From NCBI RefSeq assembly GCF_039724765.1, contig NZ_CP155729.1, forward strand, positions 806,001 to 870,000: a stretch of DNA of 64,000 nucleotides. Reading direction: 5' to 3'. Made by a program: the position numbers and the translations under genes. The stretch's first letter is position 1, and each line of letters starts with the position of its first letter. The stretch comes from Sagittula stellata E-37 (GTDB lineage: Bacteria > Pseudomonadota > Alphaproteobacteria > Rhodobacterales > Rhodobacteraceae). Under the pieces are notes generated by a model, which was not told where the DNA came from, did no database searches, and was given only the letters and a program-made list of their open reading frames with translations. Of the stretch, positions 1 through 64,000 are shown one piece after another.

Positions 1-32
1 GAGAACGGTTTCGGTGGCGAGGGTGATAGGCG

Positions 33-542
33 ATGGACAGACGGACGTCATTCCGGCTTTCCGAGCGGCTGATGGGCATGGACGAGGCCACATGGGCCCG
101 TCACGCAAATCCGTGGAGCGCGTGGTCGCGGGTCACGATCCTGCCGCTTTTGGCGCTGGCGATCTGGAGCCGCGTGTGGATCGGTGGCTGGGCGCTGCTG
201 CCCGTCGTCGCGGTGCTGTTGTGGATCTGGCTGAACCCTCGGCTGTTCCCGGTGCCCGACACCACGGACGCCTGGATGACACAGGCGGTTCTGGGAGAGC
301 GTGACTGGCTGGCCCATGGCGACAAGCCCGAGGTGGCGCACCACCGTCCCACGGTGCGTCTTCTGACGGGCGCCAGCGGACTTGGCAGCGTCGTGTTGAT
401 CGCCGGGCTGGTCTGGCTGAACCTCTCTCTGACGCTGCTGGGCCTCGTCCTCGCCATGGGTGGCAAGCTGTGGCTGATGGACGTGATGGTGCGGGCCCGG
501 CGCGATCTGGCCGCGGCGGGACGGGATACGGTCAGTATTTGA
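33..542 (+). CDS. DUF6653-like small membrane protein
   Basis: A 169-residue protein that I place in the uncharacterised DUF6653 family. The N-terminus is polar and carries the motif WARHANPWS at residues 21-29. Two hydrophobic hairpins follow (about 34-66 and 112-145), so it is probably an inner-membrane protein with short loops. The C-terminus is basic (RARRDLAAAGR), which fits a cytoplasmic tail. The last 11 nt overlap the end of the convergent cysteine-synthase-like gene. No function can be inferred from its neighbours. The start is the first ATG; an upstream GTG in another frame gives no recognisable protein. The family assignment is from memory of the N-terminal motif and is moderately sure. 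Confidence 0.75.
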   Translation: MDRRTSFRLSERLMGMDEATWARHANPWSAWSRVTILPLLALAIWSRVWIGGWALLPVVAVLLWIWLNPRLFPVPDTTDAWMTQAVLGERDWLAHGDKPEVAHHRPTVRLLTGASGLGSVVLIAGLVWLNLSLTLLGLVLAMGGKLWLMDVMVRARRDLAAAGRDTVSI

Positions 543-1452
543 GGCCCGTGTCGCAAAGCACGGTCACCACCGTCGCGTCCCGAGCCACGCGCCCCGATGC
601 CAGCAACCTGGACGCGGCGCAGACGTTGGCGGCGGCGGAAAAGCCCACGTACAGGCCCTCCTGTGTGGCCAGTCGGCGGTGCCAGTCGATGACGTCTTCG
701 TCGGTCACGGTCAGGCCGAAATCCATCAGCGCGGCGTCCCAGTGCGGCGGCACGGTGCCGTAGCCGGTGCCTTGCAGCATGTGGCGGGCCTTGACCACGG
801 GTTTGCCCGCAAGCGGTTCGCTGCCTTCCGGTTCGACGGGCGCGCAGAGGATGCCCGGCTTGGCCGCCTTCAGCGCCTTTGCGATGCCCAGGTATGTCGA
901 GCCCGTGCCCACCGCCGCGACGAAGGCATCCAGCGGGCCGTCGGCCTGGGCAAGGATCTCGGCCCCGGTGATCTCGTGCGCGGCGATGCCTTCGGTCGCG
1001 TTGAACTGGTCGACGTAGAAGGCGCTCTCGGACTTGGCCAGGCGCTGCGCCTCATCCGCAGCGGCGGTGACATCCGCGCCCGTGACCTGACCGGGGGCGC
1101 CGTCGACCTGCGGGACAAGCACCACGCGCGCGCCGAGGCCCTCCATCATCCGGGCGCGGGCCGCGCTGTTGCCTGCCGACATCGTCGCGATGAAAGGGTG
1201 ACCGAGGGCGGCGCAAACGACAGCCAGCCCGGCGCCCATATTGCCGGAGGTCATCTCGACCACCGGCATACCCGGTTGCAGGCGGCCATCTGCGCGGGCG
1301 GCGCGCAGGATGGCCAGAGCGGCGCGGTCCTTGACGCTGCCGCCGGGCATCAGGAACTCTGCCTTCGCCAGGATGCGCCCCGGACCGTCATGGCAGCGGG
1401 TCAGTTCAATGAGGGGCGTGTTGCCGATGAGGTCGAGGACGGAGACGGGCAT
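532..1452 (-). CDS. cysteine synthase / cystathionine beta-synthase family PLP enzyme
   Basis: A 306-residue fold-type II PLP enzyme. The Schiff-base lysine is K41 in GGSVKDR, the substrate loop is TSGNMG (68-73; TSGNTG in classical CysK), the phosphate-binding loop is GTGSTYLG, and the C-terminal CDTGLKY matches the PDTGERY block of cysteine synthases. The family condenses O-acetylserine or a related activated serine with sulfide or another nucleophile in the cytoplasm. The divergence of the asparagine loop (Met for Thr) and of the C-terminus suggests a paralogue rather than the main CysK, so I give no symbol. It has a 107-bp gap before the convergent-side petC terminator region and no operon partner here. 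Confidence 0.88.
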   Translation of the reverse strand: MPVSVLDLIGNTPLIELTRCHDGPGRILAKAEFLMPGGSVKDRAALAILRAARADGRLQPGMPVVEMTSGNMGAGLAVVCAALGHPFIATMSAGNSAARARMMEGLGARVVLVPQVDGAPGQVTGADVTAAADEAQRLAKSESAFYVDQFNATEGIAAHEITGAEILAQADGPLDAFVAAVGTGSTYLGIAKALKAAKPGILCAPVEPEGSEPLAGKPVVKARHMLQGTGYGTVPPHWDAALMDFGLTVTDEDVIDWHRRLATQEGLYVGFSAAANVCAASRLLASGRVARDATVVTVLCDTGLKY

Positions 1453-1539
1453 GCGCGGACCTTTCCTTGATACCCGATGGGTAGCCGGTCACGCGGTCGG
1501 TGGCAAAGGGCGACAGGCCGCGCAAGGCCCCCGAAAGCA

Positions 1540-1569
1540 GAAAGCCCCGCCGGTCGGGGCGGGGCTTTC
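1540..1569 (-). terminator. terminator of the petABC operon
   Basis: An inverted repeat, AAAGCCCCGCC / GGCGGGGCTTT with a short loop, lies 22 bp beyond the petC stop codon. It has A/T tracts on both flanks, so it could work in either direction; only petC reads into it. Confidence 0.75.
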
Positions 1570-1590
1570 CGTTACTGTATCCGGTCCGGA

Positions 1591-2436
1591 TCAGGCGTTG
1601 GGCTTGCGCTTGATCGGTGCCCAGATGCGCTTGTTCACAAGGTACAGCAGGGCGGACATGATGATGAGGAAGAACACGCCGATAAAGCCTGCTTCCTTGC
1701 GGGCCATCATCTTCGGTTCCGCCGCCCACATCAGGAAGGCCGCGACGTCCTGCGCCTCATGGTGCAGGGAGTTGGAGTGGCCGTCGTCGAAGTCGACGTC
1801 CTCCCCGTACAGCGGCTGTGCCATGCCGATCCAGCTGCCCGGAACGGTGTGCTTGCCATTCTCGTCCAGACACTCGGCCGGGTAGCCGCCGGCGGTGAAC
1901 ACGGCGTTGTAGTTGCCGGGGAAGTCCTCGGGCGCACATTCCGGTGTCTCGTGGTAGCCGGAAAGCAGCGAGGCTATGTATTCCGCGCCGCCCATGCCTT
2001 TGAAGAACTGGTTGATGCCGAGACCGTAGGGACCGTGGAAACCGGCACGTGCCTTTGCCATCAGCGACAGGTCAGGTGCGCCCGCTGCGGTCACCGGCGG
2101 GAAGTTGTCCGCCGGAATGGCCGGCCGGAAATCGCCGTCGCCATCGGCCAGTTCCGCATCCCACACCTGGAAGTTCTCGGCGTAGGCGAAGACCTGGTCT
2201 TCGTTGTAGCCGAGCGCCGACAGGTCGCGGATCGGTACGTATTTCAGGCCGTGGCAGGCCGAGCAGATCTCCGTGTAGACCTTAAGGCCGCGCTGGAGCT
2301 GCATCTGGTCGTAGGCGCCGAAGGGGCCTTCGAAGGAGAACGCGAAGTCCTCGACGTGGGCCTCTCCCCCGGCGGCATGTGCGCCGGAGGCAAGACCGAT
2401 GGCCGTCAGGGCCGCGAAAGTGAGCTTCTTGAACAT
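1591..2436 (-). CDS. petC: cytochrome c1 of the bc1 complex
   Basis: A 281-residue precursor of the haem-c subunit of ubiquinol-cytochrome c reductase, which passes electrons from the Rieske protein to cytochrome c on the periplasmic side. Residues 1-21 are a signal peptide. The covalent haem site is CSACH at 58-62. A single C-terminal helix ([17 protein letters not shown]) followed by [10 protein letters not shown] anchors it in the inner membrane. The longer reading frame also offers an ATG at 2460 that overlaps the petB stop as ATGA. I chose 2436 because the signal peptide begins there and AAGGAT plus AAGAG precede it. Third gene of petABC. Confidence 0.95.
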
Positions 2437-2456
2437 CTCTTGCGATCCTTTCGAGG

Positions 2457-3803
2457 TCATTCCGCCGGAGCGTTGGCGGTTTGGCCGGAAGTGTCGGACT
2501 TCGGCGGATAGTGCGCGTCGAAATCCTCTTCGATGGTCGTCGGGCGCGGCAGCGGCTTCTCGATCACGCCAAGTAGCGGCAGGATCACGAGGAAGTACGC
2601 GAACCAGTAGGCCGAAGCGATCAGCGAGAAGGAGGCGTAGGGCTCCTCTGCCGGCATCGCGCCGAGCCACATCAGGGCCATGAAGTCGATGACCAGAAGC
2701 CAGAACCACCACTTGAACATCGGGCGGTACTTGCCCGAACGCACGGACGAGGTGTCGAGCCAGGGTGCCAGTGCCATCGCGAGGATCGCGCCGAACATCG
2801 CCAGCACACCGAAGAACTTCGCGTCGATGATGCCGCCGGTGAGGAAGCTGGCGATCTGCACGACCCAGACCTCGGACGTGAACGCGCGCAGGATGGCGTA
2901 GAACGGCAGGAAGTACCATTCCGGCACGATGTGCGACGGCGTCGAGAGCGGGTTCGCCTCGATGTAGTTGTCCGGGTGGCCAAGGTAGTTCGGCATGAAG
3001 CCGACGATGGCGAAGAACACGGCCAGGATCACCGCCAGGGCGAAGAGGTCCTTGATCACGTAGTACGGCCAGAACGGAACGGTGTCCTTTTCGGCCTCTG
3101 CCTTCGACCCGCGGCGCACTTCGACACCGGTCGGGTTGTTGTTGCCCGTGGTGTGGAAGGCCCAGATGTGCACGGCGACGAGGGCCGCGATCACGAAGGG
3201 CAGAAGGTAGTGCAGCGAGAAGAAGCGGTTCAGCGTGGCGTTGTCTACCGCCGGTCCGCCCAGCAGCCAGGTCTGGATCGGCTCACCGATGAACGGAATG
3301 GCGCCGAACAGGCCGGTGATCACGGTCGCGCCCCAGAAGGACATCTGACCCCAGGGCAGCACGTAGCCCATGAAGGCGGTGCCCATCATGCAGAGGTAGA
3401 TCAGCATGCCGATGATCCACGTGATCTCGCGCGGGGCCTTGTAGGACCCGTAGTAGAGACCGCGGAAGATGTGCGCGTAGACCGCCACGAAGAACAGCGA
3501 GGCGCCGTTCATGTGCAGGTAACGGATGAAGTGACCGCCGTTCACGTTGCGCATGATGTGCTCGATCGAGGCGAAGGCAAAGTCGACATGCGGCGTGTAG
3601 TGCATCACGAGGACGACGCCCGTCGCGATCTGCAGTACCAGGCAGAAGGTCAGGATAATGCCCCAGATCCACATCCAGTTGAGGTTCTTGGGGGTGGGGA
3701 TCATGATGGTGTCGTAGAGCAGACCGACCACCGGAAGACGGGTATGCACCCACTTCTCGATGCCGGTCTTGGGCTCGTAATGATCGTGCGGGATTCCAGC
3801 CAT
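2457..3803 (-). CDS. petB: cytochrome b of the bc1 complex
   Basis: A 448-residue integral membrane protein that carries haems bL and bH and the quinol oxidation and quinone reduction sites. The four haem ligands H97, H111, H198 and H212 have the numbering known from Rhodobacter capsulatus, and the Qo-site motif PEWY is at 294-297. About eight helices are visible, with the extended C-terminal tail ([10 protein letters not shown]...) typical of alphaproteobacteria. It lies 12 bp downstream of petA and is followed closely by petC, the normal fbc operon order. Confidence 0.97.
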
Positions 3804-3815
3804 AGTGTGCCCTCC

Positions 3816-4418
3816 TCAGCCCAGCAGGATGGTCGATGCGTCGACCCAGGAGGTCGGCGGGATATGCAGGTTCTGCGGGGCCGGGCCTTTGCGGATCCGG
3901 CCGGCCATGTCGTAGTGCGAGCCGTGGCAGGGGCAGAACCAGCCTCCGAAATCGCCGGAGTCGCCAAGCGGGACACAGCCGAGGTGAGTGCAGACGCCCA
4001 TCTGGACAAGCCAGGTTTCGGCGACTTCGTCAGACCCTTCGGGGTTCGGCATGGTGCGGTTCTCGTCCGTCGCGGGAGCGTTCGGATCGATGTTGTCGTT
4101 CCGCGCAAGCGTGTCGACCAGCGGCGATGCGGACCCGTCGGCCAGGGCCTCGTCCTGCAGCTTGGCCTTCTCCACCTCATCCGGCGTCCGGTGGCGGATG
4201 AAGACCGGCTTGCCCAGCCACTTCACCGTGAGCTGCGAGCCCGGAGCCACGCCGGACACGTCGACGCGGATGGTGGACAGCGCCCGCACGTCGGCGGAGG
4301 GGTTCATCTGGTTGACCAGCGGCCAGACCGCGGCGCCCGCGGTGACAGCCCCGGCGCCGGCTGCGGCGTAATAGAGGAAGTCCCTGCGGGTGGCATCATG
4401 ATCGTCTGCGTGAGACAC
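3816..4418 (-). CDS. petA: Rieske iron-sulfur subunit of the bc1 complex
   Basis: A 200-residue Rieske protein. A twin-arginine signal (TRRDFLYY, 10-17) precedes a hydrophobic stretch that stays as the membrane anchor. The cluster box is CTHLGC (143-148) and CPCHGSH (162-168). This gives ligands C143, H145, C162 and H165 and a disulfide C148-C164. It accepts one electron from ubiquinol at the cytochrome b Qo site and delivers it to cytochrome c1. First gene of petABC. Confidence 0.97.
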
Positions 4419-4520
4419 GATTGTCGCTCCCTTGTTTCGGGCCCGAGGAAGCGCCCTCCGGCCGACATACGTCCAATGAAGGGAACGAGTCGGACGACTC
4501 TCCCGTACATTTCAGAGCGG

Positions 4521-4549
4521 TATCTACCCGTCACCTTTCAGGTGGTAAA
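4521..4549 (-). promoter_or_regulatory. candidate sigma70 promoter of petABC
   Basis: On the minus strand, TTTACC (4549-4544) is separated by exactly 17 bp from TAGATA (4526-4521). That would start a transcript near 4514 with a leader of about 95 nt before petA. Found by eye; there is no experimental support. The rest of 4419-4649, between petA and the divergent outer-membrane gene, shows nothing else I recognise. Confidence 0.5.
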
Positions 4550-4649
4550 GCATCCAAAAGCCACAGATTGCGGTTCGTGCGCATGTGTCGCGGTTGAAAG
4601 CACGCATTTGCGGAGTTAGATGAGGACCCGAGCAGAGGGAGAAGACCCC

Positions 4650-5303
4650 ATGAAGCGCCTGATTCTTGCCGCGGGGTTGTCCTGCGCAGTGGCGGCCCCA
4701 GCGGCAGCAGAAACCGAGTTGTCCTTTTATCTGGGGTGGCAGACCCTCCCGCACAGCCGGATCACGGGCGAATTGCCCAACGGTGGCGGCTCGTACGACG
4801 AGCTCGTCGGCTGGGAAGGCAAACCCTTTGAAATGCCGCCCTATTACGGCGCGCGTGCCACGTGGTGGCGGACGGACACTCTGGGGTTCGGCGTGGAATA
4901 CACCCACACCAAAGCCTACGCCCCGAGCGATACCAAGAACGCGCTCGGCTTCTCGCGGCTGGAATTCACCGACGGCCACAACGTGGCGACCGTCAACGTG
5001 ATGAAGCGCTGGCCGGAGCTTTGGGGCAAGACGACGCCCTATGTCGGCGGCGGTCTGGGCGTGGCATTCCCGCATGTCGATGCGAAGCACAATTCCGGGT
5101 CGCGGACCTACGGGTTCCAGGTGACGGGCCCGGCGGCGCGCCTGATGGCCGGGGCCAGCTATCCGATCAACGACCGGTTCTCCGTCTTCGGGGAATACCA
5201 GTTCACCTATTCGTCGAACGAAGGTGAGTTCGACGATGGCGGAACATTCAAGACCGACATCAAGACAAACGCGCTGAACGTCGGCATTTCGATGAAGTTC
5301 TGA
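4650..5303 (+). CDS. outer membrane beta-barrel protein
   Basis: A 217-residue precursor. I start at the ATG at 4650 because the signal peptide ([20 protein letters not shown]) begins there and GAGGGAGAAG lies before it; the frame is open from 4620. The mature part alternates polar and aromatic residues in about eight strands and ends in [10 protein letters not shown], with a terminal Phe recognised by the BAM machinery. It resembles small eight-stranded barrels of the OmpW/Opa/OmpX type. The ligand or enzymatic role is unknown. It is transcribed alone, divergent from petABC. Confidence 0.8.
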
Positions 5304-5447
5304 TAGCGGCGCGGGGATCGCAGGGCAGGCGGCGCACAGCCCCGCCCTACCGGAAATCCGCGCCTTTTCAACGGCTTCCCATGACCTGACGGGACGCGCG
5401 GGGCGGCGTTTGGTACTGCCCCGCTGGCCTTGGCTTTGTCGCGCCCG

Positions 5448-6053
5448 TCAACCCGCAGGAAGTGTGGCCTTCATCGACTCGCGTTCGGCGAAGCGGGCGT
5501 ACCACTGCGCCAAGGCGTCGTGGCCGGTGCGCCAGCCGCGCACCTCGTGCCGGAAATCGAGGTATCCCAAGGCGCAGCCGACGGCGATCTGACCCATGTC
5601 GAGGGGGCCGGTCAGGTGGCTCATCCAGCGGGTTTCCAGCGCGTCGAGGGCGCGGGCGACCTTGCCCCACTGGCCTTCGATCCACTCCATCGAGACCTTC
5701 TCGGAAGGGCGGAACCGCTCTTCGTAGATGATGAGGACGGCGGCTTCGAGGATGCCGTCCGCCGTTGCCTCCAGCGTCAGCGTGTCCCAGATTCTGCTTT
5801 CAGGATAAAGGTTTGCCCCGGCCTTGGCATCGAGATAGCGGCAGATCACCCGGCTGTCGTACAGCGTGGGCGCGTTGTCGCGGATCAGGGCGGGGATCTT
5901 GCCCACCGGGTTCGCAGAGGTCAGCGTCGGGTCCGGCGAGATGGGCGAGGCCACCACGTCGATCTGTTCGACATCCCCGATCTGTCCCGTTTCGTGCAGG
6001 GTCACGAGGACCTTGCGCACAAAGGGCGAGGGCCCGGCCTTCAGAAGTTTCAT
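5448..6053 (-). CDS. glutathione S-transferase family protein
   Basis: A 201-residue cytosolic GST-like protein. The N-terminal thioredoxin-like half starts MKLLKAGPSPFVRKV, with the catalytic Ser/Cys region at SPFVRK. The cis-proline loop is GKIPAL and the glutathione gamma-glutamyl contact DSR follows (YDSRVICRYLD). The C-terminal half is the usual all-helical domain. The frame is open to 6083, but the ATG at 6053 fits the family N-terminus and has GGAG upstream. Such proteins conjugate or reduce electrophiles; the substrate cannot be told. Transcribed alone. Confidence 0.9.
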   Translation of the reverse strand: MKLLKAGPSPFVRKVLVTLHETGQIGDVEQIDVVASPISPDPTLTSANPVGKIPALIRDNAPTLYDSRVICRYLDAKAGANLYPESRIWDTLTLEATADGILEAAVLIIYEERFRPSEKVSMEWIEGQWGKVARALDALETRWMSHLTGPLDMGQIAVGCALGYLDFRHEVRGWRTGHDALAQWYARFAERESMKATLPAG

Positions 6054-6083
6054 GGAGGTTCTCCGCAAATTGTCTGCGTGCAT

Positions 6084-6551
6084 GATTGGCAGAGGCTCCC
6101 CGGTGTCTCAAGGGGCCGCGCGCGGCATGGCGTTAACCTGCCCTGCCGGGGCCTTGCCGGTTAACGACGCGCGCGGCGGGGTAACGCAGCGCACGGTGCA
6201 CAGCGCCACAGCATCTGGCCCCTCCAAGTGCCGTGCGCACAACGGATTAACGGATGTTAACCAATGCGCCGGGGGCATTAAGGGACGAACCGGCCGATTG
6301 GACCCCGATTCCCGGCCGGTTGTTAACCTTTGGACGATTCGGCCCTCGCGAAACCGTTGCGCGGGCTTTTTTCCTGTTAACCTGTCCGGGAACGGCCCGC
6401 GATGGCCGCGCGTCACGACCTTCACGATGGCGTTGGATCGCCGCGTCGCGCGTTCCCTTTCGCGCGGAATGACCCATACTCCTGCACAGAGGTGAAACCC
6501 ACGGGCCGCGCGTCTGCCGCGTGGCCGCACCGACCGAGAGGAGGCACCGCC
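6084..6551. other. non-coding region with clustered GTTAAC palindromes
   Basis: No convincing gene. The notable content is five GTTAAC hexamers (6132, 6160, 6256, 6322, 6376), a further TTAAC at 6247 and a TTAA at 6278, all within 250 bp of very GC-rich DNA. Two read GTTAACCTG and one GTTAACCTT. The pair at 6247/6257 is TTAA-N6-TTAACC, close to but not matching the CtrA consensus TTAA-N7-TTAAC. The region ends at the start of the exported intradiol-like gene. Confidence 0.55.
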
Positions 6552-7046
6552 ATGACCCCCAACCCCGGAACGTTCGGACCGATGACCCGCCGCAGCCTGA
6601 TCCTGACCGGCGCCGCCGGACTGGTGTCCGGCCTGAGCGTGCCCGCCCGCGCGGCGGGTGTCGCGCCGACGCCCTCGATGCGCGGCGGGGCGAACAACTA
6701 CCGTCCCGGCGCGCCCATCGTCGCGCGGATCGGCAACGGCGGCTTCCTGATGTCGGGCACCGTGCGCCGGGCAGGGGACGGCGCGCCGCTGGAAGGCGTG
6801 CGCATCCAGATCTGGGCGCACACCACCGAAGGCCATGAGCGCGACCCGCAAAGCCATGGCGCCACGCTGACCGACGCCGATGGCGTCTTTCGAATGGACA
6901 TGCCGCAGATCGTTCCGGCCTTTGGCCAGCCGCATGGGCACCTGGCCTATGACAGCGGCGATTTCGAGACGGTGTTCCTGCGGCCGGTGATGCGCAGCGC
7001 GCGGGAGACCAGCCTGAGCGCCGACTTCGTGCTGCAACCGGCGTGA
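6552..7046 (+). CDS. exported intradiol-dioxygenase-like protein
   Basis: A 164-residue protein with a twin-arginine-type signal (MTRRSLILTGAAGLVSG at 11-27) and cleavage expected after ARA. The mature part resembles the beta-sandwich core of intradiol (protocatechuate/catechol) dioxygenases: GTVRRAGDGAPLEGVRIQIW, then TDADGVFRM, then PHGHLAYDS. The HxH pair (PHGHL) could match the iron-ligand histidines, but I cannot find the two tyrosine ligands, so aromatic ring cleavage should not be assumed. ATG at 6552 follows GAGAGGAGGC, a good Shine-Dalgarno. It precedes the ferric-reductase-like gene by 13 bp, so the two are probably co-transcribed. Confidence 0.75.
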   Translation: MTPNPGTFGPMTRRSLILTGAAGLVSGLSVPARAAGVAPTPSMRGGANNYRPGAPIVARIGNGGFLMSGTVRRAGDGAPLEGVRIQIWAHTTEGHERDPQSHGATLTDADGVFRMDMPQIVPAFGQPHGHLAYDSGDFETVFLRPVMRSARETSLSADFVLQPA

Positions 7047-7059
7047 CGCGCCGGTCGCC

Positions 7060-7647
7060 ATGCGTCGATACCTGATCTGGGGCGGGCTGGGCCTGATCGC
7101 CGTGGCCGCATTGGGAGAGGCGGCGTTCAGCCCGCTGCTTCAATGGCGGCAGCCGGTCTATATCGCCGCCGGTTTCGCGGGCATCGTGGCGCTGCTGCTG
7201 GTGCTGGCCCAGCCGCTTCTGGCGGGCGGTCTGTTGCCCGGCGTGCGGATGGCGGTGGGGCGGCGGCTGCATCGCTGGACGGGGGCCGCACTGCTGGGTG
7301 CGGTGCTGGTGCATGTGGGCGGGCTTTGGGTGACATCGCCGCCCGACATGGTGGATGCGCTGACCTTCACCTCGCCCACGCCGTTTTCGCCCTGGGGCGT
7401 GGTGGCGATGTGGGCGCTGTTCGGGACCGCCGTTCTGGCCGGTCTGCGCAACCGGCTGAGCGCGCGGGTCTGGCGGCTGGGGCATTGTGTGCTGGCGGTG
7501 GTGATCGTGGCGGGCAGTGTCACGCACGCCCTGCTGATCGAGGGCACGATGGGCCCCGTGTCGAAGGTGGTTCTTTGCGCCGTGACCGTGGCCGTGCTTT
7601 TGCGGGTGCTGCTGCGGCTTCGGGTCTGGCGGCTGGTGGCGCGCTAG
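7060..7647 (+). CDS. ferric-reductase-like transmembrane protein
   Basis: A 195-residue integral membrane protein with six hydrophobic segments and no soluble flavin domain. Histidines in LHRWTGAALLGAVLVHVGG and in LGHCVLAVVIVAGSVTHAL are spaced like the bis-histidyl haem ligands of the ferric-reductase/NOX transmembrane fold. In this family the membrane haems carry electrons across the inner membrane, often to a periplasmic partner. The exported protein encoded 13 bp upstream is the obvious candidate partner; that pairing is inference from position. Confidence 0.78.
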   Translation: MRRYLIWGGLGLIAVAALGEAAFSPLLQWRQPVYIAAGFAGIVALLLVLAQPLLAGGLLPGVRMAVGRRLHRWTGAALLGAVLVHVGGLWVTSPPDMVDALTFTSPTPFSPWGVVAMWALFGTAVLAGLRNRLSARVWRLGHCVLAVVIVAGSVTHALLIEGTMGPVSKVVLCAVTVAVLLRVLLRLRVWRLVAR

Positions 7648-7733
7648 GGGCGGCGCTTTGGCGGCTGCGTCCGCAGGGGCACCGGAGCGGGCGTCCGTGC
7701 GGCATGGGGAGTCAAGCGCTGGATAAATTGGGT

Positions 7734-7762
7734 AAAGGCCCCGGATCGGCTTCGGGGCCTTT
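7734..7762. terminator. bidirectional terminator between ferric-reductase-like gene and cydX
   Basis: Perfect 10-bp stem AAAGGCCCCG / CGGGGCCTTT around a 9-nt loop. It lies between two convergent units, with T runs available on each strand. Confidence 0.8.
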
Positions 7763-7788
7763 CATGATTTCCGGCGTGCCCCGGATCG

Positions 7789-7941
7789 TCAGCCCGCGGA
7801 GTCTCGGCGGGCGGCTTCGTCTTCGGCACGGTCCGCGTCCTCGGCGGTCCACGCGTCCGAGCGCAGTTCCAGCCACATTGCGTTCATCACCGCGAAGAGC
7901 GCGGCCAGCGGGAGGCCCAGAAGCCAAGCGAAGTACCACAT
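7789..7941 (-). CDS. cydX: cytochrome bd small subunit CydX
   Basis: A 50-residue protein starting MWYFAWLLGLPLAALFAV, the characteristic single helix of CydX/YbgT that stabilises the haems of cytochrome bd oxidase, followed by an acidic tail (DADRAEDEAARRD). It lies 20 bp after cydB in the same direction, which makes the assignment secure despite its size. GGAAAGGAGACGGGAT upstream gives a good ribosome site. Confidence 0.92.
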   Translation of the reverse strand: MWYFAWLLGLPLAALFAVMNAMWLELRSDAWTAEDADRAEDEAARRDSAG

Positions 7942-7961
7942 ATCCCGTCTCCTTTCCGGTA

Positions 7962-9125
7962 TCAGTAAAGCGTGTCGGATTTGCCGGTCACCTCGTCCTC
8001 GGTGACCTTGCCCCAGAGCACCCGGTAGACCCAAGCGGTGTACATCAGGATCAGGGGCATGAAGATCACCGCGCAGACCAGCATGATGAACAGCGTCAGG
8101 TGCGAGGACGAGGCGTCCCACACCGTCAGCGAGCTGTCCGGGTCCACGGTGGACGGCAGGATGAACGGGAACATCGTCAGCCCGACGCTCGATATCACGC
8201 CGAGGATGCCGAGTTTCGAGGCCAGCAGCGTCGTCACCTCGCGTCCGGCCTTCAGCCCCATGACGGCGAGCGCGATCCCGGCAAAGCCCATCAGCGGCGC
8301 CACGGCGATCCACGGGCGTTCGGCATAGGCCGACAGCCACGAACCGCCGCGCATCACCTCGCTCAGGAGGGGGTTCGATGGCCCGTCCGTCACCGCCTCT
8401 GCGGTGAAGGCGTAGCCGTCGATACCCACCGCCAGCCACAGCCCGGCCAGCGCGTAGCCGCCCGCCGCGACCATCCCGGCGGTCACGCCGATGGCGCGGG
8501 CCCGGTCCTTCACCGCGCCTTCGGTCTTCACCGACAGCCAGGCCGCGCCGTGCATCAGCAGCATCGACAGCGACACCACGCCCGCCAGCAGCGCGAAGGG
8601 CCGCAGCAGGCCCACGAACTTGCCCAGCATCGAGCCGTCGTACATCGGCATCAGGTCCTGCGTCAGGTGGAACGGCACGCCCAGAAGCACATTGCCCACC
8701 GCGACACCGAACAGCGTCGCCGGCACCGCGCCGCCCGCGAACAGCGCCCAGTCCCAGCGTTCCCGCCAGGTCGGGTCCTCGCGCTTCGAGCGGTACTTGA
8801 ACGCCACCGGGCGCACGATCAGCGCGGCGAGGATCACGAACATCGCAAGGTAGAACCCGCTGAACGACACCGCATAGAGCGGCGGCCACGCGGCGAAGAT
8901 CGCCCCGCCGCCCAGGATGAACCACACCTGGTTGCCTTCCCACACCGGGCCGACGGTGTTGATGACCACGCGGCGCTCCACGTCGGTCTTCGCCACGAAG
9001 GGCAGCAGCGCGCCAACGCCCATGTCGAAACCGTCCGTCAGGGCGAAACCGATCAGCAGCACGCCCAGCAGGCCCCACCAGATGACGCGCAGCGTCTCGA
9101 AATCTATCAGGTCCGAAAGGATCAT
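7962..9125 (-). CDS. cydB: cytochrome bd ubiquinol oxidase subunit II
   Basis: A 387-residue polytopic membrane protein with about nine helices. Family landmarks include the N-terminal WWGLLGVLLIGFALTDGFDMGVGALLPF and GPVWEGNQVWFI. CydB supports haem insertion and quinol oxidation by CydA. The oxidase reduces O2 to water at low oxygen without proton pumping and is relatively resistant to NO. It sits 5 bp downstream of cydA and upstream of cydX. Confidence 0.97.
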   Translation of the reverse strand: MILSDLIDFETLRVIWWGLLGVLLIGFALTDGFDMGVGALLPFVAKTDVERRVVINTVGPVWEGNQVWFILGGGAIFAAWPPLYAVSFSGFYLAMFVILAALIVRPVAFKYRSKREDPTWRERWDWALFAGGAVPATLFGVAVGNVLLGVPFHLTQDLMPMYDGSMLGKFVGLLRPFALLAGVVSLSMLLMHGAAWLSVKTEGAVKDRARAIGVTAGMVAAGGYALAGLWLAVGIDGYAFTAEAVTDGPSNPLLSEVMRGGSWLSAYAERPWIAVAPLMGFAGIALAVMGLKAGREVTTLLASKLGILGVISSVGLTMFPFILPSTVDPDSSLTVWDASSSHLTLFIMLVCAVIFMPLILMYTAWVYRVLWGKVTEDEVTGKSDTLY

Positions 9126-9130
9126 ATCGT

Positions 9131-10729
9131 TTACTCCGCCGGGGACACGACGCCGCGCGACCGCAGTCGTGCGTCGTGCCGCCGTTGCCAGTCATCCGTC
9201 TCCGCAACGTCTAGGTACGGCCCTTTGCGGATGTATTTCACCATCAGGCTTACCTCGATCACGAAGAGGACCGTGTAGAACAGGATGAACCCGGCCAGCG
9301 TGAACAGCACGTCAGCCACGCTGAGGTGCGACACCGACATTGCCGTCGGCAGCACGCCCGAGACGGTCCACGGCTGGCGCCCGAACTCGGCCACGAACCA
9401 GCCCAACTCGGCGGCGATCCACGGCATCGGAATCCACGCCACCGCGCCCCAGAGCGCCCAACGCGGAAAGGTCATCCGCCGGAAGGACGCGCGCCAGAAG
9501 AAATACGCCGTCAGGAGGATGAAGCTGAAGCCGAGGCCCACCATGATCCGGAACGCCCAGAACAGCGGCGCGACGCCCGGCACGGTGTCCCAGGCCGCCT
9601 TGTCGATCTGCTCTTCGGTGGCATCGCGCGGATCGTCCACGTAGCGCTTCAGCAGGAAGGCATAACCCAGGTCCATGGAGTTCTGCTCGAACACGAAGCG
9701 GGCCTCGGGCGGCACGTCGCCACGGTTCTCGCGCACGGTCATCAGCGCGTCGTAGGCGATGATGCCGCGCCGCACGCGTTCCTTGTTCTCGGCCACCAGA
9801 TCCTTGATGCCGGGGATCTCCTCCGTCAGGCTCCGGGTGCCGATCAGGCCCATGACCCAGGGGATTTCCACCGCGTAGTGCGTCTCGCGCGCTTCCTTGT
9901 CGGGGAAGCCCACCAGTGTGAAGGGCGCGGGTGCCTCGTGCGTTTCCCACATCGCCTCGATCGAGGCGAGCTTCATCTTCTGCACCTGCCCGGCGGAATA
10001 GCCCGATTCGTCGCCCAGCACGACCACCGACAGCGCCGCGGCAAGGCCAAAGGCCGAGGCCACCGCGATGGACCGCCGCGCCATGTCCGTGAACCGGCCC
10101 TGCAACAGGTAGAGTGCCGAAACCCCGAGCACGAAAAGCGAGGCCGTCACATAGCCGGCGCTCACGGTGTGCACGAACTTCGACTGCGCCACCTCGTTGA
10201 AGATGACCTCGAAGAAGTCGGTCATCTCCATGCGCATGGTCTCGGGGTTGAACTCCGCGCCGACCGGGTTGTTCATCCAGCCGTTGGCGATCAGGATCCA
10301 AAGCGCCGAAAAATTCGACCCGATGGCCACCAGCCACGCCACGACAAGGTGCTGCACCTTCGACAGCTTGTCCCAGCCGAAGAAGAACAGCCCGACAAAG
10401 GTGGCCTCAAGGAAGAAGGCCATCATCCCTTCGATGGCCAGCGGCGCGCCGAACACGTCGCCCACGTAATGCGAATAATACGACCAGTTCATGCCGAACT
10501 GGAATTCCATCGTTATGCCTGTCGCGACGCCCAGCACGAAGTTGATGCCGAACAGCGTGCCCCAGAACTTCGTCATCTGCCGCCAGATCGGGCGGTTCGT
10601 CATGACGTAGACGGTCTCCATGATGGCGACGATGATCGACAACCCCAGCGTGAGCGGCACGAACAGGAAGTGATACATAGCCGTCAGGGCAAATTGCAGG
10701 CGCGACAGCTCGACCAGTCCGATCTCCAT
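9131..10729 (-). CDS. cydA: cytochrome bd ubiquinol oxidase subunit I
   Basis: A 532-residue catalytic subunit that binds haems b558, b595 and d. Landmarks are the N-terminal LSRLQFALTAMYHFLFVP (an axial histidine near residue 20), GVATGITMEFQFGMNW, WILIANGWMNNPVG, and GRQPWTVSGVLPT in the last third. The periplasmic Q-loop is of intermediate length. First gene of cydABX; AAGGAGCTCTCTT precedes the ATG. Control elements are listed separately: an FNR-type box centred 88 bp and an Rrf2-type dyad centred 33 bp before the start. Confidence 0.97.
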   Translation of the reverse strand: MEIGLVELSRLQFALTAMYHFLFVPLTLGLSIIVAIMETVYVMTNRPIWRQMTKFWGTLFGINFVLGVATGITMEFQFGMNWSYYSHYVGDVFGAPLAIEGMMAFFLEATFVGLFFFGWDKLSKVQHLVVAWLVAIGSNFSALWILIANGWMNNPVGAEFNPETMRMEMTDFFEVIFNEVAQSKFVHTVSAGYVTASLFVLGVSALYLLQGRFTDMARRSIAVASAFGLAAALSVVVLGDESGYSAGQVQKMKLASIEAMWETHEAPAPFTLVGFPDKEARETHYAVEIPWVMGLIGTRSLTEEIPGIKDLVAENKERVRRGIIAYDALMTVRENRGDVPPEARFVFEQNSMDLGYAFLLKRYVDDPRDATEEQIDKAAWDTVPGVAPLFWAFRIMVGLGFSFILLTAYFFWRASFRRMTFPRWALWGAVAWIPMPWIAAELGWFVAEFGRQPWTVSGVLPTAMSVSHLSVADVLFTLAGFILFYTVLFVIEVSLMVKYIRKGPYLDVAETDDWQRRHDARLRSRGVVSPAE

Positions 10730-10751
10730 AAGAGAGCTCCTTGGTGTTTAT

Positions 10752-10772
10752 TTCCGCATCCGTGATGCGGAA
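10752..10772. promoter_or_regulatory. perfect dyad, proposed Rrf2-regulator operator at cydA
   Basis: TTCCGCATC-N3-GATGCGGAA is a perfect 9+3+9 palindrome, 20-40 bp before the cydA start and immediately downstream of the transcription start predicted from the FNR box. Related copies occur at 10826 and 14184. A repressor bound here would block transcription of cydABX. Assignment to the nearby Rrf2 protein is inference. Confidence 0.65.
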
Positions 10773-10782
10773 TTCGTGGCGC

Positions 10783-10824
10783 TTATATATTCCACATTCA
10801 AGATACGAAATTGACACAGGTCAA
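10783..10824 (-). promoter_or_regulatory. FNR-type box and -10 element of the cydABX promoter
   Basis: TTGAC-N4-GTCAA at 10811-10824 is a symmetric FNR/FnrL-type box (consensus TTGAT-N4-ATCAA). On the minus strand an A/T block, ATATAA (10788-10783), lies where the -10 of a class II FNR-activated promoter should be if the box is centred at -41.5. This predicts a start near 10776. Confidence 0.65.
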
Positions 10825-10825
10825 A

Positions 10826-10846
10826 TTCCGCATCACGGTTACGACA
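10826..10846. promoter_or_regulatory. second, imperfect copy of the Rrf2-type dyad
   Basis: TTCCGCATC at 10826-10834 repeats the left arm of the cydA dyad exactly. After the 3-nt spacer the right arm matches only 5 of 9 positions. It directly abuts the FNR box, so binding could compete with FNR. Confidence 0.4.
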
Positions 10847-10892
10847 TTAGCCAATTGGTCCGGCAGGGGAATGTCACAGATTGGCGCGGGTC

Positions 10893-12536
10893 TCAGGATG
10901 TGAACGGACGTAGCGACACAACCCGGTCGGCGTCCGCGATCTCGGCCCGGCGGTGGGCCGCCAGAAGGATCGCCGCATCCGGCAGCGCCGCGCGCAGCCC
11001 GGCCATCACACGCTCTGCGGTTGCGCGGTCCAGCCCCTCTGTCGGCTCGTCCAGCAGCAGAACGCCCGGTCGGCGCAGCAGGGCGCGGGCGAGCACCAGC
11101 CGACGCGCCTCGCCCCCCGACAGGCCCGCCCCATGGAACCCCAAGGGCGCGTCCAGCCCCCCTTTGGCTGCGGCGACATGGCCCAGTGCCACCGCCTCCA
11201 GCGCGGCCGCCAGTTCGGTGTCCGTGGCCTCCGGCGCGGCAAGACGGAGGTTTTCGGAAATCGTGCCCGCGATCAGCGCGTGCCGCTGCGGGACCATCGC
11301 CACTGTCCGGCGCAGCGCGGGCTCTGTCACGCGGGCGAGGTCGGTCCCGCCCAGCGTCACCCGTCCGCCGACTGGTGCCAGCACCCCGGCGGCCATCAGG
11401 AGGACCGTGCTCTTGCCGCTGCCACTCGGGCCGGTCAGGGCCACTGTCTCTCCCGCCGCGACGTGGAGCGACAGCGGCGCGAACAGCGACCGCGCCTGTC
11501 CCTGCGCAAAGGTCACCGCCTCCATGACCAGCACACCGGACGGCGCGACGCCCCCGGTGGCCTCCGGCACGTCGAGCGCGGGCGCCACCCGCCGCGCGGC
11601 CGAGATCATCCGACCGACCTCCGCCAGCGCCCGCCTTACCGGGGCCACCGTCTCTCCCAACGCCAGCGCGGCCAGTGTGCCGACGGCGACCTCGGGCGCA
11701 CCCACATCTCCCGTCCGTGCCAGCGTCGCGCCAAGGCCAAGCGCGCCGCCGACCACTAGCGTGCCGATCAGGTCGAGGCCAAAGCCCATGCGCCGCTCCA
11801 CCCGGTCGACCTCGGCCCGAGCCGCGGCGTGCCGTGCCACGGCACCGCGCACCGACTCTGCCGCCCGGTCGAGCTGGCCGAAGACCGCCAGGTCCTCGCG
11901 CGCGCCCACCATATCCACCAGCCGCGACCGCATCGCCTGCATGGCCGCCTCTGTCCGGCGCGCTGGGCGCCGCGCCAGCCGCGCCCCGGCCACGAAGACC
12001 AGCGTCGGCCCGCACAGATAGCCGCAGACGACCCACAGCCCGATCCAGGGGTGCACCAGCCACGCCAGCACCAGCCCGCTCGCAAGGATCACCGCGCCGC
12101 CCGCCAGCCCCGGCAGCAGCAGCCGCAGCATGACCCCGTCCAGCGCGTCGATGTCGGCCACCAGCCGGTTCAGGACGGCCCGGGCGCGCAGCCGCTCCAG
12201 CCGCCGCCAGGGCGCCGAGACAAGGCCCTGCATCAGCCGCACCCGCAGCCGCGACAAGGCGCGCAGCGTGGCGTCATGGGTCAGAACCCGCTCTCCATAA
12301 CGCGCCGCCGTCCGTCCCAACGCCAGCAGACGCACCATGGCCGAAGGCACGAGAACGTTGAAGAAGGCACCCGCGCCCGCCAGCCCGGCCATCGCCGCCG
12401 CCGTGATGAACCACCCCGACACGCCCAGCAGCGCCACGCCCATGACCAGCACCAGCACGGTCAGCGCAAAGCCCCGCAGCACGGCCCGGATCTCTTCGCC
12501 GATCAGAGGCCCGACGATGCGCCAGAGCGCCCTCAT
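10893..12536 (-). CDS. cydC: cysteine/glutathione ABC exporter, CydC
   Basis: A 547-residue fused membrane/ATPase half-transporter. Six helices fill about residues 1-300. The ATPase part has Walker A (GPSGSGKST), signature LSGGEARR and Walker B (VLLLDEPTEGLD). CydDC exports cysteine and glutathione to the periplasm and is needed to assemble cytochrome bd. The ATG overlaps the end of cydD as ATGA, so translation is coupled. It sits directly upstream of cydABX on the same strand; the 163-bp gap holds the cydA promoter. Confidence 0.93.
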   Translation of the reverse strand: MRALWRIVGPLIGEEIRAVLRGFALTVLVLVMGVALLGVSGWFITAAAMAGLAGAGAFFNVLVPSAMVRLLALGRTAARYGERVLTHDATLRALSRLRVRLMQGLVSAPWRRLERLRARAVLNRLVADIDALDGVMLRLLLPGLAGGAVILASGLVLAWLVHPWIGLWVVCGYLCGPTLVFVAGARLARRPARRTEAAMQAMRSRLVDMVGAREDLAVFGQLDRAAESVRGAVARHAAARAEVDRVERRMGFGLDLIGTLVVGGALGLGATLARTGDVGAPEVAVGTLAALALGETVAPVRRALAEVGRMISAARRVAPALDVPEATGGVAPSGVLVMEAVTFAQGQARSLFAPLSLHVAAGETVALTGPSGSGKSTVLLMAAGVLAPVGGRVTLGGTDLARVTEPALRRTVAMVPQRHALIAGTISENLRLAAPEATDTELAAALEAVALGHVAAAKGGLDAPLGFHGAGLSGGEARRLVLARALLRRPGVLLLDEPTEGLDRATAERVMAGLRAALPDAAILLAAHRRAEIADADRVVSLRPFTS

Positions 12537-14104
12537 GTTGCCGCCCCCAGCGTCACCACCCGGTCCAGGCGTGCCGCAAGCCCCGCGTCATGGGTCGCGA
12601 CGATCAGCGAGCCGCCCGCCTGCGCGAACCCCAGCAGCGCCCCGGCCACCGCCTCTGCCGTCGCGGGGTCGAGGTCCGCCGTCGGCTCGTCCGCCAGCAA
12701 TGCGCCCCGGCCCGCCATCAGCGCTCGGGCCAGCGTCACGCGCCGCGCCTCGCCGCCCGACAGGCCCGCGCCGCGTTCGCCCAGCACGGTCAGCGCGCCG
12801 CGCGGCAGGGCGGCCAGCACCTCCGCCAGTTGCGCCCGCGCTACCACGTCGTCCGGCACCTCCGCGCCGAAACCCACGTTGTACCGCAGCGACCGGTCGA
12901 GGAAGTGCGGTGCCTGCGGCATCCAGCCCAAGCCTGCGCGCCAGCCGTCGATGACCTCCGGCAGGGGACGGCCGCCGACACGCACTTCGCCCGCCGAGGG
13001 CCGCTCCAGCCCGGCCAGCACCCGCAGCAGTGTCGTCTTGCCCGCGCCGCTCGGGCCGGTGATTGCCACGCTTTCTCCCGGGGCCACCTCGATGTCCGGC
13101 AGCGCGATGCCCCGCGCCACCACGCCGCGCAGCGCCACGGGTCCCATGGGCGCGCCTGCGTCGCCGCCGCGCATCAGCGCCGGTCTGGCCTCGGCGCGCC
13201 AGTCCGCAAGCTCCGCCTCCACCGCTTCGGCCGCTGCCTTGTCGTGCCATGCGGCGGCCAGGTCGCGCAGCGGCTGGAAGAACTCCGGCGCCAGCAACAA
13301 CAGCCAGATGCCCGCCGCCGGGGACAGCACGCCGCCCCATGTGCCCCAGCCGATCACGCCCAACAGGTGAAAGCCAGTCCAGACCGCCACCATCGCCACG
13401 CCAAGCGCCGCGAACAGCTCAAGCACCGTGGAGGACAGGAAGGCGATGCGGAGCACCGCCATCGTCCGCGCCCGCAACCCTTCGGAGGACGCCGCGAAGC
13501 CGCTGACCACCGGCCCGCCCGCACCGATCAGACGCAGGTCGGCGAGCGCGGAAAGCCGGTCCACCAGAAGGTCGCTCAGGTCGCCGATCTCGACCATCTG
13601 GCGCGCGCTGGCCTCTTTCGCGGCCCAGCCGACCAATGCCATGAAAACCGGGATCAGCGGCCCCGCCATCACGAAGATCAGCGCCACGGCCCAGGACTGC
13701 GACACGGCGATGGCAAGGATCAGCAGGGGGACCACCGTGGCGCGCAGGCGGGCGGGGCGGTAGCGCATCAGGTAGGGGCGCAGCGCCTCCAGCTTTTCCG
13801 CCATGAGCGCCGCCAGCGCCCCCGGTCCGCCCAGGGCCGACGGCGCGGCGGCTGCCGCTTCGGCTGACACGATCTCTGCCCGGGCCGCGCCGATCCGCGC
13901 CTCGGCAAGGGCGGAAAGCTGCGCCTGTGCGATGCGCTCCAGTCCGGCGCGCAGCACGCCCAACGCGACAAAGCCGCCCGCCACGCCCCAGACCGGCAGC
14001 GCCCCGGTCCCGGCCATCAGGTCGGCCAGAAGCGCGGCCAGCAGCCAGGCCTGCACAGGCCACACCAGCGCCTGCGCCAGAGAGGCCACCTGTCCGTTCC
14101 GCAT
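12533..14104 (-). CDS. cydD: cysteine/glutathione ABC exporter, CydD
   Basis: A 523-residue half-transporter with an N-terminal membrane domain, Walker A (GPSGAGKTT), signature LSGGEARR and Walker B (ALLADEPTADLD). It pairs with CydC, and together they are required for cytochrome bd maturation. The frame is open to 14191, but the ATG at 14104 is preceded by CGGAGGGTGAC, a strong ribosome site, and gives a normal N-terminus. It is divergent from the Rrf2 regulator, with an FNR-like box and an Rrf2-type dyad between them. Confidence 0.92.
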   Translation of the reverse strand: MRNGQVASLAQALVWPVQAWLLAALLADLMAGTGALPVWGVAGGFVALGVLRAGLERIAQAQLSALAEARIGAARAEIVSAEAAAAAPSALGGPGALAALMAEKLEALRPYLMRYRPARLRATVVPLLILAIAVSQSWAVALIFVMAGPLIPVFMALVGWAAKEASARQMVEIGDLSDLLVDRLSALADLRLIGAGGPVVSGFAASSEGLRARTMAVLRIAFLSSTVLELFAALGVAMVAVWTGFHLLGVIGWGTWGGVLSPAAGIWLLLLAPEFFQPLRDLAAAWHDKAAAEAVEAELADWRAEARPALMRGGDAGAPMGPVALRGVVARGIALPDIEVAPGESVAITGPSGAGKTTLLRVLAGLERPSAGEVRVGGRPLPEVIDGWRAGLGWMPQAPHFLDRSLRYNVGFGAEVPDDVVARAQLAEVLAALPRGALTVLGERGAGLSGGEARRVTLARALMAGRGALLADEPTADLDPATAEAVAGALLGFAQAGGSLIVATHDAGLAARLDRVVTLGAAT

Positions 14105-14164
14105 TGTCACCCTCCGTCCGCGTCTGGCCGGCTTTTGCCCTGTCGCCGGCGCGGCGCACGCGCC

Positions 14165-14178
14165 CTGATCTGGATCAA
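14165..14178. promoter_or_regulatory. FNR-like box between cydD and the Rrf2 gene
   Basis: CTGAT-N4-ATCAA, one mismatch from the FNR consensus TTGAT-N4-ATCAA in either reading. Its centre is 67 bp before cydD and 58 bp before the Rrf2 gene, so it could serve either divergent promoter. Confidence 0.5.
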
Positions 14179-14183
14179 GGATA

Positions 14184-14204
14184 TTCCGCATGGCGGATGC
14201 AAGA
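14184..14204. promoter_or_regulatory. Rrf2-type dyad in the cydD/rrf2 divergent promoter
   Basis: The left arm TTCCGCATG matches 8 of 9 and the right arm GATGCAAGA 6 of 9 positions of the dyad found at cydA, with the same 3-nt spacer. It ends 25 bp before the Rrf2 start codon, a position suited to autorepression. Confidence 0.55.
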
Positions 14205-14229
14205 AAGACGCCCAGCCAGAGGAGCGGCC

Positions 14230-14745
14230 ATGCGTCTCACCACCCGAACCAACCTCGCCGCGCGTGTCCTGATGTTCTGCGCGGCCAATCCCGGCACGCA
14301 GGTCCGCAGCGCCCAGATCGCCGCCGCCTGCAATGCCTCCGCCAACCACGTCGCCCGCGTGGTGCAGCAGTTGCAGTCCGAAGGCTTCCTGTCCACCCGG
14401 CGGGGGCGGACCGGCGGGCTGCAACTGGCCCGGCCTCCCTCGGCCATTTCCATCGGGACGGTCTTCCGCCTGTTCGAGACCGAGATCCCCTTTGCCGAGT
14501 GTTTCGATCCGGTTGCCAACACATGCCCTTTGACAGGCACCTGCCGCCTGAAGCGTTACCTGACGCGTGCGCTCGATGCCTTCTATCAGGAGCTCGACCG
14601 CGTGACGCTCGACGATCTGACGCAGGGCAATTGCGGGCTGGACCGGTTGCTGGCGCTCAGCCCGGCCCTGCCGGGCGCCTGCGACGCTTCGGACTTGGCT
14701 TCGGACAGGGGGCCCGCGGCGGCCGTGCGGCGCAACGGTCCGTAG
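14230..14745 (+). CDS. Rrf2 family (NsrR/IscR-type) transcriptional regulator
   Basis: A 171-residue regulator. A winged helix at 1-75 contains ANHVARVVQQLQSEGF and the wing RGRTGGLQLAR, as in NsrR, RirA and IscR. Three cysteines, C91, C99 and C105 (CFDPVANTCPLTGTC), mark an Fe-S binding loop. The C-X7-C-X5-C spacing differs from the usual C-X5-C-X5-C, so the cluster or its fourth ligand may differ. The sensor class responds to NO, O2 or iron status. The gene is divergent from cydD, and matching dyads lie at both cyd promoters, so its likely target is the bd oxidase system and itself. ATG follows AGAGGAGC. Residues after about 145 look disordered. Confidence 0.88.
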   Translation: MRLTTRTNLAARVLMFCAANPGTQVRSAQIAAACNASANHVARVVQQLQSEGFLSTRRGRTGGLQLARPPSAISIGTVFRLFETEIPFAECFDPVANTCPLTGTCRLKRYLTRALDAFYQELDRVTLDDLTQGNCGLDRLLALSPALPGACDASDLASDRGPAAAVRRNGP

Positions 14746-14780
14746 GGCGGGGCTGTGCGCCGCCTCCCCCGGTCTGCCGG

Positions 14781-15332
14781 TCAGTGCAACCCGTCGGGTC
14801 CGTGCTTCAGGATCACCGGGACGATCAGGTCCTCCTCGTCGGCCAGATGCCGGCGCAGCAGCGTCTCGAAGCCGATCACGTCCTCGCGGAAGGTTCCGGC
14901 CTCCCGCTTGCCGCGCAGCACACCGTTGGCCCCGTCGGCGAATTGCGCGATCAGCCCGTCCATCGCGTGGTGATCGCGGTCGAGGATCTCGAAGCCCCTG
15001 TCCAGCCGCGCCTCACGCGCTTTCAGCACCGGAAAATAGTGCATGTCCTCGATCTGGTGATGGCCGTGGAGGTTCTGCACCAGCATGCCGCCGTACCGGC
15101 TCAGCCTTGCCTGCATCTCGCGCGGGTCCATCTGGCCGTCGACCACGCCCTCCGCATCGGTGCGCATCACCTCGCAGAGCTGCCGGAACATTTCGTGCCG
15201 GTCCAGCCAGAAGGCCACCAGTCCGGCAAAGTTGGGGTGCGCCTGCCAGTCGGCACGCGGGAAGGCCTCCAGAAGCACCCTCAGCGCTTCCGGCAGCCCA
15301 TCCCGTTCCGTCAGATCGTAAAGCTTGTCCAT
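14781..15332 (-). CDS. hemerythrin-domain protein
   Basis: A 183-residue, mainly helical protein with histidine/acid motifs of a di-iron hemerythrin bundle: HHQIEDMHYFPVL, DRDHHAMDGL and RRHLADEEDLIVPV. Such proteins bind O2 or NO or help repair Fe-S and di-iron centres under nitrosative stress. It begins 31 bp downstream of the universal stress gene on the same strand and is probably co-transcribed with it. The frame is open to 15407; the ATG at 15332 was chosen because the extra upstream residues look non-coding. The ribosome site is weak. Confidence 0.83.
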   Translation of the reverse strand: MDKLYDLTERDGLPEALRVLLEAFPRADWQAHPNFAGLVAFWLDRHEMFRQLCEVMRTDAEGVVDGQMDPREMQARLSRYGGMLVQNLHGHHQIEDMHYFPVLKAREARLDRGFEILDRDHHAMDGLIAQFADGANGVLRGKREAGTFREDVIGFETLLRRHLADEEDLIVPVILKHGPDGLH

Positions 15333-15363
15333 GGGGGCACATCTGCGCCCGCCGCGCGTCTTG

Positions 15364-15777
15364 TCAACGCACCACGTGCACAGCACAGGTGACGTGGCGC
15401 ACAACATGCGCCGCGACCGAGCCGATCAGCAGGTCCTGCATCCCAGGCCGGTGCGAGGCCATGACCACCAGGTCCACCCCGTGCCGCTCCACCCGCTCGA
15501 CGATCGACCGCGCCGCATGGCCGGACACGACCACGGGCACGCCACCCGGCACACCTTCGGCCAGTTGCGCGACCCTCTTCTCAAGGTGCTTTCGCGTCTC
15601 CGCAATATACTCTGTCGGCAGGTAGCTTGCGATGTAGCCCGGCACCTCCTCCACCACGTGCAGGACGGTGATCGTCGCGCCCTCGACCGCCAATCGTTGG
15701 GCCACCTCCAGCACCTTCGCGACAGAGACGCCCCCCGCCTCGTCGAACACGACCGGAACCAGAATATTGCGATACAT
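15364..15777 (-). CDS. universal stress protein, UspA family
   Basis: A 137-residue single-domain Usp. N-terminal MYRNILVPVVFDEAG and C-terminal DLVVMASHRPGMQDLLIGSVAAHVVRHVTCAVHVVR match the nucleotide-binding fold; the glycine-rich ATP loop is partly preserved (HRPGMQDLLIGSVA). Usp genes of this type often belong to FNR regulons in Rhodobacterales. The ATG at 15777 has an excellent AGGAGGT site. Likely first gene of a two-gene unit with the hemerythrin gene. Confidence 0.9.
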   Translation of the reverse strand: MYRNILVPVVFDEAGGVSVAKVLEVAQRLAVEGATITVLHVVEEVPGYIASYLPTEYIAETRKHLEKRVAQLAEGVPGGVPVVVSGHAARSIVERVERHGVDLVVMASHRPGMQDLLIGSVAAHVVRHVTCAVHVVR

Positions 15778-15854
15778 CGAAAGACCTCCTGTCCCGCCGC
15801 CCGTCAGCCGGGCCGGCTGTTGCCTCATCCTGCGCGCGCCCGCAGGAAACTGCC

Positions 15855-15868
15855 TTGATTCAGGTCAT
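15855..15868 (-). promoter_or_regulatory. FNR-like box upstream of the universal stress gene
   Basis: TTGAT-N4-GTCAT (minus-strand reading ATGAC-N4-ATCAA), two mismatches from the FNR consensus. It lies 84 bp before the start codon, close to the position of the FNR box relative to cydA. Suggestive only. The remaining 15778-16061 shows no other feature. Confidence 0.4.
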
Positions 15869-16061
15869 GCCGCGACGGTGCCGAAAACCGGCCACAATGC
15901 GCACACATTGGTCGCTTAACCTTCTTGGCAGGTGACAGAACGTACCTCCTTCCGCGCAAGGCAGCCGAAACGGCCCACCCCTGCGCGCGTCAACTGCCAT
16001 GTGCGTGGCCCGCTCCGGGCCACCCGGCAGCGGACACGCTCCCGACCAGAGTGAGGAAACG

Positions 16062-16751
16062 ATGCGTTACCTGATTGCCGAAACCGACTGGACCCTGATG
16101 ACCCTCGCAGCCGAGCTTGCCGCGAACGGAACGCTGATGACGCGCACCGACCGGATCGAGGACATCCCCCACTTCATGCGCCATGGCGAAGCGGACCTGC
16201 TGATCGTCGCCGCCGACCAGTTCGGGCCGCGTGGCCTGTCGCTCTCTGCGGTCCGCCAGGCCGCGCCGGACATGCCTATTGCCCTCGTTACGGCGAAACC
16301 CACATCGCAGCAGATCGCCACGATGCTCGACAGCGGCGTCGATTGCGTGCTCGATTCGGCCCGTCCGGCCGAAGAGAACGTCGTCATCCTGCAGGCCGTC
16401 GCCCGCCGGGCGCGCGGGCTGGGCCGTCCGCAGATCGTGCACGGACCGCTGCGCATCGACCTTCTGACCCGCAAGGCCTACATGCTGGCCTGTCCGATCA
16501 AGCTGTCGCCGAAGCTGTACGAACTGCTCGAATACCTCGCGTTGCGGCCCGGCCAGCTTGTGACCCGTTCGGAGCTCCTGTCCCACATCTACGGGCTGGA
16601 GAACGAACCGGACGCCCGCGTCTTCGACGTCTACGTCTGCAACCTGCGCGCCTGCCTTGCCGCGGCGGACGGGGCGGTGGACATCGAAACCGTGCGCGGG
16701 GCCGGGTTCCGCTTCGCCGCCGCCGACCTCTCTACCCCGATCGCGGCCTGA
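16062..16751 (+). CDS. OmpR-type response regulator with a degenerate receiver
   Basis: A 229-residue protein with an N-terminal receiver-like domain (1-115) and a C-terminal winged helix (about 128-222, ending TVRGAGFRF). In the receiver, the phospho-acceptor position expected after DLLIV is alanine (A50), while the lysine of the switch region (VTAK, K79) and the downstream glycine (G58) remain. It is therefore unlikely to be activated by aspartyl phosphorylation in the normal way. No histidine kinase gene is adjacent. The ATG at 16062 follows GTGAGGAAAC; an in-frame GTG at 15999 is less likely. The target is unknown. Confidence 0.85.
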   Translation: MRYLIAETDWTLMTLAAELAANGTLMTRTDRIEDIPHFMRHGEADLLIVAADQFGPRGLSLSAVRQAAPDMPIALVTAKPTSQQIATMLDSGVDCVLDSARPAEENVVILQAVARRARGLGRPQIVHGPLRIDLLTRKAYMLACPIKLSPKLYELLEYLALRPGQLVTRSELLSHIYGLENEPDARVFDVYVCNLRACLAAADGAVDIETVRGAGFRFAAADLSTPIAA

Positions 16752-16845
16752 CGCGGGCGCGACCGTGCGCGCATGGCGGCACGAAACGGCACCGAAGGCG
16801 CGCAGTTTCCCTTCTCCGGACCCGGCCATGTGCTAGGGTCCGGAC

Positions 16846-18174
16846 ATGCTGACCGTCCTTGCCCATCCCGTCTACAGCCGCCTCTTCGCCGCGCAGGTGA
16901 TCGCCCTGCTGGGCACCGGGCTGATGACCGTCGCCCTTGGCCTCCTGGCCTACGACCTGGCCGGAGACCGTGCGGGTGCCGTGCTGGGCACCGCGCTTGC
17001 CATCAAGATGATCGCCTACGTGGGGCTTGCCCCGCTGGCCAACGCCGCCGCCGAACGCCTGCCCCGCAAGGCCGTGCTGATCGGCGCCGACCTTCTGCGC
17101 GCCGCCGTGGCGCTGGCGCTGCCCTTCATCGACGCGGTCTGGCAGGTCTACGTGCTGATCTTCGTGCTGCAGGCCGCCTCCGCCACCTTCACCCCGGCCT
17201 TCCAGGCGCTGATCCCGGACATCCTGCCGGACGAAGCCGCCTATACCCGCGCCCTGTCGCTGTCCCGGCTGGCGTACGACCTCGAAAACCTCGTCAGCCC
17301 GACCATTGCGGGCCTTCTGCTGCTGGTCATGAGCTACCACGGCCTTTTTGCGGGCACCGTCGTGGGGTTCGCCGCCTCCGCGCTGCTTGTCGGTGTCACG
17401 CCGCTGCCCGCGCGGAGGAAGGCCACGCGCCGCAGCTTTGCCGACCGGCTGACCCGGGGCGTGCGCATCTACCTCGCCACGCCCCGGCTTCGCGGCCTAT
17501 TGGCGCTGAACCTCGCGGCGGCGTCGGGCGGCGCGTTCGTCATCGTCAACACCGTGGTCATCGTCCGTGCGGCCTATGGCGGGACGGAGGCCGACGTCGC
17601 CTATGCCCTCGCGGCCTTCGGAGCGGGCTCGATGCTGATCGCGCTGGCCCTGCCGCGCCTGCTCGACACGCTCGCCGACCGCTCGGTGATGATGACCGCC
17701 GCCTCGCTTCTGGCGGCGGTGACGCTTGGCCACGGCCTGTGGCGGCTGACCGGCGGTGCCGTGCCATGGGCCGCCCTGCTCGGGCTCTGGGCGCTGAACG
17801 GGGTGCTCTACTCGGCGATCCTGACGCCGTCGGGGCGGCTCTTGCGGCGATCTTCCAGATCGCAGGACCGGCCCGCGCTCTTTGCCGCGCAATTCGCGCT
17901 GTCGCACGCCTGCTGGTTGTTGACCTACCCGATGGCCGGATGGGGCGGGAACGCCTTCGGCATGACGGCTGCTCTCCTGCTGCTGGGCGGGCTGGCGACT
18001 GTCGGAGTGCTGGCGGGCAGTCGGGTCTGGCCCGCTGGCGACCCGTCCGAACTGGCGCACGACCACCCGGACCTGCCGCCCGACCATCCGCACCTGAAAG
18101 CCCACGGAGGCGCGCGTCACCGCCACGTCTTCGTCATCGACGACGAACATCGCGCCTGGCCGTCACACGGCTGA
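16846..18174 (+). CDS. MFS transporter with a histidine-rich C-terminal tail
   Basis: A 442-residue major-facilitator protein with about twelve hydrophobic segments and the loop-2 region AERLPRKAVLIGADLLRA after helix 2. After the last helix (to about 400) a soluble tail is rich in His and Asp (HDHPDLPPDHPHLKAHGG, then RHRHVF), a pattern seen in metal-handling transporters. Substrate unknown. Two tandem copies of a 24-bp unit cover the stop codon. Transcribed alone. Confidence 0.85.
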   Translation: MLTVLAHPVYSRLFAAQVIALLGTGLMTVALGLLAYDLAGDRAGAVLGTALAIKMIAYVGLAPLANAAAERLPRKAVLIGADLLRAAVALALPFIDAVWQVYVLIFVLQAASATFTPAFQALIPDILPDEAAYTRALSLSRLAYDLENLVSPTIAGLLLLVMSYHGLFAGTVVGFAASALLVGVTPLPARRKATRRSFADRLTRGVRIYLATPRLRGLLALNLAAASGGAFVIVNTVVIVRAAYGGTEADVAYALAAFGAGSMLIALALPRLLDTLADRSVMMTAASLLAAVTLGHGLWRLTGGAVPWAALLGLWALNGVLYSAILTPSGRLLRRSSRSQDRPALFAAQFALSHACWLLTYPMAGWGGNAFGMTAALLLLGGLATVGVLAGSRVWPAGDPSELAHDHPDLPPDHPHLKAHGGARHRHVFVIDDEHRAWPSHG

Positions 18175-18208
18175 ACGGAGCTGTCGTCACACGGCTGAGC
18201 GGACATGT
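18161..18208. repeat. two tandem 24-bp direct repeats over the MFS stop codon
   Basis: Units at 18161-18184 and 18185-18208 begin CGTCACACGGCTGA and match at 21 of 24 positions. The first contains the MFS stop codon. Probably a small slippage duplication. Confidence 0.7.
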
Positions 18209-18243
18209 CTCCGCAAGGCAGGCCCGGTCCGCAAAGGCTGGCG

Positions 18244-18561
18244 TCAGAATGTCGCCGCCACCTCGTACAGCACCGGTTCGAAGCTGCGGCACAGCGTGTT
18301 GAACCGCTTGTTGTGCGCCCGCATCTCCTCCGACCGGAGCATCTTGAGAAAGTCCTCCCGGTGCCGCCACTGCGAATAGTTGGCGATCCGCGTCTGCGCA
18401 TCGTTGACGTGCAGCGCCGCCGCGACGAACCCCGGCTGCTTCGAGATGAAGCCGGCATAGGCCTCCTTCAGCGCATCCAGCAGGTCCTCGCAGTTGCCGG
18501 GGCTCGTTTCGAAGGTGGTGATGACCGTCTGGCGGTCGGTAGTCTCGTTGATCTGGGGCAT
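18244..18561 (-). CDS. antibiotic biosynthesis monooxygenase (ABM) family protein
   Basis: A 105-residue single ABM/ferredoxin-like domain protein: TVITTFETSPGNCEDLLDALKEAYAGF, then the conserved RIANYSQWRHREDFLKML. The family contains small dimeric cofactor-free oxygenases and haem-degrading enzymes; the substrate is not evident. The start is taken at the ATG at 18561, with AGGAGG upstream; the frame is open to 18597. No operon partner. Confidence 0.8.
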   Translation of the reverse strand: MPQINETTDRQTVITTFETSPGNCEDLLDALKEAYAGFISKQPGFVAAALHVNDAQTRIANYSQWRHREDFLKMLRSEEMRAHNKRFNTLCRSFEPVLYEVAATF

Positions 18562-18750
18562 GGGTGTGGTCCTCCTGACTGCAGCTTTGCACAGCATGTG
18601 CCGTGTCCCAAGTGTCCCGTTGCCCGGCCAACACCCCGGATTAACCCTTAAAATCTTGACATCCGCAGTGGCCCTGGGACACTAAACACCCAATCCAAGA
18701 CAACCGGCACGGCAAACGTGCCACGGGCAGCATCACGGGACAGGCACAGC

Positions 18751-19458
18751 ATGAGCAGCATTGCACGAATCGAGGAGTCGCTCCGCGAGACGATCATTTC
18801 GCGGCCCGACATGATCCTCGACGACAAGGATCTCATGCACGCCCTGATTGCAGCGAACGAACGGGCCATGGGCGGCAACATCGTCGACCTGCGCGGGATT
18901 GCCATGGAACGGCTGGAGGCCCGGCTCGACCGGCTTGAGGACACCCACCGTTCGGTCATCGCCGCCGCCTACGAGAACCTCGCCGGCACCAACCAGATTC
19001 ACCGCGCGATCCTGCGGATGCTCGACCCGCTCGAATTCGAACCCTTCCTGAAGGACCTCGGCGGCGAGGTCGCGCAGATCCTGCGTGTCGACGTCATCAA
19101 GCTGGTGCTGGAAAGCAAGCAGAACGACCGCGAACCGGCGATCCGTCGACTGGGCGATGTGCTGTCGGTCGCCGAACCCGGCTTTGTCGAGGATTTCATC
19201 GCCTCGGGCCGCGAGGCGCCGATCCGCCCCGTCACCCTTCGTCAGATCAGCCACGGCGACGGACGGGTCTATGGCACACGGGCAGAGTTCATCCGGTCGG
19301 AGGCCTGCCTGAAGCTCGACTTCGGACCCGGCCGTCTGCCTGGCCTCCTGGTCATGGGCTCCGAGGATCCGCACCAGTTCACGCCGCAGCAGGGCACCGA
19401 TCTGCTCGCCTTCTTCGCGGGCGTCTTCGAACGTTCCATGCGGCGCTGGCTGAACTGA
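18751..19458 (+). CDS. DUF484 family protein
   Basis: A 235-residue protein with an N-terminal helical part (coiled coil around residues 45-75: IAMERLEARLDRLEDTHR) and a C-terminal GAF-like half (about 90-235). This is the DUF484 arrangement. In many proteobacteria DUF484 lies immediately upstream of xerC, as here (89-bp gap), although its function is not established. The ATG at 18751 was chosen over an in-frame GTG at 18718 because the family starts close to the SIARIEE segment. Confidence 0.85.
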   Translation: MSSIARIEESLRETIISRPDMILDDKDLMHALIAANERAMGGNIVDLRGIAMERLEARLDRLEDTHRSVIAAAYENLAGTNQIHRAILRMLDPLEFEPFLKDLGGEVAQILRVDVIKLVLESKQNDREPAIRRLGDVLSVAEPGFVEDFIASGREAPIRPVTLRQISHGDGRVYGTRAEFIRSEACLKLDFGPGRLPGLLVMGSEDPHQFTPQQGTDLLAFFAGVFERSMRRWLN

Positions 19459-19547
19459 CCGCAAAGCGGGCGCACACCGCCCGCCACACCACAGGCGCTG
19501 CCAGCCTGACCACAGCATCCCGGGGGACAGACGCGAAAGGCAGCGCC

Positions 19548-20474
19548 ATGACGCTCGACATTTCACCCGCCGCCCGCACAGCTCTTGCCGACTGGCTGGA
19601 CCATGCGAAGGCGTTGCGCGAGGCTTCCGACAACACGATCACCGCCTACCGGGCCGATGTGATCGACTTCATCGCCTTCCTCACCCAGCACCACGCCGAA
19701 CCGCAGGGGCTTGCCCCGCTCGCCCGCGTCACGACCTCGGACATGCGTGCGTGGATGGCCCACCTCCGGCGCACCGAGATCGGCCCCCGCTCCATGGCGC
19801 GCAAGCTGTCGGCGGTAAAGACGTTCTACCGCTGGCTCGCCGACCGCGAGGGGTTCGAACCCACCGCCGTGCTTGCCACTCGCGCGCCGAAATTCCAGAA
19901 GAAGCTGCCCCGTCCGCTGTCGGAAGAGGCCGCCCGGGCCATGATCGACACGGTAGAGATCCAGTCCACGACAAGCTGGCAGGGCGCCCGCGACGCCGCC
20001 GTGGTGACGCTGCTCTATGGCTGTGGCCTGCGGATTTCCGAGGCGCTTTCTCTGACCGGGCGCCACCTTCCGCTGACCGACAGTTTGCGTATCGTGGGCA
20101 AGGGCAACAAGGAGCGCGTCGTCCCGGTCCTGCCGGTCGCCCGCCGCGCGGTCGAAACCTACCTCAGCCTCTGCCCCTTTCCGCCGGAACGCGATGTGGC
20201 GCTGTTCCGGGGCGCGCGCGGGGGCCCTCTGAACCCGCGTCTGATCGCCAAGGTTACCGAGCAGGCCCGGATGCAGCTTGGCCTGCCCGCGACGGCCACG
20301 CCGCACGCCATGCGCCACAGCTTTGCCACGCACCTGCTGCATGCGGGCGGCGACCTGCGTGCGATCCAGGAACTGCTGGGCCACGCCAGCCTGTCGACCA
20401 CGCAGGCCTATACCGCCGTCGATCAGGTCCACCTGATGAAGATCTACGACGCCTGCCATCCAAAGGCGGGCTGA
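19548..20474 (+). CDS. xerC: tyrosine recombinase XerC
   Basis: A 308-residue tyrosine recombinase with an N-terminal SAM-like core-binding domain (about 10-105) and a catalytic domain carrying R162, K185, H253, R256, H279 and nucleophile Y288. With XerD it resolves chromosome dimers at dif before cell division. Length, the DUF484 neighbour and the absence of phage genes favour the housekeeping XerC over an integrase. An ATG with GAAAGGCAGC upstream is the only good start. Confidence 0.92.
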   Translation: MTLDISPAARTALADWLDHAKALREASDNTITAYRADVIDFIAFLTQHHAEPQGLAPLARVTTSDMRAWMAHLRRTEIGPRSMARKLSAVKTFYRWLADREGFEPTAVLATRAPKFQKKLPRPLSEEAARAMIDTVEIQSTTSWQGARDAAVVTLLYGCGLRISEALSLTGRHLPLTDSLRIVGKGNKERVVPVLPVARRAVETYLSLCPFPPERDVALFRGARGGPLNPRLIAKVTEQARMQLGLPATATPHAMRHSFATHLLHAGGDLRAIQELLGHASLSTTQAYTAVDQVHLMKIYDACHPKAG

Positions 20475-20840
20475 AACGCCTGAAGACTCCCATCGCTGAA
20501 TTTGTGCTGCGCGGGAAGCTGCCGTTCGGTTGAAGGTCGGCTTTGTCCCGCAAATCTGACCCCGACGTCATGCCGATGCCGCCACAGGACCTGCGGGGAT
20601 GTCGGTCGGGAGCCCTCTTGTCCGCGGGGCGCAGCAGGGCTTTTTCAGAGTATTGAGCCGTCGTCGACCGGGCGATCCGGGGCCTTGGCGCTATGTCGGT
20701 TCGAGGCCAGATGCGTGAAGCCGCCAAACGCATGGCGCATCGCGGGCGGCGCGCGACTGTCTTCGGACCCCCGAGGTCATGCGCATATGGCCGGCCCGGC
20801 GAGATGCCGTACAAGATGCGACCCAAGGCGTTCTTGAGGG

Positions 20841-20869
20841 TGGACACTTCACGGTCGCTTTGCTAGAGA
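20841..20869 (+). promoter_or_regulatory. candidate promoter of the rplB operon
   Basis: TGGACA (20841-20846), a 17-bp spacer, then TAGAGA (20864-20869). Predicted start near 20876, leaving a leader of about 150 nt with a hairpin at its 5' end. Confidence 0.45.
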
Positions 20870-20884
20870 CCGCCATCCGCAACG

Positions 20885-20913
20885 GCCCCGGATTCGTCCG
20901 GGGCTTCGCTTTT
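20885..20913 (+). terminator. UUCG-capped hairpin in the rplB leader
   Basis: GCCCCGGA-TTCG-TCCGGGGC is a perfect 8-bp stem with a TTCG tetraloop, followed by TTCGCTTTT. It is either a terminator of upstream transcription or an attenuator at the very start of the rplB leader. Confidence 0.6.
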
Positions 20914-21026
20914 GCGCGGTGCGGACAGCGAATCGGGCACCTTCGGGGGCCTATACCTCTGGCCACCTTCGGGGGGCTATTACATAAGCCGGGCAACCGG
21001 CTGCTAGCTAACGGAAGACAGAAAGC

Positions 21027-21869
21027 ATGGCACTCAAGTCGTACAAGCCGACGACGCCGGGCCAGCGCGGGCTGGTGCTGATCGACCGTTCGGAGCTGTA
21101 CAAAGGACGCCCCGTCAAGGCCCTCACCGAGGGTCTGACGAAGTCGGGCGGCCGGAACAACACCGGACGTATCACCTCCCGCCGTCGTGGCGGTGGCGCA
21201 AAGCGTCTCTACCGGATCGTCGATTTCAAGCGGAACAAGTTCGACGTGAACGGCATCGTCGTTCGCATTGAATACGACCCGAACCGCACCGCATTCATCG
21301 CACTGGTCCAGTATGATGATGGTGAACAAGCCTACATCCTCGCGCCCCAGCGCCTCGGCATCGGCGACAAGGTGGTTTCCTCCGCCAAGGCCGACATCAA
21401 GCCGGGCAACTGCATGCCGTTCTCGGGCATGCCGATCGGGACGATCGTCCACAACATCGAGCTGAAGCCCGGCAAGGGCGGCCAGATCGCACGCGCCGCG
21501 GGCACCTACGCCCAGTTCGTCGGCCGCGACGGTGGCTACGCACAGATCCGCCTGTCCTCGGGCGAACTGCGCATGGTCCGTCAGGAGTGCATGGCGACCG
21601 TCGGTGCGGTGTCGAACCCCGACAACTCGAACCAGAACTACGGTAAAGCGGGCCGTATGCGCCACAAGGGCATCCGTCCTTCCGTCCGCGGTGTCGTGAT
21701 GAACCCGATCGACCACCCGCACGGCGGTGGTGAAGGCCGGACTTCCGGCGGTCGTCACCCGGTGACGCCGTGGGGCAAGCCGACCAAGGGCAAGAAGACC
21801 CGCAACACGAACAAGGCGTCGCAAAAGCTTATCATCCGCTCGCGCCACGCCAAGAAGAAGGGTCGCTGA
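21027..21869 (+). CDS. rplB: 50S ribosomal protein L2
   Basis: A 280-residue L2. Landmarks are the N-terminal [16 protein letters not shown], the central [22 protein letters not shown], and the C-terminal [21 protein letters not shown], which contains the histidine near the peptidyl-transferase centre. First gene of the rplB-rpsS-rplV-rpsC-rplP unit; the rest of a normal S10 operon upstream is missing in this location. GGAAGACAGAAAGC precedes the ATG. Confidence 0.98.
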
Positions 21870-21872
21870 TAT

Positions 21873-22151
21873 ATGGCACGCTCTGTTTGGAAAGGCCCCT
21901 TCGTCGACGCTTACGTCCTGAAGAAGGCCGAGAAATCGAAGGAATCCGGCAAGAACGAGGTCATCAAGATCTGGTCGCGCCGCTCCACCATCCTGCCGCA
22001 CTTCGTTGGTCTCACCTTTGGTGTGTACAACGGCCACAAGCACATCCCGGTCAACGTGACCGAGGACATGATCGGCCAGAAGTTCGGTGAATACGCTCCG
22101 ACCCGCACCTACTACGGTCACGCGGCGGACAAGAAAGCCAAGAGGAAGTAA
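21873..22151 (+). CDS. rpsS: 30S ribosomal protein S19
   Basis: A 92-residue S19 ([20 protein letters not shown], then [22 protein letters not shown]). It binds 16S rRNA in the head of the 30S subunit with S13. It starts 3 bp after rplB and is followed 3 bp later by rplV. Confidence 0.98.
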
Positions 22152-22154
22152 GCC

Positions 22155-22535
22155 ATGGGCAAGGATAAGAATCCCCGCCGCGTGGCGGACAACGAAGCGA
22201 TGGCGAAACTGCGCATGCTGCGCACCTCGCCGCAGAAGCTGAACCTCGTCGCGGCGCTTATTCGCGGCAAGAAGGTCGAGAAGGCCCTTACGGACCTGAC
22301 CTTCTCCAAGAAGCGGATCTCGCAGGACGTGAAGAAGTGCCTTCAGTCCGCCATCGCCAACGCCGAGAACAACCACGGTCTGGACGTCGACGAACTGGTC
22401 GTCGCCGAGGCCTATGTGGGCAAGAACCTTGTGATGAAGCGCGGTCGTCCGCGTGCCCGTGGCCGCTTTGGCCGCATCAACAAGCCGTTCTCGGAGATCA
22501 CCATCAAGGTGCGTCAGGTTGAGGAGCAAGCCTAA
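22155..22535 (+). CDS. rplV: 50S ribosomal protein L22
   Basis: A 126-residue L22, with [22 protein letters not shown] near the start and the exit-tunnel hairpin [21 protein letters not shown] near the end. It lines the nascent-chain tunnel and is a known site of macrolide-resistance changes. Its stop overlaps the rpsC start by one base. Confidence 0.98.
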
Positions 22536-23257
22536 TGGGTAACAAGACCAATCCGATCGGGATGCGCCTCCAGATCAACCGGACCTGGGATTCGCGTTGG
22601 TACGCGGACACCAAGGATTACGGCGATCTGCTGCTGGAAGATCTGCGCATTCGCGACTTCATCCACACGGAATGCAAGCAGGCCGGTATCGCCCGCGTGA
22701 TCATCGAACGCCCCCACAAGAAGTGCCGTGTGACCATTCACACCGCGCGTCCGGGCGTGATCATCGGCAAGAAGGGTGCGGACATCGAGGTTCTTCGCAA
22801 GAAGATTGCCAACATGACCGACTCCGAGCTGCACCTCAACATCGTTGAAGTGCGCAAGCCGGAACTGGACGCAACGCTGGTCGGCGAATCCATCGCCCAG
22901 CAGCTCGAGCGCCGGGTTTCCTTCCGCCGCGCGATGAAGCGGGCCGTGCAGAACGCCATGCGCATGGGCGCCCTGGGTATCCGGGTGAACGTCGCAGGCC
23001 GTCTGGGTGGCGCGGAAATCGCACGGACCGAATGGTACCGCGAAGGCCGCGTGCCGCTGCACACGCTGCGCGCCGACATCGATTATGCCAACATCGAGGC
23101 GACCACGCCTTACGGCATCATCGGTATCAAGGTCTGGATCTTCAAGGGCGAGATCATGGAACATGATCCCCAGGCCCGTGACCGGAAGAGCCAGGAAATC
23201 CAGGACGGCCCGGCACCTCGCGGTGCAGGCGGCGGTCGTCGTGACGACCGGAGGTAA
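22535..23257 (+). CDS. rpsC: 30S ribosomal protein S3
   Basis: A 240-residue S3 with the KH domain ([16 protein letters not shown]) and the C-terminal domain [31 protein letters not shown] basic/glycine tail ([14 protein letters not shown]) extends beyond the core. It forms part of the mRNA entry site. Translation is coupled to rplV through a one-base overlap. Confidence 0.98.
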
Positions 23258-23259
23258 TC

Positions 23260-23673
23260 ATGCTTCAGCCGAAACGCACTAAATTCCGGAAGGCCTTCAA
23301 AGGCCGGATCAAGGGTGAGGCGAAGGGCGGTTCCGACCTGAACTTCGGTCACTACGGTCTGAAGGCCACCGAGCCGGAGCGTGTCACCGCACGCCAGATC
23401 GAAGCAGCCCGCCGTGCCATGACGCGTCACATGAAGCGTCAGGGCCGCGTCTGGATCCGCATCTTCCCGGACACCCCGGTGACCGCGAAGCCCATCGAAG
23501 TTCGTATGGGTAAGGGTAAAGGCTCTGTCGACCGTTGGGTCTGCAAGGTGAAGCCCGGTCGCGTGATGTTCGAGATCGACGGCGTCGCTGAGGACATCGC
23601 CCGCGAGGCGCTTCGTCTCGCCGCGATGAAGCTGCCGATCAAGACCCGCGTCGTGGTTCGCGAGGACTGGTAA
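23260..23673 (+). CDS. rplP: 50S ribosomal protein L16
   Basis: A 137-residue L16 ([19 protein letters not shown] ... [24 protein letters not shown]). It organises the A-site side of the 50S subunit. In most bacteria rpmC and rpsQ follow at once; here the transcript ends at a terminator and 5.3 kb of other genes intervene. Confidence 0.98.
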
Positions 23674-23709
23674 GCCCGGTCCTTCCGCTCTCGCGGTTGA
23701 AATCTTTGA

Positions 23710-23738
23710 AACCCCGCCGGGACCCGGCGGGGTTTTTT
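23710..23738 (+). terminator. terminator after rplP
   Basis: AACCCCGCC-GGGACCC-GGCGGGGTT followed by a run of six T. A textbook intrinsic terminator 36 bp after the rplP stop, separating the first ribosomal piece from the accessory block. Confidence 0.92.
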
Positions 23739-23891
23739 CGTGAGCAGGGAGACATTTTTGCGCCGTTTCGTGCCCACACGTAGAGGTTGACGTAGCGTCG
23801 GCCTCGTTGCGTTCGAATGTAACAGTTTTAATTCAATCTCATGACGTTCCTGTCTTACCCGTTGTGTCTTGTCTGAGGTTCCCTTTCTTCC

Positions 23892-24593
23892 ATGTCGAGC
23901 TACGCTTACCGCCGCAGTCCGGTCTATTACTGGCACCCGACCCGTTGGATCAAAGCCGTTGAGGCGCATGTCCCGCACAAGGCCCTGCGGGACATGATCA
24001 ACCGTGCCAGGTTCGGCGATGTGGTGCCGCTTTCGGATTCCGCGATCTACGTGGACCCTGCGAACGTACGCTTTGAATACACGGGCGGGAACCGGCTGCG
24101 GCTGAGGCGACAGGACAGCGCGCGCGTCGTCGGTGGCAACTGGGATCAGAACCGCGGCGAAATCGGCGAAACGATCCGCATGCAAAGCTGCCGGATGCGG
24201 TTCTTCGAAGGCGCGGACTGGGAAGAGACGCCAATGTATCAAAGGCTTCTGCGCCAGATCGGCGAAGGAAAGAAGCCGGATGGCTGTGCTTCGGTCGCGG
24301 ATTTGCGGCGGCGCTTTGCCGGCATCGACCTTCTCAAGGCCCGGACACTGGCAGAGGGGCGTTTCCTCAACCGCGAAGAGCTGCCCGAGAACTTCCGCAG
24401 AGAGCACGGCGGCATCCTGCTGCATATCGCGCGCGACGGAACGCTGCTGCGGTCGGGCGGGGCGGGGCATCGCTTTGCCATCGCGCGCCTGCTGAACCTG
24501 CCGGAGATCCCGGCCCAGATCGGCGCGATCCACCGCGAGGCGGTCGACAACGGTGTGCTGGCGTCGCTGCGGCGGACCAGTCGGCTGACCTAA
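23892..24593 (+). CDS. orphan protein with a ParB/sulfiredoxin-like segment
   Basis: A 233-residue protein I do not recognise by name. It is probably cytoplasmic: no signal peptide or membrane segment. The last third has HIARDGTLLRSGGAGHRFAIARLL followed by IPAQIGAIHREA. The pattern (short hydrophobic strand, turn, GG-x-GHR-x-AIA) resembles the G-x-HR box of ParB/Srx-fold NTP-dependent proteins, but the family match is a guess. The 5' flank (23740-23890) is visibly more AT-rich than the ribosomal genes. First gene of the block inserted between rplP and rpmC. Function unknown. Confidence 0.65.
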   Translation: MSSYAYRRSPVYYWHPTRWIKAVEAHVPHKALRDMINRARFGDVVPLSDSAIYVDPANVRFEYTGGNRLRLRRQDSARVVGGNWDQNRGEIGETIRMQSCRMRFFEGADWEETPMYQRLLRQIGEGKKPDGCASVADLRRRFAGIDLLKARTLAEGRFLNREELPENFRREHGGILLHIARDGTLLRSGGAGHRFAIARLLNLPEIPAQIGAIHREAVDNGVLASLRRTSRLT

Positions 24594-24612
24594 GGCACTT
24601 GGGGAAAGGCGG

Positions 24613-25809
24613 TCAGGCGGCTGCCGCCCCCCGGCTCAGGAAATTCAGCGGAACGGGTGAGGTGCCCGCGCCCGTGACGATCACATCGTCCGCCGTCAGG
24701 CCGCTTGCGCCGCTCAACGTCAGGATGACGTCGCGATTGGCCACATCGGTGGAGTCTATCTCGTAGACAAGACGGACGACGGTGGAGAGGGGGGCAGCGC
24801 CGGAGGGCGCCGTTTCCTCCAGCTCGATGGCGGCGAGGGTGAATTGGTTGGCGTTTGTCGTTCCGTCGATCAGCAGCAGGTCTTCGCCCGCCGAGAAATC
24901 CGTGATCGTGCCGATATCCACCTGCACCGTGCCGTCCGCGAGTGTCGAGACCGACGCAGGTGGCGTATCGGAGAGATCGATCCCGCCCGGTGCGACGATG
25001 AGGTCGAAGATGTCCGCGCCGTCTCCGCCCGTGACCTGGACGCCTGCCTCCCACTGCTGGATCGGTGGGGTGACGGCGTTGATGACGATTTGGTCGCTGC
25101 CGTCGCCGCCATCGACTTCGGTCGGCGAGGTGGCCGACGGGTTGGCGAAAAGCAGATCGTTGCCCGCACCGCCGTCGACCCGGCCGCCGTCCATCAGGGC
25201 AGAGATCGTGTCCGCCCCGTCGCCGCCCTGGATGTCGGACCCGGCGCTTCCCTCGGATGAGGCGATGGAGACCAGATCGTCGCCCGTGCCTGCGTCGATG
25301 GAGGCGCCGTCATGCCGCCCGGATATCGTGTCGTTGCCGGCATCGCCGGTCAGGGTCGAGTCGATCGTGTGGGCGTCGATCAGGTCGTTCCCATCCCCGC
25401 CGGACACGCGCGCGCCGTCGAGAAGCTGCGCTTCAAGTTCCACCGGATCGGTCGTGCCATCGTAGAGGTCGATCAGGTCGTCGCCCGCGCCTGTCGATAT
25501 GTCCAGCCCGGGGCCCGCCGGGCCGTCAAGGCTGATGGTGTCGGGGCCATCGGTGCCGGTCAGCATACCGCCCGCGGTCACGTCGCCCGGATCCTCTTCG
25601 CCCGGGTCTTCTTCATCGGTGGGGGTGCCGCCGCCGGTATCGTCGCCCGTGTCGAAATCGAAGCTGCCGCCGGTGTCCGTATCCTCCGCGGCGGTGTCAT
25701 CTCCTTCGCCGGAGCCATCGTCGTCGTCCGAGCTGGTGTAATTGTCCTGGTTGACCGCGACGGCAAAGAGGCCGAAACCGACAAGGCCGAGTAGAATGAG
25801 TGGCGACAT
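24613..25809 (-). CDS. RTX-repeat calcium-binding protein with N-terminal anchor
   Basis: A 398-residue protein. It begins with one hydrophobic helix (MSPLILLGLVGFGLFAVAV), then an acidic, low-complexity linker (about 25-85), then at least seven RTX-like nonapeptides with GGDGNDLID or GGDGADTIS pattern (about 140-290), and a C-terminal beta-rich part. RTX repeats form Ca2+-bound parallel beta-rolls outside the cell. No type I secretion genes are nearby, and the N-terminal helix suggests export as a membrane-anchored or cleaved protein. The start at 25809 has GAGAGGG upstream; another ATG at 25830 is possible, and the open frame continues far upstream without meaning. Confidence 0.85.
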   Translation of the reverse strand: MSPLILLGLVGFGLFAVAVNQDNYTSSDDDDGSGEGDDTAAEDTDTGGSFDFDTGDDTGGGTPTDEEDPGEEDPGDVTAGGMLTGTDGPDTISLDGPAGPGLDISTGAGDDLIDLYDGTTDPVELEAQLLDGARVSGGDGNDLIDAHTIDSTLTGDAGNDTISGRHDGASIDAGTGDDLVSIASSEGSAGSDIQGGDGADTISALMDGGRVDGGAGNDLLFANPSATSPTEVDGGDGSDQIVINAVTPPIQQWEAGVQVTGGDGADIFDLIVAPGGIDLSDTPPASVSTLADGTVQVDIGTITDFSAGEDLLLIDGTTNANQFTLAAIELEETAPSGAAPLSTVVRLVYEIDSTDVANRDVILTLSGASGLTADDVIVTGAGTSPVPLNFLSRGAAAA

Positions 25810-25956
25810 CTGAACCCTCTCTATAGACATGCGGCGAAGCGAATCCCCCATCTGTTTCGGGGTAACATCCATTAGCTTAAAGTTGTGTGCACGTCCGGCC
25901 AATGCCGGCCTTCTGACCGGACCGCGCCACCCCACGCAGCGAAGACGGAGGCCAAG

Positions 25957-26580
25957 ATGGCGACAATCACTCCCCTGTTCACGACCCCCCTGTACCGCGC
26001 CGCCCTGTCCGAACACGGAGAGGTCGATGCGGCAGAGCTGGAGGCGTCCTGCTACTCCATCGCCGAGGACGACGAGGCCGGTCAGGACTGGTGCGAGACG
26101 CAGGGCTATCCCGGCTACACCTCCTATGCCTCGCTGACCGACCTGCCGTGGCGCTTTCCGATCTTCGCGGACCTCGTGAAGGTGATCGACAAGCATGTCG
26201 CGGCCTTTGTCGCGGATCTGGACTTCGACCTTGGCGACAAGGAGATCGTTCTGGAGGACATCTGGATCAACATCCTGCCCCCGGGCGGCACGCATTCGAG
26301 CCACATCCACCCGCACTCGGTGATTTCGGGGACGACCTATGTGGCGATGCCCGAGGGCGCGAGCGCGCTGAAGCTGGAGGACCCGCGCCTGCAGATGATG
26401 ATGGCCGCGCCGGCCCGCCGGAAGGACGCGCGCGAGACGTTGAAGCCCTTCATCTATGTGCAACCTGCGGTGGGCGACATCGTGCTGTGGGAAAGCTGGC
26501 TGCGCCATGAGGTGCCGATGAACATGGCCGAGGAGGACGAGCGGATATCGGTCAGCTTCAACTACAAGTGGGGCGACTGA
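25957..26580 (+). CDS. putative 2-oxoglutarate/Fe(II) oxygenase (TIGR02466-like)
   Basis: A 207-residue protein starting MATITPLFTTPLYRAAL, with WINILPPGGTHSSHIHPHSVISGTTYV, then PAVGDIVLWESWLRHEV. This is the layout of the TIGR02466 family, which is thought to adopt the 2OG-Fe(II) dioxygenase jelly roll. HIHPHS and RHEV provide histidines for a metal site; the usual HxD appears as HxH. The substrate is unknown. AGACGGAGGCC before the ATG is a good ribosome site. It is divergent from the RTX gene (147-bp gap). Confidence 0.8.
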   Translation: MATITPLFTTPLYRAALSEHGEVDAAELEASCYSIAEDDEAGQDWCETQGYPGYTSYASLTDLPWRFPIFADLVKVIDKHVAAFVADLDFDLGDKEIVLEDIWINILPPGGTHSSHIHPHSVISGTTYVAMPEGASALKLEDPRLQMMMAAPARRKDARETLKPFIYVQPAVGDIVLWESWLRHEVPMNMAEEDERISVSFNYKWGD

Positions 26581-26681
26581 AGCGCGCGGTTCACTTGGAT
26601 TGAAGCGATTTCGCGGGGGCGCGTTGGTGCGGTGTTTACGGCCGTGGCGCACCCTTTCCGGGCGAACGGAAAGGGAAAGAC

Positions 26682-27188
26682 ATGCAGGCAACATCGGCAA
26701 TGCCGCCCCCGCAGGGGTCTCATCACCATCGTCCGGCGGAGGGCGCGCGCGGCGGCGCGTCGCAGTCCATCGGTCATCGCGCGAAAGCGGAACGGCTGGA
26801 TGGAGAGAGCCAGGGCCAGGCCGCTTCGCGGCTTGCCCATGAGCGCAACGCCCTGCGCACGGGCGGAGGGGCGTCGGCGGTGGTGGAGGCGGCCTTTGTC
26901 AGCCTGTCCTTGAGCTTTTCGGGCGTTGCCGTGGCCGGGGCGTCCGGGGCGGCGGGACCCGGGCCGGAAACAACGGAGGCGGACGCAACCGTGGGGGCCG
27001 CGACGGCGGAGCCGGGCGTGACGACCGACGCACCCGAAGAGGCCGTGACGGTTGCCGCACCGCCACCGGACGCCCCCTCGGAAGGGACGGACACCGAGGC
27101 GGCGAGCGGTTACTCGGCCTACATGACGTCATTCTCTGCGCAGGTGAGCTATACTTCGACCAGCATCGCGCTGCAGCTTCTGCGCTGA
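26682..27188 (+). CDS. low-complexity hypothetical protein
   Basis: A 168-residue protein not recognised. The N-terminal third is Gly/Ala/Gln-rich with HHH. A hydrophobic patch (AAFVSLSLSFSGVAVAGASGAAG) lies near 69-91, then an Ala/Glu/Pro/Thr-rich stretch, then an orderly-looking end (YSAYMTSFSAQVSYTSTSIALQLLR). The frame has a good ribosome site (GGAAAGGGAAAGAC) and GC-rich third positions, which favours a real gene. No function can be proposed. Confidence 0.5.
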   Translation: MQATSAMPPPQGSHHHRPAEGARGGASQSIGHRAKAERLDGESQGQAASRLAHERNALRTGGGASAVVEAAFVSLSLSFSGVAVAGASGAAGPGPETTEADATVGAATAEPGVTTDAPEEAVTVAAPPPDAPSEGTDTEAASGYSAYMTSFSAQVSYTSTSIALQLLR

Positions 27189-27260
27189 GGTGGAACCGCT
27201 TTGCGGCCCAACCGCTATGGGCTAAGCCGGAAACCAGTGATGGCAAACGGGGACTATGGC

Positions 27261-27734
27261 ATGGATTCGCGCAAGCTGGAGATGACGGTGCTGATGACGC
27301 CGGACATGGCGAATTTCAGCGGGAAGGTGCACGGCGGGGCTCTTCTGAATCTCTTGGACCGTGTGGCCTTTTCCTGCGCGTCGCGGTTTTCCCAGCGATA
27401 CGCCGTCACGCTGTCGGTCGACCAGGTGGTCTTCAAGGAGCCGATCAACGTCGGTGAACTGGTGACCTTCCGGGCCAGCGTGAACCAGGCCGGGCGCACC
27501 TCGATGGAGATCGGCATCCGGGTGGAGGCGCAGGACATCCGGTCCGGCCGCAGCCGCCACACGAACTCGTGCTATTTCACCATGGTCGCGGTGGACGACG
27601 ATGGCCGCCCGGCGGAAGTGCCGGACCTGAAGGTCCTGGATAAGGTGGAAGAGCGGCGGCAAAAGGCGGCAGTGGCACGCAAGCACCTGCGCCGGCAGTT
27701 CGAGGAGGAGATGGCGAAGGCGGCAGAAGGCTGA
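27261..27734 (+). CDS. acyl-CoA thioesterase, hotdog fold
   Basis: A 157-residue single hotdog domain. MTPDMANFSGKVHGGALLNLLDRVAF is the YciA/BACH-type segment, with the catalytic Asp at LLDRVA, and VTLSVDQVVFKEPINVGELV follows. Such enzymes hydrolyse acyl-CoA to free acid and CoA. The C-terminal 35 residues are basic and helical. Start chosen at 27261 (GGGGA upstream); an ATG at 27240 in frame is also possible. It follows the low-complexity gene by about 70 bp. Confidence 0.87.
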   Translation: MDSRKLEMTVLMTPDMANFSGKVHGGALLNLLDRVAFSCASRFSQRYAVTLSVDQVVFKEPINVGELVTFRASVNQAGRTSMEIGIRVEAQDIRSGRSRHTNSCYFTMVAVDDDGRPAEVPDLKVLDKVEERRQKAAVARKHLRRQFEEEMAKAAEG

Positions 27735-27749
27735 CGTAAACGGGCGCTG

Positions 27750-28010
27750 TCAGCTTCGGGGCAGCGTGTCCGGAACCGAGATGGGCCGGGCTTGGGAACT
27801 GAGGCAGCCGTCCTGTACGCGCCGCCAGGTGAGTACGTTCTGGGACATGGCACAGCGGGCGAGGAAGGTTTCGCCGCCGACCGAGAGGCAGGCGATCTGC
27901 CCCAGCGGCGTTTCCGAGCCGTCGCGATTTATGCAGGCGCAATCCGTGGGTGTCTCGTCCGCGAGGGCGAGGCCGGGCAGGCTCAACAAGAGAGCAAGGG
28001 CATAGCGCAT
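27750..28010 (-). CDS. small secreted cysteine-containing protein
   Basis: An 86-residue precursor: signal peptide MRYALALLLSLPGLALA, then a short mature part with five cysteines (DCACINRDGSETPLGQIACLSVGGETFLARCAM ... DGCLSS). The cysteines suggest disulfides in the periplasm or outside. Not recognised as a named family. Start at the ATG at 28010; the frame extends to 28049. Convergent with the thioesterase gene (15-bp gap). Confidence 0.7.
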   Translation of the reverse strand: MRYALALLLSLPGLALADETPTDCACINRDGSETPLGQIACLSVGGETFLARCAMSQNVLTWRRVQDGCLSSQARPISVPDTLPRS

Positions 28011-28139
28011 TTCCGCAGCATAACACGACTCGCGGTTGCTGCGTAGCATTATTCATTTGTGCGGGATGGGGTATCATCTCACGCTGTGGGAAATCGTCGG
28101 CACGACGCCGTCGTGCTTTCCAGCGCCGGTCAGGATGGA

Positions 28140-28727
28140 TCAACCCAACATGGCGACGCAGCGCAGGGTTCGAAGTGTCGTCTTGATTGCGATCGTCGTG
28201 ATATTCTGGCCAAGACAGGTGAGGAGAGCGCGTGTCTTCTTCGCGAGGCCGAGCGACAGATCCAGAGTTTTGCGGCAGGTGAGAAACTGGGCTGCGGTTG
28301 AGACAATGCCAGCCTTGATCAGGCAGGCCATAGGGTCTCCCAAAGGAATACCGTCCACCGTGTCGAGCACGGCTTCGGCGTCCATGCCTTCCGTGAGGAT
28401 CTCCCAAGGGTCCTTATCAAACGGAGAGGTCTGTTCCTGCTCCGCTTCGAGAAAGCGTTCGATCCGGTCGTGGTCGTTCAGCGGAATAGACGCGATGAGC
28501 CGGTCTTCAACGAAAAAATCGAGTGTTTCGTCCTGACCTCCGTCCATCTGCACGATTTCCATCGTGAAGGTGATTTCGACAGGATCGGCTGTCGGGTTTT
28601 CCTTATAGATGCCCAAACAGGTTACCCGCGCGGCATTCCTTTGCAATGCTGCGAGATGGTCGAGGGCGAACTCGACTTGATAGCTTTCGCCATTCTGACC
28701 TTCGAAATTGAAGTCATGAAGTTTCAT
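28140..28727 (-). CDS. orphan hypothetical protein
   Basis: A 195-residue soluble protein that I do not recognise (MKLHDFNFEGQNGESYQVEF ... SLGLAKKTRALL). There is no signal peptide or membrane helix; an acidic middle (DRIERFLEAEQEQTSPFDKDPWEIL) precedes a helical, cysteine-containing end. The DNA here is less GC-rich than the surrounding genes and the codon choice is less biased, suggesting recent acquisition. The ATG at 28727 lacks a clear ribosome site; the frame runs on to 28814. Last gene of the accessory block before rpmC. Confidence 0.55.
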   Translation of the reverse strand: MKLHDFNFEGQNGESYQVEFALDHLAALQRNAARVTCLGIYKENPTADPVEITFTMEIVQMDGGQDETLDFFVEDRLIASIPLNDHDRIERFLEAEQEQTSPFDKDPWEILTEGMDAEAVLDTVDGIPLGDPMACLIKAGIVSTAAQFLTCRKTLDLSLGLAKKTRALLTCLGQNITTIAIKTTLRTLRCVAMLG

Positions 28728-28915
28728 GAGTGCAGCCCGGGCTCGGCGACGCGTTTGAGGAATACCAAAGAATCTTGCTGCGGAACGTATCTTGACGCAA
28801 GTATTTTGACGCAAGAGGGATGCCTAGAACGGGACCGCGGGTCGTGTCGACCCGGAGCAAGGCGATACGACCGAGGCGGTTTCTCACCGGCCCACAAGAC
28901 CTGTGCGCAAAGCCC

Positions 28916-28944
28916 TTGCCATGTTGGGGTTTCGCGCGTATAGG
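28916..28944 (+). promoter_or_regulatory. sigma70-type promoter of the rpmC-rpmD operon
   Basis: TTGCCA (28916-28921), 17-bp spacer, TATAGG (28939-28944): close to the housekeeping consensus. It predicts a start near 28951 and a leader of about 90 nt before rpmC. The rest of 28728-29041 shows nothing else. Confidence 0.75.
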
Positions 28945-29041
28945 GGCCGCTCATCCACGGACTCCACTGGAATCAGGGTGACCCTGCGCGGCAACGCAGG
29001 CAGGGGCCTACCAGTGATGTTGATTGAAAAGGAGAGGTGCA

Positions 29042-29251
29042 ATGAGCGCCCAGGAACTCCGTGACAAGACACCGGACCAGCTCCGGGACCAGCTTGTCCA
29101 ATTGAAGAAAGAAGCGTTCAACCTTCGCTTCCAGATGGCCACCGGTGAAGTGTCCAACCCCGCCCGCATCCGTCAGGTGCGCCGCGAGGTTGCTCGCATC
29201 AAGACCATCCTGAACGAAAAGGCCGCTGCGGCCGCATCTGTGGAGGCATAA
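29042..29251 (+). CDS. rpmC: 50S ribosomal protein L29
   Basis: A 69-residue L29: helix hairpin with [42 protein letters not shown]. It binds near the tunnel exit and contributes to the trigger-factor/SRP docking site with L23. AAAAGGAGAGGTGCA gives a strong ribosome site. It resumes the ribosomal order broken after rplP. Confidence 0.97.
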
Positions 29252-29255
29252 CGAA

Positions 29256-29579
29256 ATGCCCAAGCGTATCCTGCAAGGCACCGTCACCTCCACGGCCAAC
29301 AAGCAGACCGTGACCGTCCAGGTCGTGCGTCGCTTCAAACACCCCGTGCTTCAGAAGACGATCAAGAAGTCCAAGAAGTACCGTGCACATGACGAGAACG
29401 AACAGTTCAACGTCGGCGAGTCCGTCCTCATCCGTGAGTGCGCGCCGAAGTCGAAGACGAAGCGTTGGGAAGTCATGACGGAAACGATGCTGGAAGAGCA
29501 CAACAAGCAGCGCGCGGAAGCCGCCGCCGAGGCTCAGAAGCTCGAAGAAGCCGCGCACGAAGCAGAAGCCGCCCACTAA
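29256..29579 (+). CDS. rpsQ: 30S ribosomal protein S17 with an extended tail
   Basis: A 107-residue S17 ([29 protein letters not shown] ... [17 protein letters not shown]). The fold ends near residue 80; the last 25 residues are a Glu/Ala-rich helix ([20 protein letters not shown]), longer than in E. coli S17. A primary rRNA-binding protein of the 30S body. It starts 4 bp after rpmC. Confidence 0.97.
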
Positions 29580-29675
29580 GGGCACGTCCGGGGCCGTCAA
29601 CGCGGCCCCGATACAATTCGAAACCCCCGGGTCAATGTTCTCTGCAGAGCGGCCCGGGACGTCGGGAGATAATCC

Positions 29676-30044
29676 ATGATCCAGATGCAGACCAATCTGG
29701 ATGTCGCTGACAACTCCGGAGCCCGGAAAGTTCAGTGCATCAAGGTTCTGGGCGGTTCCCACCGCCGCTATGCCTCTGTCGGCGACATCATCGTGGTGTC
29801 GGTGAAGGAGGCCATTCCGCGTGGTCGCGTGAAGAAAGGTGACGTCCGCAAGGCCGTCGTCGTGCGCACCGCAAAGGAAGTCCGCCGTGAAGACGGCACC
29901 TCGATCCGCTTCGACCGCAACGCCGCCGTCATCCTGAACAACTCAGGTGAGCCGGTCGGCACCCGTATCTTCGGGCCGGTCGTGCGCGAGCTGCGTGCCA
30001 AGAACTTCATGAAGATCATCTCGCTCGCCCCGGAGGTGCTGTAA
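29676..30044 (+). CDS. rplN: 50S ribosomal protein L14
   Basis: A 122-residue L14 ([27 protein letters not shown]). It forms an intersubunit bridge with 16S rRNA and is the docking site of RsfS. The 96-bp gap after rpsQ contains a GC-rich imperfect repeat but no clear terminator. Confidence 0.98.
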
Positions 30045-30045
30045 G

Positions 30046-30357
30046 ATGGCTGCCAAGCTGAAGAAAGGCGACAAGGTCGTCGTCCTCGCCGGCAAGGACA
30101 AGGGCAAGACCGGAGAGATCCAGTCCGTTGACCCCAAATCCGGCAAGGCTGTCGTGGAAGGTCTGAACATGGCCATCCGTCACACCCGCCAGAGCCAGAC
30201 CTCGCAGGGTGGCCGCGTCCCGAAGGCGCTGCCGATCGACCTGTCGAACCTGGCGATCGTCGATGCCAACGGCAAACCGACCCGCGTCGGCTTCCGCATG
30301 GAAGGCGACAAGAAGGTCCGTTACGCCAAGACCACGGGGGACGTGATCGATGCTTGA
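30046..30357 (+). CDS. rplX: 50S ribosomal protein L24
   Basis: A 103-residue L24 with the KOW motif ([21 protein letters not shown]). An assembly initiator of the 50S subunit. It starts one base after the rplN stop; its 3' end overlaps rplE by 8 nt, a normal coupled overlap and not a frameshift. Confidence 0.98.
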
Positions 30358-30931
30358 TACCGCAAACTACACCCCGCGTCTGAAGGTCCAGTACAAGGAC
30401 ACGATCAAGGCGGCGCTCAAGGAGCAATTCGGCTACACCAACGACATGCAGATCCCGCGTCTGGACAAGATCGTGATCAACATCGGGTGTGGCGCCGAAG
30501 CCGTGCGTGACTCCAAGAAGGCCAAGTCGGCCGTCGAGGATCTCACCAAGATCGCCGGCCAGCAGGCCGTCGGCACCAAGGCGAAGAAGTCGCACGCACC
30601 GTTCCGTCTGCGTGAAGGCATGATCATCGGCGCGAAGGTGACCCTTCGTGACGTGCGCATGTACGAATTCCTGGATCGCCTGATCACCGTCGCGATGCCC
30701 CGCATCCGCGACTTCCGGGGCGTGAAGGCGTCCTTCGACGGCCGCGGCAACTTTGCCACCGGCCTGAAGGAGCACATCGTGTTCCCGGAGATCGAGTTCG
30801 ACAAGGTCGACGAAGTGTGGGGGATGGACATCATCATCACCACCACCGCCATCGACTACGGCGATCATACCGCGGACGAGCAGGCGAAAGCGCTGCTGGC
30901 CGCATTCAACATGCCGTTCACCAAGGCGTAA
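30350..30931 (+). CDS. rplE: 50S ribosomal protein L5
   Basis: A 193-residue L5, a 5S rRNA-binding protein of the central protuberance: [47 protein letters not shown], and [19 protein letters not shown]. The C-terminus is a little longer than in E. coli. Confidence 0.98.
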
Positions 30932-30942
30932 GGGGAAAAGAC

Positions 30943-31248
30943 ATGGCCAAGAAATCCATGGTCGAGCGCGAGAAGAAGCGCCAGCGTCTGGTGGAGAAGT
31001 ATGCCGCCAAGCGGGCCGCGCTCAAGGAAGCCGCCAACGACGAATCGAAACCGATGGAAGAGCGTTTCAAGGCGCGCCTGGAGCTTGCTAAGCTGCCGCG
31101 CAACTCTGCGCCCTCCCGTCTGCACAACCGCTGCCAGCTGACTGGCCGTCCGCATGCCTACTACCGCAAGCTGAAGATCTCCCGGATCATGCTGCGCGAA
31201 CTGGGTTCGAACGGCAAGCTGCCCGGCATCGTGAAATCCAGCTGGTAA
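30943..31248 (+). CDS. rpsN: 30S ribosomal protein S14
   Basis: A 101-residue S14 of the long, zinc-independent type: only one cysteine in the [20 protein letters not shown] segment, and no CxxC pair. It sits in the 30S head with S3 and S10. AAGGGGAAAAGAC upstream is the ribosome site. Confidence 0.98.
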
Positions 31249-31261
31249 GGGAGGGTATGAT

Positions 31262-31654
31262 ATGAACGATCCTATCGGCGATATGCTCACCCGTATCCGC
31301 AACGCGCAGTCCCGCGGCAAGTCGACGACCTCGACCCCCGCATCCAAGCTGCGCGGCTGGGTTCTGGACGTGCTGGCTGACGAAGGCTACATCCGCGGCT
31401 ACGAAAAGAGCACGGACGAGCGCGGTCACCCCGCGTTCGAGATCAGCCTGAAGTACTTCGACGGCACCCCCGTCATTCGCGAAGTGAAGCGGGTCTCCAA
31501 ACCCGGTCGTCGCGTCTACATGGGTGTCAATGACATTCCGCAGGTCCGTCAGGGCCTGGGCGTGTCGATTGTCTCCACCCCCAAGGGTGTGATGTCGGAC
31601 GCAAACGCACGCGCGGCCAACGTTGGCGGCGAAGTGCTCTGCACCGTTTTCTAA
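31262..31654 (+). CDS. rpsH: 30S ribosomal protein S8
   Basis: A 130-residue S8 ([23 protein letters not shown] ... [33 protein letters not shown]). A primary 16S rRNA binder; in E. coli it also represses its own operon. Such a repressor site was not identified here. Confidence 0.98.
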
Positions 31655-31666
31655 GGAGGCTTTCAC

Positions 31667-32200
31667 ATGTCTCGTATTGGTAAGAAACCGGTCGAGCTGC
31701 CTTCGGGCGTCGAGGCCAAGGTCTCCGGCCAGACCATCGAAGTGAAGGGCCCGAAAGGGACCCAGAGCTTCACTGCCACCGACGACGTGACCATCGTCGT
31801 CGAGGACAGCGCCGTGAAGGTGACCCCGCGCGGGTCGTCCAAGCGCGCGCGCCAGCAGTGGGGGATGTCCCGCACCGTCGTCGCCAATCTGGTGCACGGC
31901 GTGCAGAACACCTTCAAGAAAGAGCTGGAGATCCAGGGTGTGGGTTACCGGGCGGCGCTGCAGGGCAACAACCTGCGGCTGAACCTCGGCTACTCGCACG
32001 ACGTGGACTTCGCGATCCCTGATGGCATCACCATCACCTGCCCGAAGCCGACCGAGATCATCATCGAAGGTCACGACGCGCAGCAGGTGGGCCAGGTAGC
32101 GGCAAACATCCGCGACTGGCGCCGGCCGGAGCCGTACAAGGGGAAGGGTATCCGCTACAAGGGCGAGTACATCTTCATGAAAGAAGGCAAGAAGAAGTAA
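31667..32200 (+). CDS. rplF: 50S ribosomal protein L6
   Basis: A 177-residue L6 ([19 protein letters not shown] ... [23 protein letters not shown]). Near the factor-binding site of the 50S subunit. TAAGGAGGCTTTCAC upstream is a perfect ribosome site. Confidence 0.98.
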
Positions 32201-32211
32201 GGACGGGAACG

Positions 32212-32571
32212 ATGGCAAATACGAAACGTCAACTGTTCCTCAAGCGCCGTTTGCGCGTCCGGAACAAACTTCGCAAGGTCAACGCCGGGCGCCTGCGCCT
32301 GTCGGTGTACCGGTCGAACAAGAACATCTCGGCTCAGCTCATCGACGATGTGGCCGGCAAGACCCTTGCCTCCGCCTCCTCGCTGGAGCCGAGGCTGGGC
32401 GTGGTCGGCAAGAACAACGTCGAGGCGGCCGCAAAGGTCGGCGCGGCGATTGCCGAGCGTGCCAAGGCGGCCGGTGTGGAAGAAGCCTACTTCGATCGTG
32501 GCGGCTTCCTCTTCCACGGCAAGGTGAAGGCCCTGGCCGACGCCGCGCGTGAAGGCGGTCTGAAGATCTGA
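32212..32571 (+). CDS. rplR: 50S ribosomal protein L18
   Basis: A 119-residue L18 ([35 protein letters not shown] ... [23 protein letters not shown]). It binds 5S rRNA with L5. It is followed by two hairpins before rpsE. Confidence 0.98.
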
Positions 32572-32580
32572 TGCGTGGCG

Positions 32581-32599
32581 GGGCGGAGTTTCTCCGCCC
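32581..32599. other. hairpin between rplR and rpsE
   Basis: GGGCGGAG-TTT-CTCCGCCC, a perfect 8-bp stem with a 3-nt loop, 9 bp after the rplR stop. There is no T run, so it is more likely an RNA-stability or processing element than a terminator. Confidence 0.6.
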
Positions 32600-32659
32600 T
32601 GCTCACCGTCCCGCCGCGGGGGCGTCTGGCGACGTATCCGCGAAAAGGCGACAGAAGGT

Positions 32660-32687
32660 AGGGTGCGCCTTCGGGGCACCCTCTTTT
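32660..32687 (+). terminator. terminator or attenuator between rplR and rpsE
   Basis: AGGGTGC ... GCACCCT, with an inner GCC/GGG extension, followed by CTTTT. It lies within the otherwise uninterrupted rpmC-rpmD operon, 100 bp before rpsE, so it may reduce expression of rpsE-rpmD or work conditionally. Confidence 0.65.
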
Positions 32688-32786
32688 GCAGGCGGGCCAC
32701 CGCCTCGATGATCCGGGGTCCGCGTCCGCGCACCACCTGGATTGGCCAAACGGGTGCTCTTGGGCACCACAAGGAAGGAATGCCAG

Positions 32787-33365
32787 ATGGCAGAACGTGA
32801 TAACCGCCGGGGCAACCGTCGCGACCGCGACGAAACCCCGGAATTCGCAGATCGCCTCGTCGCGATCAACCGTGTGTCCAAGACCGTCAAGGGGGGCAAG
32901 CGCTTCGGCTTTGCCGCACTCGTGGTCGTGGGCGACCAGAAGGGCCGCGTCGGCTTCGGCAAGGGCAAGGCGAAGGAGGTCCCCGAGGCCATCCGCAAGG
33001 CCACCGAGCAGGCGAAGCGCAAGATGATGCGCGTGCCGCTGAAGGAAGGCCGCACGCTGCACCACGACATCACCGGCCGTCACGGCGCGGGCCGTGTCGT
33101 GATGCGCACCGCACCGCAAGGTACGGGGATCATCGCCGGTGGTCCGATGCGCGCCGTGTTCGAGATGCTGGGCGTGCACGACGTGGTCGCCAAGTCGACC
33201 GGGTCGCAGAACCCCTACAACATGATCCGCGCCACCCTCGAGGGCCTCTCGAAGGAGCAGTCGCCGCGCAACGTTGCGCAGCGTCGTGGCAAGAAAGTGG
33301 CCGACATTCTGCCCAAGCGCGATGAAGCGCCGCAGGATTCGAGCCAGGTCGCTGAGGAGGCGTAA
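32787..33365 (+). CDS. rpsE: 30S ribosomal protein S5
   Basis: A 192-residue S5 with the double-stranded-RNA-binding part ([32 protein letters not shown]) and [39 protein letters not shown]. The frame is open from 32742, but the ATG at 32787 (AAGGAAGGAATGCCAG upstream) gives the family N-terminus. Site of spectinomycin-resistance and ram changes in other bacteria. Confidence 0.97.
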
Positions 33366-33368
33366 CCC

Positions 33369-33557
33369 ATGGCAAAGACCATCGTCGTCAAGCAGATCGG
33401 TTCCCCGATCCGCCGCCCGGAAGTTCAGCGCAAGACGCTCATCGGCCTGGGCCTGAACAAGATGCACAAGACCCGCGAACTGGAGGACACCCCCTCCATC
33501 CGCGGTATGATCCGCAAGATCCCGCACCTCGTCGAGATCATCGAAGAGCGCGGCTAA
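33369..33557 (+). CDS. rpmD: 50S ribosomal protein L30
   Basis: A 62-residue L30 ([41 protein letters not shown]). In most bacteria rplO follows directly; here a terminator follows and rplO is found 12.4 kb away on the other strand. Confidence 0.97.
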
Positions 33558-33583
33558 GCCGTCCTTCCGGAGAATGAACAGAA

Positions 33584-33614
33584 ACGCCCGCCGGTCCTGC
33601 CGGCGGGCGTTTTT
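33584..33614 (+). terminator. terminator after rpmD
   Basis: ACGCCCGCCGG-TCCTG-CCGGCGGGCGT followed by TTTT. A strong intrinsic terminator 26 bp after rpmD that ends the plus-strand ribosomal piece. Confidence 0.93.
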
Positions 33615-33798
33615 CGTTGCTGCCGGCCCTGTCGGTGTTGGCAGAAAAGACCGTTCAAACGATTGATTTTGAAATTAATATTCTGCACAAAACTTATGCG
33701 TTTTCTGCATTGCGGCATTGTCGAAACGAGCTTTGTAACCGGCCCTCGGCGCCTCTATCTGCCTCTCAGACAATAACGTCGCATACTGGAGACACCAA

Positions 33799-33924
33799 AT
33801 GACCCCCATCTTCCGCAGCATCGCGAAAGGGTTTGTCGTCGAACGGCTGAGAAGCGTTGCGAACCACAAGCCGGTTCCGAGCTGGACAGAATACCTGCGC
33901 GCCCAGGGTGGCCTGCGCGGCTGA
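33799..33924 (+). CDS. possible 41-residue protein
   Basis: A short frame with an ATG, GGAG 9 nt upstream (CTGGAGACACCAA), and a basic amphipathic sequence (MTPIFRSIAKGFVVERLRSV ... SWTEYLRAQGGLRG). An intrinsic terminator follows 28 bp after the stop and AT-rich DNA precedes it (33660-33740), so the layout of a one-gene unit is complete. Not recognised; function unknown. Confidence 0.55.
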   Translation: MTPIFRSIAKGFVVERLRSVANHKPVPSWTEYLRAQGGLRG

Positions 33925-33951
33925 TCGCCCGCACGGCTGAAAAGGTCCGCC

Positions 33952-33985
33952 AAATCGCCGTCCCGCAAGGGGCGGCGATTTTCGT
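33952..33985 (+). terminator. terminator after the 41-residue ORF
   Basis: AAATCGCCG-TCCC-GCAA-GGGG-CGGCGATTT followed by TCGTTTTC. A GNRA-like loop on a long stem. Confidence 0.85.
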
Positions 33986-34080
33986 TTTCGATGCGGGCCC
34001 CGTCCTCACGCAGAGTTCAGGTTGCCGGCAACAGGTCAGGCGCTACCCTTGCGTCACCAAATAAATCAGGGAGCGTTTCG

Positions 34081-34872
34081 ATGACCATCAACCGACGGAC
34101 TTTTCTGCATTCCGCCGCCGCGACCGGGACCATCATGGTTCTGCCCTTCGCCGCCCGCGCCGAGGCGCACATGGGTGACATGTTCGAGACGGACATGGGC
34201 TCCGTGACCGTGCACCCCGTCCACCACGCCTCCATCGTGCTGGAGACCCCGGTGGGCGTGATCTATGTCGATCCGGTGGGCGAAGCATCGGAATACGAGG
34301 GCCTGCCCGCCCCGGACCTGATCCTGATCACCCACGAGCACGGCGACCACTACAACGCCGAGACGCTCTCTGCCATCAAACCCACGGACAAGCCGGTGGC
34401 GGTCTACACCAATCCGGCCGTCTACGACATGCTGAACGAAGACATCAAGCCGAGCGCCGAGGCCATGGCCAACGGCGATTCGAAAACCTTCGGCGAGCTG
34501 ACAATCGACGCGATCCCCGCGCACAACGTGACCGAGGACCGGATGAACTTCCATCCCGAGGGGCGTGACAACGGCTATGTGCTGACGATGGGCGACTTCC
34601 GCATCTACATCTCCGGCGACACGGAACCCACGCCCGAGATGGAAGCGCTGACCGACATCGACCTGTGCTTCATGTGCATGAACCTGCCCTTCACGCAGAC
34701 CGCCGAGCAGGCCGCCGAGGCGGTCAAGGCCTTCATGCCCGCCGTGGTCTACCCCTATCACTATCGCGGTCGCGAGGGCGGCACACAGGACCCGGAAGCC
34801 TTTGCCGAGATGGTCGGCGACGCGACGGAGGTGAAGATGGCGGAGTGGTACAAGCCCGGCGAGCTGGGCTGA
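34081..34872 (+). CDS. exported MBL-fold metallo-hydrolase
   Basis: A 263-residue protein with a twin-arginine signal (NRRTFLHSAAATGTIMVLP) and a metallo-beta-lactamase domain. The metal motif HxHxDH is THEHGDHY. Further histidines are in AHNV (second metal region) and YPYHYRGREGG near the end. The layout resembles the UlaG-like subgroup of MBL hydrolases. A twin-arginine signal suggests export already folded with its metals. The substrate is unknown. It lies 84 bp before the P450 gene. Confidence 0.85.
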   Translation: MTINRRTFLHSAAATGTIMVLPFAARAEAHMGDMFETDMGSVTVHPVHHASIVLETPVGVIYVDPVGEASEYEGLPAPDLILITHEHGDHYNAETLSAIKPTDKPVAVYTNPAVYDMLNEDIKPSAEAMANGDSKTFGELTIDAIPAHNVTEDRMNFHPEGRDNGYVLTMGDFRIYISGDTEPTPEMEALTDIDLCFMCMNLPFTQTAEQAAEAVKAFMPAVVYPYHYRGREGGTQDPEAFAEMVGDATEVKMAEWYKPGELG

Positions 34873-34956
34873 GGCAAGCCACACGGGCGCTTGTCATCTC
34901 GCGCCCCCTTGCAGGCGAATCGTCCTTCCCGCACTCTGGAGCGGGGAGGACCTGGA

Positions 34957-36162
34957 ATGCTCGATACGACCGGCTTTGACCTGAACGCCATTGGGTCTGA
35001 CTTCATCGAGAATCCGCATCCGATGTTGGCTGCCTTGCGCCAAAAGGCGCCGCTGCACCGCAACCCCGACGGCTCGGTCTACCTGACCCGCTACGACGAC
35101 GTGCTGAAGGTGTACCAGTCCCGAACCATGTCATCGGACAAGGCCGAGACCTTCGACGAGAAGTTCGGCGTCTGCCCGCTGAACACCCATCATACCTCCA
35201 GCCTCGTGTTCAACGACCCGCCCTATCACACGGTGGTCCGCAAGCTGTTGTCGGGTGCCTTCACGCCGCGCAAGCTGGCGGAGTTCGAACCGCTGACCGA
35301 AAACATCGTCGACCGCCTTCTGGACCGGGTGGAGGAGATGGGCCGCTTCGACCTGATCGACGACTTCGCAAAGGTCCTGCCGACCGAGATCATCTCGTTC
35401 ATGTTGGGCATTCCCGAAGAACACCGGGCCCGTCTGCGCGGCTATTCCCTGGCCATCCTGGGCGCTCTGGATCCGGTCGTTCCGCCGGACAAGCTGGAAG
35501 AGGGCAACAGGGCAGTCGCCGAGTTCGGCGCGATCCTGGGCGATCTGATCGACCATCGGCGCCGCCATCCGGATGCGGCACGGCAGGGCGAGGTGCTGCA
35601 AAGCCTGATCTTCGGGGAACACGACGGGCGGCGGCTGACACGCGAGGAACTGATCCAGAACTGCATCTTCCTGCTGAACGCGGGGCACGAGACGACCACC
35701 AGCCTGGTGGGCAATGCCATCGGGCTGCTGCTGGATTTCCCCTATCAGCACCGCATGCTTCTGGACGATCCGGGGCTGATCGCCACCGCCGTGGAGGAGT
35801 TCCTGCGCGTGGAAAGCCCCCTGCAGATCGGCAACCGGCTGGCCGGAGAAGACATCGCCCTGTCGGCCGGCTTGCTGCCGAAGGGCACGTACATCCACAC
35901 CTCCATCGCCGGTGCCAACCGCGATCCGGAGGTCTTTTCCAATCCCGACGTGCTCGACATCACCCGGCGGCCGAATCGCCAGATCGCGTTTATCACCGGC
36001 ATTCACGTCTGTCTGGGCGCGACCCTCGCGCGGGTCGAAGGGCGCATTGCCGTCGGGCGGTTCGTGGCGCGGTTTCCACGGCTCGCCCTGAACGGAGAGC
36101 GCCGGCGCGTCCCGCTGGCACGGTTCCGGGGATGGGCCACGCTGCCGGTCAGCGTGCGCTGA
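34957..36162 (+). CDS. cytochrome P450
   Basis: A 401-residue class I bacterial P450. The oxygen-binding I-helix motif is AGHETT (242-247), ExxR is EFLR (281-284), and the haem-thiolate loop is FITGIHVCLG with C352. The first glycine of the usual FGxGxHxCxG is replaced (FITG). No ferredoxin or reductase gene is adjacent, so it must borrow electrons from partners elsewhere. The ATG at 34957 follows GGGGAGGACCTGGA. Substrate unknown. Confidence 0.93.
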   Translation: MLDTTGFDLNAIGSDFIENPHPMLAALRQKAPLHRNPDGSVYLTRYDDVLKVYQSRTMSSDKAETFDEKFGVCPLNTHHTSSLVFNDPPYHTVVRKLLSGAFTPRKLAEFEPLTENIVDRLLDRVEEMGRFDLIDDFAKVLPTEIISFMLGIPEEHRARLRGYSLAILGALDPVVPPDKLEEGNRAVAEFGAILGDLIDHRRRHPDAARQGEVLQSLIFGEHDGRRLTREELIQNCIFLLNAGHETTTSLVGNAIGLLLDFPYQHRMLLDDPGLIATAVEEFLRVESPLQIGNRLAGEDIALSAGLLPKGTYIHTSIAGANRDPEVFSNPDVLDITRRPNRQIAFITGIHVCLGATLARVEGRIAVGRFVARFPRLALNGERRRVPLARFRGWATLPVSVR

Positions 36163-36460
36163 GACGCAGGTTGCGCGCTGCCCCGGGGGAAGGTGTGTTG
36201 GTCGCGGATGGGGTGCGGCGAGGGGGCGCTGCCCCCGCTCCTTCGGAGCCCCCCGAGGTATTTTTCGCCAAGATGAAGGAGGGGCGTTGGTGCGGCGTCG
36301 GCAGGTGGCCGCGTTCCGCGTGGGTTGGTCGGGCAAGCCGATCCCGGGCGCGGCGGTTTGGGAAGGCCGCTTGGCGATGGGTGGCTTCGGTTTGGAGGGT
36401 GCATGTTTGGGGGCCGGGTGCGGGCCGAGGAGGAGGGTTGGACGAGGCCGCCCCCTGGTG
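36163..36460. other. intergenic region with a Rhodobacterales-type repeat-like motif
   Basis: No gene. At 36223-36282 a G/C-rich hairpin (GGGGCGCTGCCCCC, then TCCTTCGGAGCCCC) runs into CCGAGGTATTTTTCGCC and AAGATGAAGG. I recall this ending from many intergenic regions in Rhodobacterales genomes, but cannot check it here. It sits close to a proposed inversion end. Confidence 0.45.
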
Positions 36461-37771
36461 TCAGTCGGTGGTGCGCTGTTTGCGCAGCCGTGCGAAGTAG
36501 TCGACGCGCTTGCGCATGTCGCGTTCGAAGCCACGGTCCACAGGGTCGTAGAACCGGGTGCGGCCCATGTCCTCGGGGAAGTAGTCCTGCCCGGAGAAGC
36601 CGTCCTCCGCGTCGTGGTCGTAGGCATAGCCGGTGCCGTAGCCCTGGTCCTTCATCAGCCGTGTGGGGGCGTTCAGGATGTGCTTGGGCGGCATCAGGGA
36701 GCCGGTGTCCTTCGCCGCCCGCCGCGCCGCCTTGTAGGCCACGTAGGCGGCGTTCGACTTGGGCGCGAGGGCAAGGTAGATCAGCGCCTGCGCGAGGGCG
36801 AGTTCGCCCTCGGGCGAGCCCAGGCGTTCGTAGGTGTTCCAGCTGTCGAGGCAGACGGCCTGGGCCTGCGGGTCGGCGAGGCCGATGTCCTCGACTGCCA
36901 TGCGGGTGATGCGGCGGGCAAGGAAGCGGGGGTCTTCGCCAGCGTCCAGCATCCGCGCGAACCAGTAGAGGGCCGCGTCCGGGTCGCTGCCGCGCACCGA
37001 CTTGTGCAGCGCAGAGATCAGGTTGTAGTGCCCGTCGCCGGACTTGTCGTATTGCGCCGCGCGTTTCATCAGCCGGGTCTTCAGCCCGTCGGTGCCGAGC
37101 GGCGTGGCGATCTTCCACGACATCACCTGTTCGATGAGGTTCAGGAGCGCGCGGCCGTCGCCGTCGGCCATGTCGATCAGTGCGTGGCGCGCGCCTTCGT
37201 CCAGCGGCAGCTTGCGGTCCAGCATGGTTTCGGCGCGGGTGGCCAGCTTTTCGAGGTCGTCCACGGAGAGGCGTTCGAGCACCAGCACCTGCGATCGGCT
37301 GAGAAGAGCGCGATTCAGCTCGAAGGAGGGGTTCTCGGTGGTGGCGCCGACGAGGAGGATCGTTCCGTCCTCCATGTGGGGCAGGAAGCCGTCCTGCTGC
37401 GCCTTGTTGAAGCGGTGGATCTCGTCGACGAACAGGAGTGTGCCATGGCCCTGCTGGCGGCGGAGCTTGGCCGCTTCGAAGACCTTGCGCAGCTCGGGCA
37501 CGCCGGTGAAGATCGCGCTGATCTGGACGAAGTGCAGGTCGGTGGCGTCGGCCAGAAGCCGCGCGATGGTGGTCTTGCCGACGCCGGGCGGGCCCCAGAA
37601 GACGATCGACCCGAGGCTGCCGGCGGCCAGCATGACCCCCAGGGGAGATTCCGGGCCGAGCACCTGTTCCTGCCCGATGACCTCGGCCAGGGTCTGCGGG
37701 CGCAGCCGGTCGGCCAATGGGCGCGGTGTGTTGTCGGCGGGCGAGGGGGTGTTGTCGAAGAGGTCGGCCAC
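36461..37771 (-). CDS. rarA: replication-associated recombination protein A (RarA/MgsA)
   Basis: A 436-residue AAA+ ATPase: Walker A GPPGVGKT (60-67), Walker B LLFVDEIHRF, sensor 1 LVGATTENPSF, and the C-terminal tetramerisation region (SALHKSVRGSDPDAALYW, MPPKHILNAPT). It acts at stalled replication forks and is related to clamp loaders. The start lies 2 bp beyond the degQ-like stop on the same strand, so the two are likely co-transcribed. Confidence 0.95.
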   Translation of the reverse strand: MADLFDNTPSPADNTPRPLADRLRPQTLAEVIGQEQVLGPESPLGVMLAAGSLGSIVFWGPPGVGKTTIARLLADATDLHFVQISAIFTGVPELRKVFEAAKLRRQQGHGTLLFVDEIHRFNKAQQDGFLPHMEDGTILLVGATTENPSFELNRALLSRSQVLVLERLSVDDLEKLATRAETMLDRKLPLDEGARHALIDMADGDGRALLNLIEQVMSWKIATPLGTDGLKTRLMKRAAQYDKSGDGHYNLISALHKSVRGSDPDAALYWFARMLDAGEDPRFLARRITRMAVEDIGLADPQAQAVCLDSWNTYERLGSPEGELALAQALIYLALAPKSNAAYVAYKAARRAAKDTGSLMPPKHILNAPTRLMKDQGYGTGYAYDHDAEDGFSGQDYFPEDMGRTRFYDPVDRGFERDMRKRVDYFARLRKQRTTD

Positions 37772-37773
37772 GG

Positions 37774-39159
37774 TCAGATCCGGAACTGCAGGATGATGCG
37801 GCGATTGCCGCGCAGCGCCTCGATCTGGATCAGGCGGCCGGCACGGCGCATCAGGCGCTCGACGTCGCCGGGCCGGGCGACAGGGGCACCATTGACTCGC
37901 AGCACGAGGTCGCCGCGCTGCAGTCCGGCCCGCGTGCCGTAGGGGCCGGGGTCGAGGACGGCGATGCCGTGGCTGGTGGACAGCGGCAGGCCCAGCTCTG
38001 CCTGCACGCCCGGATTGACGCGGGCGACAGAGAGGCCGGGCAGGGCGGCATCCTCGCCGAGGCTGACCGTGTCGCGCGGCGGATCCTCTGGCGGGGCGAT
38101 CATGGCGACGCGCGCGTGGGTGGGTGTGCCGCCACGGGCGTAGAGGACGTCGGCTTCTGCCCCGATGCCGCGCACCGACATGCGGAACAGCGCTTCGGCG
38201 GGCGTGTTGACGGCCATGCCGTCGACTTCGAGGATCACGTCGCCGGTGCGCAGACCGGCCTCTGCAAAGGGGCTTGCGGCATGCAGATCGGCGATCACCA
38301 CGCCGCCGGGCAGGCCGAGGCCCAGCGTTTCGGACAGGTCGGCGTTCACCGGCTGGGCCGTCATGCCGGCCCAGGGCCGCTCGAAACGGGTGTTGCCAGC
38401 GGCGGCCTGTTTCACGAACTGGGCCACGAGGCCGGAGGGGATCGCGAAACCGATGCCGTTGGAGCCGCCGGACCGGGTGAGGATGGAGGTGTTGATACCG
38501 ATCAGCCGCCCCTCGACGTCGATGAGCGCCCCGCCGGAATTGCCGGGGTTGATCGGCGCATCGGTCTGGATGAAGTAGCCGCGCGCGTTGCCGGTGGCTG
38601 TGCCGGAACGCGCCAGCCCGCTGACAATGCCCGAAGAGACGGTCTGCCCGACGCCAAAGGGGTTGCCGATGGCCAGAACCAGTTCGCCCACCTCCACCGT
38701 GTCGCTGTCCCGCAGCGGCAGGTGGGGCATGTCCGACGCACCTTCGAGCTGAAGGATGGCCAGGTCGGATTCCTCGTCGCCCAGCAGAACCTTTGCCGCG
38801 TATTCCTGACGGTTGTTCAGCACCACGCGGATGTCGGTGGCCTGTCCCACGACGTGGTAGTTCGACACCACGATGCCGTCTTCGGACAGGATGACACCGG
38901 AGCCGAGCGAGTTCTGGATACGGGGGCGGCCCTGTTGCTGGAAGTCGCGGAAGAGGTTGCCGAAGATCGGATCGTCGGCGAAGGGGCTGCGGTTCCGCTG
39001 CACCACACGGCTCGCGTAGATGTTCACCACCGCCGGCGTGGCCTGTTTCACGAGGGGCGCGAAGCTGAGGGAAATCTGCGCCTGGCTTTGCGGCACCTCG
39101 GTCTGGGCGAGGGCGGGCTGGGCCAGAATGGCGGTCAGGCAGAGCAGCAGGACGCGCAC
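37774..39159 (-). CDS. DegP/DegQ-type periplasmic serine protease
   Basis: A 461-residue precursor with signal peptide MRVLLLCLTAILAQPALA. The chymotrypsin-like domain has H102 (NYHVVG), D132 (ESDLAI) and S208 (NPGNSGG). Two PDZ domains follow (about 265-350 and 370-460). It degrades or holds misfolded envelope proteins. I place the start at the GTG at 39159, because GGAGG lies 6 nt before it and the signal peptide begins there; a longer frame upstream has neither. Confidence 0.93.
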   Translation of the reverse strand: MRVLLLCLTAILAQPALAQTEVPQSQAQISLSFAPLVKQATPAVVNIYASRVVQRNRSPFADDPIFGNLFRDFQQQGRPRIQNSLGSGVILSEDGIVVSNYHVVGQATDIRVVLNNRQEYAAKVLLGDEESDLAILQLEGASDMPHLPLRDSDTVEVGELVLAIGNPFGVGQTVSSGIVSGLARSGTATGNARGYFIQTDAPINPGNSGGALIDVEGRLIGINTSILTRSGGSNGIGFAIPSGLVAQFVKQAAAGNTRFERPWAGMTAQPVNADLSETLGLGLPGGVVIADLHAASPFAEAGLRTGDVILEVDGMAVNTPAEALFRMSVRGIGAEADVLYARGGTPTHARVAMIAPPEDPPRDTVSLGEDAALPGLSVARVNPGVQAELGLPLSTSHGIAVLDPGPYGTRAGLQRGDLVLRVNGAPVARPGDVERLMRRAGRLIQIEALRGNRRIILQFRI

Positions 39160-39282
39160 GGGGAACCTCCGGTTTTCGTGTCCGGTTGATATGCCTGCCG
39201 CCGGGGCACGTTTCAACCCGGCGGAACGCCGCTCCGTGCCGGCGCGTTGAGCTTGCAGAAACGGAAAGAAAAGGAGGACCCC

Positions 39283-39522
39283 ATGCCGGAGCGTTTGAAA
39301 TCCAAGGATGGGCGCCGCGAGACGGAGGCCTATGTCGACGATGTCGACACGCCGTCCGATCAGGGCAGGGCGCAGGGCAACCTTGAACGGAAGGTCGGCA
39401 CGCGCGACGAGATGAAGCGTGCCGAGAAGGACGATCCGGGCGCCACGCGCGTCACCAAATCGGACGAGCAGGGCGCCGGGAACCTCGGCGGTCATCACGG
39501 CACGGACAAGGGGAGCACCTGA
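39283..39522 (+). CDS. small highly charged hydrophilic protein
   Basis: A 79-residue, very polar, Gly/Asp/Lys/Arg-rich protein (RRETEAYVDDVDTPSDQG ... NLGGHHGTDKGST). It lacks hydrophobic segments and is probably disordered, like small stress or hydrophilin-type proteins. A strong site, AAAGGAGGACCCC, precedes the ATG. It is followed 2 bp later by the host-attachment family gene, so the two form an operon. Function unknown. Confidence 0.75.
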   Translation: MPERLKSKDGRRETEAYVDDVDTPSDQGRAQGNLERKVGTRDEMKRAEKDDPGATRVTKSDEQGAGNLGGHHGTDKGST

Positions 39523-39524
39523 GC

Positions 39525-39980
39525 ATGAGCAAGTTGCAGAACGGAACATGGGTGGTGGTGACGGACAGCGAGAAGGCGCTTTTCCTGCGCAACCTGACCG
39601 ACCATGACAATCCCAACCTCGACGTCTTCGACGAGGACGAGCAGGAGAATCCCTCGGATCGCGAACAGTCCGCCAACCGGCCCGGCCGGATGAACGACAC
39701 CGGCGTCCAGCAGCGATCCGCGATGGACGACACGGATTGGCACGAACTTCAGAAGGAACGCTTTGCTGCGGACCTTGCCGAGAAGCTCTACGATGAGGCG
39801 CACAAGGGGTCGTTTAAGCACCTGGTGATCGTGGCCTCGCCGCAGGTGTTGGGCGTGCTGCGCGACGAGATGCACAAGGAAGTGGCCGACAAGGTCGTCG
39901 CCGAAGTGCCGAAGACGCTGACCAACCATCCCGTCCGCGAGATCGAGAAGCTGGTGAAACGGGAGTTGGACGCGGCGTGA
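39525..39980 (+). CDS. host attachment family protein (AtsE-like, baeRF fold)
   Basis: A 151-residue protein: NGTWVVVTDSEKALFLRNLTD at the start and LVIVASPQVLGVLRDEMHKEVADKVVAEVPKTLTNHPVREIEK at the end. This is the pattern of the family named after a protein needed for Agrobacterium attachment, related to bacterial eRF1-like domains. Its biochemical role is not established. Second gene of a two-gene unit. Confidence 0.82.
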   Translation: MSKLQNGTWVVVTDSEKALFLRNLTDHDNPNLDVFDEDEQENPSDREQSANRPGRMNDTGVQQRSAMDDTDWHELQKERFAADLAEKLYDEAHKGSFKHLVIVASPQVLGVLRDEMHKEVADKVVAEVPKTLTNHPVREIEKLVKRELDAA

Positions 39981-40029
39981 TGCGTGTCCGGATGGGCGTC
40001 CGAGCAATGTCCCTGCGTGGTGAGCCTGC

Positions 40030-40452
40030 ATGACGTCCATGGTGAAGAGAGTAGCGGTGGCGCTTGGCCTTGCGGGCAGCGCCGCCGCGGCGGACGGCCG
40101 GCTTTTCCTTCCTTTGGCACCGGAACGCGAGAATCTCGAGGCCTTCAGGTGGTCCGCGCAGCCCGTGCTTGTCTTTGCGCCCGACGAGTCCGATGCGCGC
40201 TATACAGTGCAGATCGACGCTCTTAAGTCGGCGGAACGCGGGCTTGCCGAGCGTGACATCGTGGTCCTCACGGACACCGACCCGGACGCGAAAGGGCGTC
40301 TCAGGGCTGGGCTGGCGGTCGAGGGGTTCGATGTCCTGCTGGTGGGCAAGGACGGCGGGGTGAAGCTGCGCCAAAGCACACCGCTGTCGGTCGACGAGCT
40401 GTTCTCCGCGATTGACGCCATGCCCATGCGGCGGCGCGAGATGGCGGACTGA
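40030..40452 (+). CDS. DUF4174 family secreted protein
   Basis: A 140-residue precursor with a short signal (MVKRVAVALGLAGSAAA) and a thioredoxin-like DUF4174 domain: FRWSAQPVLVFAPDESDARYTVQ, ERDIVVLTDT, FDVLLVGKDGGVKLR. The fold lacks the CxxC of thioredoxins. The start at 40030 has GGTGAG upstream; 40039 is also possible. Convergent with rplQ, the two sharing a terminator region. Confidence 0.8.
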   Translation: MTSMVKRVAVALGLAGSAAAADGRLFLPLAPERENLEAFRWSAQPVLVFAPDESDARYTVQIDALKSAERGLAERDIVVLTDTDPDAKGRLRAGLAVEGFDVLLVGKDGGVKLRQSTPLSVDELFSAIDAMPMRRREMAD

Positions 40453-40488
40453 ACTCGCCTAAGTTTGCCAGACCAGAAACCGAGCCAG

Positions 40489-40523
40489 AAAAAAGCCCCC
40501 GTCGCTTGCGCGGCGGGGGCTTT
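40489..40523. terminator. terminator shared by rplQ and the DUF4174 gene
   Basis: AAAAAAGCCCCCG ... CGGGGGCTTT. Read on the minus strand it ends in TTTTTT, an ideal terminator for the rpsM-rpsK-rpoA-rplQ unit. It also lies 37 bp after the convergent DUF4174 stop. Confidence 0.88.
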
Positions 40524-40573
40524 CACTGTCCCGGGTCTGTGACCCACGGAGCGGCGCGGTGCGCCCTCCGGTC

Positions 40574-40990
40574 TTATTCTTCTGCTTCGAGCGCTTCGAG
40601 GCGGGCCTTGTCAGCGGCGCCTTTTGCCTCGGGATCGCGGTCCACCAGCTCGATGATGGCCATCGGGGCCATGTCACCGTAACGGAAGCCGGCTTTCAGC
40701 ACGCGGGTGTAACCGCCGCTGCGCTCTGCATAGCGCGGGCCGAGGATTTCGAACAGCTTGGCGACGTCCTTGTCTTCCTTGAGCTGGGACGCGGCCTGAC
40801 GGCGGGCGTGCATGTCGCCGCGCTTGCCGAGCGTGATCAGCTTGTCCATGATCCGCTTCAGTTCTTTTGCCTTCGGCAGGGTGGTCTTGATCTGCTCATG
40901 CTCGATGAGCGAGCCGGCCATGTTCGCCCAGAGTGCCTTGCGGTGCTCGTGGGTGCGGTTCAGGCGGCGGTAGCCTTTTGCGTGACGCAT
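40574..40990 (-). CDS. rplQ: 50S ribosomal protein L17
   Basis: A 138-residue L17 ([45 protein letters not shown]). Last gene of the alpha-operon piece. A hairpin (AAGCGAGGCG ... CGCCTCGCTT, near 41080-41105) lies between rpoA and rplQ. Confidence 0.98.
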
Positions 40991-41143
40991 TGTCTTACTC
41001 CTAATGTGCCCTCTACGGGCGGTTTTGCTTTGTCAGTCCGGCGATGCGTGTCACCGGCTCTCCTTGGGGCAGATGCCCGAAGCGAGGCGTTGCCGCCTCG
41101 CTTTTAGGATGGGCCCGGTCAGAAGACGGACCCACCGCTATTC

Positions 41144-42160
41144 TCAGAACGAGTCTTCCAGCTTCTTGGCCAGGTCCTCGATGTTGTCCGGCGGCCAGTC
41201 CTCGACGTCCATGCCAAGGTGCAGTCCCATACCGGACAGCACTTCCTTGATCTCGTTCAAGGACTTGCGGCCGAAGTTCGGGGTGCGCAGCATCTCGGCT
41301 TCGGTCTTCTGGATCAGGTCGCCGATGTAGACGATGTTGTCGTTCTTCAGGCAGTTTGCCGAACGGACCGAGAGCTCCAGCTCGTCGACCTTCTTCAGCA
41401 GCAGCGGGTTGAACTCCAGACCGTCGTCGTCGTCCTGACGTGTGGCCGACTCGGGCTCTTCGAAGTTGACGAAGATCGAAAGCTGGTCCTGCAGGATGCG
41501 CGCCGCGTAGGCGATGGCATCTTCCGGCGTGACGGAGCCGTCGGTTTCCACTTTCATCGTCAGCTTGTCGTAGTCCAGAACCTGGCCTTCGCGGGTCGGC
41601 TGAACGTCGTAGGCGACCTTCTTGACCGGCGAATAGATCGCGTCGATCGGGATCAGGCCGATGGGTGCGTCTTCCGGCTTGTTCTTGTCGGCGCTGACAT
41701 AACCCTTGCCCGTGTTCACGGTGAATTCCATGTACACTTCCGCGCCTTCGTCGACGTGGCAGATGACATGGTCACGGTTGAGGATCTCGATCCCTGCGGA
41801 TTCGGAGATGTCGCCAGCCTTTACCACGCCGGGACCCTTTGCGGAGACGGACAGGCGCTTGGGCCCTTCCACTTCCATCTTCAGGGCGACCTGCTTGAGG
41901 TTCAGGATGATGTCGGTGACGTCTTCGCGCACGCCGGCAACCGAGGAGAACTCGTGCAGGACGTTGTCGATCTGCACGGAGGTGATGGCCGCGCCTTGCA
42001 GCGAGGACAGCAGCACACGACGCAGTGCGTTGCCAAGTGTCAGACCAAAGCCCCGCTCCAGCGGTTCGGCGACGCAAGTCGCCTGTTTGGACGGATCAGC
42101 GCCCGGCTTGATCTCAAGCTGGGTCGGCTTGATCAATTCTGCCCAATTCTTGTGGATCAT
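41144..42160 (-). CDS. rpoA: RNA polymerase alpha subunit
   Basis: A 338-residue alpha subunit. The N-terminal assembly domain ([24 protein letters not shown]) and the C-terminal domain that contacts UP elements and activators ([23 protein letters not shown] ... [17 protein letters not shown]) are both complete. Between rpsK and rplQ, as usual. Confidence 0.98.
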
Positions 42161-42231
42161 GCAGTTCCCTCCATACCTGCCGGCGTCCCATGTCCAATAG
42201 ATGCCGACGCCCGAGGTTTCGAAACGACAGA

Positions 42232-42262
42232 ACGAGGCAGGGCACTGTGCCCCGCCTCGTCC
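42232..42262 (-). other. hairpin between rpsK and rpoA
   Basis: Minus strand ACGAGGC-GGGGCACAGTGCCC-GCCTCGT with one mismatch, followed by TCTG. Too few T for a sure terminator. It may set the relative level of rpoA, which in many bacteria is adjusted after rpsK. Confidence 0.5.
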
Positions 42263-42277
42263 AATAATCTGGTCGGA

Positions 42278-42673
42278 TCAGACGCGACGGCGCTTCGGCG
42301 GACGGCAGCCGTTGTGCGCGATCGGGGTCACGTCGCGGATGGACGTGATGTTGAAGCCGACGGCAGCCAGCGCGCGCAGCGCGGATTCACGGCCCGAACC
42401 GGGGCCTTGCACTTCGACTTCGAGCGTCTTGACACCGTGTTCCTGCGCCTTCTTGCCTGCGTCTTCAGCGGCGAGCTGGGCAGCGTAGGGGGTCGACTTG
42501 CGCGAACCCTTGAAGCCCATGGTGCCTGCGGAGGACCAGGAGATTGCGTTGCCCTGAACGTCGGAGATCAGGATCTTGGTGTTGTTGAAGGTCGAGTTCA
42601 CATGCGCCACGCCAGCGGCGATGTTCTTGGAGACCTTTTTCTTGCCGCCGGAGCGGCGAGTATCGCGTGCCAT
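42278..42673 (-). CDS. rpsK: 30S ribosomal protein S11
   Basis: A 131-residue S11 ([46 protein letters not shown] ... [16 protein letters not shown]). Part of the 30S platform near the mRNA exit. Confidence 0.98.
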
Positions 42674-42688
42674 TGGTCGGTGCCTCCC

Positions 42689-43057
42689 TTACTTCTTCTT
42701 GCCTGCGATGGGCTTTGCGGGGCCCTTGCGCGTGCGTGCGTTGGTGTGGGTCCGCTGACCGCGGACGGGGAGGTTGCGACGATGGCGCAGGCCGCGGTAG
42801 CAGCCGAGGTCCATCAGGCGCTTGATGTTCATCTGCACGTCGCGGCGCAGGTCGCCCTCGACGGTGTAGTTGGCGTCGATGTGCTCACGGATGGCGAGGA
42901 CTTCGGCGTCCGAAAGCTCGTTCACGCGACGGGTCGCGTCGATGCCCACGGCTTCGCAGATGGCCCGGGCCGAAGTGTGGCCGATTCCGGTGATATAGGT
43001 GAGCGCGATCGGGACGCGCTTGGCGGTCGGGATGTTGACGCCGGCAATACGTGCCAA
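42689..43057 (-). CDS. rpsM: 30S ribosomal protein S13
   Basis: A 122-residue S13 ([26 protein letters not shown] ... [20 protein letters not shown]). It contacts the P-site tRNA and forms intersubunit bridges. First gene of rpsM-rpsK-rpoA-rplQ, which here has its own promoter because the BLUF gene separates it from adk. Confidence 0.98.
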
Positions 43058-43210
43058 GTCTCTGTTCCTTTCGTTGCGAGCCCGTAGCGCCGGGCCCTTT
43101 TTTCACAACATGAGCCCGTGCGAGCGGCGCACGGGCTGTCCGTCATTTCTCAGGTGATCTGCCCAGCACGAAGGCCTTCGATTCGGGCGGTGTCCCTTGC
43201 GGGATGGGGC

Positions 43211-43239
43211 TACCTAAGGGGCGGACGCCACAACGTCAA
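43211..43239 (-). promoter_or_regulatory. sigma70-type promoter of rpsM-rpsK-rpoA-rplQ
   Basis: Minus strand TTGACG (43239-43234), 17-bp spacer, TAGGTA (43216-43211). The predicted start near 43203 leaves a leader of about 145 nt. A second TTGACA lies 10 bp further upstream. The rest of 43058-43378 contains an inverted repeat, AGCCCGTGCG ... CGCACGGGCT (43111-43136), and nothing else I recognise. Confidence 0.7.
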
Positions 43240-43378
43240 CCCCTGTCAAGTCCTCGTTTCGGGCAAATCGGAATATAGCCCTGAACGGGCGTACAAGCCA
43301 GTACATAAACCATTGTCCGCGCACCCAGATCATGACATTGTGGTGGGGTCAACGAAATTGGTGTGCTCGGGGGAGTGG

Positions 43379-43852
43379 ATGATCCAACAGGTCGTTTACG
43401 TCAGTCGCGCGGTTCATCCGATGGGCCGCGGGACTGACAGGGATATCCTGAGCGTGGCGCGGAAACGCAATGCGGAACTTGGCCTAACGGGGTTCCTCTT
43501 CCGGACGCGCACCCACTACATCCAGCTCCTCGAAGGTCCGGCCGAGGCGGTCGGGCAGGTGACGGAGTCCCTGCGCCGCGACCCGCGCCATACCGATTTC
43601 GACGTGATCCGGACGATGCAGGCCGACACCCGCAGCTTCGGGCGCTTTGCCATGGGCTATGACGACGTGCTGCAAATGCGTGCGGCGGAGTTCATCGAAA
43701 GCCTGAAGTCCTCTGCCATCTCGGACTCAAGTTTGCGGGCCCATGTCGAACTGCTGGCCGTGGGACGGCGCACAAAAAAGGCCGCTCTCGCGGCCTCTTT
43801 CGGTCAACTCGTTTCGGGGATGACGTTCAGCCGTCGAGCTTCCCGCCAATAG
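43379..43852 (+). CDS. BLUF-domain blue-light photoreceptor
   Basis: A 157-residue short BLUF protein. The flavin-site residues Y7 (VVYVSRA), N31 ([11 protein letters not shown]) and Q49 (THYIQLLEG) have the same mutual spacing as Y21, N45 and Q63 of AppA. After the core (about 1-95) only helices and a basic tail follow; there is no output enzyme, so it must act through a partner. Start ATG has GGGGGAG upstream. The last 26 nt overlap the convergent adk end, and the antisense of its 3' part forms the adk terminator. Confidence 0.92.
43773..43800 (-). terminator. adk terminator located inside the BLUF coding region
   Basis: Minus strand GAGGCCGC-GAGA-GCGGCC followed by TTTTTT, 27 bp after the adk stop. 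On the plus strand the same bases encode BLUF residues about 132-141. Confidence 0.88.
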
Positions 43853-44467
43853 CCGACTTGATCTCGTCGATCTCGCCAAGCCCGTCCACGCGGGTGTGGA
43901 CACCGGCGTGATAGTAGTAGCCGATCAGCGGGGACGTCTGCTTGTAGTAAGCCATCAGGCGTGTGCGCAGCGACTCCTCGTTGTCGTCGGCGCGGCGCTT
44001 GAACTCCGTCCCGCCGCACTTCGTGCACTTGCCGTCCTGGGGGATGGGCTTGGTGATGTCGTTGTAGACCTCGCCGCAGGACCCGCAGGTGGAGCGCGCG
44101 GTGATGCGCTTCACAAGGGCTTCGTCCTCGACGCGAAGCTCGACGACCTTGTCAAGAGTCTGGCCCACTTCCTTCAGCAGATCGCCAAGCGCGTCGGCCT
44201 GCTTGAGCGTGCGGGGGAAGCCGTCGAAGATGAACCCCGATGCCTTCTCCGTGGTCAGCTTCTCGCGGATCAGGCCGATCACGATCTCGTCGGTGACAAG
44301 CTCGCCGCGTGCCATCACGTCGGCGACCTTCTTGCCCATTTCCGTTCCGCTGTCTTTCGCCTCGCGCAGCATGTCGCCGGTCGAGAGTTGCACCATGCCG
44401 CGTTCTTCAACCAGAAACCGTGCCTGTGTGCCCTTGCCCGCCCCCGGCGGCCCCAAAAGTATGATAT

Positions 44468-44471
<4 letters not shown>
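43827..44471 (-). CDS. adk: adenylate kinase
   Basis: A 214-residue long-type adenylate kinase: P-loop GPPGAGKGT (7-15) and a LID with four cysteines ([10 protein letters not shown] ... CTKCGG) for structural zinc. It converts ATP + AMP to 2 ADP. Its ATG overlaps the secY stop as ATGA, so translation is coupled. Confidence 0.97.
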
Positions 44472-45835
<1,364 letters not shown>

Positions 45836-45850
45836 GCGGATCTCTCTTTT

Positions 45851-45935
45851 CAGGCAAACGCCGCCAAGACGGGTTTTCCGTCTGGCGGCGCTTTGGGAAA
45901 ACTGGGGGCTATGTAAGCGGCGCTGGCGCCGCTCA
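45851..45935 (-). other. two hairpins between rplO and secY
   Basis: On the minus strand GAGCGGCGCCAGCGCCGCTT is followed by CGCCGCCAGACGG-AAAA-CCCGTCTTGGCGGCG and GTTTG. The second stem is long, but its T tail is short, so it may attenuate rather than terminate. It could set secY below rplO. Confidence 0.5.
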
Positions 45936-45970
45936 CAACCCGGTTTTGCGCCGCGTGGCGCGGTCGGAAA

Positions 45971-46432
45971 TTATTCCGCAGCCGCGACCTTGAGCGCGCC
46001 ACCGGCCTTTTCGACCGCTTCGACAGCCGACTTGGAAGCGCCGGTCACGTCGATGGTCAGGGCAGTGGTCACGTCGCCCTTGGCGAGGACGCGGATGCCA
46101 TCCAGCTTGCGGCGGACGAGGCCCGAGGACACCAGCGTGTCTTCGTTGATGTTCGCGGCGTCCAGCTTGCCCGCGTCGACGAACTTCTGGATCAGGCCCA
46201 GGTTCACGACGGCAAAGCTCAGGCGGTTCGGCTTGGTGAAGCCGCGCTTGGGCAGGCGCTGGTAGAGCGGCATCTGGCCGCCTTCGTAGCCGTTGATTGC
46301 CACGCCCGAACGGGATTTCTGACCCTTGATACCACGGCCACCCATCTTGCCCTTGCCCGAACCCGGGCCGCGGCCGATGCGTTTCTTGGTCTTGGTTGCG
46401 CCGGGATTGTCGCGCAGTTCATTCAGTTTCAT
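45971..46432 (-). CDS. rplO: 50S ribosomal protein L15
   Basis: A 153-residue L15 ([22 protein letters not shown], then [38 protein letters not shown]). The start is the ATG at 46432; the longer frame to 46531 is not part of the family. First gene of rplO-secY-adk, which elsewhere follows rpmD directly. Confidence 0.97.
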
Positions 46433-46537
46433 GTCGCTTCTCCAATGCCGGATGTGACCCTCGAAGCGATACGGGCCAACCACGGCTTTTCTTGACTTTG
46501 AAGTGCGGCCGCGCAAGTCGAGTCGGGCCACCGGGGG

Positions 46538-46566
46538 CGTATAGTCGCTGAGGGCCTGCCGCGCAA
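46538..46566 (-). promoter_or_regulatory. sigma70-type promoter of rplO-secY-adk
   Basis: Minus strand TTGCGC (46566-46561), 17-bp spacer, TATACG (46543-46538). The predicted start near 46530 leaves a leader of about 98 nt. It is the third ribosomal-piece promoter in the window with exact 17-bp spacing. Confidence 0.65.
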
Positions 46567-46994
46567 GGGAGGAGTGTCGCCCGATTCCCCTGGGCGATCT
46601 GGCGCGTGTGGTGGTTCAGAGGGGACTTTTGTGGCGTGATCCTCTTGTCGGTTCGGCGCGGGGGCACTTTCAGTCCTGTCAGGGTGCCGCGCAATAAACG
46701 CTGCACTTTGTGCGCTAGCGATTGACTTTCCGCACCGCAGCGATCATATGCCCCTCAGCCGCACCCGCCGCGTGAGCGGGGCAGATGGGCAACATGGCCC
46801 GCACGGCTGTTTCGGCACGTCAAACCTGCCGACCTGAACTCCCTGACATGGCTCCCACATCACGCTTGGGTCCAGACCCGCGACAGGCGCCCGACATACG
46901 GTCCGGTGCCCGCGTTCGCGGTCCCCTTGCGGTCCTGCCCTTCCGGCGGGTGCCACGTTATTCGCGCCGTTTTGGCGCATCGAAGGAACACCTT
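46567..46994. other. region between the rplO promoter and the RNA helicase
   Basis: No gene that I would keep, although the helicase frame is open from 46785. A hairpin GCGCC-GTTTT-GGCGC (46964-46978) sits directly before the helicase ribosome site (GAAGGA at 46982-46987). Long, structured leaders are common for cold-induced helicases. Confidence 0.4.
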
Positions 46995-48284
46995 TTGGAT
47001 TTTGACATGCTGGGGCTGCCGCCCCGCCTTCTGACGAACCTCGCCGACCTGAACATCACCGATCCGACCCCGATCCAGTCGCAGGCCATCCCGCACGCCC
47101 TGAACGGCCGCGATGTCATGGGCCTTGCGCAGACGGGGACGGGCAAGACCGCCGCCTTCGGCCTGCCGATCGTCACCACCATCATGCGCGACCAGACGCG
47201 CCCGGGGCCGAAGCAGGTCCATGGCCTGATCCTTGCGCCGACCCGCGAGCTCGCCAAGCAGATCGTCGACAACCTGCGCGCCTACGCCGCGAACACCCCG
47301 GTCAAGATCGGGCTGGTCACGGGCGGCAATTCCATCAACGGGCAGATCAACCGTCTGGCCAAGGGCACCGACCTTCTGGTCGCCACACCGGGCCGCCTGA
47401 TCGACCTGATGGAGCAGAAGGCCGTGCGGCTGGATGCGACCCGTTTCCTCGTGCTGGACGAGGCCGACCAGATGCTGGACCTCGGCTTCATCCACGCGCT
47501 GCGCCAGATCGCCAGGGTTCTGCCGAAGGAACGCCAGACGATGCTGTTCTCGGCCACCATGCCGAAGCAGATGGCCGAGATCGCCTCGGCTTACCTGACC
47601 GACCCGGTCCGGATCGAGGTGACGCCTCCGGGCAAGCCGGTGGAGCGCATCGAGCAGTCGGTGCACTTCGTCGAGCAGAAGGCCAAGACGCCGCTGTTGG
47701 TCCACCATCTCGACCTTCACCGCACCGAGGCCGCTCTGGTCTTTGCCCGTACCAAGCACGGTGCGGAAAAGCTGAAGCGCCATCTTGAGGACAAGGGTTT
47801 CGCCGCTGGCTCGATTCACGGCAACAAGAGCCAGGGTCAGCGGGACCGCGCCCTGAAGGCCTTCCGTGAGGGAGAGCTGACGGTGCTCGTGGCCACGGAC
47901 GTGGCGGCCCGCGGGATCGACATTCCGTCGGTGCGCTACGTCTACAACTACGACCTGCCCAACGTCGCCGACAACTACGTCCACCGCATCGGGCGCACCG
48001 CGCGCGCGGGCCGTGACGGTACGGCGATCGCCTATTGCTCGGCCGAGGAAATGGGTGAGTTCAAGGCCATCGTGAAAGTGATGGGCCGTGAGATCGCGGT
48101 GGCGAGCGGCGAAGCCTGGGAACCGGTCAAGCCGGCGGGACGCGGCAACGGTCGTGGTCGCGGCGGTCGTCCCGGTGGCGGCGGGCACGGCGCGAAGCAC
48201 GGCGGCGGTCACAAGCCGGCGCATGCCAAGCCCGCGGCGGCCAAGGGTCGTCCGCGCCGTCAGCGCCGCGCCAAAGCTGCCTGA
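46995..48284 (+). CDS. DEAD-box ATP-dependent RNA helicase
   Basis: A 429-residue helicase of the RhlE/CsdA type. Motifs in order: Q motif (TDPTPIQSQAIP), I (AQTGTGKT), Ia (PTRELAKQ), II (VLDEADQM), III (FSATMP), V (ATDVAARGID), VI (HRIGRTARAG). The C-terminus is a Gly/Arg/His-rich low-complexity tail (RGNGRGRGG ... RPRRQRRAKAA) likely to bind RNA. I start at the TTG at 46995 because GAAGGA lies 7 nt upstream and the protein then begins MDFDMLGLPP; the ATG at 47007 is the alternative. It probably helps ribosome assembly or RNA decay in the cold. Confidence 0.93.
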   Translation: MDFDMLGLPPRLLTNLADLNITDPTPIQSQAIPHALNGRDVMGLAQTGTGKTAAFGLPIVTTIMRDQTRPGPKQVHGLILAPTRELAKQIVDNLRAYAANTPVKIGLVTGGNSINGQINRLAKGTDLLVATPGRLIDLMEQKAVRLDATRFLVLDEADQMLDLGFIHALRQIARVLPKERQTMLFSATMPKQMAEIASAYLTDPVRIEVTPPGKPVERIEQSVHFVEQKAKTPLLVHHLDLHRTEAALVFARTKHGAEKLKRHLEDKGFAAGSIHGNKSQGQRDRALKAFREGELTVLVATDVAARGIDIPSVRYVYNYDLPNVADNYVHRIGRTARAGRDGTAIAYCSAEEMGEFKAIVKVMGREIAVASGEAWEPVKPAGRGNGRGRGGRPGGGGHGAKHGGGHKPAHAKPAAAKGRPRRQRRAKAA

Positions 48285-48298
48285 GCCGAATTGACAAG

Positions 48299-48333
48299 CG
48301 AAGGCCGTCCCGTGTCCTGCGGGACGGCCTTCG
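48299..48333. other. perfect 14-bp-stem hairpin after the helicase gene
   Basis: CGAAGGCCGTCCCG and its exact complement flank a 7-nt loop, 15 bp after the helicase stop. No T run follows, so terminator activity is uncertain. It lies at the proposed right end of the inverted segment. Confidence 0.7.
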
Positions 48334-48373
48334 CATGCTTGACAACCACCCCCACTTTCGTGACGACACCGCC

Positions 48374-48748
48374 ATGACATCACTTCTGCAAGTAGCCCTC
48401 GGCGGCGCGCTCGGCGCCTCGGCCCGGTACATGACCGGCCTTGGCATGGCGCGCCTGATGGGCAAGGCATTTCCCTGGGGGACGCTGACGGTGAACATCG
48501 TCGGCAGCTTCGCCATGGGCGTGCTGGTCGTGGTGCTTGCGCATCTGGGCGGCAACCGCTTTGCACCGTTCCTGATGATCGGTGTGCTGGGCGGGTTCAC
48601 AACGTTCTCAGCCTTCTCGCTGGATGCGGTGACGCTGTATGAACGCGGGCAATTGGGCATCGCGGCGCTTTACGTCGGCGCGTCGGTGATCGTTTCTATC
48701 GCGGCGCTCTTCGCGGGGCTGCTGCTGGCACGGAGCATGACGACATGA
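48374..48748 (+). CDS. crcB: fluoride channel CrcB/Fluc
   Basis: A 124-residue four-helix membrane protein. GALGASARY, the asparagine of TLTVNIVGSF, and GFTTFSAFS with its two phenylalanines are the signature of dual-topology fluoride channels. It exports F-. I looked for a fluoride riboswitch upstream and saw none. The stop overlaps the rluC start as ATGA. Confidence 0.95.
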   Translation: MTSLLQVALGGALGASARYMTGLGMARLMGKAFPWGTLTVNIVGSFAMGVLVVVLAHLGGNRFAPFLMIGVLGGFTTFSAFSLDAVTLYERGQLGIAALYVGASVIVSIAALFAGLLLARSMTT

Positions 48749-49788
48749 GCCGGGTACAGACCATCACGGTGGGGCCGGGCGACGGCGATCAGCGGCTGGA
48801 CCGCTGGCTGAAGCGGCTGTTCCCCCACGTCGCCCAAAGCCGCATCGAAAAAATGTGCCGCAAGGGTGAATTGCGGCTCGACGGTGGGCGCTGCAAGGCG
48901 TCCTCGCGCGTCGAGACGGGCATGCAGGTGCGCATCCCGCCGCTGCCCGAACCGGGGCAGGTGGACAGCGCGCCGAAGCCGTCCTTCAACGAGAAGGACG
49001 CGGAAATGATCCGTGCATGCGTGCTGTGGAAGGACGACCACATCATCGCGCTGAACAAGCCCCCGGGGCTGGCGACGCAGGGCGGCTCTGGCCAGACGCG
49101 ACACGTCGACGGCCTGTCGGAGGCGCTGACGTTCGGCATGGACGAGAAACCCCGGCTGGTGCACCGGCTGGACAAGGACACCTCAGGTGTGCTGCTGCTG
49201 GCCCGCACCCGCGCTGTGGCCAAGGCGCTGACGGAGGCGATCCGCCACCGGGAAGCGCGCAAGATATACTGGGCGCTTGTCGCCGGTGTACCGACCCCCT
49301 ACCTGGGCGAAATCAAGTACGGCCTGGTAAAGGCACCCGGCCACGGCAAGGGCGGCGAGGCGGAGAAGATGCGCTGCGTCCATCCCAAGGAGATCGCCAC
49401 GACCGAGGGCGCAAAGCGGGCGCACACGCTTTATGCCACGCTCTACCGCGTGGCGGGGCGGGCATCGTGGGTGGCGATGGAGCCGGTCACCGGCCGCACC
49501 CACCAGCTTCGGGCGCACATGGCCGAAATCGGTCACCCGATCATCGGCGACGGCAAGTACGGCGGCTCCGGGCAGGAGAACCTTGGCGATGGCTGGGGTG
49601 CGCAGCTTGGCGGGATCATCTCGAAGAAGCTGCACCTGCACGCGCGGTCTCTGACCCTTCTGCACCCGGTCACGAAGACACCCTTCACCGCGACGGCCCC
49701 TTTGCCGGAGCACATGAAGCAAAGCTGGGACACGCTGGGCTGGGAAGAGGACTTCGCCGACGACGATCCGTTCGAGGCGCTGCATTGA
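48745..49788 (+). CDS. RluC/RluD-family 23S rRNA pseudouridine synthase
   Basis: A 347-residue enzyme with an N-terminal S4-like RNA-binding domain (about 15-80) and a catalytic domain with the aspartate in HRLDKDTSGVLLLART and GRTHQLRAHMAEIGHPIIGD. It isomerises uridines in 23S rRNA. The window order crcB-rluC-HAD-ATP12 is translationally coupled. RluC is more likely than RluD from position, but the site specificity cannot be read from the sequence. Confidence 0.93.
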   Translation: MSRVQTITVGPGDGDQRLDRWLKRLFPHVAQSRIEKMCRKGELRLDGGRCKASSRVETGMQVRIPPLPEPGQVDSAPKPSFNEKDAEMIRACVLWKDDHIIALNKPPGLATQGGSGQTRHVDGLSEALTFGMDEKPRLVHRLDKDTSGVLLLARTRAVAKALTEAIRHREARKIYWALVAGVPTPYLGEIKYGLVKAPGHGKGGEAEKMRCVHPKEIATTEGAKRAHTLYATLYRVAGRASWVAMEPVTGRTHQLRAHMAEIGHPIIGDGKYGGSGQENLGDGWGAQLGGIISKKLHLHARSLTLLHPVTKTPFTATAPLPEHMKQSWDTLGWEEDFADDDPFEALH

Positions 49789-50462
49789 CCGACCTGAAGC
49801 TTGTCATCTTCGACGTCGACGGGACCCTTGTGGACAGCCAAGGCGATATCCTTGCCGCGATGACCCGGGCCTTCGACAGTCAGGACCTGCCGCAGCCGGT
49901 GCGCGAGGACGTATTGGGCATTGTCGGCCTTTCCCTGCCCGTCGCGATGGAGCGATTGGCTCCGCAATTGGGCGTGGTCCGCAGGACGCACCTGGTTGAG
50001 GCCTACAAGAGGTCTTACTCGGCGATCGTGAAGGAGGGCGGGGCGATGGCTTCGCCACTTTATCCCGGCATCCCGGAACTGCTGAACCGGCTCGGCGGCA
50101 TCGACAACGTCTTGCTCGGTGTGGCGACCGGCAAATCCCGCAAGGGGCTGACAACGCTTCTGAACGCGCACGGCCTGACAGGCCGGTTCGTCACCACGCA
50201 GGTGGCGGACGACCATCCGTCGAAGCCGCATCCGGCGATGCTGTATGCCGCGCTAGACGATGTGGGCGTGGAGGCGTCCCAGGCGGTGATGATCGGCGAC
50301 ACGAGTTACGACATGGACATGGCGGAAGCCGCGGGCATCCCGGGTATCGGCGTGACATGGGGCTATCACCCGGCGACGGCGTTGACCAACGCCGCACGTG
50401 TGGTGTCCGACACGGCCGGGCTACAGGCCGCGATCTTCGATATTCTGGAGGTCTCTGCATGA
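49785..50462 (+). CDS. HAD-IA hydrolase, phosphoglycolate-phosphatase-like
   Basis: A 225-residue HAD phosphatase with nucleophile motif FDVDGTLVD, motif II threonine in VATGKS, motif III lysine in KPHPAML, and motif IV GDTSYDMDMAEAAG. The only start that keeps the nucleophile strand is the TTG at 49785, overlapping the rluC stop (TTGA). The substrate is probably a small phosphate ester such as phosphoglycolate or a pseudouridine-related monophosphate; this is not decided by sequence. Confidence 0.9.
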   Translation: MTDLKLVIFDVDGTLVDSQGDILAAMTRAFDSQDLPQPVREDVLGIVGLSLPVAMERLAPQLGVVRRTHLVEAYKRSYSAIVKEGGAMASPLYPGIPELLNRLGGIDNVLLGVATGKSRKGLTTLLNAHGLTGRFVTTQVADDHPSKPHPAMLYAALDDVGVEASQAVMIGDTSYDMDMAEAAGIPGIGVTWGYHPATALTNAARVVSDTAGLQAAIFDILEVSA

Positions 50463-51169
50463 GCGAATGGGCACTGAAACGCTTCTGGAAGGACGCGACC
50501 GTCGAGCCGTCCGGCCCGGGGTTTGCCGTCAAGCTGGACGGACGTGGGGTGAAGACGCCCGCCAAGACCCCGCTGGTCGTCCCGACCGAAGGGCTGGCGG
50601 ATGCGGTGGCCGCCGAATGGCGCGCCCAGGAAGAGCACGTGAACCCGATGACCATGCCTTTCACCCGCATGTCCAACTCGGCCCTCGACAAGGTGGCCAC
50701 ACAGCGTGCGGAGGTCGCCGACATGCTGGCGGCCTACGGCGACAGCGACCTGCTCTGCTATCGCGCCGACAGGCCGGCCGGGCTTGTGGAGCGTCAGAAC
50801 GAGAGTTGGGACCCCCTGCTGGACTGGGCGTCGGAGACCTACGGTGCACGGCTTGAGCCACGCATCGGGGTGATGCACCATCCCCAGCCGTCCGAGGCGC
50901 TGGCGCGCCTTGCGCAAGAGGTGCACGGTCAGGATGCCTTCCAGCTTGCCGCGTTCCACGATCTCGTGTCCATGTCCGGTTCGCTGGTGCTGGCCTTGGC
51001 CGTGATCCGGGGCCACCGCGAGGCGGAAGACGCGTGGCGCCTGTCCCGGATCGACGAGACCTGGCAGGAAGAGCAGTGGGGCATCGACGAGGAAGCGGCG
51101 GAAATTGCGGCCCTGAAGCGGAACGAATTTATGCACGCGGCGCGTTTCCACATGCTATCAAGCGTTTGA
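50459..51169 (+). CDS. ATP12-type F1-ATPase assembly chaperone
   Basis: A 236-residue protein of the ATP12 family, known from mitochondria and alphaproteobacteria, which binds the F1 alpha subunit during ATP synthase assembly. MSEWALKRFWKDATVEPSGPGFAVKLDGRGVKTPAKTPL and WRAQEEHVNPMTMPFTRMSNSALDKV are the family blocks. Its start overlaps the HAD stop as ATGA. Last gene of the four-gene unit; a terminator follows 93 bp later. Confidence 0.93.
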   Translation: MSEWALKRFWKDATVEPSGPGFAVKLDGRGVKTPAKTPLVVPTEGLADAVAAEWRAQEEHVNPMTMPFTRMSNSALDKVATQRAEVADMLAAYGDSDLLCYRADRPAGLVERQNESWDPLLDWASETYGARLEPRIGVMHHPQPSEALARLAQEVHGQDAFQLAAFHDLVSMSGSLVLALAVIRGHREAEDAWRLSRIDETWQEEQWGIDEEAAEIAALKRNEFMHAARFHMLSSV

Positions 51170-51262
51170 ACGGCCGGGCGGACGTTCGGCGCACAACGGA
51201 TGACAGCACGGGATCGCGGCTTGACCTCTTGGCAGGAATCCGCCCAAACTGTCGCCGATCTA

Positions 51263-51283
51263 GAGGGTCATACCCTCGTTTTT
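51263..51283 (+). terminator. terminator between the ATP12 gene and the binding-protein gene
   Basis: GAGGGT-CAT-ACCCTC followed by GTTTTT. It ends the crcB-ATP12 transcript; a weak promoter-like TTGACC near 51222 lies upstream of it, so an attenuating role for the next gene is also possible. Confidence 0.8.
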
Positions 51284-51346
51284 CCCTGAATCCGAAGGCT
51301 TATCCGACGGTTGATGGCGAGGCAAAGACCTGAAGGTGAGGACGGC

Positions 51347-52357
51347 ATGTACAGGATAATCGGCGCAGGACTCGCCATGCTGCTTGCGGGCGCCGCAACG
51401 GCAGGGACGCTGGACGAGGTCAAGTCGCGCGGAACCCTGAACTGCGGTGTGAACACTGGGCTCGTCGGTTTTGCATCGAAGGATTCCAACGGCGAATGGC
51501 GCGGTTTCGATGTCGGGCTGTGCCGGGCCGTTGCCGCTGCCGTTCTGGGCGATCCGATGGCCGTCAATTTCGTGGAGACGACCGCTGCCACCCGCTTCAC
51601 CGCGCTCAACGCCGGGGAAATCGACCTTCTGGTGCGCAACACGACGTGGAGCTTTTCGACGGACATCGACCTGAAAGTCGATTTCGCCGGGATCAACTAC
51701 TACGACGGTCAGGCCTTCATGGTGCCCAAGACGCTGGGGCTAAGCTCTGCGCGGGAACTGGACGGCCGGTCGATCTGCGTGCAGGCAGGCACCACGAGCG
51801 CTTTGAACGTCGACGAGTATTTCGACCGCTACCAGATGAGCTATGAGGCCGTTCCGGTCGAGGGCACGGCAGAGGCGCAGACGCTTTACCTTGAGGGCGC
51901 TTGCGAGGTCTATTCGTCCGACGCCTCGCAACTTGCCGCGATCCGCGCCACCTTTGGCAATCCGGGCGACCACGTCCTGTTGGAAGACATCATTTCGAAG
52001 GAGCCTCTGGGACCGGCGGTCCGGCATGGCGACAACGATTGGGCCGATATCGTCCGCTGGACGCTGAACGCGCTGATCGCCGCCGAGGAACTGGGCGTCA
52101 ACTCCGCCAATGTCGACGAGCTGAAGGCGCAGGGCACCAGCACGCCAGAGATCAAGCGGCTGCTCGGGCTCGAAGGCCGCATGGGTGAAATGCTCGGGCT
52201 CGACTCCGATTGGGCCGTGCGTGCGATCAAGGCCGGCGGCAACTATGGCGAGCTCTTTTCGCGCAACATCGGTGTGGACACGCCTATCGGACTGTCGCGC
52301 GGGTTGAACCTGCAATGGACAGAGGGCGGTCTGCTATATAGCCCGCCGTTTCGCTGA
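51347..52357 (+). CDS. polar amino-acid ABC transporter substrate-binding protein
   Basis: A 336-residue periplasmic binding protein of the AapJ/BztA type: signal peptide to about residue 19 (MYRIIGAGLAMLLAGAATA), then SRGTLNCGVNTGLVGFASKDSNGEWRGFDVGLCRAVAAAVLGD, and FTALNAGEIDLLVRNTTW. The family delivers glutamate, glutamine or general L-amino acids to a permease. No permease or ATPase gene follows, so this copy must use a transporter encoded elsewhere. The ATG at 51347 is preceded by AAGGTGAGG. Confidence 0.92.
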   Translation: MYRIIGAGLAMLLAGAATAGTLDEVKSRGTLNCGVNTGLVGFASKDSNGEWRGFDVGLCRAVAAAVLGDPMAVNFVETTAATRFTALNAGEIDLLVRNTTWSFSTDIDLKVDFAGINYYDGQAFMVPKTLGLSSARELDGRSICVQAGTTSALNVDEYFDRYQMSYEAVPVEGTAEAQTLYLEGACEVYSSDASQLAAIRATFGNPGDHVLLEDIISKEPLGPAVRHGDNDWADIVRWTLNALIAAEELGVNSANVDELKAQGTSTPEIKRLLGLEGRMGEMLGLDSDWAVRAIKAGGNYGELFSRNIGVDTPIGLSRGLNLQWTEGGLLYSPPFR

Positions 52358-52386
52358 CAACGGAGAAGGGCTGACCGGTCCGCAGT

Positions 52387-52872
52387 TCAGTCGCTGAAGT
52401 CGCGCCCGACGGCGAAGTCCACCGCTTCGCCCGGGGCATCGAGCTTCGTCCAGTCGGTGATCGGAAAATCCACGATTAGCGTCGCGCAGGTCGGATAGTC
52501 GTCAAAGCGCGGATGGTCCGGGGGCGTGACCTCAAGGCTTTGCGCGAAAAGTCCGATGCCGGGGTTGTGGCCAAGCATCAGCACGGCCTCGCCTTTTGCC
52601 TTTCGCAGCGCCTTGCGCAGCTTTTCCGGCGCGGCGAGGTACAGACCTTTTTGAAAACTGGTGGGCGCGGTGATGCGAAGAAGGTCCAGCGTTTCGCGCG
52701 TGCGCTGCGCGGTGGAACAGAGGATCTCGTCCGGCAGGTAGCTTTTTTCACGCAGCCAATCGCCCATGGCTGCTGCTGATCTCTGGCCGCGGGCGTTCAG
52801 CGGTCGTGCGGCGTCGGGCTGGCCAAGCGCCCAGTCGGACTTGGCATGGCGCATCAGGATCAGGCGTTTCAC
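52387..52872 (-). CDS. SixA-type histidine phosphatase
   Basis: A 161-residue phosphatase of the RHG superfamily: LILMRHAKSDWA (catalytic RH), CSTAQRTRETL, and LMLGHNPGIG with the second histidine. SixA removes phosphate from histidine phosphotransfer domains; small homologues may act on other phosphoproteins or metabolites. Its start overlaps the upstream ferredoxin-like gene as ATGA. Third gene of the argB unit. Confidence 0.9.
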   Translation of the reverse strand: MKRLILMRHAKSDWALGQPDAARPLNARGQRSAAAMGDWLREKSYLPDEILCSTAQRTRETLDLLRITAPTSFQKGLYLAAPEKLRKALRKAKGEAVLMLGHNPGIGLFAQSLEVTPPDHPRFDDYPTCATLIVDFPITDWTKLDAPGEAVDFAVGRDFSD

Positions 52873-53528
52873 GGTCGGTAATGCCTCATGAATGCGGACA
52901 TGTGAAAGCTAGACTGTTCCGGCCTCCGCTGAAAGTCCTTCGCCACCGGACAGGCCCGCCGGACAAGGCAACCTTGCCGGCAGTCGTTGCCCTCCTCACT
53001 GGCGACGTGCGCCTGGCAGCGGGGAACATCGTAGGCCTGGCCCTCGGCCAGCGCCGACACGGGGCAGGCGGATATGCATGGCGCGGCGCAGGTGTCACAG
53101 GGGCGGGCCGGCGGCGCGGCCAGGTCCAGCCGGGCGGGTAAGGCCAGCGCACCGCGAAAGCTGAGGAACAGCCCCGCCTCGTCGTGCACCAGCAGACCCA
53201 CGGGTGAGGCGAAGCAGCGGCCGCTGTTCAGCGCCCATTGCAGGAAGGGCGGGTAGGGCGGACCGTCGGAGGGAAAGAGGGCGGTTGCGTCGAGGTCGGT
53301 GGCCAGCGCGCCGATCACCCGCTTCGACCAGCGGTCCAGCGGGTCCTCCCCGCCGTCGCCGTATTCGGACGAGGCGGTGAAGACCTGCCAGAAGCGCGGC
53401 TCGTCCGGTCCCAGCAGCACGATTGTCCCGGCGTCTTCCGGTGCACCGTCGTACGGGCCGGGATGCAACGCGCCGCGCACGGCCAGCGCCTGGGCGCGGA
53501 CCGCAGCATCCACAAGGCCGAGGGTCAT
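52869..53528 (-). CDS. ferredoxin-like protein with two 4Fe-4S motifs
   Basis: A 219-residue soluble protein. The N-terminal 130 residues are without obvious motif. The C-terminal part has [17 protein letters not shown] and, 25 residues on, [13 protein letters not shown], enough ligands for two 4Fe-4S clusters as in QueG-like and bacterial ferredoxin domains. Electron partner and role unknown. It overlaps argB and sixA by 4 nt each, so the three are co-translated. Confidence 0.8.
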
Positions 53529-54418
53529 CCGCGCGGTGTGAGCGGCGGCAGGTCCGGTTGCCGGATCATGGAGCCGGAGCCGTGCTCGGTGAAAAGCTCA
53601 AGCAGGCAGGCATTGGGCACGCGACCGTCGACGATGACAACGGCCCGAACGCCTTCTTCCAGCGCCTTGAGGGCGGTCTCGGTCTTCGGGATCATGCCAC
53701 CGGCGATGACACCCTCGGACGTCAGTTTGCGAATGTCGTCTGGCACCAGCTCGGTCATCACCTCGCCGGAGTTGTCCTTCACCCCCGCAACGTCCGTCAG
53801 CAACAGCAGGCGATCCGCCTTGAGCGCGCCGGCTATCGCGCCCGCAGCAGTATCGCCGTTGACGTTGAAGGTTTCGAGTGGATCCATGCCGGTCGCGACA
53901 GGGGCCACCACGGGGATGATCCCGGCGGTAAAGAGGTCGCGCAACACCTGCACGTTCATCTCGATCGGGCGGCCGACGAAGCCCAGCTCCGGGTCGTCCG
54001 CCTCGCACACCATCAGGTCGTCGTCCTTGCCCGAAAGACCCACGGCGCGGCCGCCCTCGTCCATGATGGCCTGAACGATCCGCTTGTTCACAAGACCGGT
54101 CAGCACCATCTCGACCACCTCGACGGTGGCCTGGTCGGTGACACGCTTGCCGCGCACGAACTCGGACTTGATGTCCAGCTTTCGGAGCATTTCGTTGATC
54201 ATCGGGCCGCCGCCGTGCACCACGATGGGGTTCACGCCCACCTGGCGCATCAGCACGATGTCACGGGCGAATTCGGCCATCGCGTCGGCGTCGCCCATCG
54301 CATTGCCGCCGAACTTCACGACGACGATGGCGCCGGAATAACGCTGCATGTAAGGCAGCGCTTCGGAGAGGGTCCGGGCGGTCGCTTTCCAGTCTTTGTT
54401 CATGTTGCGCGGTCTCAT
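53525..54418 (-). CDS. argB: acetylglutamate kinase
   Basis: A 297-residue amino-acid kinase: [12 protein letters not shown] (nucleotide loop), [16 protein letters not shown], and [29 protein letters not shown]. It phosphorylates N-acetylglutamate, the committed step of arginine synthesis. I start at the ATG at 54418 because AAGGGA lies 9 nt upstream; the ATG at 54403 is the alternative, and the frame continues to 54565 without family similarity. First gene of argB-ferredoxin-sixA. Confidence 0.95.
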
Positions 54419-54597
54419 TTGGTCGTTCCCTTGGCATCTGCTGCGACAATGCCGCGCGCGGCGCCGGAATGCCAGTGGCTGTTGTGGCAAAGAAGGTCGT
54501 GCGCGTGGGCCGTCCAGCATCCCGTGGACAGGGCTTCCGGCTGACCGGTGCGATTCGGACGTCATGCGATCCGGGGCAGGGCGTCCGGCGTTGCCGC

Positions 54598-55248
54598 TCA
54601 GGTCAGTGTGGCGATGATGCTGCGCAGGGTCCCGATGCCGTCACCCTTCTCGCTGCTGGTCACGACGATCTCGGGGTATGCGGCAGGGTGCTTGGCCAGT
54701 TGTCCGCGTACCTGCTCAAGGATCTTGTCGTGCTCGGCACCCTTCACCTTGTCCGCCTTGGTCATCACGACCTGGAATGTCACGGCAGAGCGGTCGAGCA
54801 GGGTCATGATCTCGTTGTCGACGGCCTTCACCCCGTGGCGATGGTCGATCAGCACGAAGGCCCGGCGCAGCGACACCCGTCCGGCGAGGTATGCCTTCAG
54901 CAGGGCCTGCCACTTCGCCACCACGGCCACCGGCGCGTTGGCAAAGCCGTAGCCCGGCAGGTCCACGAGGTAACGTTCGCTGCCAAGCGTGAAGTAGTTG
55001 ATTTCCTGCGTGCGGCCCGGAGTGTTCGAGGCGCGGGCCAGCCCCTTGCGGCCGGTCAGCGCGTTGATAAGGCTGGACTTCCCGACGTTGGAGCGACCGG
55101 CAAAGCAGACCTCGGCGCGGTCGTCGGGTGGCAGGCCGTCCATGGCGACGACACCCTTGAGGAAGTCGACCTCGCCGACAAACAGCTTGCGCGCGGCCTC
55201 GCGGGCGGCGTCATCTGGTTCCTCGGCGAGGGGAAAGCGAAGTTCCAT
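54598..55248 (-). CDS. engB: ribosome biogenesis GTP-binding protein EngB/YsxC
   Basis: A 216-residue small GTPase: G1 [10 protein letters not shown]2 region [11 protein letters not shown]3 DLPGYGFA, G4 TKAD, G5 TSSEKGDG. It helps late 50S assembly. The ATG at 55248 shares one base with the MOSC stop (TGATG); a GTG at 55257 is the alternative. Downstream member of yidC-MOSC-engB. Confidence 0.95.
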
Positions 55249-55991
55249 CACAGGCACCGCACGTCGTCGCCGATGGCGATGCGACCGGGGCGGATGACCT
55301 CTGCGCGAACCGTGAAATCACGATGGCCCCAATGGTCGAGCGTGCCAAGCACGTCATGATCGCGGGCGCCCGTGTCGGGATTGTTGTGGGTGGCCAGACA
55401 GCGGGTCGTTCGTTCGCGGACATGCAGCACCGCCTCGCCGATCTGGACCTCGCGGTCCATCCAGTCGAACTCTTCCCACGGGGCGCCGCCGTCGATCCAC
55501 AGGTTGCCGCGCCAGCGGTGGATGGACAGCGGCTGCCCGACACGCTGCTCCACCGCGCGGTGCGACGACAGGTTGCCGATGGTGATCGACGGGAAATCGC
55601 CGTCGGTGAAACCTTGTGTCTGTCCGCGGATGACGCGGGCCGGTTGAGCGCGGTTCGGGGGGACAAAGCCTTGCGTCCAGTCGATCAGCCGCTCGCCTTC
55701 AGTGTCGGGATTGAACGTCAGGTCGGGGCGATCCGGATGCGAGAGGGTGACGATGCCCTGCTCTTCGTCCAGTCGGGCAGTGATCGCCGCCAAGAGCGGC
55801 GCCTTGGTGCCTATCGAGAAGTTGTTGTAGCGCACCCAGCGGCTGCCATCGGCGTCGCTGTGTTCGTGCGCAACGGCCCAGTTGCGATCCCACGGGAGCG
55901 TCTGACCGGCCGCAAGCTGCGTCTCGGTCAGGGCCTCGCGGCCATGGCTCTTGATCGGGAACCGCCAGATCTGGGTCAGTTGCGCCGTCAT
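55248..55991 (-). CDS. MOSC-domain protein
   Basis: A 247-residue protein with an N-terminal MOSC-N beta-barrel (IWRFPIKSHGREALTETQL) and a MOSC domain (FPSITIGNL, RWRGNLWIDGG, and the sulfur-carrier cysteine in RCLATHNNPDTG). MOSC proteins handle persulfide sulfur or act with molybdenum cofactor in N-hydroxylated-compound reduction. Its ATG overlaps the yidC stop. Placement between yidC and engB is a remembered Rhodobacterales arrangement. Confidence 0.88.
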   Translation of the reverse strand: MTAQLTQIWRFPIKSHGREALTETQLAAGQTLPWDRNWAVAHEHSDADGSRWVRYNNFSIGTKAPLLAAITARLDEEQGIVTLSHPDRPDLTFNPDTEGERLIDWTQGFVPPNRAQPARVIRGQTQGFTDGDFPSITIGNLSSHRAVEQRVGQPLSIHRWRGNLWIDGGAPWEEFDWMDREVQIGEAVLHVRERTTRCLATHNNPDTGARDHDVLGTLDHWGHRDFTVRAEVIRPGRIAIGDDVRCL

Positions 55992-57790
55992 TTCTTCGCT
56001 GCCGCCTCGTCCTTCTTGCCGCGCTTGAAGCTGCCCTTGATGTTGCCCAGCACGTTCGGGTGATAGCCGTGGCTGCGCATGATCAGGTACTGCTGCGTGA
56101 AGGTGATCGTGTTGTTGGTGATCCAGTAGACCACGAGTCCGGAGGCGAAACCGCCGAGCATGAACATGAACACCCACGGCATCCAGGCAAAGATCATCTG
56201 CTGGGTCGGATCTGCGGGGGCCGGGTTCAGTTTCTGCTGGAGCCACATGGAGATGCCGAGAAGGATCGGCAGGATGCCGATAAAGACCAGCGCCAGGATC
56301 GAACCCGCTTCGGGCGCGGCCCAGGGAAGCAGGCCGAACAAGTTGTACAACGAGGTCGGGTCGGGCGCGCTCAGGTCACGGAACGGACCGAAGAAGTTCG
56401 CGTGCCGGAGTTCCAGCGTGACGAAGATCACCTTGTAGAGCGAGAAGAAGATCGGGATCTGCAGAAGGATCGGCAGGCAGCCCGCGGCGGGGTTCACCTT
56501 TTCCTTCTTGTAGAGCGCCATCATCTCCTTCTGGAGCTTCTCGCGGTCGTCGCCCGCGCGCTCCTTCAGCTTCTCCATCTCGGGCTGCAATTCCTTCATC
56601 TTCGCCATGGAGGCATAGGACTTGTAGGCCAGCGGGAAGAGCAGGATCTTCAGCAGGATGGTCAGACCGATGATGGCGATGCCCATGTTGCCGATCACGC
56701 CGTGCAGCCAGTGCAGAACGGCAAAGATCGGCTTGGTCAGGAAGAAGAACCAGCCCCAGTCGATGCTGTCGATGAAGCGGTCGACGCCGTTCTTCTGGTA
56801 TTCCCGGATCGTTTCCCATTCCTTGGCGCCCGCAAAAAGCTTGCTGCTGACCTGCTGGGTCTCGCCGGGTGCGACGGTCATGGTCGGCATCCGCGCCGTG
56901 GTCTGATAGATGTCGTTGCTCTGGTTGTGGAACGTGCTGACCTTCGTACCCGGCTGGGTCGGGATCAGGGTGCTCATCCAGTAGTGGTCGGTGAAACCGG
57001 TCCACCCGGCGGTTTCCATCGTGACGTCCTGATGCTGCCCGGCGGTCTGGAAATCGTCATAGTCGGTTTCCGTCAGTTCGCCGTCGATCATGGAGATTCC
57101 GCCTTCGTGGAGAATAAAGAACTTCTTCACGTTTTGCGGTTCGCCGTGGCGCGCCAGAACGCCGTAGGGCGCAAGCGAGACGGATGCGTCGCTGGCGTTT
57201 TCGATGGTCTGGGTAACGGTGAACATGTAGTTTTCGTCGACCGCGATGGTGCGGCGGAAGATCAGGCCCGACGGGCTGTCCCACCGGAGCGTCACAGGGG
57301 TCTCGGTGGTCAGGGTCTCACCGGTCTCGACACTCCAGGGTGTGTTGGCGCCTGGCACCTCGTCCATCGAAAGGCCGCCGCCGGGGGCCCAGCCGTACAA
57401 GGTGTAGTAGGCGTCGCTGGATCCGACCCGATGGAAGACCTGCACGATTTCGTCGCTGTCGAGCGACACGGTGTAGTCCTTGAGGCGCAGATCGTCGAGG
57501 CGCCCGCCGGTCAGCGAGATCGAGCCTTCGAGGCGCGCGGTGTCCAGCGGCAGGCGCGGTGCGTCGTCAACTGCATCGACCGGCTCTCCGGCCGGGGCCG
57601 CGGCTTCTGTTCCGGGAGCCGCTTCGGGGACTGCGGCCACGCCTGTTGCCGGATCGGCAGTTTGCGACACCTCGGCCGGAGCGTTGGGGTCCTCGACCGG
57701 GTCCTGCGGTGGGAAGAGAATGAACCATACGAGGATGACAACGAAGCTGAGCGCCGTTGCCAGGAATAGGTTCTTGTTCTGTTCATCCAT
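55988..57790 (-). CDS. yidC: membrane protein insertase YidC
   Basis: A 600-residue YidC of the Gram-negative type: one N-terminal helix (NLFLATALSFVVILVWFIL), a Pro/Ala-rich linker, a large periplasmic domain (about 75-340), then the five-helix insertase core with the hydrophilic-groove region (YKSYASMAKMKELQPEMEKLKE), and GCLPILLQIPIFFSLYKVI. The C-terminus is basic. Start at the ATG at 57790; a GTG at 57811 is also in frame. First gene of yidC-MOSC-engB. Confidence 0.97.
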   Translation of the reverse strand: MDEQNKNLFLATALSFVVILVWFILFPPQDPVEDPNAPAEVSQTADPATGVAAVPEAAPGTEAAAPAGEPVDAVDDAPRLPLDTARLEGSISLTGGRLDDLRLKDYTVSLDSDEIVQVFHRVGSSDAYYTLYGWAPGGGLSMDEVPGANTPWSVETGETLTTETPVTLRWDSPSGLIFRRTIAVDENYMFTVTQTIENASDASVSLAPYGVLARHGEPQNVKKFFILHEGGISMIDGELTETDYDDFQTAGQHQDVTMETAGWTGFTDHYWMSTLIPTQPGTKVSTFHNQSNDIYQTTARMPTMTVAPGETQQVSSKLFAGAKEWETIREYQKNGVDRFIDSIDWGWFFFLTKPIFAVLHWLHGVIGNMGIAIIGLTILLKILLFPLAYKSYASMAKMKELQPEMEKLKERAGDDREKLQKEMMALYKKEKVNPAAGCLPILLQIPIFFSLYKVIFVTLELRHANFFGPFRDLSAPDPTSLYNLFGLLPWAAPEAGSILALVFIGILPILLGISMWLQQKLNPAPADPTQQMIFAWMPWVFMFMLGGFASGLVVYWITNNTITFTQQYLIMRSHGYHPNVLGNIKGSFKRGKKDEAAAKK

Positions 57791-57926
57791 CGGGGGGGCC
57801 TGCCTTTCCACTTGAAAGTCACCGCCGGGTTCAATCGTCCCCGGCCTGAAAGGTCAAGCGGATTCCGGTCATATATGCGAGATGCGGCCCATGGTAACGG
57901 GGAGGCGCGGTTTACCGTGCTTCGGC

Positions 57927-59471
57927 CTAGCCGGAACTGCGGCCCAGCCGCTGTGCACCGGCGATGCGCTCGTCATGCTGGTGCGCCCAGTCGGCGATCT
58001 GGTCGGCAGGCATCGGGCGGGCGATGCCGAATCCCTGGACATGGTCGCAGCCCAACTGCGCGATCAGGGCATGCTCTCCCACGCTTTCCACGCCTTCGGC
58101 CAGCGTTTCGAGCCCCAGCCGGTCCGCCATGCCTAGGATAGCGGCCAACATGCGATGCTGGTCCTCGTCCCGGTCGATGCGCGTGACGAAACTGCGGTCG
58201 ATCTTCAATCGGTGCACCTTGAACCGGCGCAGCGAAGTGATGGAGGCGTGACCCGTACCGAAGTCGTCGAGGTCGATCTGGCAGCCGAGCTTGCCGAGTT
58301 CCACGATGTTGCGGGCGACGATGCCCTCGGGGGAACTGGCGATCACGGTTTCCAGCACCTCGATCCCAAGGCGTTCGGGCGTCAGCCCGAAGCGGTCCAG
58401 CTCCCATTGGATGCGTTCCACCAGTCGGGGGTCGCGCAGCTCCTGATCGGAGAAATTCACACTGACACGGGGGATTTCCAGTCCGGCGGAGTCCCAGCTG
58501 CGCAACGCGGTCAGCGAGTGTTGCAGGATGACTTCGGACAGGCGGTCCATTCGGCCCGCGTCCTCAAGGACGCGGAGGAACTGCGCCGGAGGGACGATGC
58601 CGCGTGTGGGGTGGAGCCATCGCGCCAGTGCCTCCACCCCGCTGATCTGTCCGGTGGACGTGCAAAGCTGTGGCTGGAACCATGGCTGGATCTGTCCTGC
58701 GGCAAGGGCGCGGTCCACCTCCGACTTGAGAGTCTTCTGTTCGGTATGCGCGAGCCGCATGTGTTCCGACCAGGCGCGGATAGCGGATGGTCCGTTGGCG
58801 ATCGCCTCTGCCAAAGCGATCTGAGCGGCTTCCAGAAGTTGCGCGCCTTTGGCGTCGGAGGGCAGGCGGGGGCTGCCGCAAAACCCGACCGAGGCGGACA
58901 GGTAGCGCATCGAATTCTCGATTGCCGCAGGTTCCTCCAGCGCGTTCTGGATGCGGGTCGCCAGTTGCAGCAACGCTTCCAGGTCGAGCCTGAGCGAGGG
59001 GCCGAGCAGGATGAGAAACCGGTTGTCGCCCATGCGTACGGCGGTGTCGTCGCGGCGTAGGGCATTGCGCAGCCGCGACAGTGACAGGTCGCGCAACGTG
59101 TCTGCCGTCGTGTCGCCTGGCGGAAGGGAAGCCTCCTCAAGCCCGGCGAGTTCCACGATGATGCAGGCCGTGGCGAGATTGGCGGCCACCGCGCGATCCA
59201 ATGCCTGCTGAGCGAGGGCGCGGGACGTGTCCGCATCCGCGAGTTTGCCCTTTCGTGTTGCAGTGTCCCCAGTCGCTTCGGGGGGCGCGCCGTTGGCAAA
59301 CACGTAGAGCACGGGGGCGCAGAGCGCGGTCAGAATCAGGAGGGGTTCGCCCCCCAGCCAGAAGGCGGTCAGCACGCCGGCGGGCAGGAATGCGAGGACC
59401 TGCGGCCCATGAAGGCCACGGCGCAGGAGAGTCCGAAGTTCGCCGAGGGTCTTGTCGAAGGAAACCTTCAT
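57927..59471 (-). CDS. EAL cyclic-di-GMP phosphodiesterase with a degenerate GGDEF domain
   Basis: A 514-residue protein. Two hydrophobic segments (about 24-60) anchor it. A GGDEF-like domain (about 85-240) has lost the signature (RMGDNR in its place), so it should not make c-di-GMP. The EAL domain (about 250-500) is intact: EALAR (280-284), NFSDQEL, EVLETV, DDFGTGHAS (402-410), LKIDRSFV and AEGVES. It likely hydrolyses c-di-GMP to pGpG. It lies between ttcA and yidC on the same strand, with gaps that leave co-transcription open. Confidence 0.92.
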   Translation of the reverse strand: MKVSFDKTLGELRTLLRRGLHGPQVLAFLPAGVLTAFWLGGEPLLILTALCAPVLYVFANGAPPEATGDTATRKGKLADADTSRALAQQALDRAVAANLATACIIVELAGLEEASLPPGDTTADTLRDLSLSRLRNALRRDDTAVRMGDNRFLILLGPSLRLDLEALLQLATRIQNALEEPAAIENSMRYLSASVGFCGSPRLPSDAKGAQLLEAAQIALAEAIANGPSAIRAWSEHMRLAHTEQKTLKSEVDRALAAGQIQPWFQPQLCTSTGQISGVEALARWLHPTRGIVPPAQFLRVLEDAGRMDRLSEVILQHSLTALRSWDSAGLEIPRVSVNFSDQELRDPRLVERIQWELDRFGLTPERLGIEVLETVIASSPEGIVARNIVELGKLGCQIDLDDFGTGHASITSLRRFKVHRLKIDRSFVTRIDRDEDQHRMLAAILGMADRLGLETLAEGVESVGEHALIAQLGCDHVQGFGIARPMPADQIADWAHQHDERIAGAQRLGRSSG

Positions 59472-59540
59472 CTCTGCCCGTCCCTTTCCATTCGCAAGGG
59501 ACCCTAAAAGCCGGGAGTAACCCGCACCTTAACGCAAAGA

Positions 59541-60392
59541 TCAGAAGTCGCTCGAATTGCTTGTTTTGTCCCCGATATCCAGCCCTGCGAAATCGAAAAG
59601 CTTCGGGTCGAGCATGTGTGACGGCCGGACGTTTGTCAGCGCCTTGAACATGACCTGCCGCCGTCCGGGGCTGTTTCGTTCCCAGCCATCGAGAATCTGT
59701 TTGACCTGCTGACGTTGCAGGCCGTCCTGACTGCCGCAGAGATCGCAGGGAATGATCGGATAATTCATGTCGCGTGCGAACTTGTCGCAATCGGCCTCGG
59801 CGACGTGCGCAAGCGGACGGTACAGGAACAGATCGCCCTCTTCGTTCACCAGTTTCGGCGGCATGGTCGCAAGGCGGCCGCCGTGAAACAGGTTCATGAA
59901 GAAGGTTTCCAGGATGTCATCGCGATGGTGCCCCAGCACGACGGCAGAGCAGCCCTCTTCGCGTGCGATCCGGTAAAGATGGCCGCGCCGCAGCCGGGAG
60001 CAGAGCGCGCAGTAGGTCCTGCCCTGAGGTACTTTGTCCATCACGATGGAATAGGTGTTCTGGTACTCGATCCGGTGCGGAACCTGCATCTTTTCAAGGA
60101 ACTCGGGCAGAACGGTCGCCGGAAAACCGGGTTGGCCCTGATCGAGATTGCAGGCCAGCAGTTCGACGGGAAGCAGCCCGCGCCACTTCAGTTCGTGAAG
60201 AATGGCAAGCAGGGTGTAGCTGTCCTTGCCGCCGGACAGGCAGACAAGCCAGCGCGCGCCTTCCTGCACCATGCCGTACTGATCCACCGCCTCGCGCACG
60301 TTCTGCACTAGCCGTTTGCGGAGTTTCTTGAACTCCGTCGTCTTTGGGGCCCCGTAAAAGAGCGGGTGGATTTCGTCGTTATCGTCGAGCAT
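59541..60392 (-). CDS. ttcA: tRNA 2-thiocytidine synthetase TtcA
   Basis: A 283-residue PP-loop enzyme: SGGKDS at 53-58, CxxC in TYCALCSRL and a further pair in IPCDLCGSQ that supplies the third ligand of the 4Fe-4S cluster. It thiolates C32 of certain tRNAs in the cytoplasm. The ATG at 60392 is the only good start. Confidence 0.95.
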
Positions 60393-60494
60393 GGCGGCGG
60401 CTTAGCCGTTCGCATGCCGCCGCGCAATGGTGGTGCGCGTGGCATGCGCCGCGACAGCGCGGTTCCGCGCGGCTTTGCGGCCGCGCGGCCCCTG

Positions 60495-60737
60495 TCAGAA
60501 CAGCCCCGCGGTTGGCGGCAGGTTGGCCCGCAGTTTGCGCGGCTGGGGCGGCAGGCCAAGGTCGCGCCGCAGATGTGTCGGCAGTTCGTGGGTGTAGATG
60601 GGCGGAGGCCGCCGTCTCCGACGCTGGCGGGACAGCAGTGCGAAAAGCACGGCGCGCAAGACCGGCAGTGCCCCATGCCGGGTGACAAGTGTGTTGATTT
60701 CGCCGCGAACGGGCGACGGATTCGGAATCGTGATCAT
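60495..60737 (-). CDS. small basic protein with a DUF1127-like end
   Basis: An 80-residue protein: hydrophobic helix (LPVLRAVLFALL), an Arg-rich stretch (SRQRRRRRPPP), then YTHELPTHLRRDLGLPP. The last block resembles the L-x-x-H-LRRDLGL pattern of DUF1127 proteins, which in alphaproteobacteria are small RNA-linked or phosphate/stress factors. Start at the ATG at 60737 (GGGA upstream); a TTG at 60749 is in frame. Confidence 0.65.
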   Translation of the reverse strand: MITIPNPSPVRGEINTLVTRHGALPVLRAVLFALLSRQRRRRRPPPIYTHELPTHLRRDLGLPPQPRKLRANLPPTAGLF

Positions 60738-60883
60738 AAGATTTCCCAAGGCTCAGATGCCAAGGGCTCCTGCTTGAAGAAAGGACCGCGCCGGGCGCCG
60801 GAACATGCGAAATGCGCGCAGCCGGGGTGGAGCGGTTTATGGATGTTTGATGAAAGTGTGCCTCTGGTCAGAGGCGCGGAGCG

Positions 60884-60967
60884 TTACGCGGCGCGGCGAA
60901 TGCCTGCGGATCGTAGGCCCCATGCATTCATCCCGAAGGCGAAACGGTGCGCATTTGGCGTTGTCAT
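60884..60967 (-). CDS. possible 27-residue protein
   Basis: MTTPNAHRFAFGMNAWGLRSA plus a short basic end. The case for translation is the Shine-Dalgarno: GAAGGAG lies 6 nt before the ATG, as good as any ribosomal gene here. It sits between yidD and the DUF1127-like gene, in a 360-bp stretch with nothing else. Not recognised. Confidence 0.45.
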   Translation of the reverse strand: MTTPNAHRFAFGMNAWGLRSAGIRRAA

Positions 60968-61095
60968 AATGCACTCCTTCTCTGTCGGGTTGATGTGCGC
61001 GTTCCTGTTAGCAGGACACGCTGAAAAGTGGAGAGAAGTTTCCGGCCGCTGGCGAATGTTCGTATCGCTGTGGCCGACCGGCATCAGGTGGCCGC

Positions 61096-61317
61096 TCAGT
61101 CAGGTACGTTGTCTATTCCTGATCCGCCCCATGGGTGACACCGCCCAATGCGCCGTATGGCAAGCCACGCGCCCTTGAGCGCCCCGTGCTTTTCAAGCGC
61201 TTCCATCGCGTAGGCAGAGCATGTGGGATGGTAACGGCAGCCATGGCCGACCCAGGGCGACCCCACCAACCGGTAGGCGCGGACGGGGAGTGACACCAGC
61301 CAGGCGGCGGGGGTCAT
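61096..61317 (-). CDS. yidD: membrane protein insertion efficiency factor YidD
   Basis: A 73-residue amphipathic protein with the family core [35 protein letters not shown] and CHPWGGSG. YidD assists YidC-dependent insertion at the inner membrane. Its ATG overlaps the rnpA stop as ATGA. Confidence 0.95.
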
Positions 61318-61721
61318 TCTCGCCCACCGTGCAGGACGGCCAGCGCTTTGCCGAGATCGTCTTGCAGCAGGTCGAAGGGGCGGTTGGCAGTCTTTTCGGC
61401 GCGGCCGATCAGGACATAGTCGTGGTCGGGGCGCACACGTCCGGGCATCACGAGGCGGGCAATTTCGCGCAGGCGGCGCTTTGCCCGGTTGCGGGCGACG
61501 GCGTTGCCCACCTTCTTCGAGCAGGTGAACCCCACCCGGGGGCCCTCGGCTTCTCCAGGCTGGCGCTTGCGGGCCTGAAGAAGGAAACCTTCGCAAGGAA
61601 CGCGCCGGGCGCGTGCCGCCTTCAGGAAATCCGGCCGTTGCTTGATGACGGTCAACGGCAACAAAGCCGCCTCGGATTCAACCGGGGCGGCTTTGGAAGG
61701 CGCCATAACGGCGCCAGCCAT
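61314..61721 (-). CDS. rnpA: ribonuclease P protein component
   Basis: A 135-residue RnpA with the RNR motif ([17 protein letters not shown]) and FTCSKKVG. It pairs with the RNase P RNA to mature tRNA 5' ends. The ATG at 61721 has AAGGACGAC upstream; 61706 is possible. It follows rpmH by 20 bp. Confidence 0.93.
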
Positions 61722-61741
61722 GTCGTCCTTGCGCGTCAGGC

Positions 61742-61876
61742 TCAGGCGCAGAGGTTCTTGCGGCCACGCGCGCGGCGGGCGTTCAGAATCTTGCGGCCGG
61801 CTTTCGTTGCCATACGGGCACGGAAGCCGTGGCGGCGCTTGCGGACGAGGTTGGACGGTTGAAAGGTGCGTTTCAT
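61742..61876 (-). CDS. rpmH: 50S ribosomal protein L34
   Basis: A 44-residue L34: [20 protein letters not shown], then [19 protein letters not shown]. Too short for an automatic frame list but unmistakable. First gene of rpmH-rnpA-yidD, with a consensus promoter about 70 bp upstream. Confidence 0.97.
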
Positions 61877-61947
61877 CGCGGCTACTCCGGTTCATTGGCA
61901 GGCGAGAAGACAATGCGAGTCGCCCGCCAGGGACGTTGGAAGCCCTG

Positions 61948-61976
61948 CCTATAGGGAAGAGGGCTTCGCTTGTCAA
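61948..61976 (-). promoter_or_regulatory. sigma70 promoter of rpmH-rnpA-yidD
   Basis: Minus strand TTGACA (61976-61971), 17-bp spacer, TATAGG (61953-61948): the best housekeeping promoter in the window. Predicted start near 61940. The remaining part of 61877-62271 shows no gene or further signal. Confidence 0.85.
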
Positions 61977-62271
61977 ACACCTGTTCAGAAACTTCTGCGA
62001 GGTCGTTCCGGCGCGGGGACAAGCCGCGATGCAACGCTGCGACCGCCGCCGTTGTGAGCGATTCCAACCTGTTGCGCAAGCGGCATCGCGGCTTCTCCGT
62101 TTGTTACAGGGCGCCGCGTCCGCGGAGCGCCAATGTTTCAGAACCGGCGTGCCGCGACTGCGTTTCTCACGTTTCGGCGTCATCGAGATCAAGCGGGTGT
62201 GAGAACCCTGTTTCCGGGGAGGCATCCGCCGCATCTTTGGGGCAGGATGGCCGCACAATAAGGACAGGACG

Positions 62272-63009
62272 ATGAGCGAGATGACAGACCCGAGGGGCCG
62301 CGCGGCCGGACTGAAGCGGCACCTTCCTCTGATCCTGATCGCATCGGTGGCGCTGATCGGTGTCTTCACGCTGCGCGACACGCTGAGTTTCGAGACGCTG
62401 GCCGACAACCGTGAAGCGCTGATCGCATTGAGAAACGATCATTTCGTCCTGATCGCCGCTGCCTTCGTGCTGATCTACGTGGCTATCGTCGCCTTTTCCT
62501 TGCCGGGCGCCGCAGTGGCGTCGATCACCGGGGGGTTCCTGTTCGGGCTTTTGGGCGGCACTATTCTGAACGTGGCCGCCGCCACCACGGGGGCCTGCCT
62601 GATCTTCCTTGCTGCGCGGGCCGGGCTGGGCGAGATGCTGTCGGCGAAGATGGACGCATCGGAGGGACGGCTTGCAAAGCTGCGCGACGGTTTGCGCGAA
62701 AACGAGATCAGCGTGCTTTTCCTGTTGCGGCTCGTGCCCGCCGTGCCCTTCTTCGTCGCAAACCTCTTGCCGGCACTGGTCGGAGTACGTTTCCGCAACT
62801 ACTTGATAACGACCGCATTGGGCATCGTTCCGGGCGCCATCGTTTTCACTTGGATCGGCGTTGGCGTCGGAGAGGTCTTCGACCGGGGCGAGACGCCGGA
62901 CCTTTCGCTTCTGTGGGAGCCGCACGTGATCGGCCCGATCCTTGCGCTCTGCGCGCTCGCGGCCCTGCCGATGATTATCAAGGCGGTGCGTGGCAAGCGC
63001 GAGATCTGA
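62272..63009 (+). CDS. TVP38/TMEM64 family membrane protein
   Basis: A 245-residue polytopic protein of the DedA-related VTT family: ALPGAAVASITGGFLFG-type motif (FSLPGAAVASITGGFLFGLLGGTILNV), then RLVPAVPFFVANLLPALVGVRFRNYLITTALGIVPGAIVF. Members are thought to be membrane lipid or ion transporters. The next gene, 130 bp on, encodes a mercuric-reductase-like flavoprotein; in other bacteria I recall the two domains fused, which supports joint function. Confidence 0.9.
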   Translation: MSEMTDPRGRAAGLKRHLPLILIASVALIGVFTLRDTLSFETLADNREALIALRNDHFVLIAAAFVLIYVAIVAFSLPGAAVASITGGFLFGLLGGTILNVAAATTGACLIFLAARAGLGEMLSAKMDASEGRLAKLRDGLRENEISVLFLLRLVPAVPFFVANLLPALVGVRFRNYLITTALGIVPGAIVFTWIGVGVGEVFDRGETPDLSLLWEPHVIGPILALCALAALPMIIKAVRGKREI

Positions 63010-63139
63010 GCTGCCGACCCGGTGCGACGGGACCTCGCGGAGTGTTTTCGTTTTCTCCGCCCATACACCCGATACCTTGCGGATGATCCGTCACCCCACG
63101 CAGACAATCGCCATCATGACCCGAGAAGGCACCTGACCC

Positions 63140-64000
63140 ATGCAAAAGCTGACATGCGACATTCTAATCCTCGGGGCCGGGTCGGGTGGCCTGTCCGTTG
63201 CGGCGGGTGCCAGCCAGATGGGGGCTGACGTCATCCTGCTGGAGGGCCACAAGATGGGTGGCGATTGTCTGAACTATGGCTGCGTACCCTCCAAGGCGCT
63301 GATCGCGGCGGCCGACCGGGCCCACATGATGGGGCGCCTGTCGGACTACGGCATCGCGAACGTCACGCCGGACGTGGATTACGCAGCGGTGCAGAACCAC
63401 GTCGCGGGTGTCATCGCGCAGATCGCGCCGGTCGACAGCCAGGAACGGTTCGAGGGGTTCGGCGTGCGCGTCATTCGGGCCTACGGCCGGTTCGTCTCAC
63501 CGACCGAGGTGGAGGCGGGGGACTACAGGATCGCCGCGCGGCGGATCGTGATCGCCACCGGGTCTTCACCGTTGGTGCCGCCCATCCCGGGTTTGGACCG
63601 GGTGCCGTACCTGACAAACGAGACGCTCTGGTCGCTGGACAGCTGCCCGGACCACTTGCTCATCATCGGCGGCGGCCCGATCGGGATGGAGATGGCGCAG
63701 GCGCACAGGCGGCTTGGCGCCAAGGTGACCGTGCTGGAGGGTGCCAAGGCCCTGGGCCGCGAAGACCCCGAGTGTGCTGCCCGCGTGCTGGAGGCGATGC
63801 GTGCCGAAGGCGTCGACGTGATCGAGGACGCAAATGTCACGCGGGTTAGCGGCTCAGGAGAAGAGGGGGGCGTTTCGGTTGTCCTTGAGGATGGCCGGGA
63901 CATAGCGGGCTCTCATCTTCTTGTCGCGGTGGGCCGGCGCGCGAATACCGAGAACCTCGGCCTGGAAGTCGCAGGGATCGAGACGACGCCCACCGGGATC
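63140..64000 (+). CDS. FAD-dependent pyridine nucleotide-disulfide oxidoreductase, mercuric-reductase-like (cut by window end)
   Basis: The first 287 residues of a class I disulfide oxidoreductase; the frame runs off the window. FAD loop GAGSGG (12-17), redox disulfide C43-LNYG-C48 followed by VPSKAL, and NAD(P) loop IIGGGPIGMEMA near 175-186 are intact. The motif CLNYGC (rather than CLNVGC) is shared with mercuric reductase relatives. The missing C-terminal part holds the His-Glu pair and possible metal cysteines that would decide between dihydrolipoamide dehydrogenase, mercuric reductase and related enzymes. Confidence 0.88.
   Translation, partial: MQKLTCDILILGAGSGGLSVAAGASQMGADVILLEGHKMGGDCLNYGCVPSKALIAAADRAHMMGRLSDYGIANVTPDVDYAAVQNHVAGVIAQIAPVDSQERFEGFGVRVIRAYGRFVSPTEVEAGDYRIAARRIVIATGSSPLVPPIPGLDRVPYLTNETLWSLDSCPDHLLIIGGGPIGMEMAQAHRRLGAKVTVLEGAKALGREDPECAARVLEAMRAEGVDVIEDANVTRVSGSGEEGGVSVVLEDGRDIAGSHLLVAVGRRANTENLGLEVAGIETTPTGI

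Follow-up and report, generated by a model that had tools for sequence, protein, structure and literature searches.

The window analyzed here, a 64-kb stretch of the Sagittula stellata E-37 genome, contains a block of cytochrome bd oxidase genes on the reverse strand that diverges from a gene for an Rrf2-family regulator. The genes of the block, the four copies of a dyad element (sites A to D) and the accompanying promoter elements are as follows; elements without a direction carry no strand.

7962..9125, reverse strand: cydB, cytochrome bd subunit II, named by eye and by position (in relatives it likewise lies beside cydA)
9131..10729, reverse strand: cydA, cytochrome bd subunit I (NF011677, 735.7 bits, below the cut-off of 968)
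10750..10774: site A (9+3+9 core 10752-10772), centre at -33 relative to the cydA ATG
10784..10789, reverse strand: candidate -10 element TATATA of cydA, chosen by eye
10788..10812: site B, centre at -71 relative to the cydA ATG, between the FNR box and the -10 element
10811..10824: FNR-like box TTGACACAGGTCAA in the promoter of cydA (10/10 arm positions), which relatives conserve between their sites B and C
10824..10848: site C, centre at -107 relative to the cydA ATG, abutting the FNR box
10893..12536, reverse strand: cydC, exporter subunit (top models CydC, with scores below cut-off)
12533..14104, reverse strand: cydD, exporter subunit (top model TIGR02857 CydD, 416.5 bits against a cut-off of 435)
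14165..14178: FNR-like box CTGATCTGGATCAA in the divergent promoter of rrf2 and cydD, similarly placed in relatives
14182..14206: site D (core 14184-14204), in the rrf2/cydD divergent promoter, 14/18 positions
14230..14745, forward strand: rrf2, Rrf2-family regulator of 171 amino acids, with Asn8, C-x7-C-x5-C and Ala38 in the recognition helix

The likely start of cydD is 14104, which has GGAGGG in front of it, and the mechanical open reading frame start at 14191 is disfavoured; with the rrf2 ATG at 14230, the centre of site D precedes the rrf2 ATG by 36 bp and that of cydD by 90 bp. The original prediction had described three of the dyads, namely, a perfect 9+3+9 palindrome before cydA, a second copy with an exact left arm abutting the cydA FNR box, and a third copy matching at 14 of 18 positions in the cydD/rrf2 divergent promoter. 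The sequence confirmed all three where they had been placed (10752-10772, a site C that begins 1 base past TTGACACAGGTCAA, and 14184-14204), but the count of three had overlooked site B. This fourth copy, TTCCACATTCAAGATACGAAA (10790-10810), matches by eye at 14/18 positions and has a higher matrix score than sites C and D, which are both degenerate in the window; the left arm of site C, TTCCGCATC (10826-10834), is exact, and its degenerate right arm matches at 5/9 positions by eye. The conserved element as a whole spans 25 bp, TAATCCGCATCnnnGATGCGGATTA. The site A pattern, with up to 3 mismatches allowed, occurs once in the window, compared with 0.06 occurrences expected from shuffles, and the predicted cydA transcription start, near 10776, falls immediately before site A. 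In class II FNR-dependent promoters, the FNR box lies ~31 to 32 bp upstream of the -10 element, and the centre-to-centre distance between the cydA FNR box and the candidate -10 element chosen by eye is 31 bp. Both promoters of the block resemble those of FNR/FnrL-controlled terminal oxidases in carrying FNR-like boxes, at the class II distance from the candidate -10 element in the case of cydA, yet they differ from plain FNR/FnrL control in that Rrf2-type dyads flank these boxes.

To score the dyads independently of the window, we trained a matrix on the cydA promoters of 13 relatives, using no window sequence and leaving L064 out of training. Only four sites in the 64-kb window reached at least 12 bits, and all of them fall in the cyd block: A (23.8 bits), B (21.2), C (16.0) and D (13.8), the last being the weakest (shuffle P of ~0.01). 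The same scan of the window found no dyad of at least 8 bits in the part of the divergent promoter that faces cydD.

The relatives share this layout. Their cydA promoters carry dyads near -34, -69 and -106, with the FNR box between the latter two, and dyads are also present in the rrf2/cydD gap. Across the window, the 13 named relatives, G080, G016 and five new genomes (G285, G382, G345, G312 and G373), site A ranges from -32 to -39, site B from -66 to -71 where present, the FNR box from -83.5 to -91.5 and site C from -102 to -110. Sites A and C are found in 5/5 of the new genomes and site B in 3/5, and the five new promoters are not training copies (72 to 76% over 90 to 123 bp for four and 88% over 42 bp for one). 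Divergent promoters were absent from training, and 14/20 of them reached at least 15 bits, compared with 0.05% of shuffles; L042 and L053 were dropped from this count, and the rows L013, L025 and L037 were removed as duplicates (equivalent to L054, L058 and L065). On a held-out Allorhizobium plasmid, from another order, two matches of at least 12 bits were found in 18.4 kb, one upstream of cydA and one in the cydD/rrf2 gap. The dyads are thus conserved in orthologous promoters, at fixed positions before cydA and between rrf2 and cydD in relatives as well as on the Allorhizobium plasmid.

We then scanned the strain's own genome with a profile, R1, that omits the four sites of the window and includes sites from 11 of the 16 linked genomes scanned, so that it is circular for cyd in those 16. 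The original prediction had proposed a genome scan as a check: among the 150 of 1229 first-look candidates that were scored, the top two places were the cydA sites A (19.2 bits) and B (14.2 bits), but site C (10.2 bits, E of 8.6) ranked under four unrelated places and site D was absent from the list at E up to 10. These four non-cyd places, scored among the same 150 candidates at 10.9 to 12.2 bits, lie in or beside unrelated open reading frames that we named by eye as a betaine-type binding protein, a repeat protein, an acetyltransferase and an AraC-type region. An extension of the regulon to such genes as those for NO, haem or Fe-S functions is not supported, since the 150/1229 scored candidates included no convincing site before NO, haem or Fe-S genes elsewhere in the genome; R1, which is a dyad profile and not an IRO box, also hit no iron-gene site among them. 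A genome search with the plain pattern, tolerating at most 3 mismatches, gave 15 looser matches elsewhere (1 with 2 mismatches, which falls within an ABC-ATPase match, and 14 with 3), and the reversed pattern gave 1. In the five linked genomes that contributed no sites to R1 (G083, G111, G007 and those of L053 and L064), there was no cyd match at E up to 2. Among the off-locus hits in linked genomes, we inspected five loci (L122, L123, L124, L126 and L130), none of which has a cyd gene, and the first four of these hits sit in open frames of 269 to 618 codons.

Given the conserved dyads and the rank of the two cydA sites among the 150/1229 candidates scored, the compact regulon originally proposed, which comprises Rrf2, the bd oxidase and the CydDC exporter and includes autoregulation, stands as a prediction. 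Judging from sequence, we consider that the dyad probably serves as operator for the Rrf2 protein encoded next to it, which would be a labile-cluster repressor that overrides FNR at the cydDC-cydAB block and at its own gene. That Rrf2 binds the dyad we infer from the co-occurrence of the two and from changes in the recognition helix.

Among cydA promoters outside training, 9/17 with rrf2 within 5.6 kb carried a dyad of at least 15 bits, compared with 4/49 without it (P = 0.0003, Fisher test). This set of 66 excludes G282 (in which the cydA start is missing) and G000, G025, G080 and G016 (window, training or duplicate genomes). Fifteen of the 66 promoter places had been encountered earlier in the analysis, and the 51 new ones alone gave 9/14 with rrf2 nearby and 4/37 without (P = 0.0003). 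A member of the same genus (G328) has cydDC and cydA but lacks both a nearby rrf2 and the dyad (4.3 bits). The association is incomplete: 8/17 promoters with rrf2 nearby scored below 15 bits, including those of the non-Glu38 genomes G391, G269, G272, G111 and G083 (14.4 bits for the last), and the rrf2 of L053, which neighbours the window Rrf2 on the tree (64% in tblastn), is not preceded by a dyad (-0.2 bits) and has no cyd gene at its locus. On the tree, which omits L070 and L071 (frame-broken Rrf2), there are 5 changes in the dyad trait, 7 in linkage and 2 in Glu38, too few for an independent-pairs test to reach significance.

The protein itself belongs to the Rrf2 superfamily (TIGR00738, 88.0 bits, above the cut-off of 73.3). 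It scored 88.9 bits against the NCBIfam model for NsrR (NF008240), under the cut-off of 182, and 124.8 bits, its best NCBIfam score, against that for RirA (NF008886), under the cut-off of 193, which 0/58 genomes in the class sample passed. The alignment bears out the three cluster cysteines ascribed to it, as C-x7-C-x5-C. The window Rrf2 lacks the Glu38 that its paralogues have at a DNA-contact position, and this difference tracks the dyad: 20/25 non-Glu38 Rrf2 genes have a dyad of at least 13 bits in their own promoter, compared with 1/34 Glu38 Rrf2 genes. Positions 38 and 43 align with Tyr40 and Lys45 of Streptomyces coelicolor NsrR; in the structural description of that protein, Tyr40 contacts a base and Lys45 may do so (its density is weak), and the family is said to make few base-specific contacts (PMC9338935). 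Position 43 is inconsistent, with several dyad-bearing members retaining Gln43.

The operator sequence differs in parallel. The dyad has the 19-bp geometry of the NsrR box (a 7-bp half-site, N5 and a 7-bp half-site), or 25 bp with its A/T flanks, and the NsrR operator is given as gATGyAT-N5-ATrCATc (PMC1274295). We considered whether the half-sites are inverted relative to NsrR and rejected this, as alignment on GCATC/GYAT gives the same geometry. With the geometry fixed, TCC ranked 1st of 64 as the outer half-site triplet in three linked sets, and GAT ranked 46th to 50th; L064 and L035 were also dropped from the 18 divergent promoters of this test, and its 13 "fresh" promoters include two encountered earlier (G083 and G111). 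Among the 53 cydA promoters that lack this Rrf2, it is the GAT half-site that is in excess; it ranked 2nd of 64 (GCT ranked higher) and matched at 11 or more of 14 positions in 9/53 promoters versus 0.75 expected, with TCC ranking 39th. In promoters lacking rrf2, an unseeded expectation-maximization search for an NsrR-like motif performed no better than shuffles once FNR boxes were masked; the GAT signal emerged in the fixed-geometry triplet test alone. Since the outer triplet is TCC rather than GAT, the sequence suggests a private operator that differs from the one to be expected for the remaining Rrf2 proteins of the cell.

Another regulator, for instance the Rrf2 paralogue C1:156339, might bind the dyads instead, with the neighbouring rrf2 incidental. 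The strain does encode this paralogue, which is 52% identical to the window Rrf2 and likewise lies behind an FNR-like box. Moreover, the four promoters that reached 15 bits without rrf2 nearby (G371, G297, G318 and G313) come from genomes whose best Rrf2 proteins are only 51 to 57% identical, and in 30 Glu38 rrf2 promoters the triplets were unseparated (GAT rank 3, TCC rank 4), with TCC no rarer than GAT (4 and 1, respectively, at 11 or more of 14 positions). However, 0/12 cydA promoters without an adjacent rrf2 reached 15 bits in the earlier set and 45/49 fell below this score in the larger one (14/14 of these genomes that were searched carry an Rrf2 relative elsewhere), only 1/34 Glu38 Rrf2 genes has a 13-bit dyad of its own, and the promoters without this Rrf2 favour GAT over TCC. 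We therefore regard binding by another regulator as unlikely. It is more improbable still that site A is an RNA hairpin acting on stability or attenuation in the cydA leader. Site A, which is the strongest copy and also the best conserved, sits in the presumed leader, and this leader folds into a 9-bp stem with a 3-base loop (-12.9 kcal/mol), as any such palindrome would, yet sites B, C and D share its geometry while lying upstream of presumed starts or in the divergent promoter, and positions 10600-14400 have no Rfam match at E up to 1. Although palindromes can be repetitive, the right arms of sites C and D are degenerate and the 15 loose matches with 2 to 3 mismatches lie elsewhere in the genome, chance or a REP-like element without a regulatory role is hardly credible given only four 12-bit places in 64 kb, the genome's top two places at cyd (150/1229 candidates scored), fixed positions in relatives and absence from most promoters without the regulator.

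As an operator of the adjacent Rrf2, the dyad would belong to a system with recognizable kin. NsrR, the NO-sensing repressor, shares the Rrf2 fold, three cysteines and operator geometry, and S. coelicolor NsrR (5n07) is the best PDB sequence match of the window Rrf2 (E of 2.5e-19). NsrR differs in having an Asp8 ligand and a GAT outer triplet where the window Rrf2 has Asn8 and its dyad TCC, and the predicted targets of the latter are cyd and its own gene. RirA, the iron-sensing repressor of rhizobia, is likewise close, as the Sinorhizobium meliloti protein shares Asn8 and C-x7-C-x5-C (39.6% identity), but RirA has Glu38 and iron-uptake targets, whereas Glu38 is replaced in the window Rrf2 and its predicted target is cyd. 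The dyad operator seems unlike the RirA IRO box. RSP_3341 and MppG (RSP_2888) of Rhodobacter sphaeroides are, like the window Rrf2, RirA-like proteins with cysteines; RSP_3341 is described as an FnrL target, which recalls the FNR box before the window rrf2, and as a direct nap repressor, and the targets named for the two in the text available from these papers are nap, dnaK, ccmE or photopigment genes, with no cyd link found there (PMC4344238, PMC4263372). Among the matches listed in PMC full text, judged by titles and abstract openings, none describes an Rrf2 operator acting at cyd in this group.

In the mechanism that we propose, FNR at about -41 would activate cydA and rrf2 at low O2, and dimers of holo-Rrf2 would occupy site B (between the FNR box and the -10 element), site A (just past the start), site C (upstream of FNR) and site D (at rrf2), thereby blocking the promoters. 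A labile cluster is predicted because the protein combines three cysteines with Asn8, as RirA does, and the N8D substitution in RirA is reported to stabilize the cluster and abolish iron sensing (PMC10510648). With such a cluster, Rrf2 would release DNA when Fe-S clusters fail, whether through low iron, NO or O2. The full complement of bd oxidase and exporter would then be made only at low O2 combined with Fe-S stress (FNR and not holo-Rrf2), a gate logic that is speculative because NO would harm FNR too. A longer history is plausible, though somewhat less likely than not: an RirA/NsrR-type lineage may have moved beside cydDCAB and lost Glu38 (with Gln43 changing to Arg or His in the main subgroups) as its operators shifted from GAT to TCC, which would have insulated the circuit from the Glu38 paralogue and left a fragile-cluster repressor overriding FNR and restricting bd oxidase to conditions of low O2 with failing Fe-S clusters.

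For Rrf2 regulators, the finding would offer a testable specificity code in which a single helix position changes in step with a single operator triplet. For marine alphaproteobacteria, it proposes a decision logic for the use of the copper-free bd oxidase, in which two Fe-S sensors of unequal stability may act at one promoter.

The perfect 9-3-9 dyad that the original prediction placed before cydA was confirmed at positions 10752 to 10772 (site A), and its pattern, allowing up to 3 mismatches, has one match in the window against 0.06 expected; the two further copies it named, sites C and D, were likewise present as described. When a palindromic matrix was derived by EM from the cydA promoters of 13 relatives, with the window's bases excluded (consensus TAATCCGCATCnnnGATGCGGATTA, information 16.1 bits), four places in the 64 kb scored at least 12 bits, every one inside the cyd block.

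Dyad sites (scores against the relatives' matrix), FNR-like boxes and the regulator gene
10752-10772: site A, cydA promoter, 23.8 bits
10788-10812: site B, cydA promoter, 21.2 bits, absent from the original prediction
10811-10824: FNR-like box, cydA promoter
10826-10846: site C, cydA promoter, 16.0 bits
14165-14178: FNR-like box, rrf2/cydD gap
14184-14204: site D, rrf2/cydD gap, 13.8 bits
14230-14745, rightward: rrf2, Rrf2-family regulator gene

The genes cydD (likely start, 14104), cydC, cydA and cydB run leftward. Read from its upstream end, the cydA promoter carries C (-107), the FNR box (-88.5), B (-71) and A (-33). The FNR centre is 31 bp away from a TATATA at 10784-10789, a spacing that fits a class II FNR promoter starting near 10776, which would put B between the FNR box and the -10 element and A just past the start. 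After cydB, a 50-amino-acid frame on the minus strand (7789-7941, beginning MWYFAWLLGLPLA) was picked out by eye and resembles a CydX/YbgT-type small bd subunit. Downstream of rrf2, a minus-strand gene at 14781-15332 encodes a protein with a weak YtfE match (22 bits, cut-off 254), perhaps with a hemerythrin-like domain, and a universal stress protein lies beyond it at 15364-15828; no dyad of at least 12 bits was found in this downstream region.

Among 31 Rrf2 loci from a scan of genome contigs, 14 have adjoining cyd genes (L041, L043 to L052, L054, L055 and L064). The dyad proved to be conserved in orthologous promoters, where the order A, B, FNR, C recurs at near-constant distances. Where relatives show this layout, site B is the weakest copy: among the 13 named training promoters it drops below 10 bits in L045 and L050, and among the five new genomes with that arrangement, in G285 and G345; L064 lacks both A and B. 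None of the rrf2/cydD promoters had gone into training, and 14 of 20 reached 15 bits, compared with 0.05% of shuffles; at 13.8 bits, the promoter in the window is one of the six that fell short.

The same rrf2-cydDCAB block occurs in another taxonomic order, on a megaplasmid of Allorhizobium pseudoryzae (plasmid unnamed3, NZ_CP049244.1; L172), where two places in 18.4 kb reach at least 12 bits, one upstream of cydA (16.0) and one in the cydD/rrf2 gap (13.6). This location suggests that regulator, operators and oxidase were transferred horizontally together. Together with G390, G450 and G411, L172 makes up another subgroup of linked proteins, with NHLQ, HHLL or NHLL in the helix, whose cydA promoters have a far-upstream dyad centred at about -115, of the rough form, by eye, TAAcc.g.ATCnnnGATAC..gTTA; scans of these promoters gave no site A or B. 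The operator thus seems to vary among subgroups.

By NCBIfam, the window protein falls in the Rrf2 superfamily, nearest RirA (124.8, cut-off 193) and then NsrR (88.9, cut-off 182), with neither cut-off reached. It resembles Sinorhizobium meliloti RirA in having Asn8 and C-x7-C-x5-C, unlike Escherichia coli NsrR, which has Asp8 and C-x4-C-x5-C. The Asn8 of RirA is reported to accompany a fragile cluster presumed to be bound by three Cys residues, and the N8D substitution stabilizes the cluster and abolishes iron sensing (PMC10510648). A quick tree puts 18 of the 21 proteins linked to cyd in one clade with L016, L042 and L053 (SH-aLRT, 82); the other three (L035, L036 and L064) group with paralogues and have at most 10 bits before rrf2. 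An own-gene dyad of 13 bits precedes 1 of 34 scored proteins with Glu at position 38 of the recognition helix versus 20 of 25 with another residue, although such helix/dyad contrasts reflect few, nonindependent changes on the tree. Positions 38 and 43 align with Tyr40 and Lys45 of Streptomyces coelicolor NsrR, of which Tyr40 contacts a base and Lys45 may do so (PMC9338935); at position 43 the main subgroups have Arg or His, and other dyad-bearing members Gln. A Glu38 paralogue of the same type in the window's genome (C1:156339-156788; L072 8337-8852) follows an FNR-like box, TTGATGCAAGTCAA, and adjoins a ChaC-like gene (named by eye).

The dyad also tends to co-occur with rrf2 across genomes. 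At 15 bits, a first sample gave 3 of 6 linked cydA promoters (G000, G080, G016, G083, G111 and G007), 0 of 12 cydA promoters without adjacent rrf2 and 2 of 37 unlinked rrf2 promoters. A larger search of 394 genomes found 70 with a bd-type cydA (E up to 1e-150), and of 66 cydA promoters examined (51 new), at least 15 bits was reached by 9 of 17 with rrf2 within 5.6 kb versus 4 of 49 without (Fisher P = 0.0003); the new promoters alone gave 9 of 14 versus 4 of 37 (P = 0.0003). Within the 17, the dyad accompanied 8 of 13 non-Glu38 and 1 of 4 Glu38 proteins. In a same-genus genome (G328), cydDC and cydA are kept, no rrf2 lies nearby and the dyad is missing (4.3 bits). Four genomes are exceptions, with a dyad and no nearby rrf2 (G371, G297, G318 and G313); the Rrf2 proteins that they encode elsewhere are only 51 to 57% identical.

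A sequence-only profile of 49 sites from relatives, excluding the window, was run on the 5.29-Mb genome, 150 of 1229 first-look candidates being scored. Site A ranked first at 19.2 bits (E = 0.009) and site B second at 14.2 bits (E = 0.42), whereas C (10.2 bits, E = 8.6) falls under four places of 12.2 to 10.9 bits inside or beside unrelated open reading frames; D is absent among matches with E up to 10. Sixteen control genomes (12 with cydA and no adjacent rrf2, 4 with rrf2 and no bd-type cydA) gave nothing with E below 0.37. The best place among them lies in G085, before an rrf2 gene of the cyd-linked clade that has no cyd with it (L016, 1377-1399); the relatives' matrix gives this dyad 18.7 bits. 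Because this own-gene dyad is present though no cydA match was found in G085, the L016 protein may have other targets. Of 16 genomes that have either rrf2-cyd linkage or a close rrf2, 11 had contributed sites to the profile, which makes their cyd matches circular; the other 5 gave no cyd match at E up to 2.

The dyad, as TCCGCAT-N5-ATGCGGA, matches the geometry of the NsrR operator (consensus gATGyAT-N5-ATrCATc; PMC1274295). When all 64 possible outer triplets were ranked after masking of the FNR boxes, TCC came first in the window plus named linked cydA promoters (14), in other linked non-Glu38 cydA promoters (13, eleven new) and in linked divergent promoters (18), where GAT ranked 46, 50 and 47, respectively; in 53 cydA promoters without nearby rrf2 or with Glu38, GAT ranked 2 and TCC 39. 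The shared geometry and the triplet ranks thus suggest an operator of the NsrR type in which the outer half-site has been switched. The GAT half of this contrast is the weaker, since an unseeded motif search gave the GAT form no significance and 30 Glu38 rrf2 promoters, at 11 of 14 positions, did not separate the triplets (4 with TCC, 1 with GAT).

Taken together, the dyad sites, their conservation and their specificity are established computationally. Rhodobacter sphaeroides RSP_3341, a RirA-like Rrf2 protein described as an FnrL target and direct nap repressor (PMC4344238, PMC4263372), agrees with an FNR-plus-Rrf2 layout. MppG is described as a repressor of photopigment genes (PMC4263372), an rrf2 gene of Dinoroseobacter shibae as activated by FnrL (PMC5398030) and Rhodobacter capsulatus cydAB as a RegA target (PMC5359404). 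The term-matched parts of PMC5343134 and PMC6431628 contain nothing on an FNR/Rrf2 arrangement, and the titles and opening abstract lines of the matches listed include no report, for this group, of a cyd operator bound by an Rrf2 protein. In the best-supported reading, Rrf2 would occupy all four sites and repress cyd and its own gene atop FNR activation, and damage to a putative cluster would release it from the DNA.
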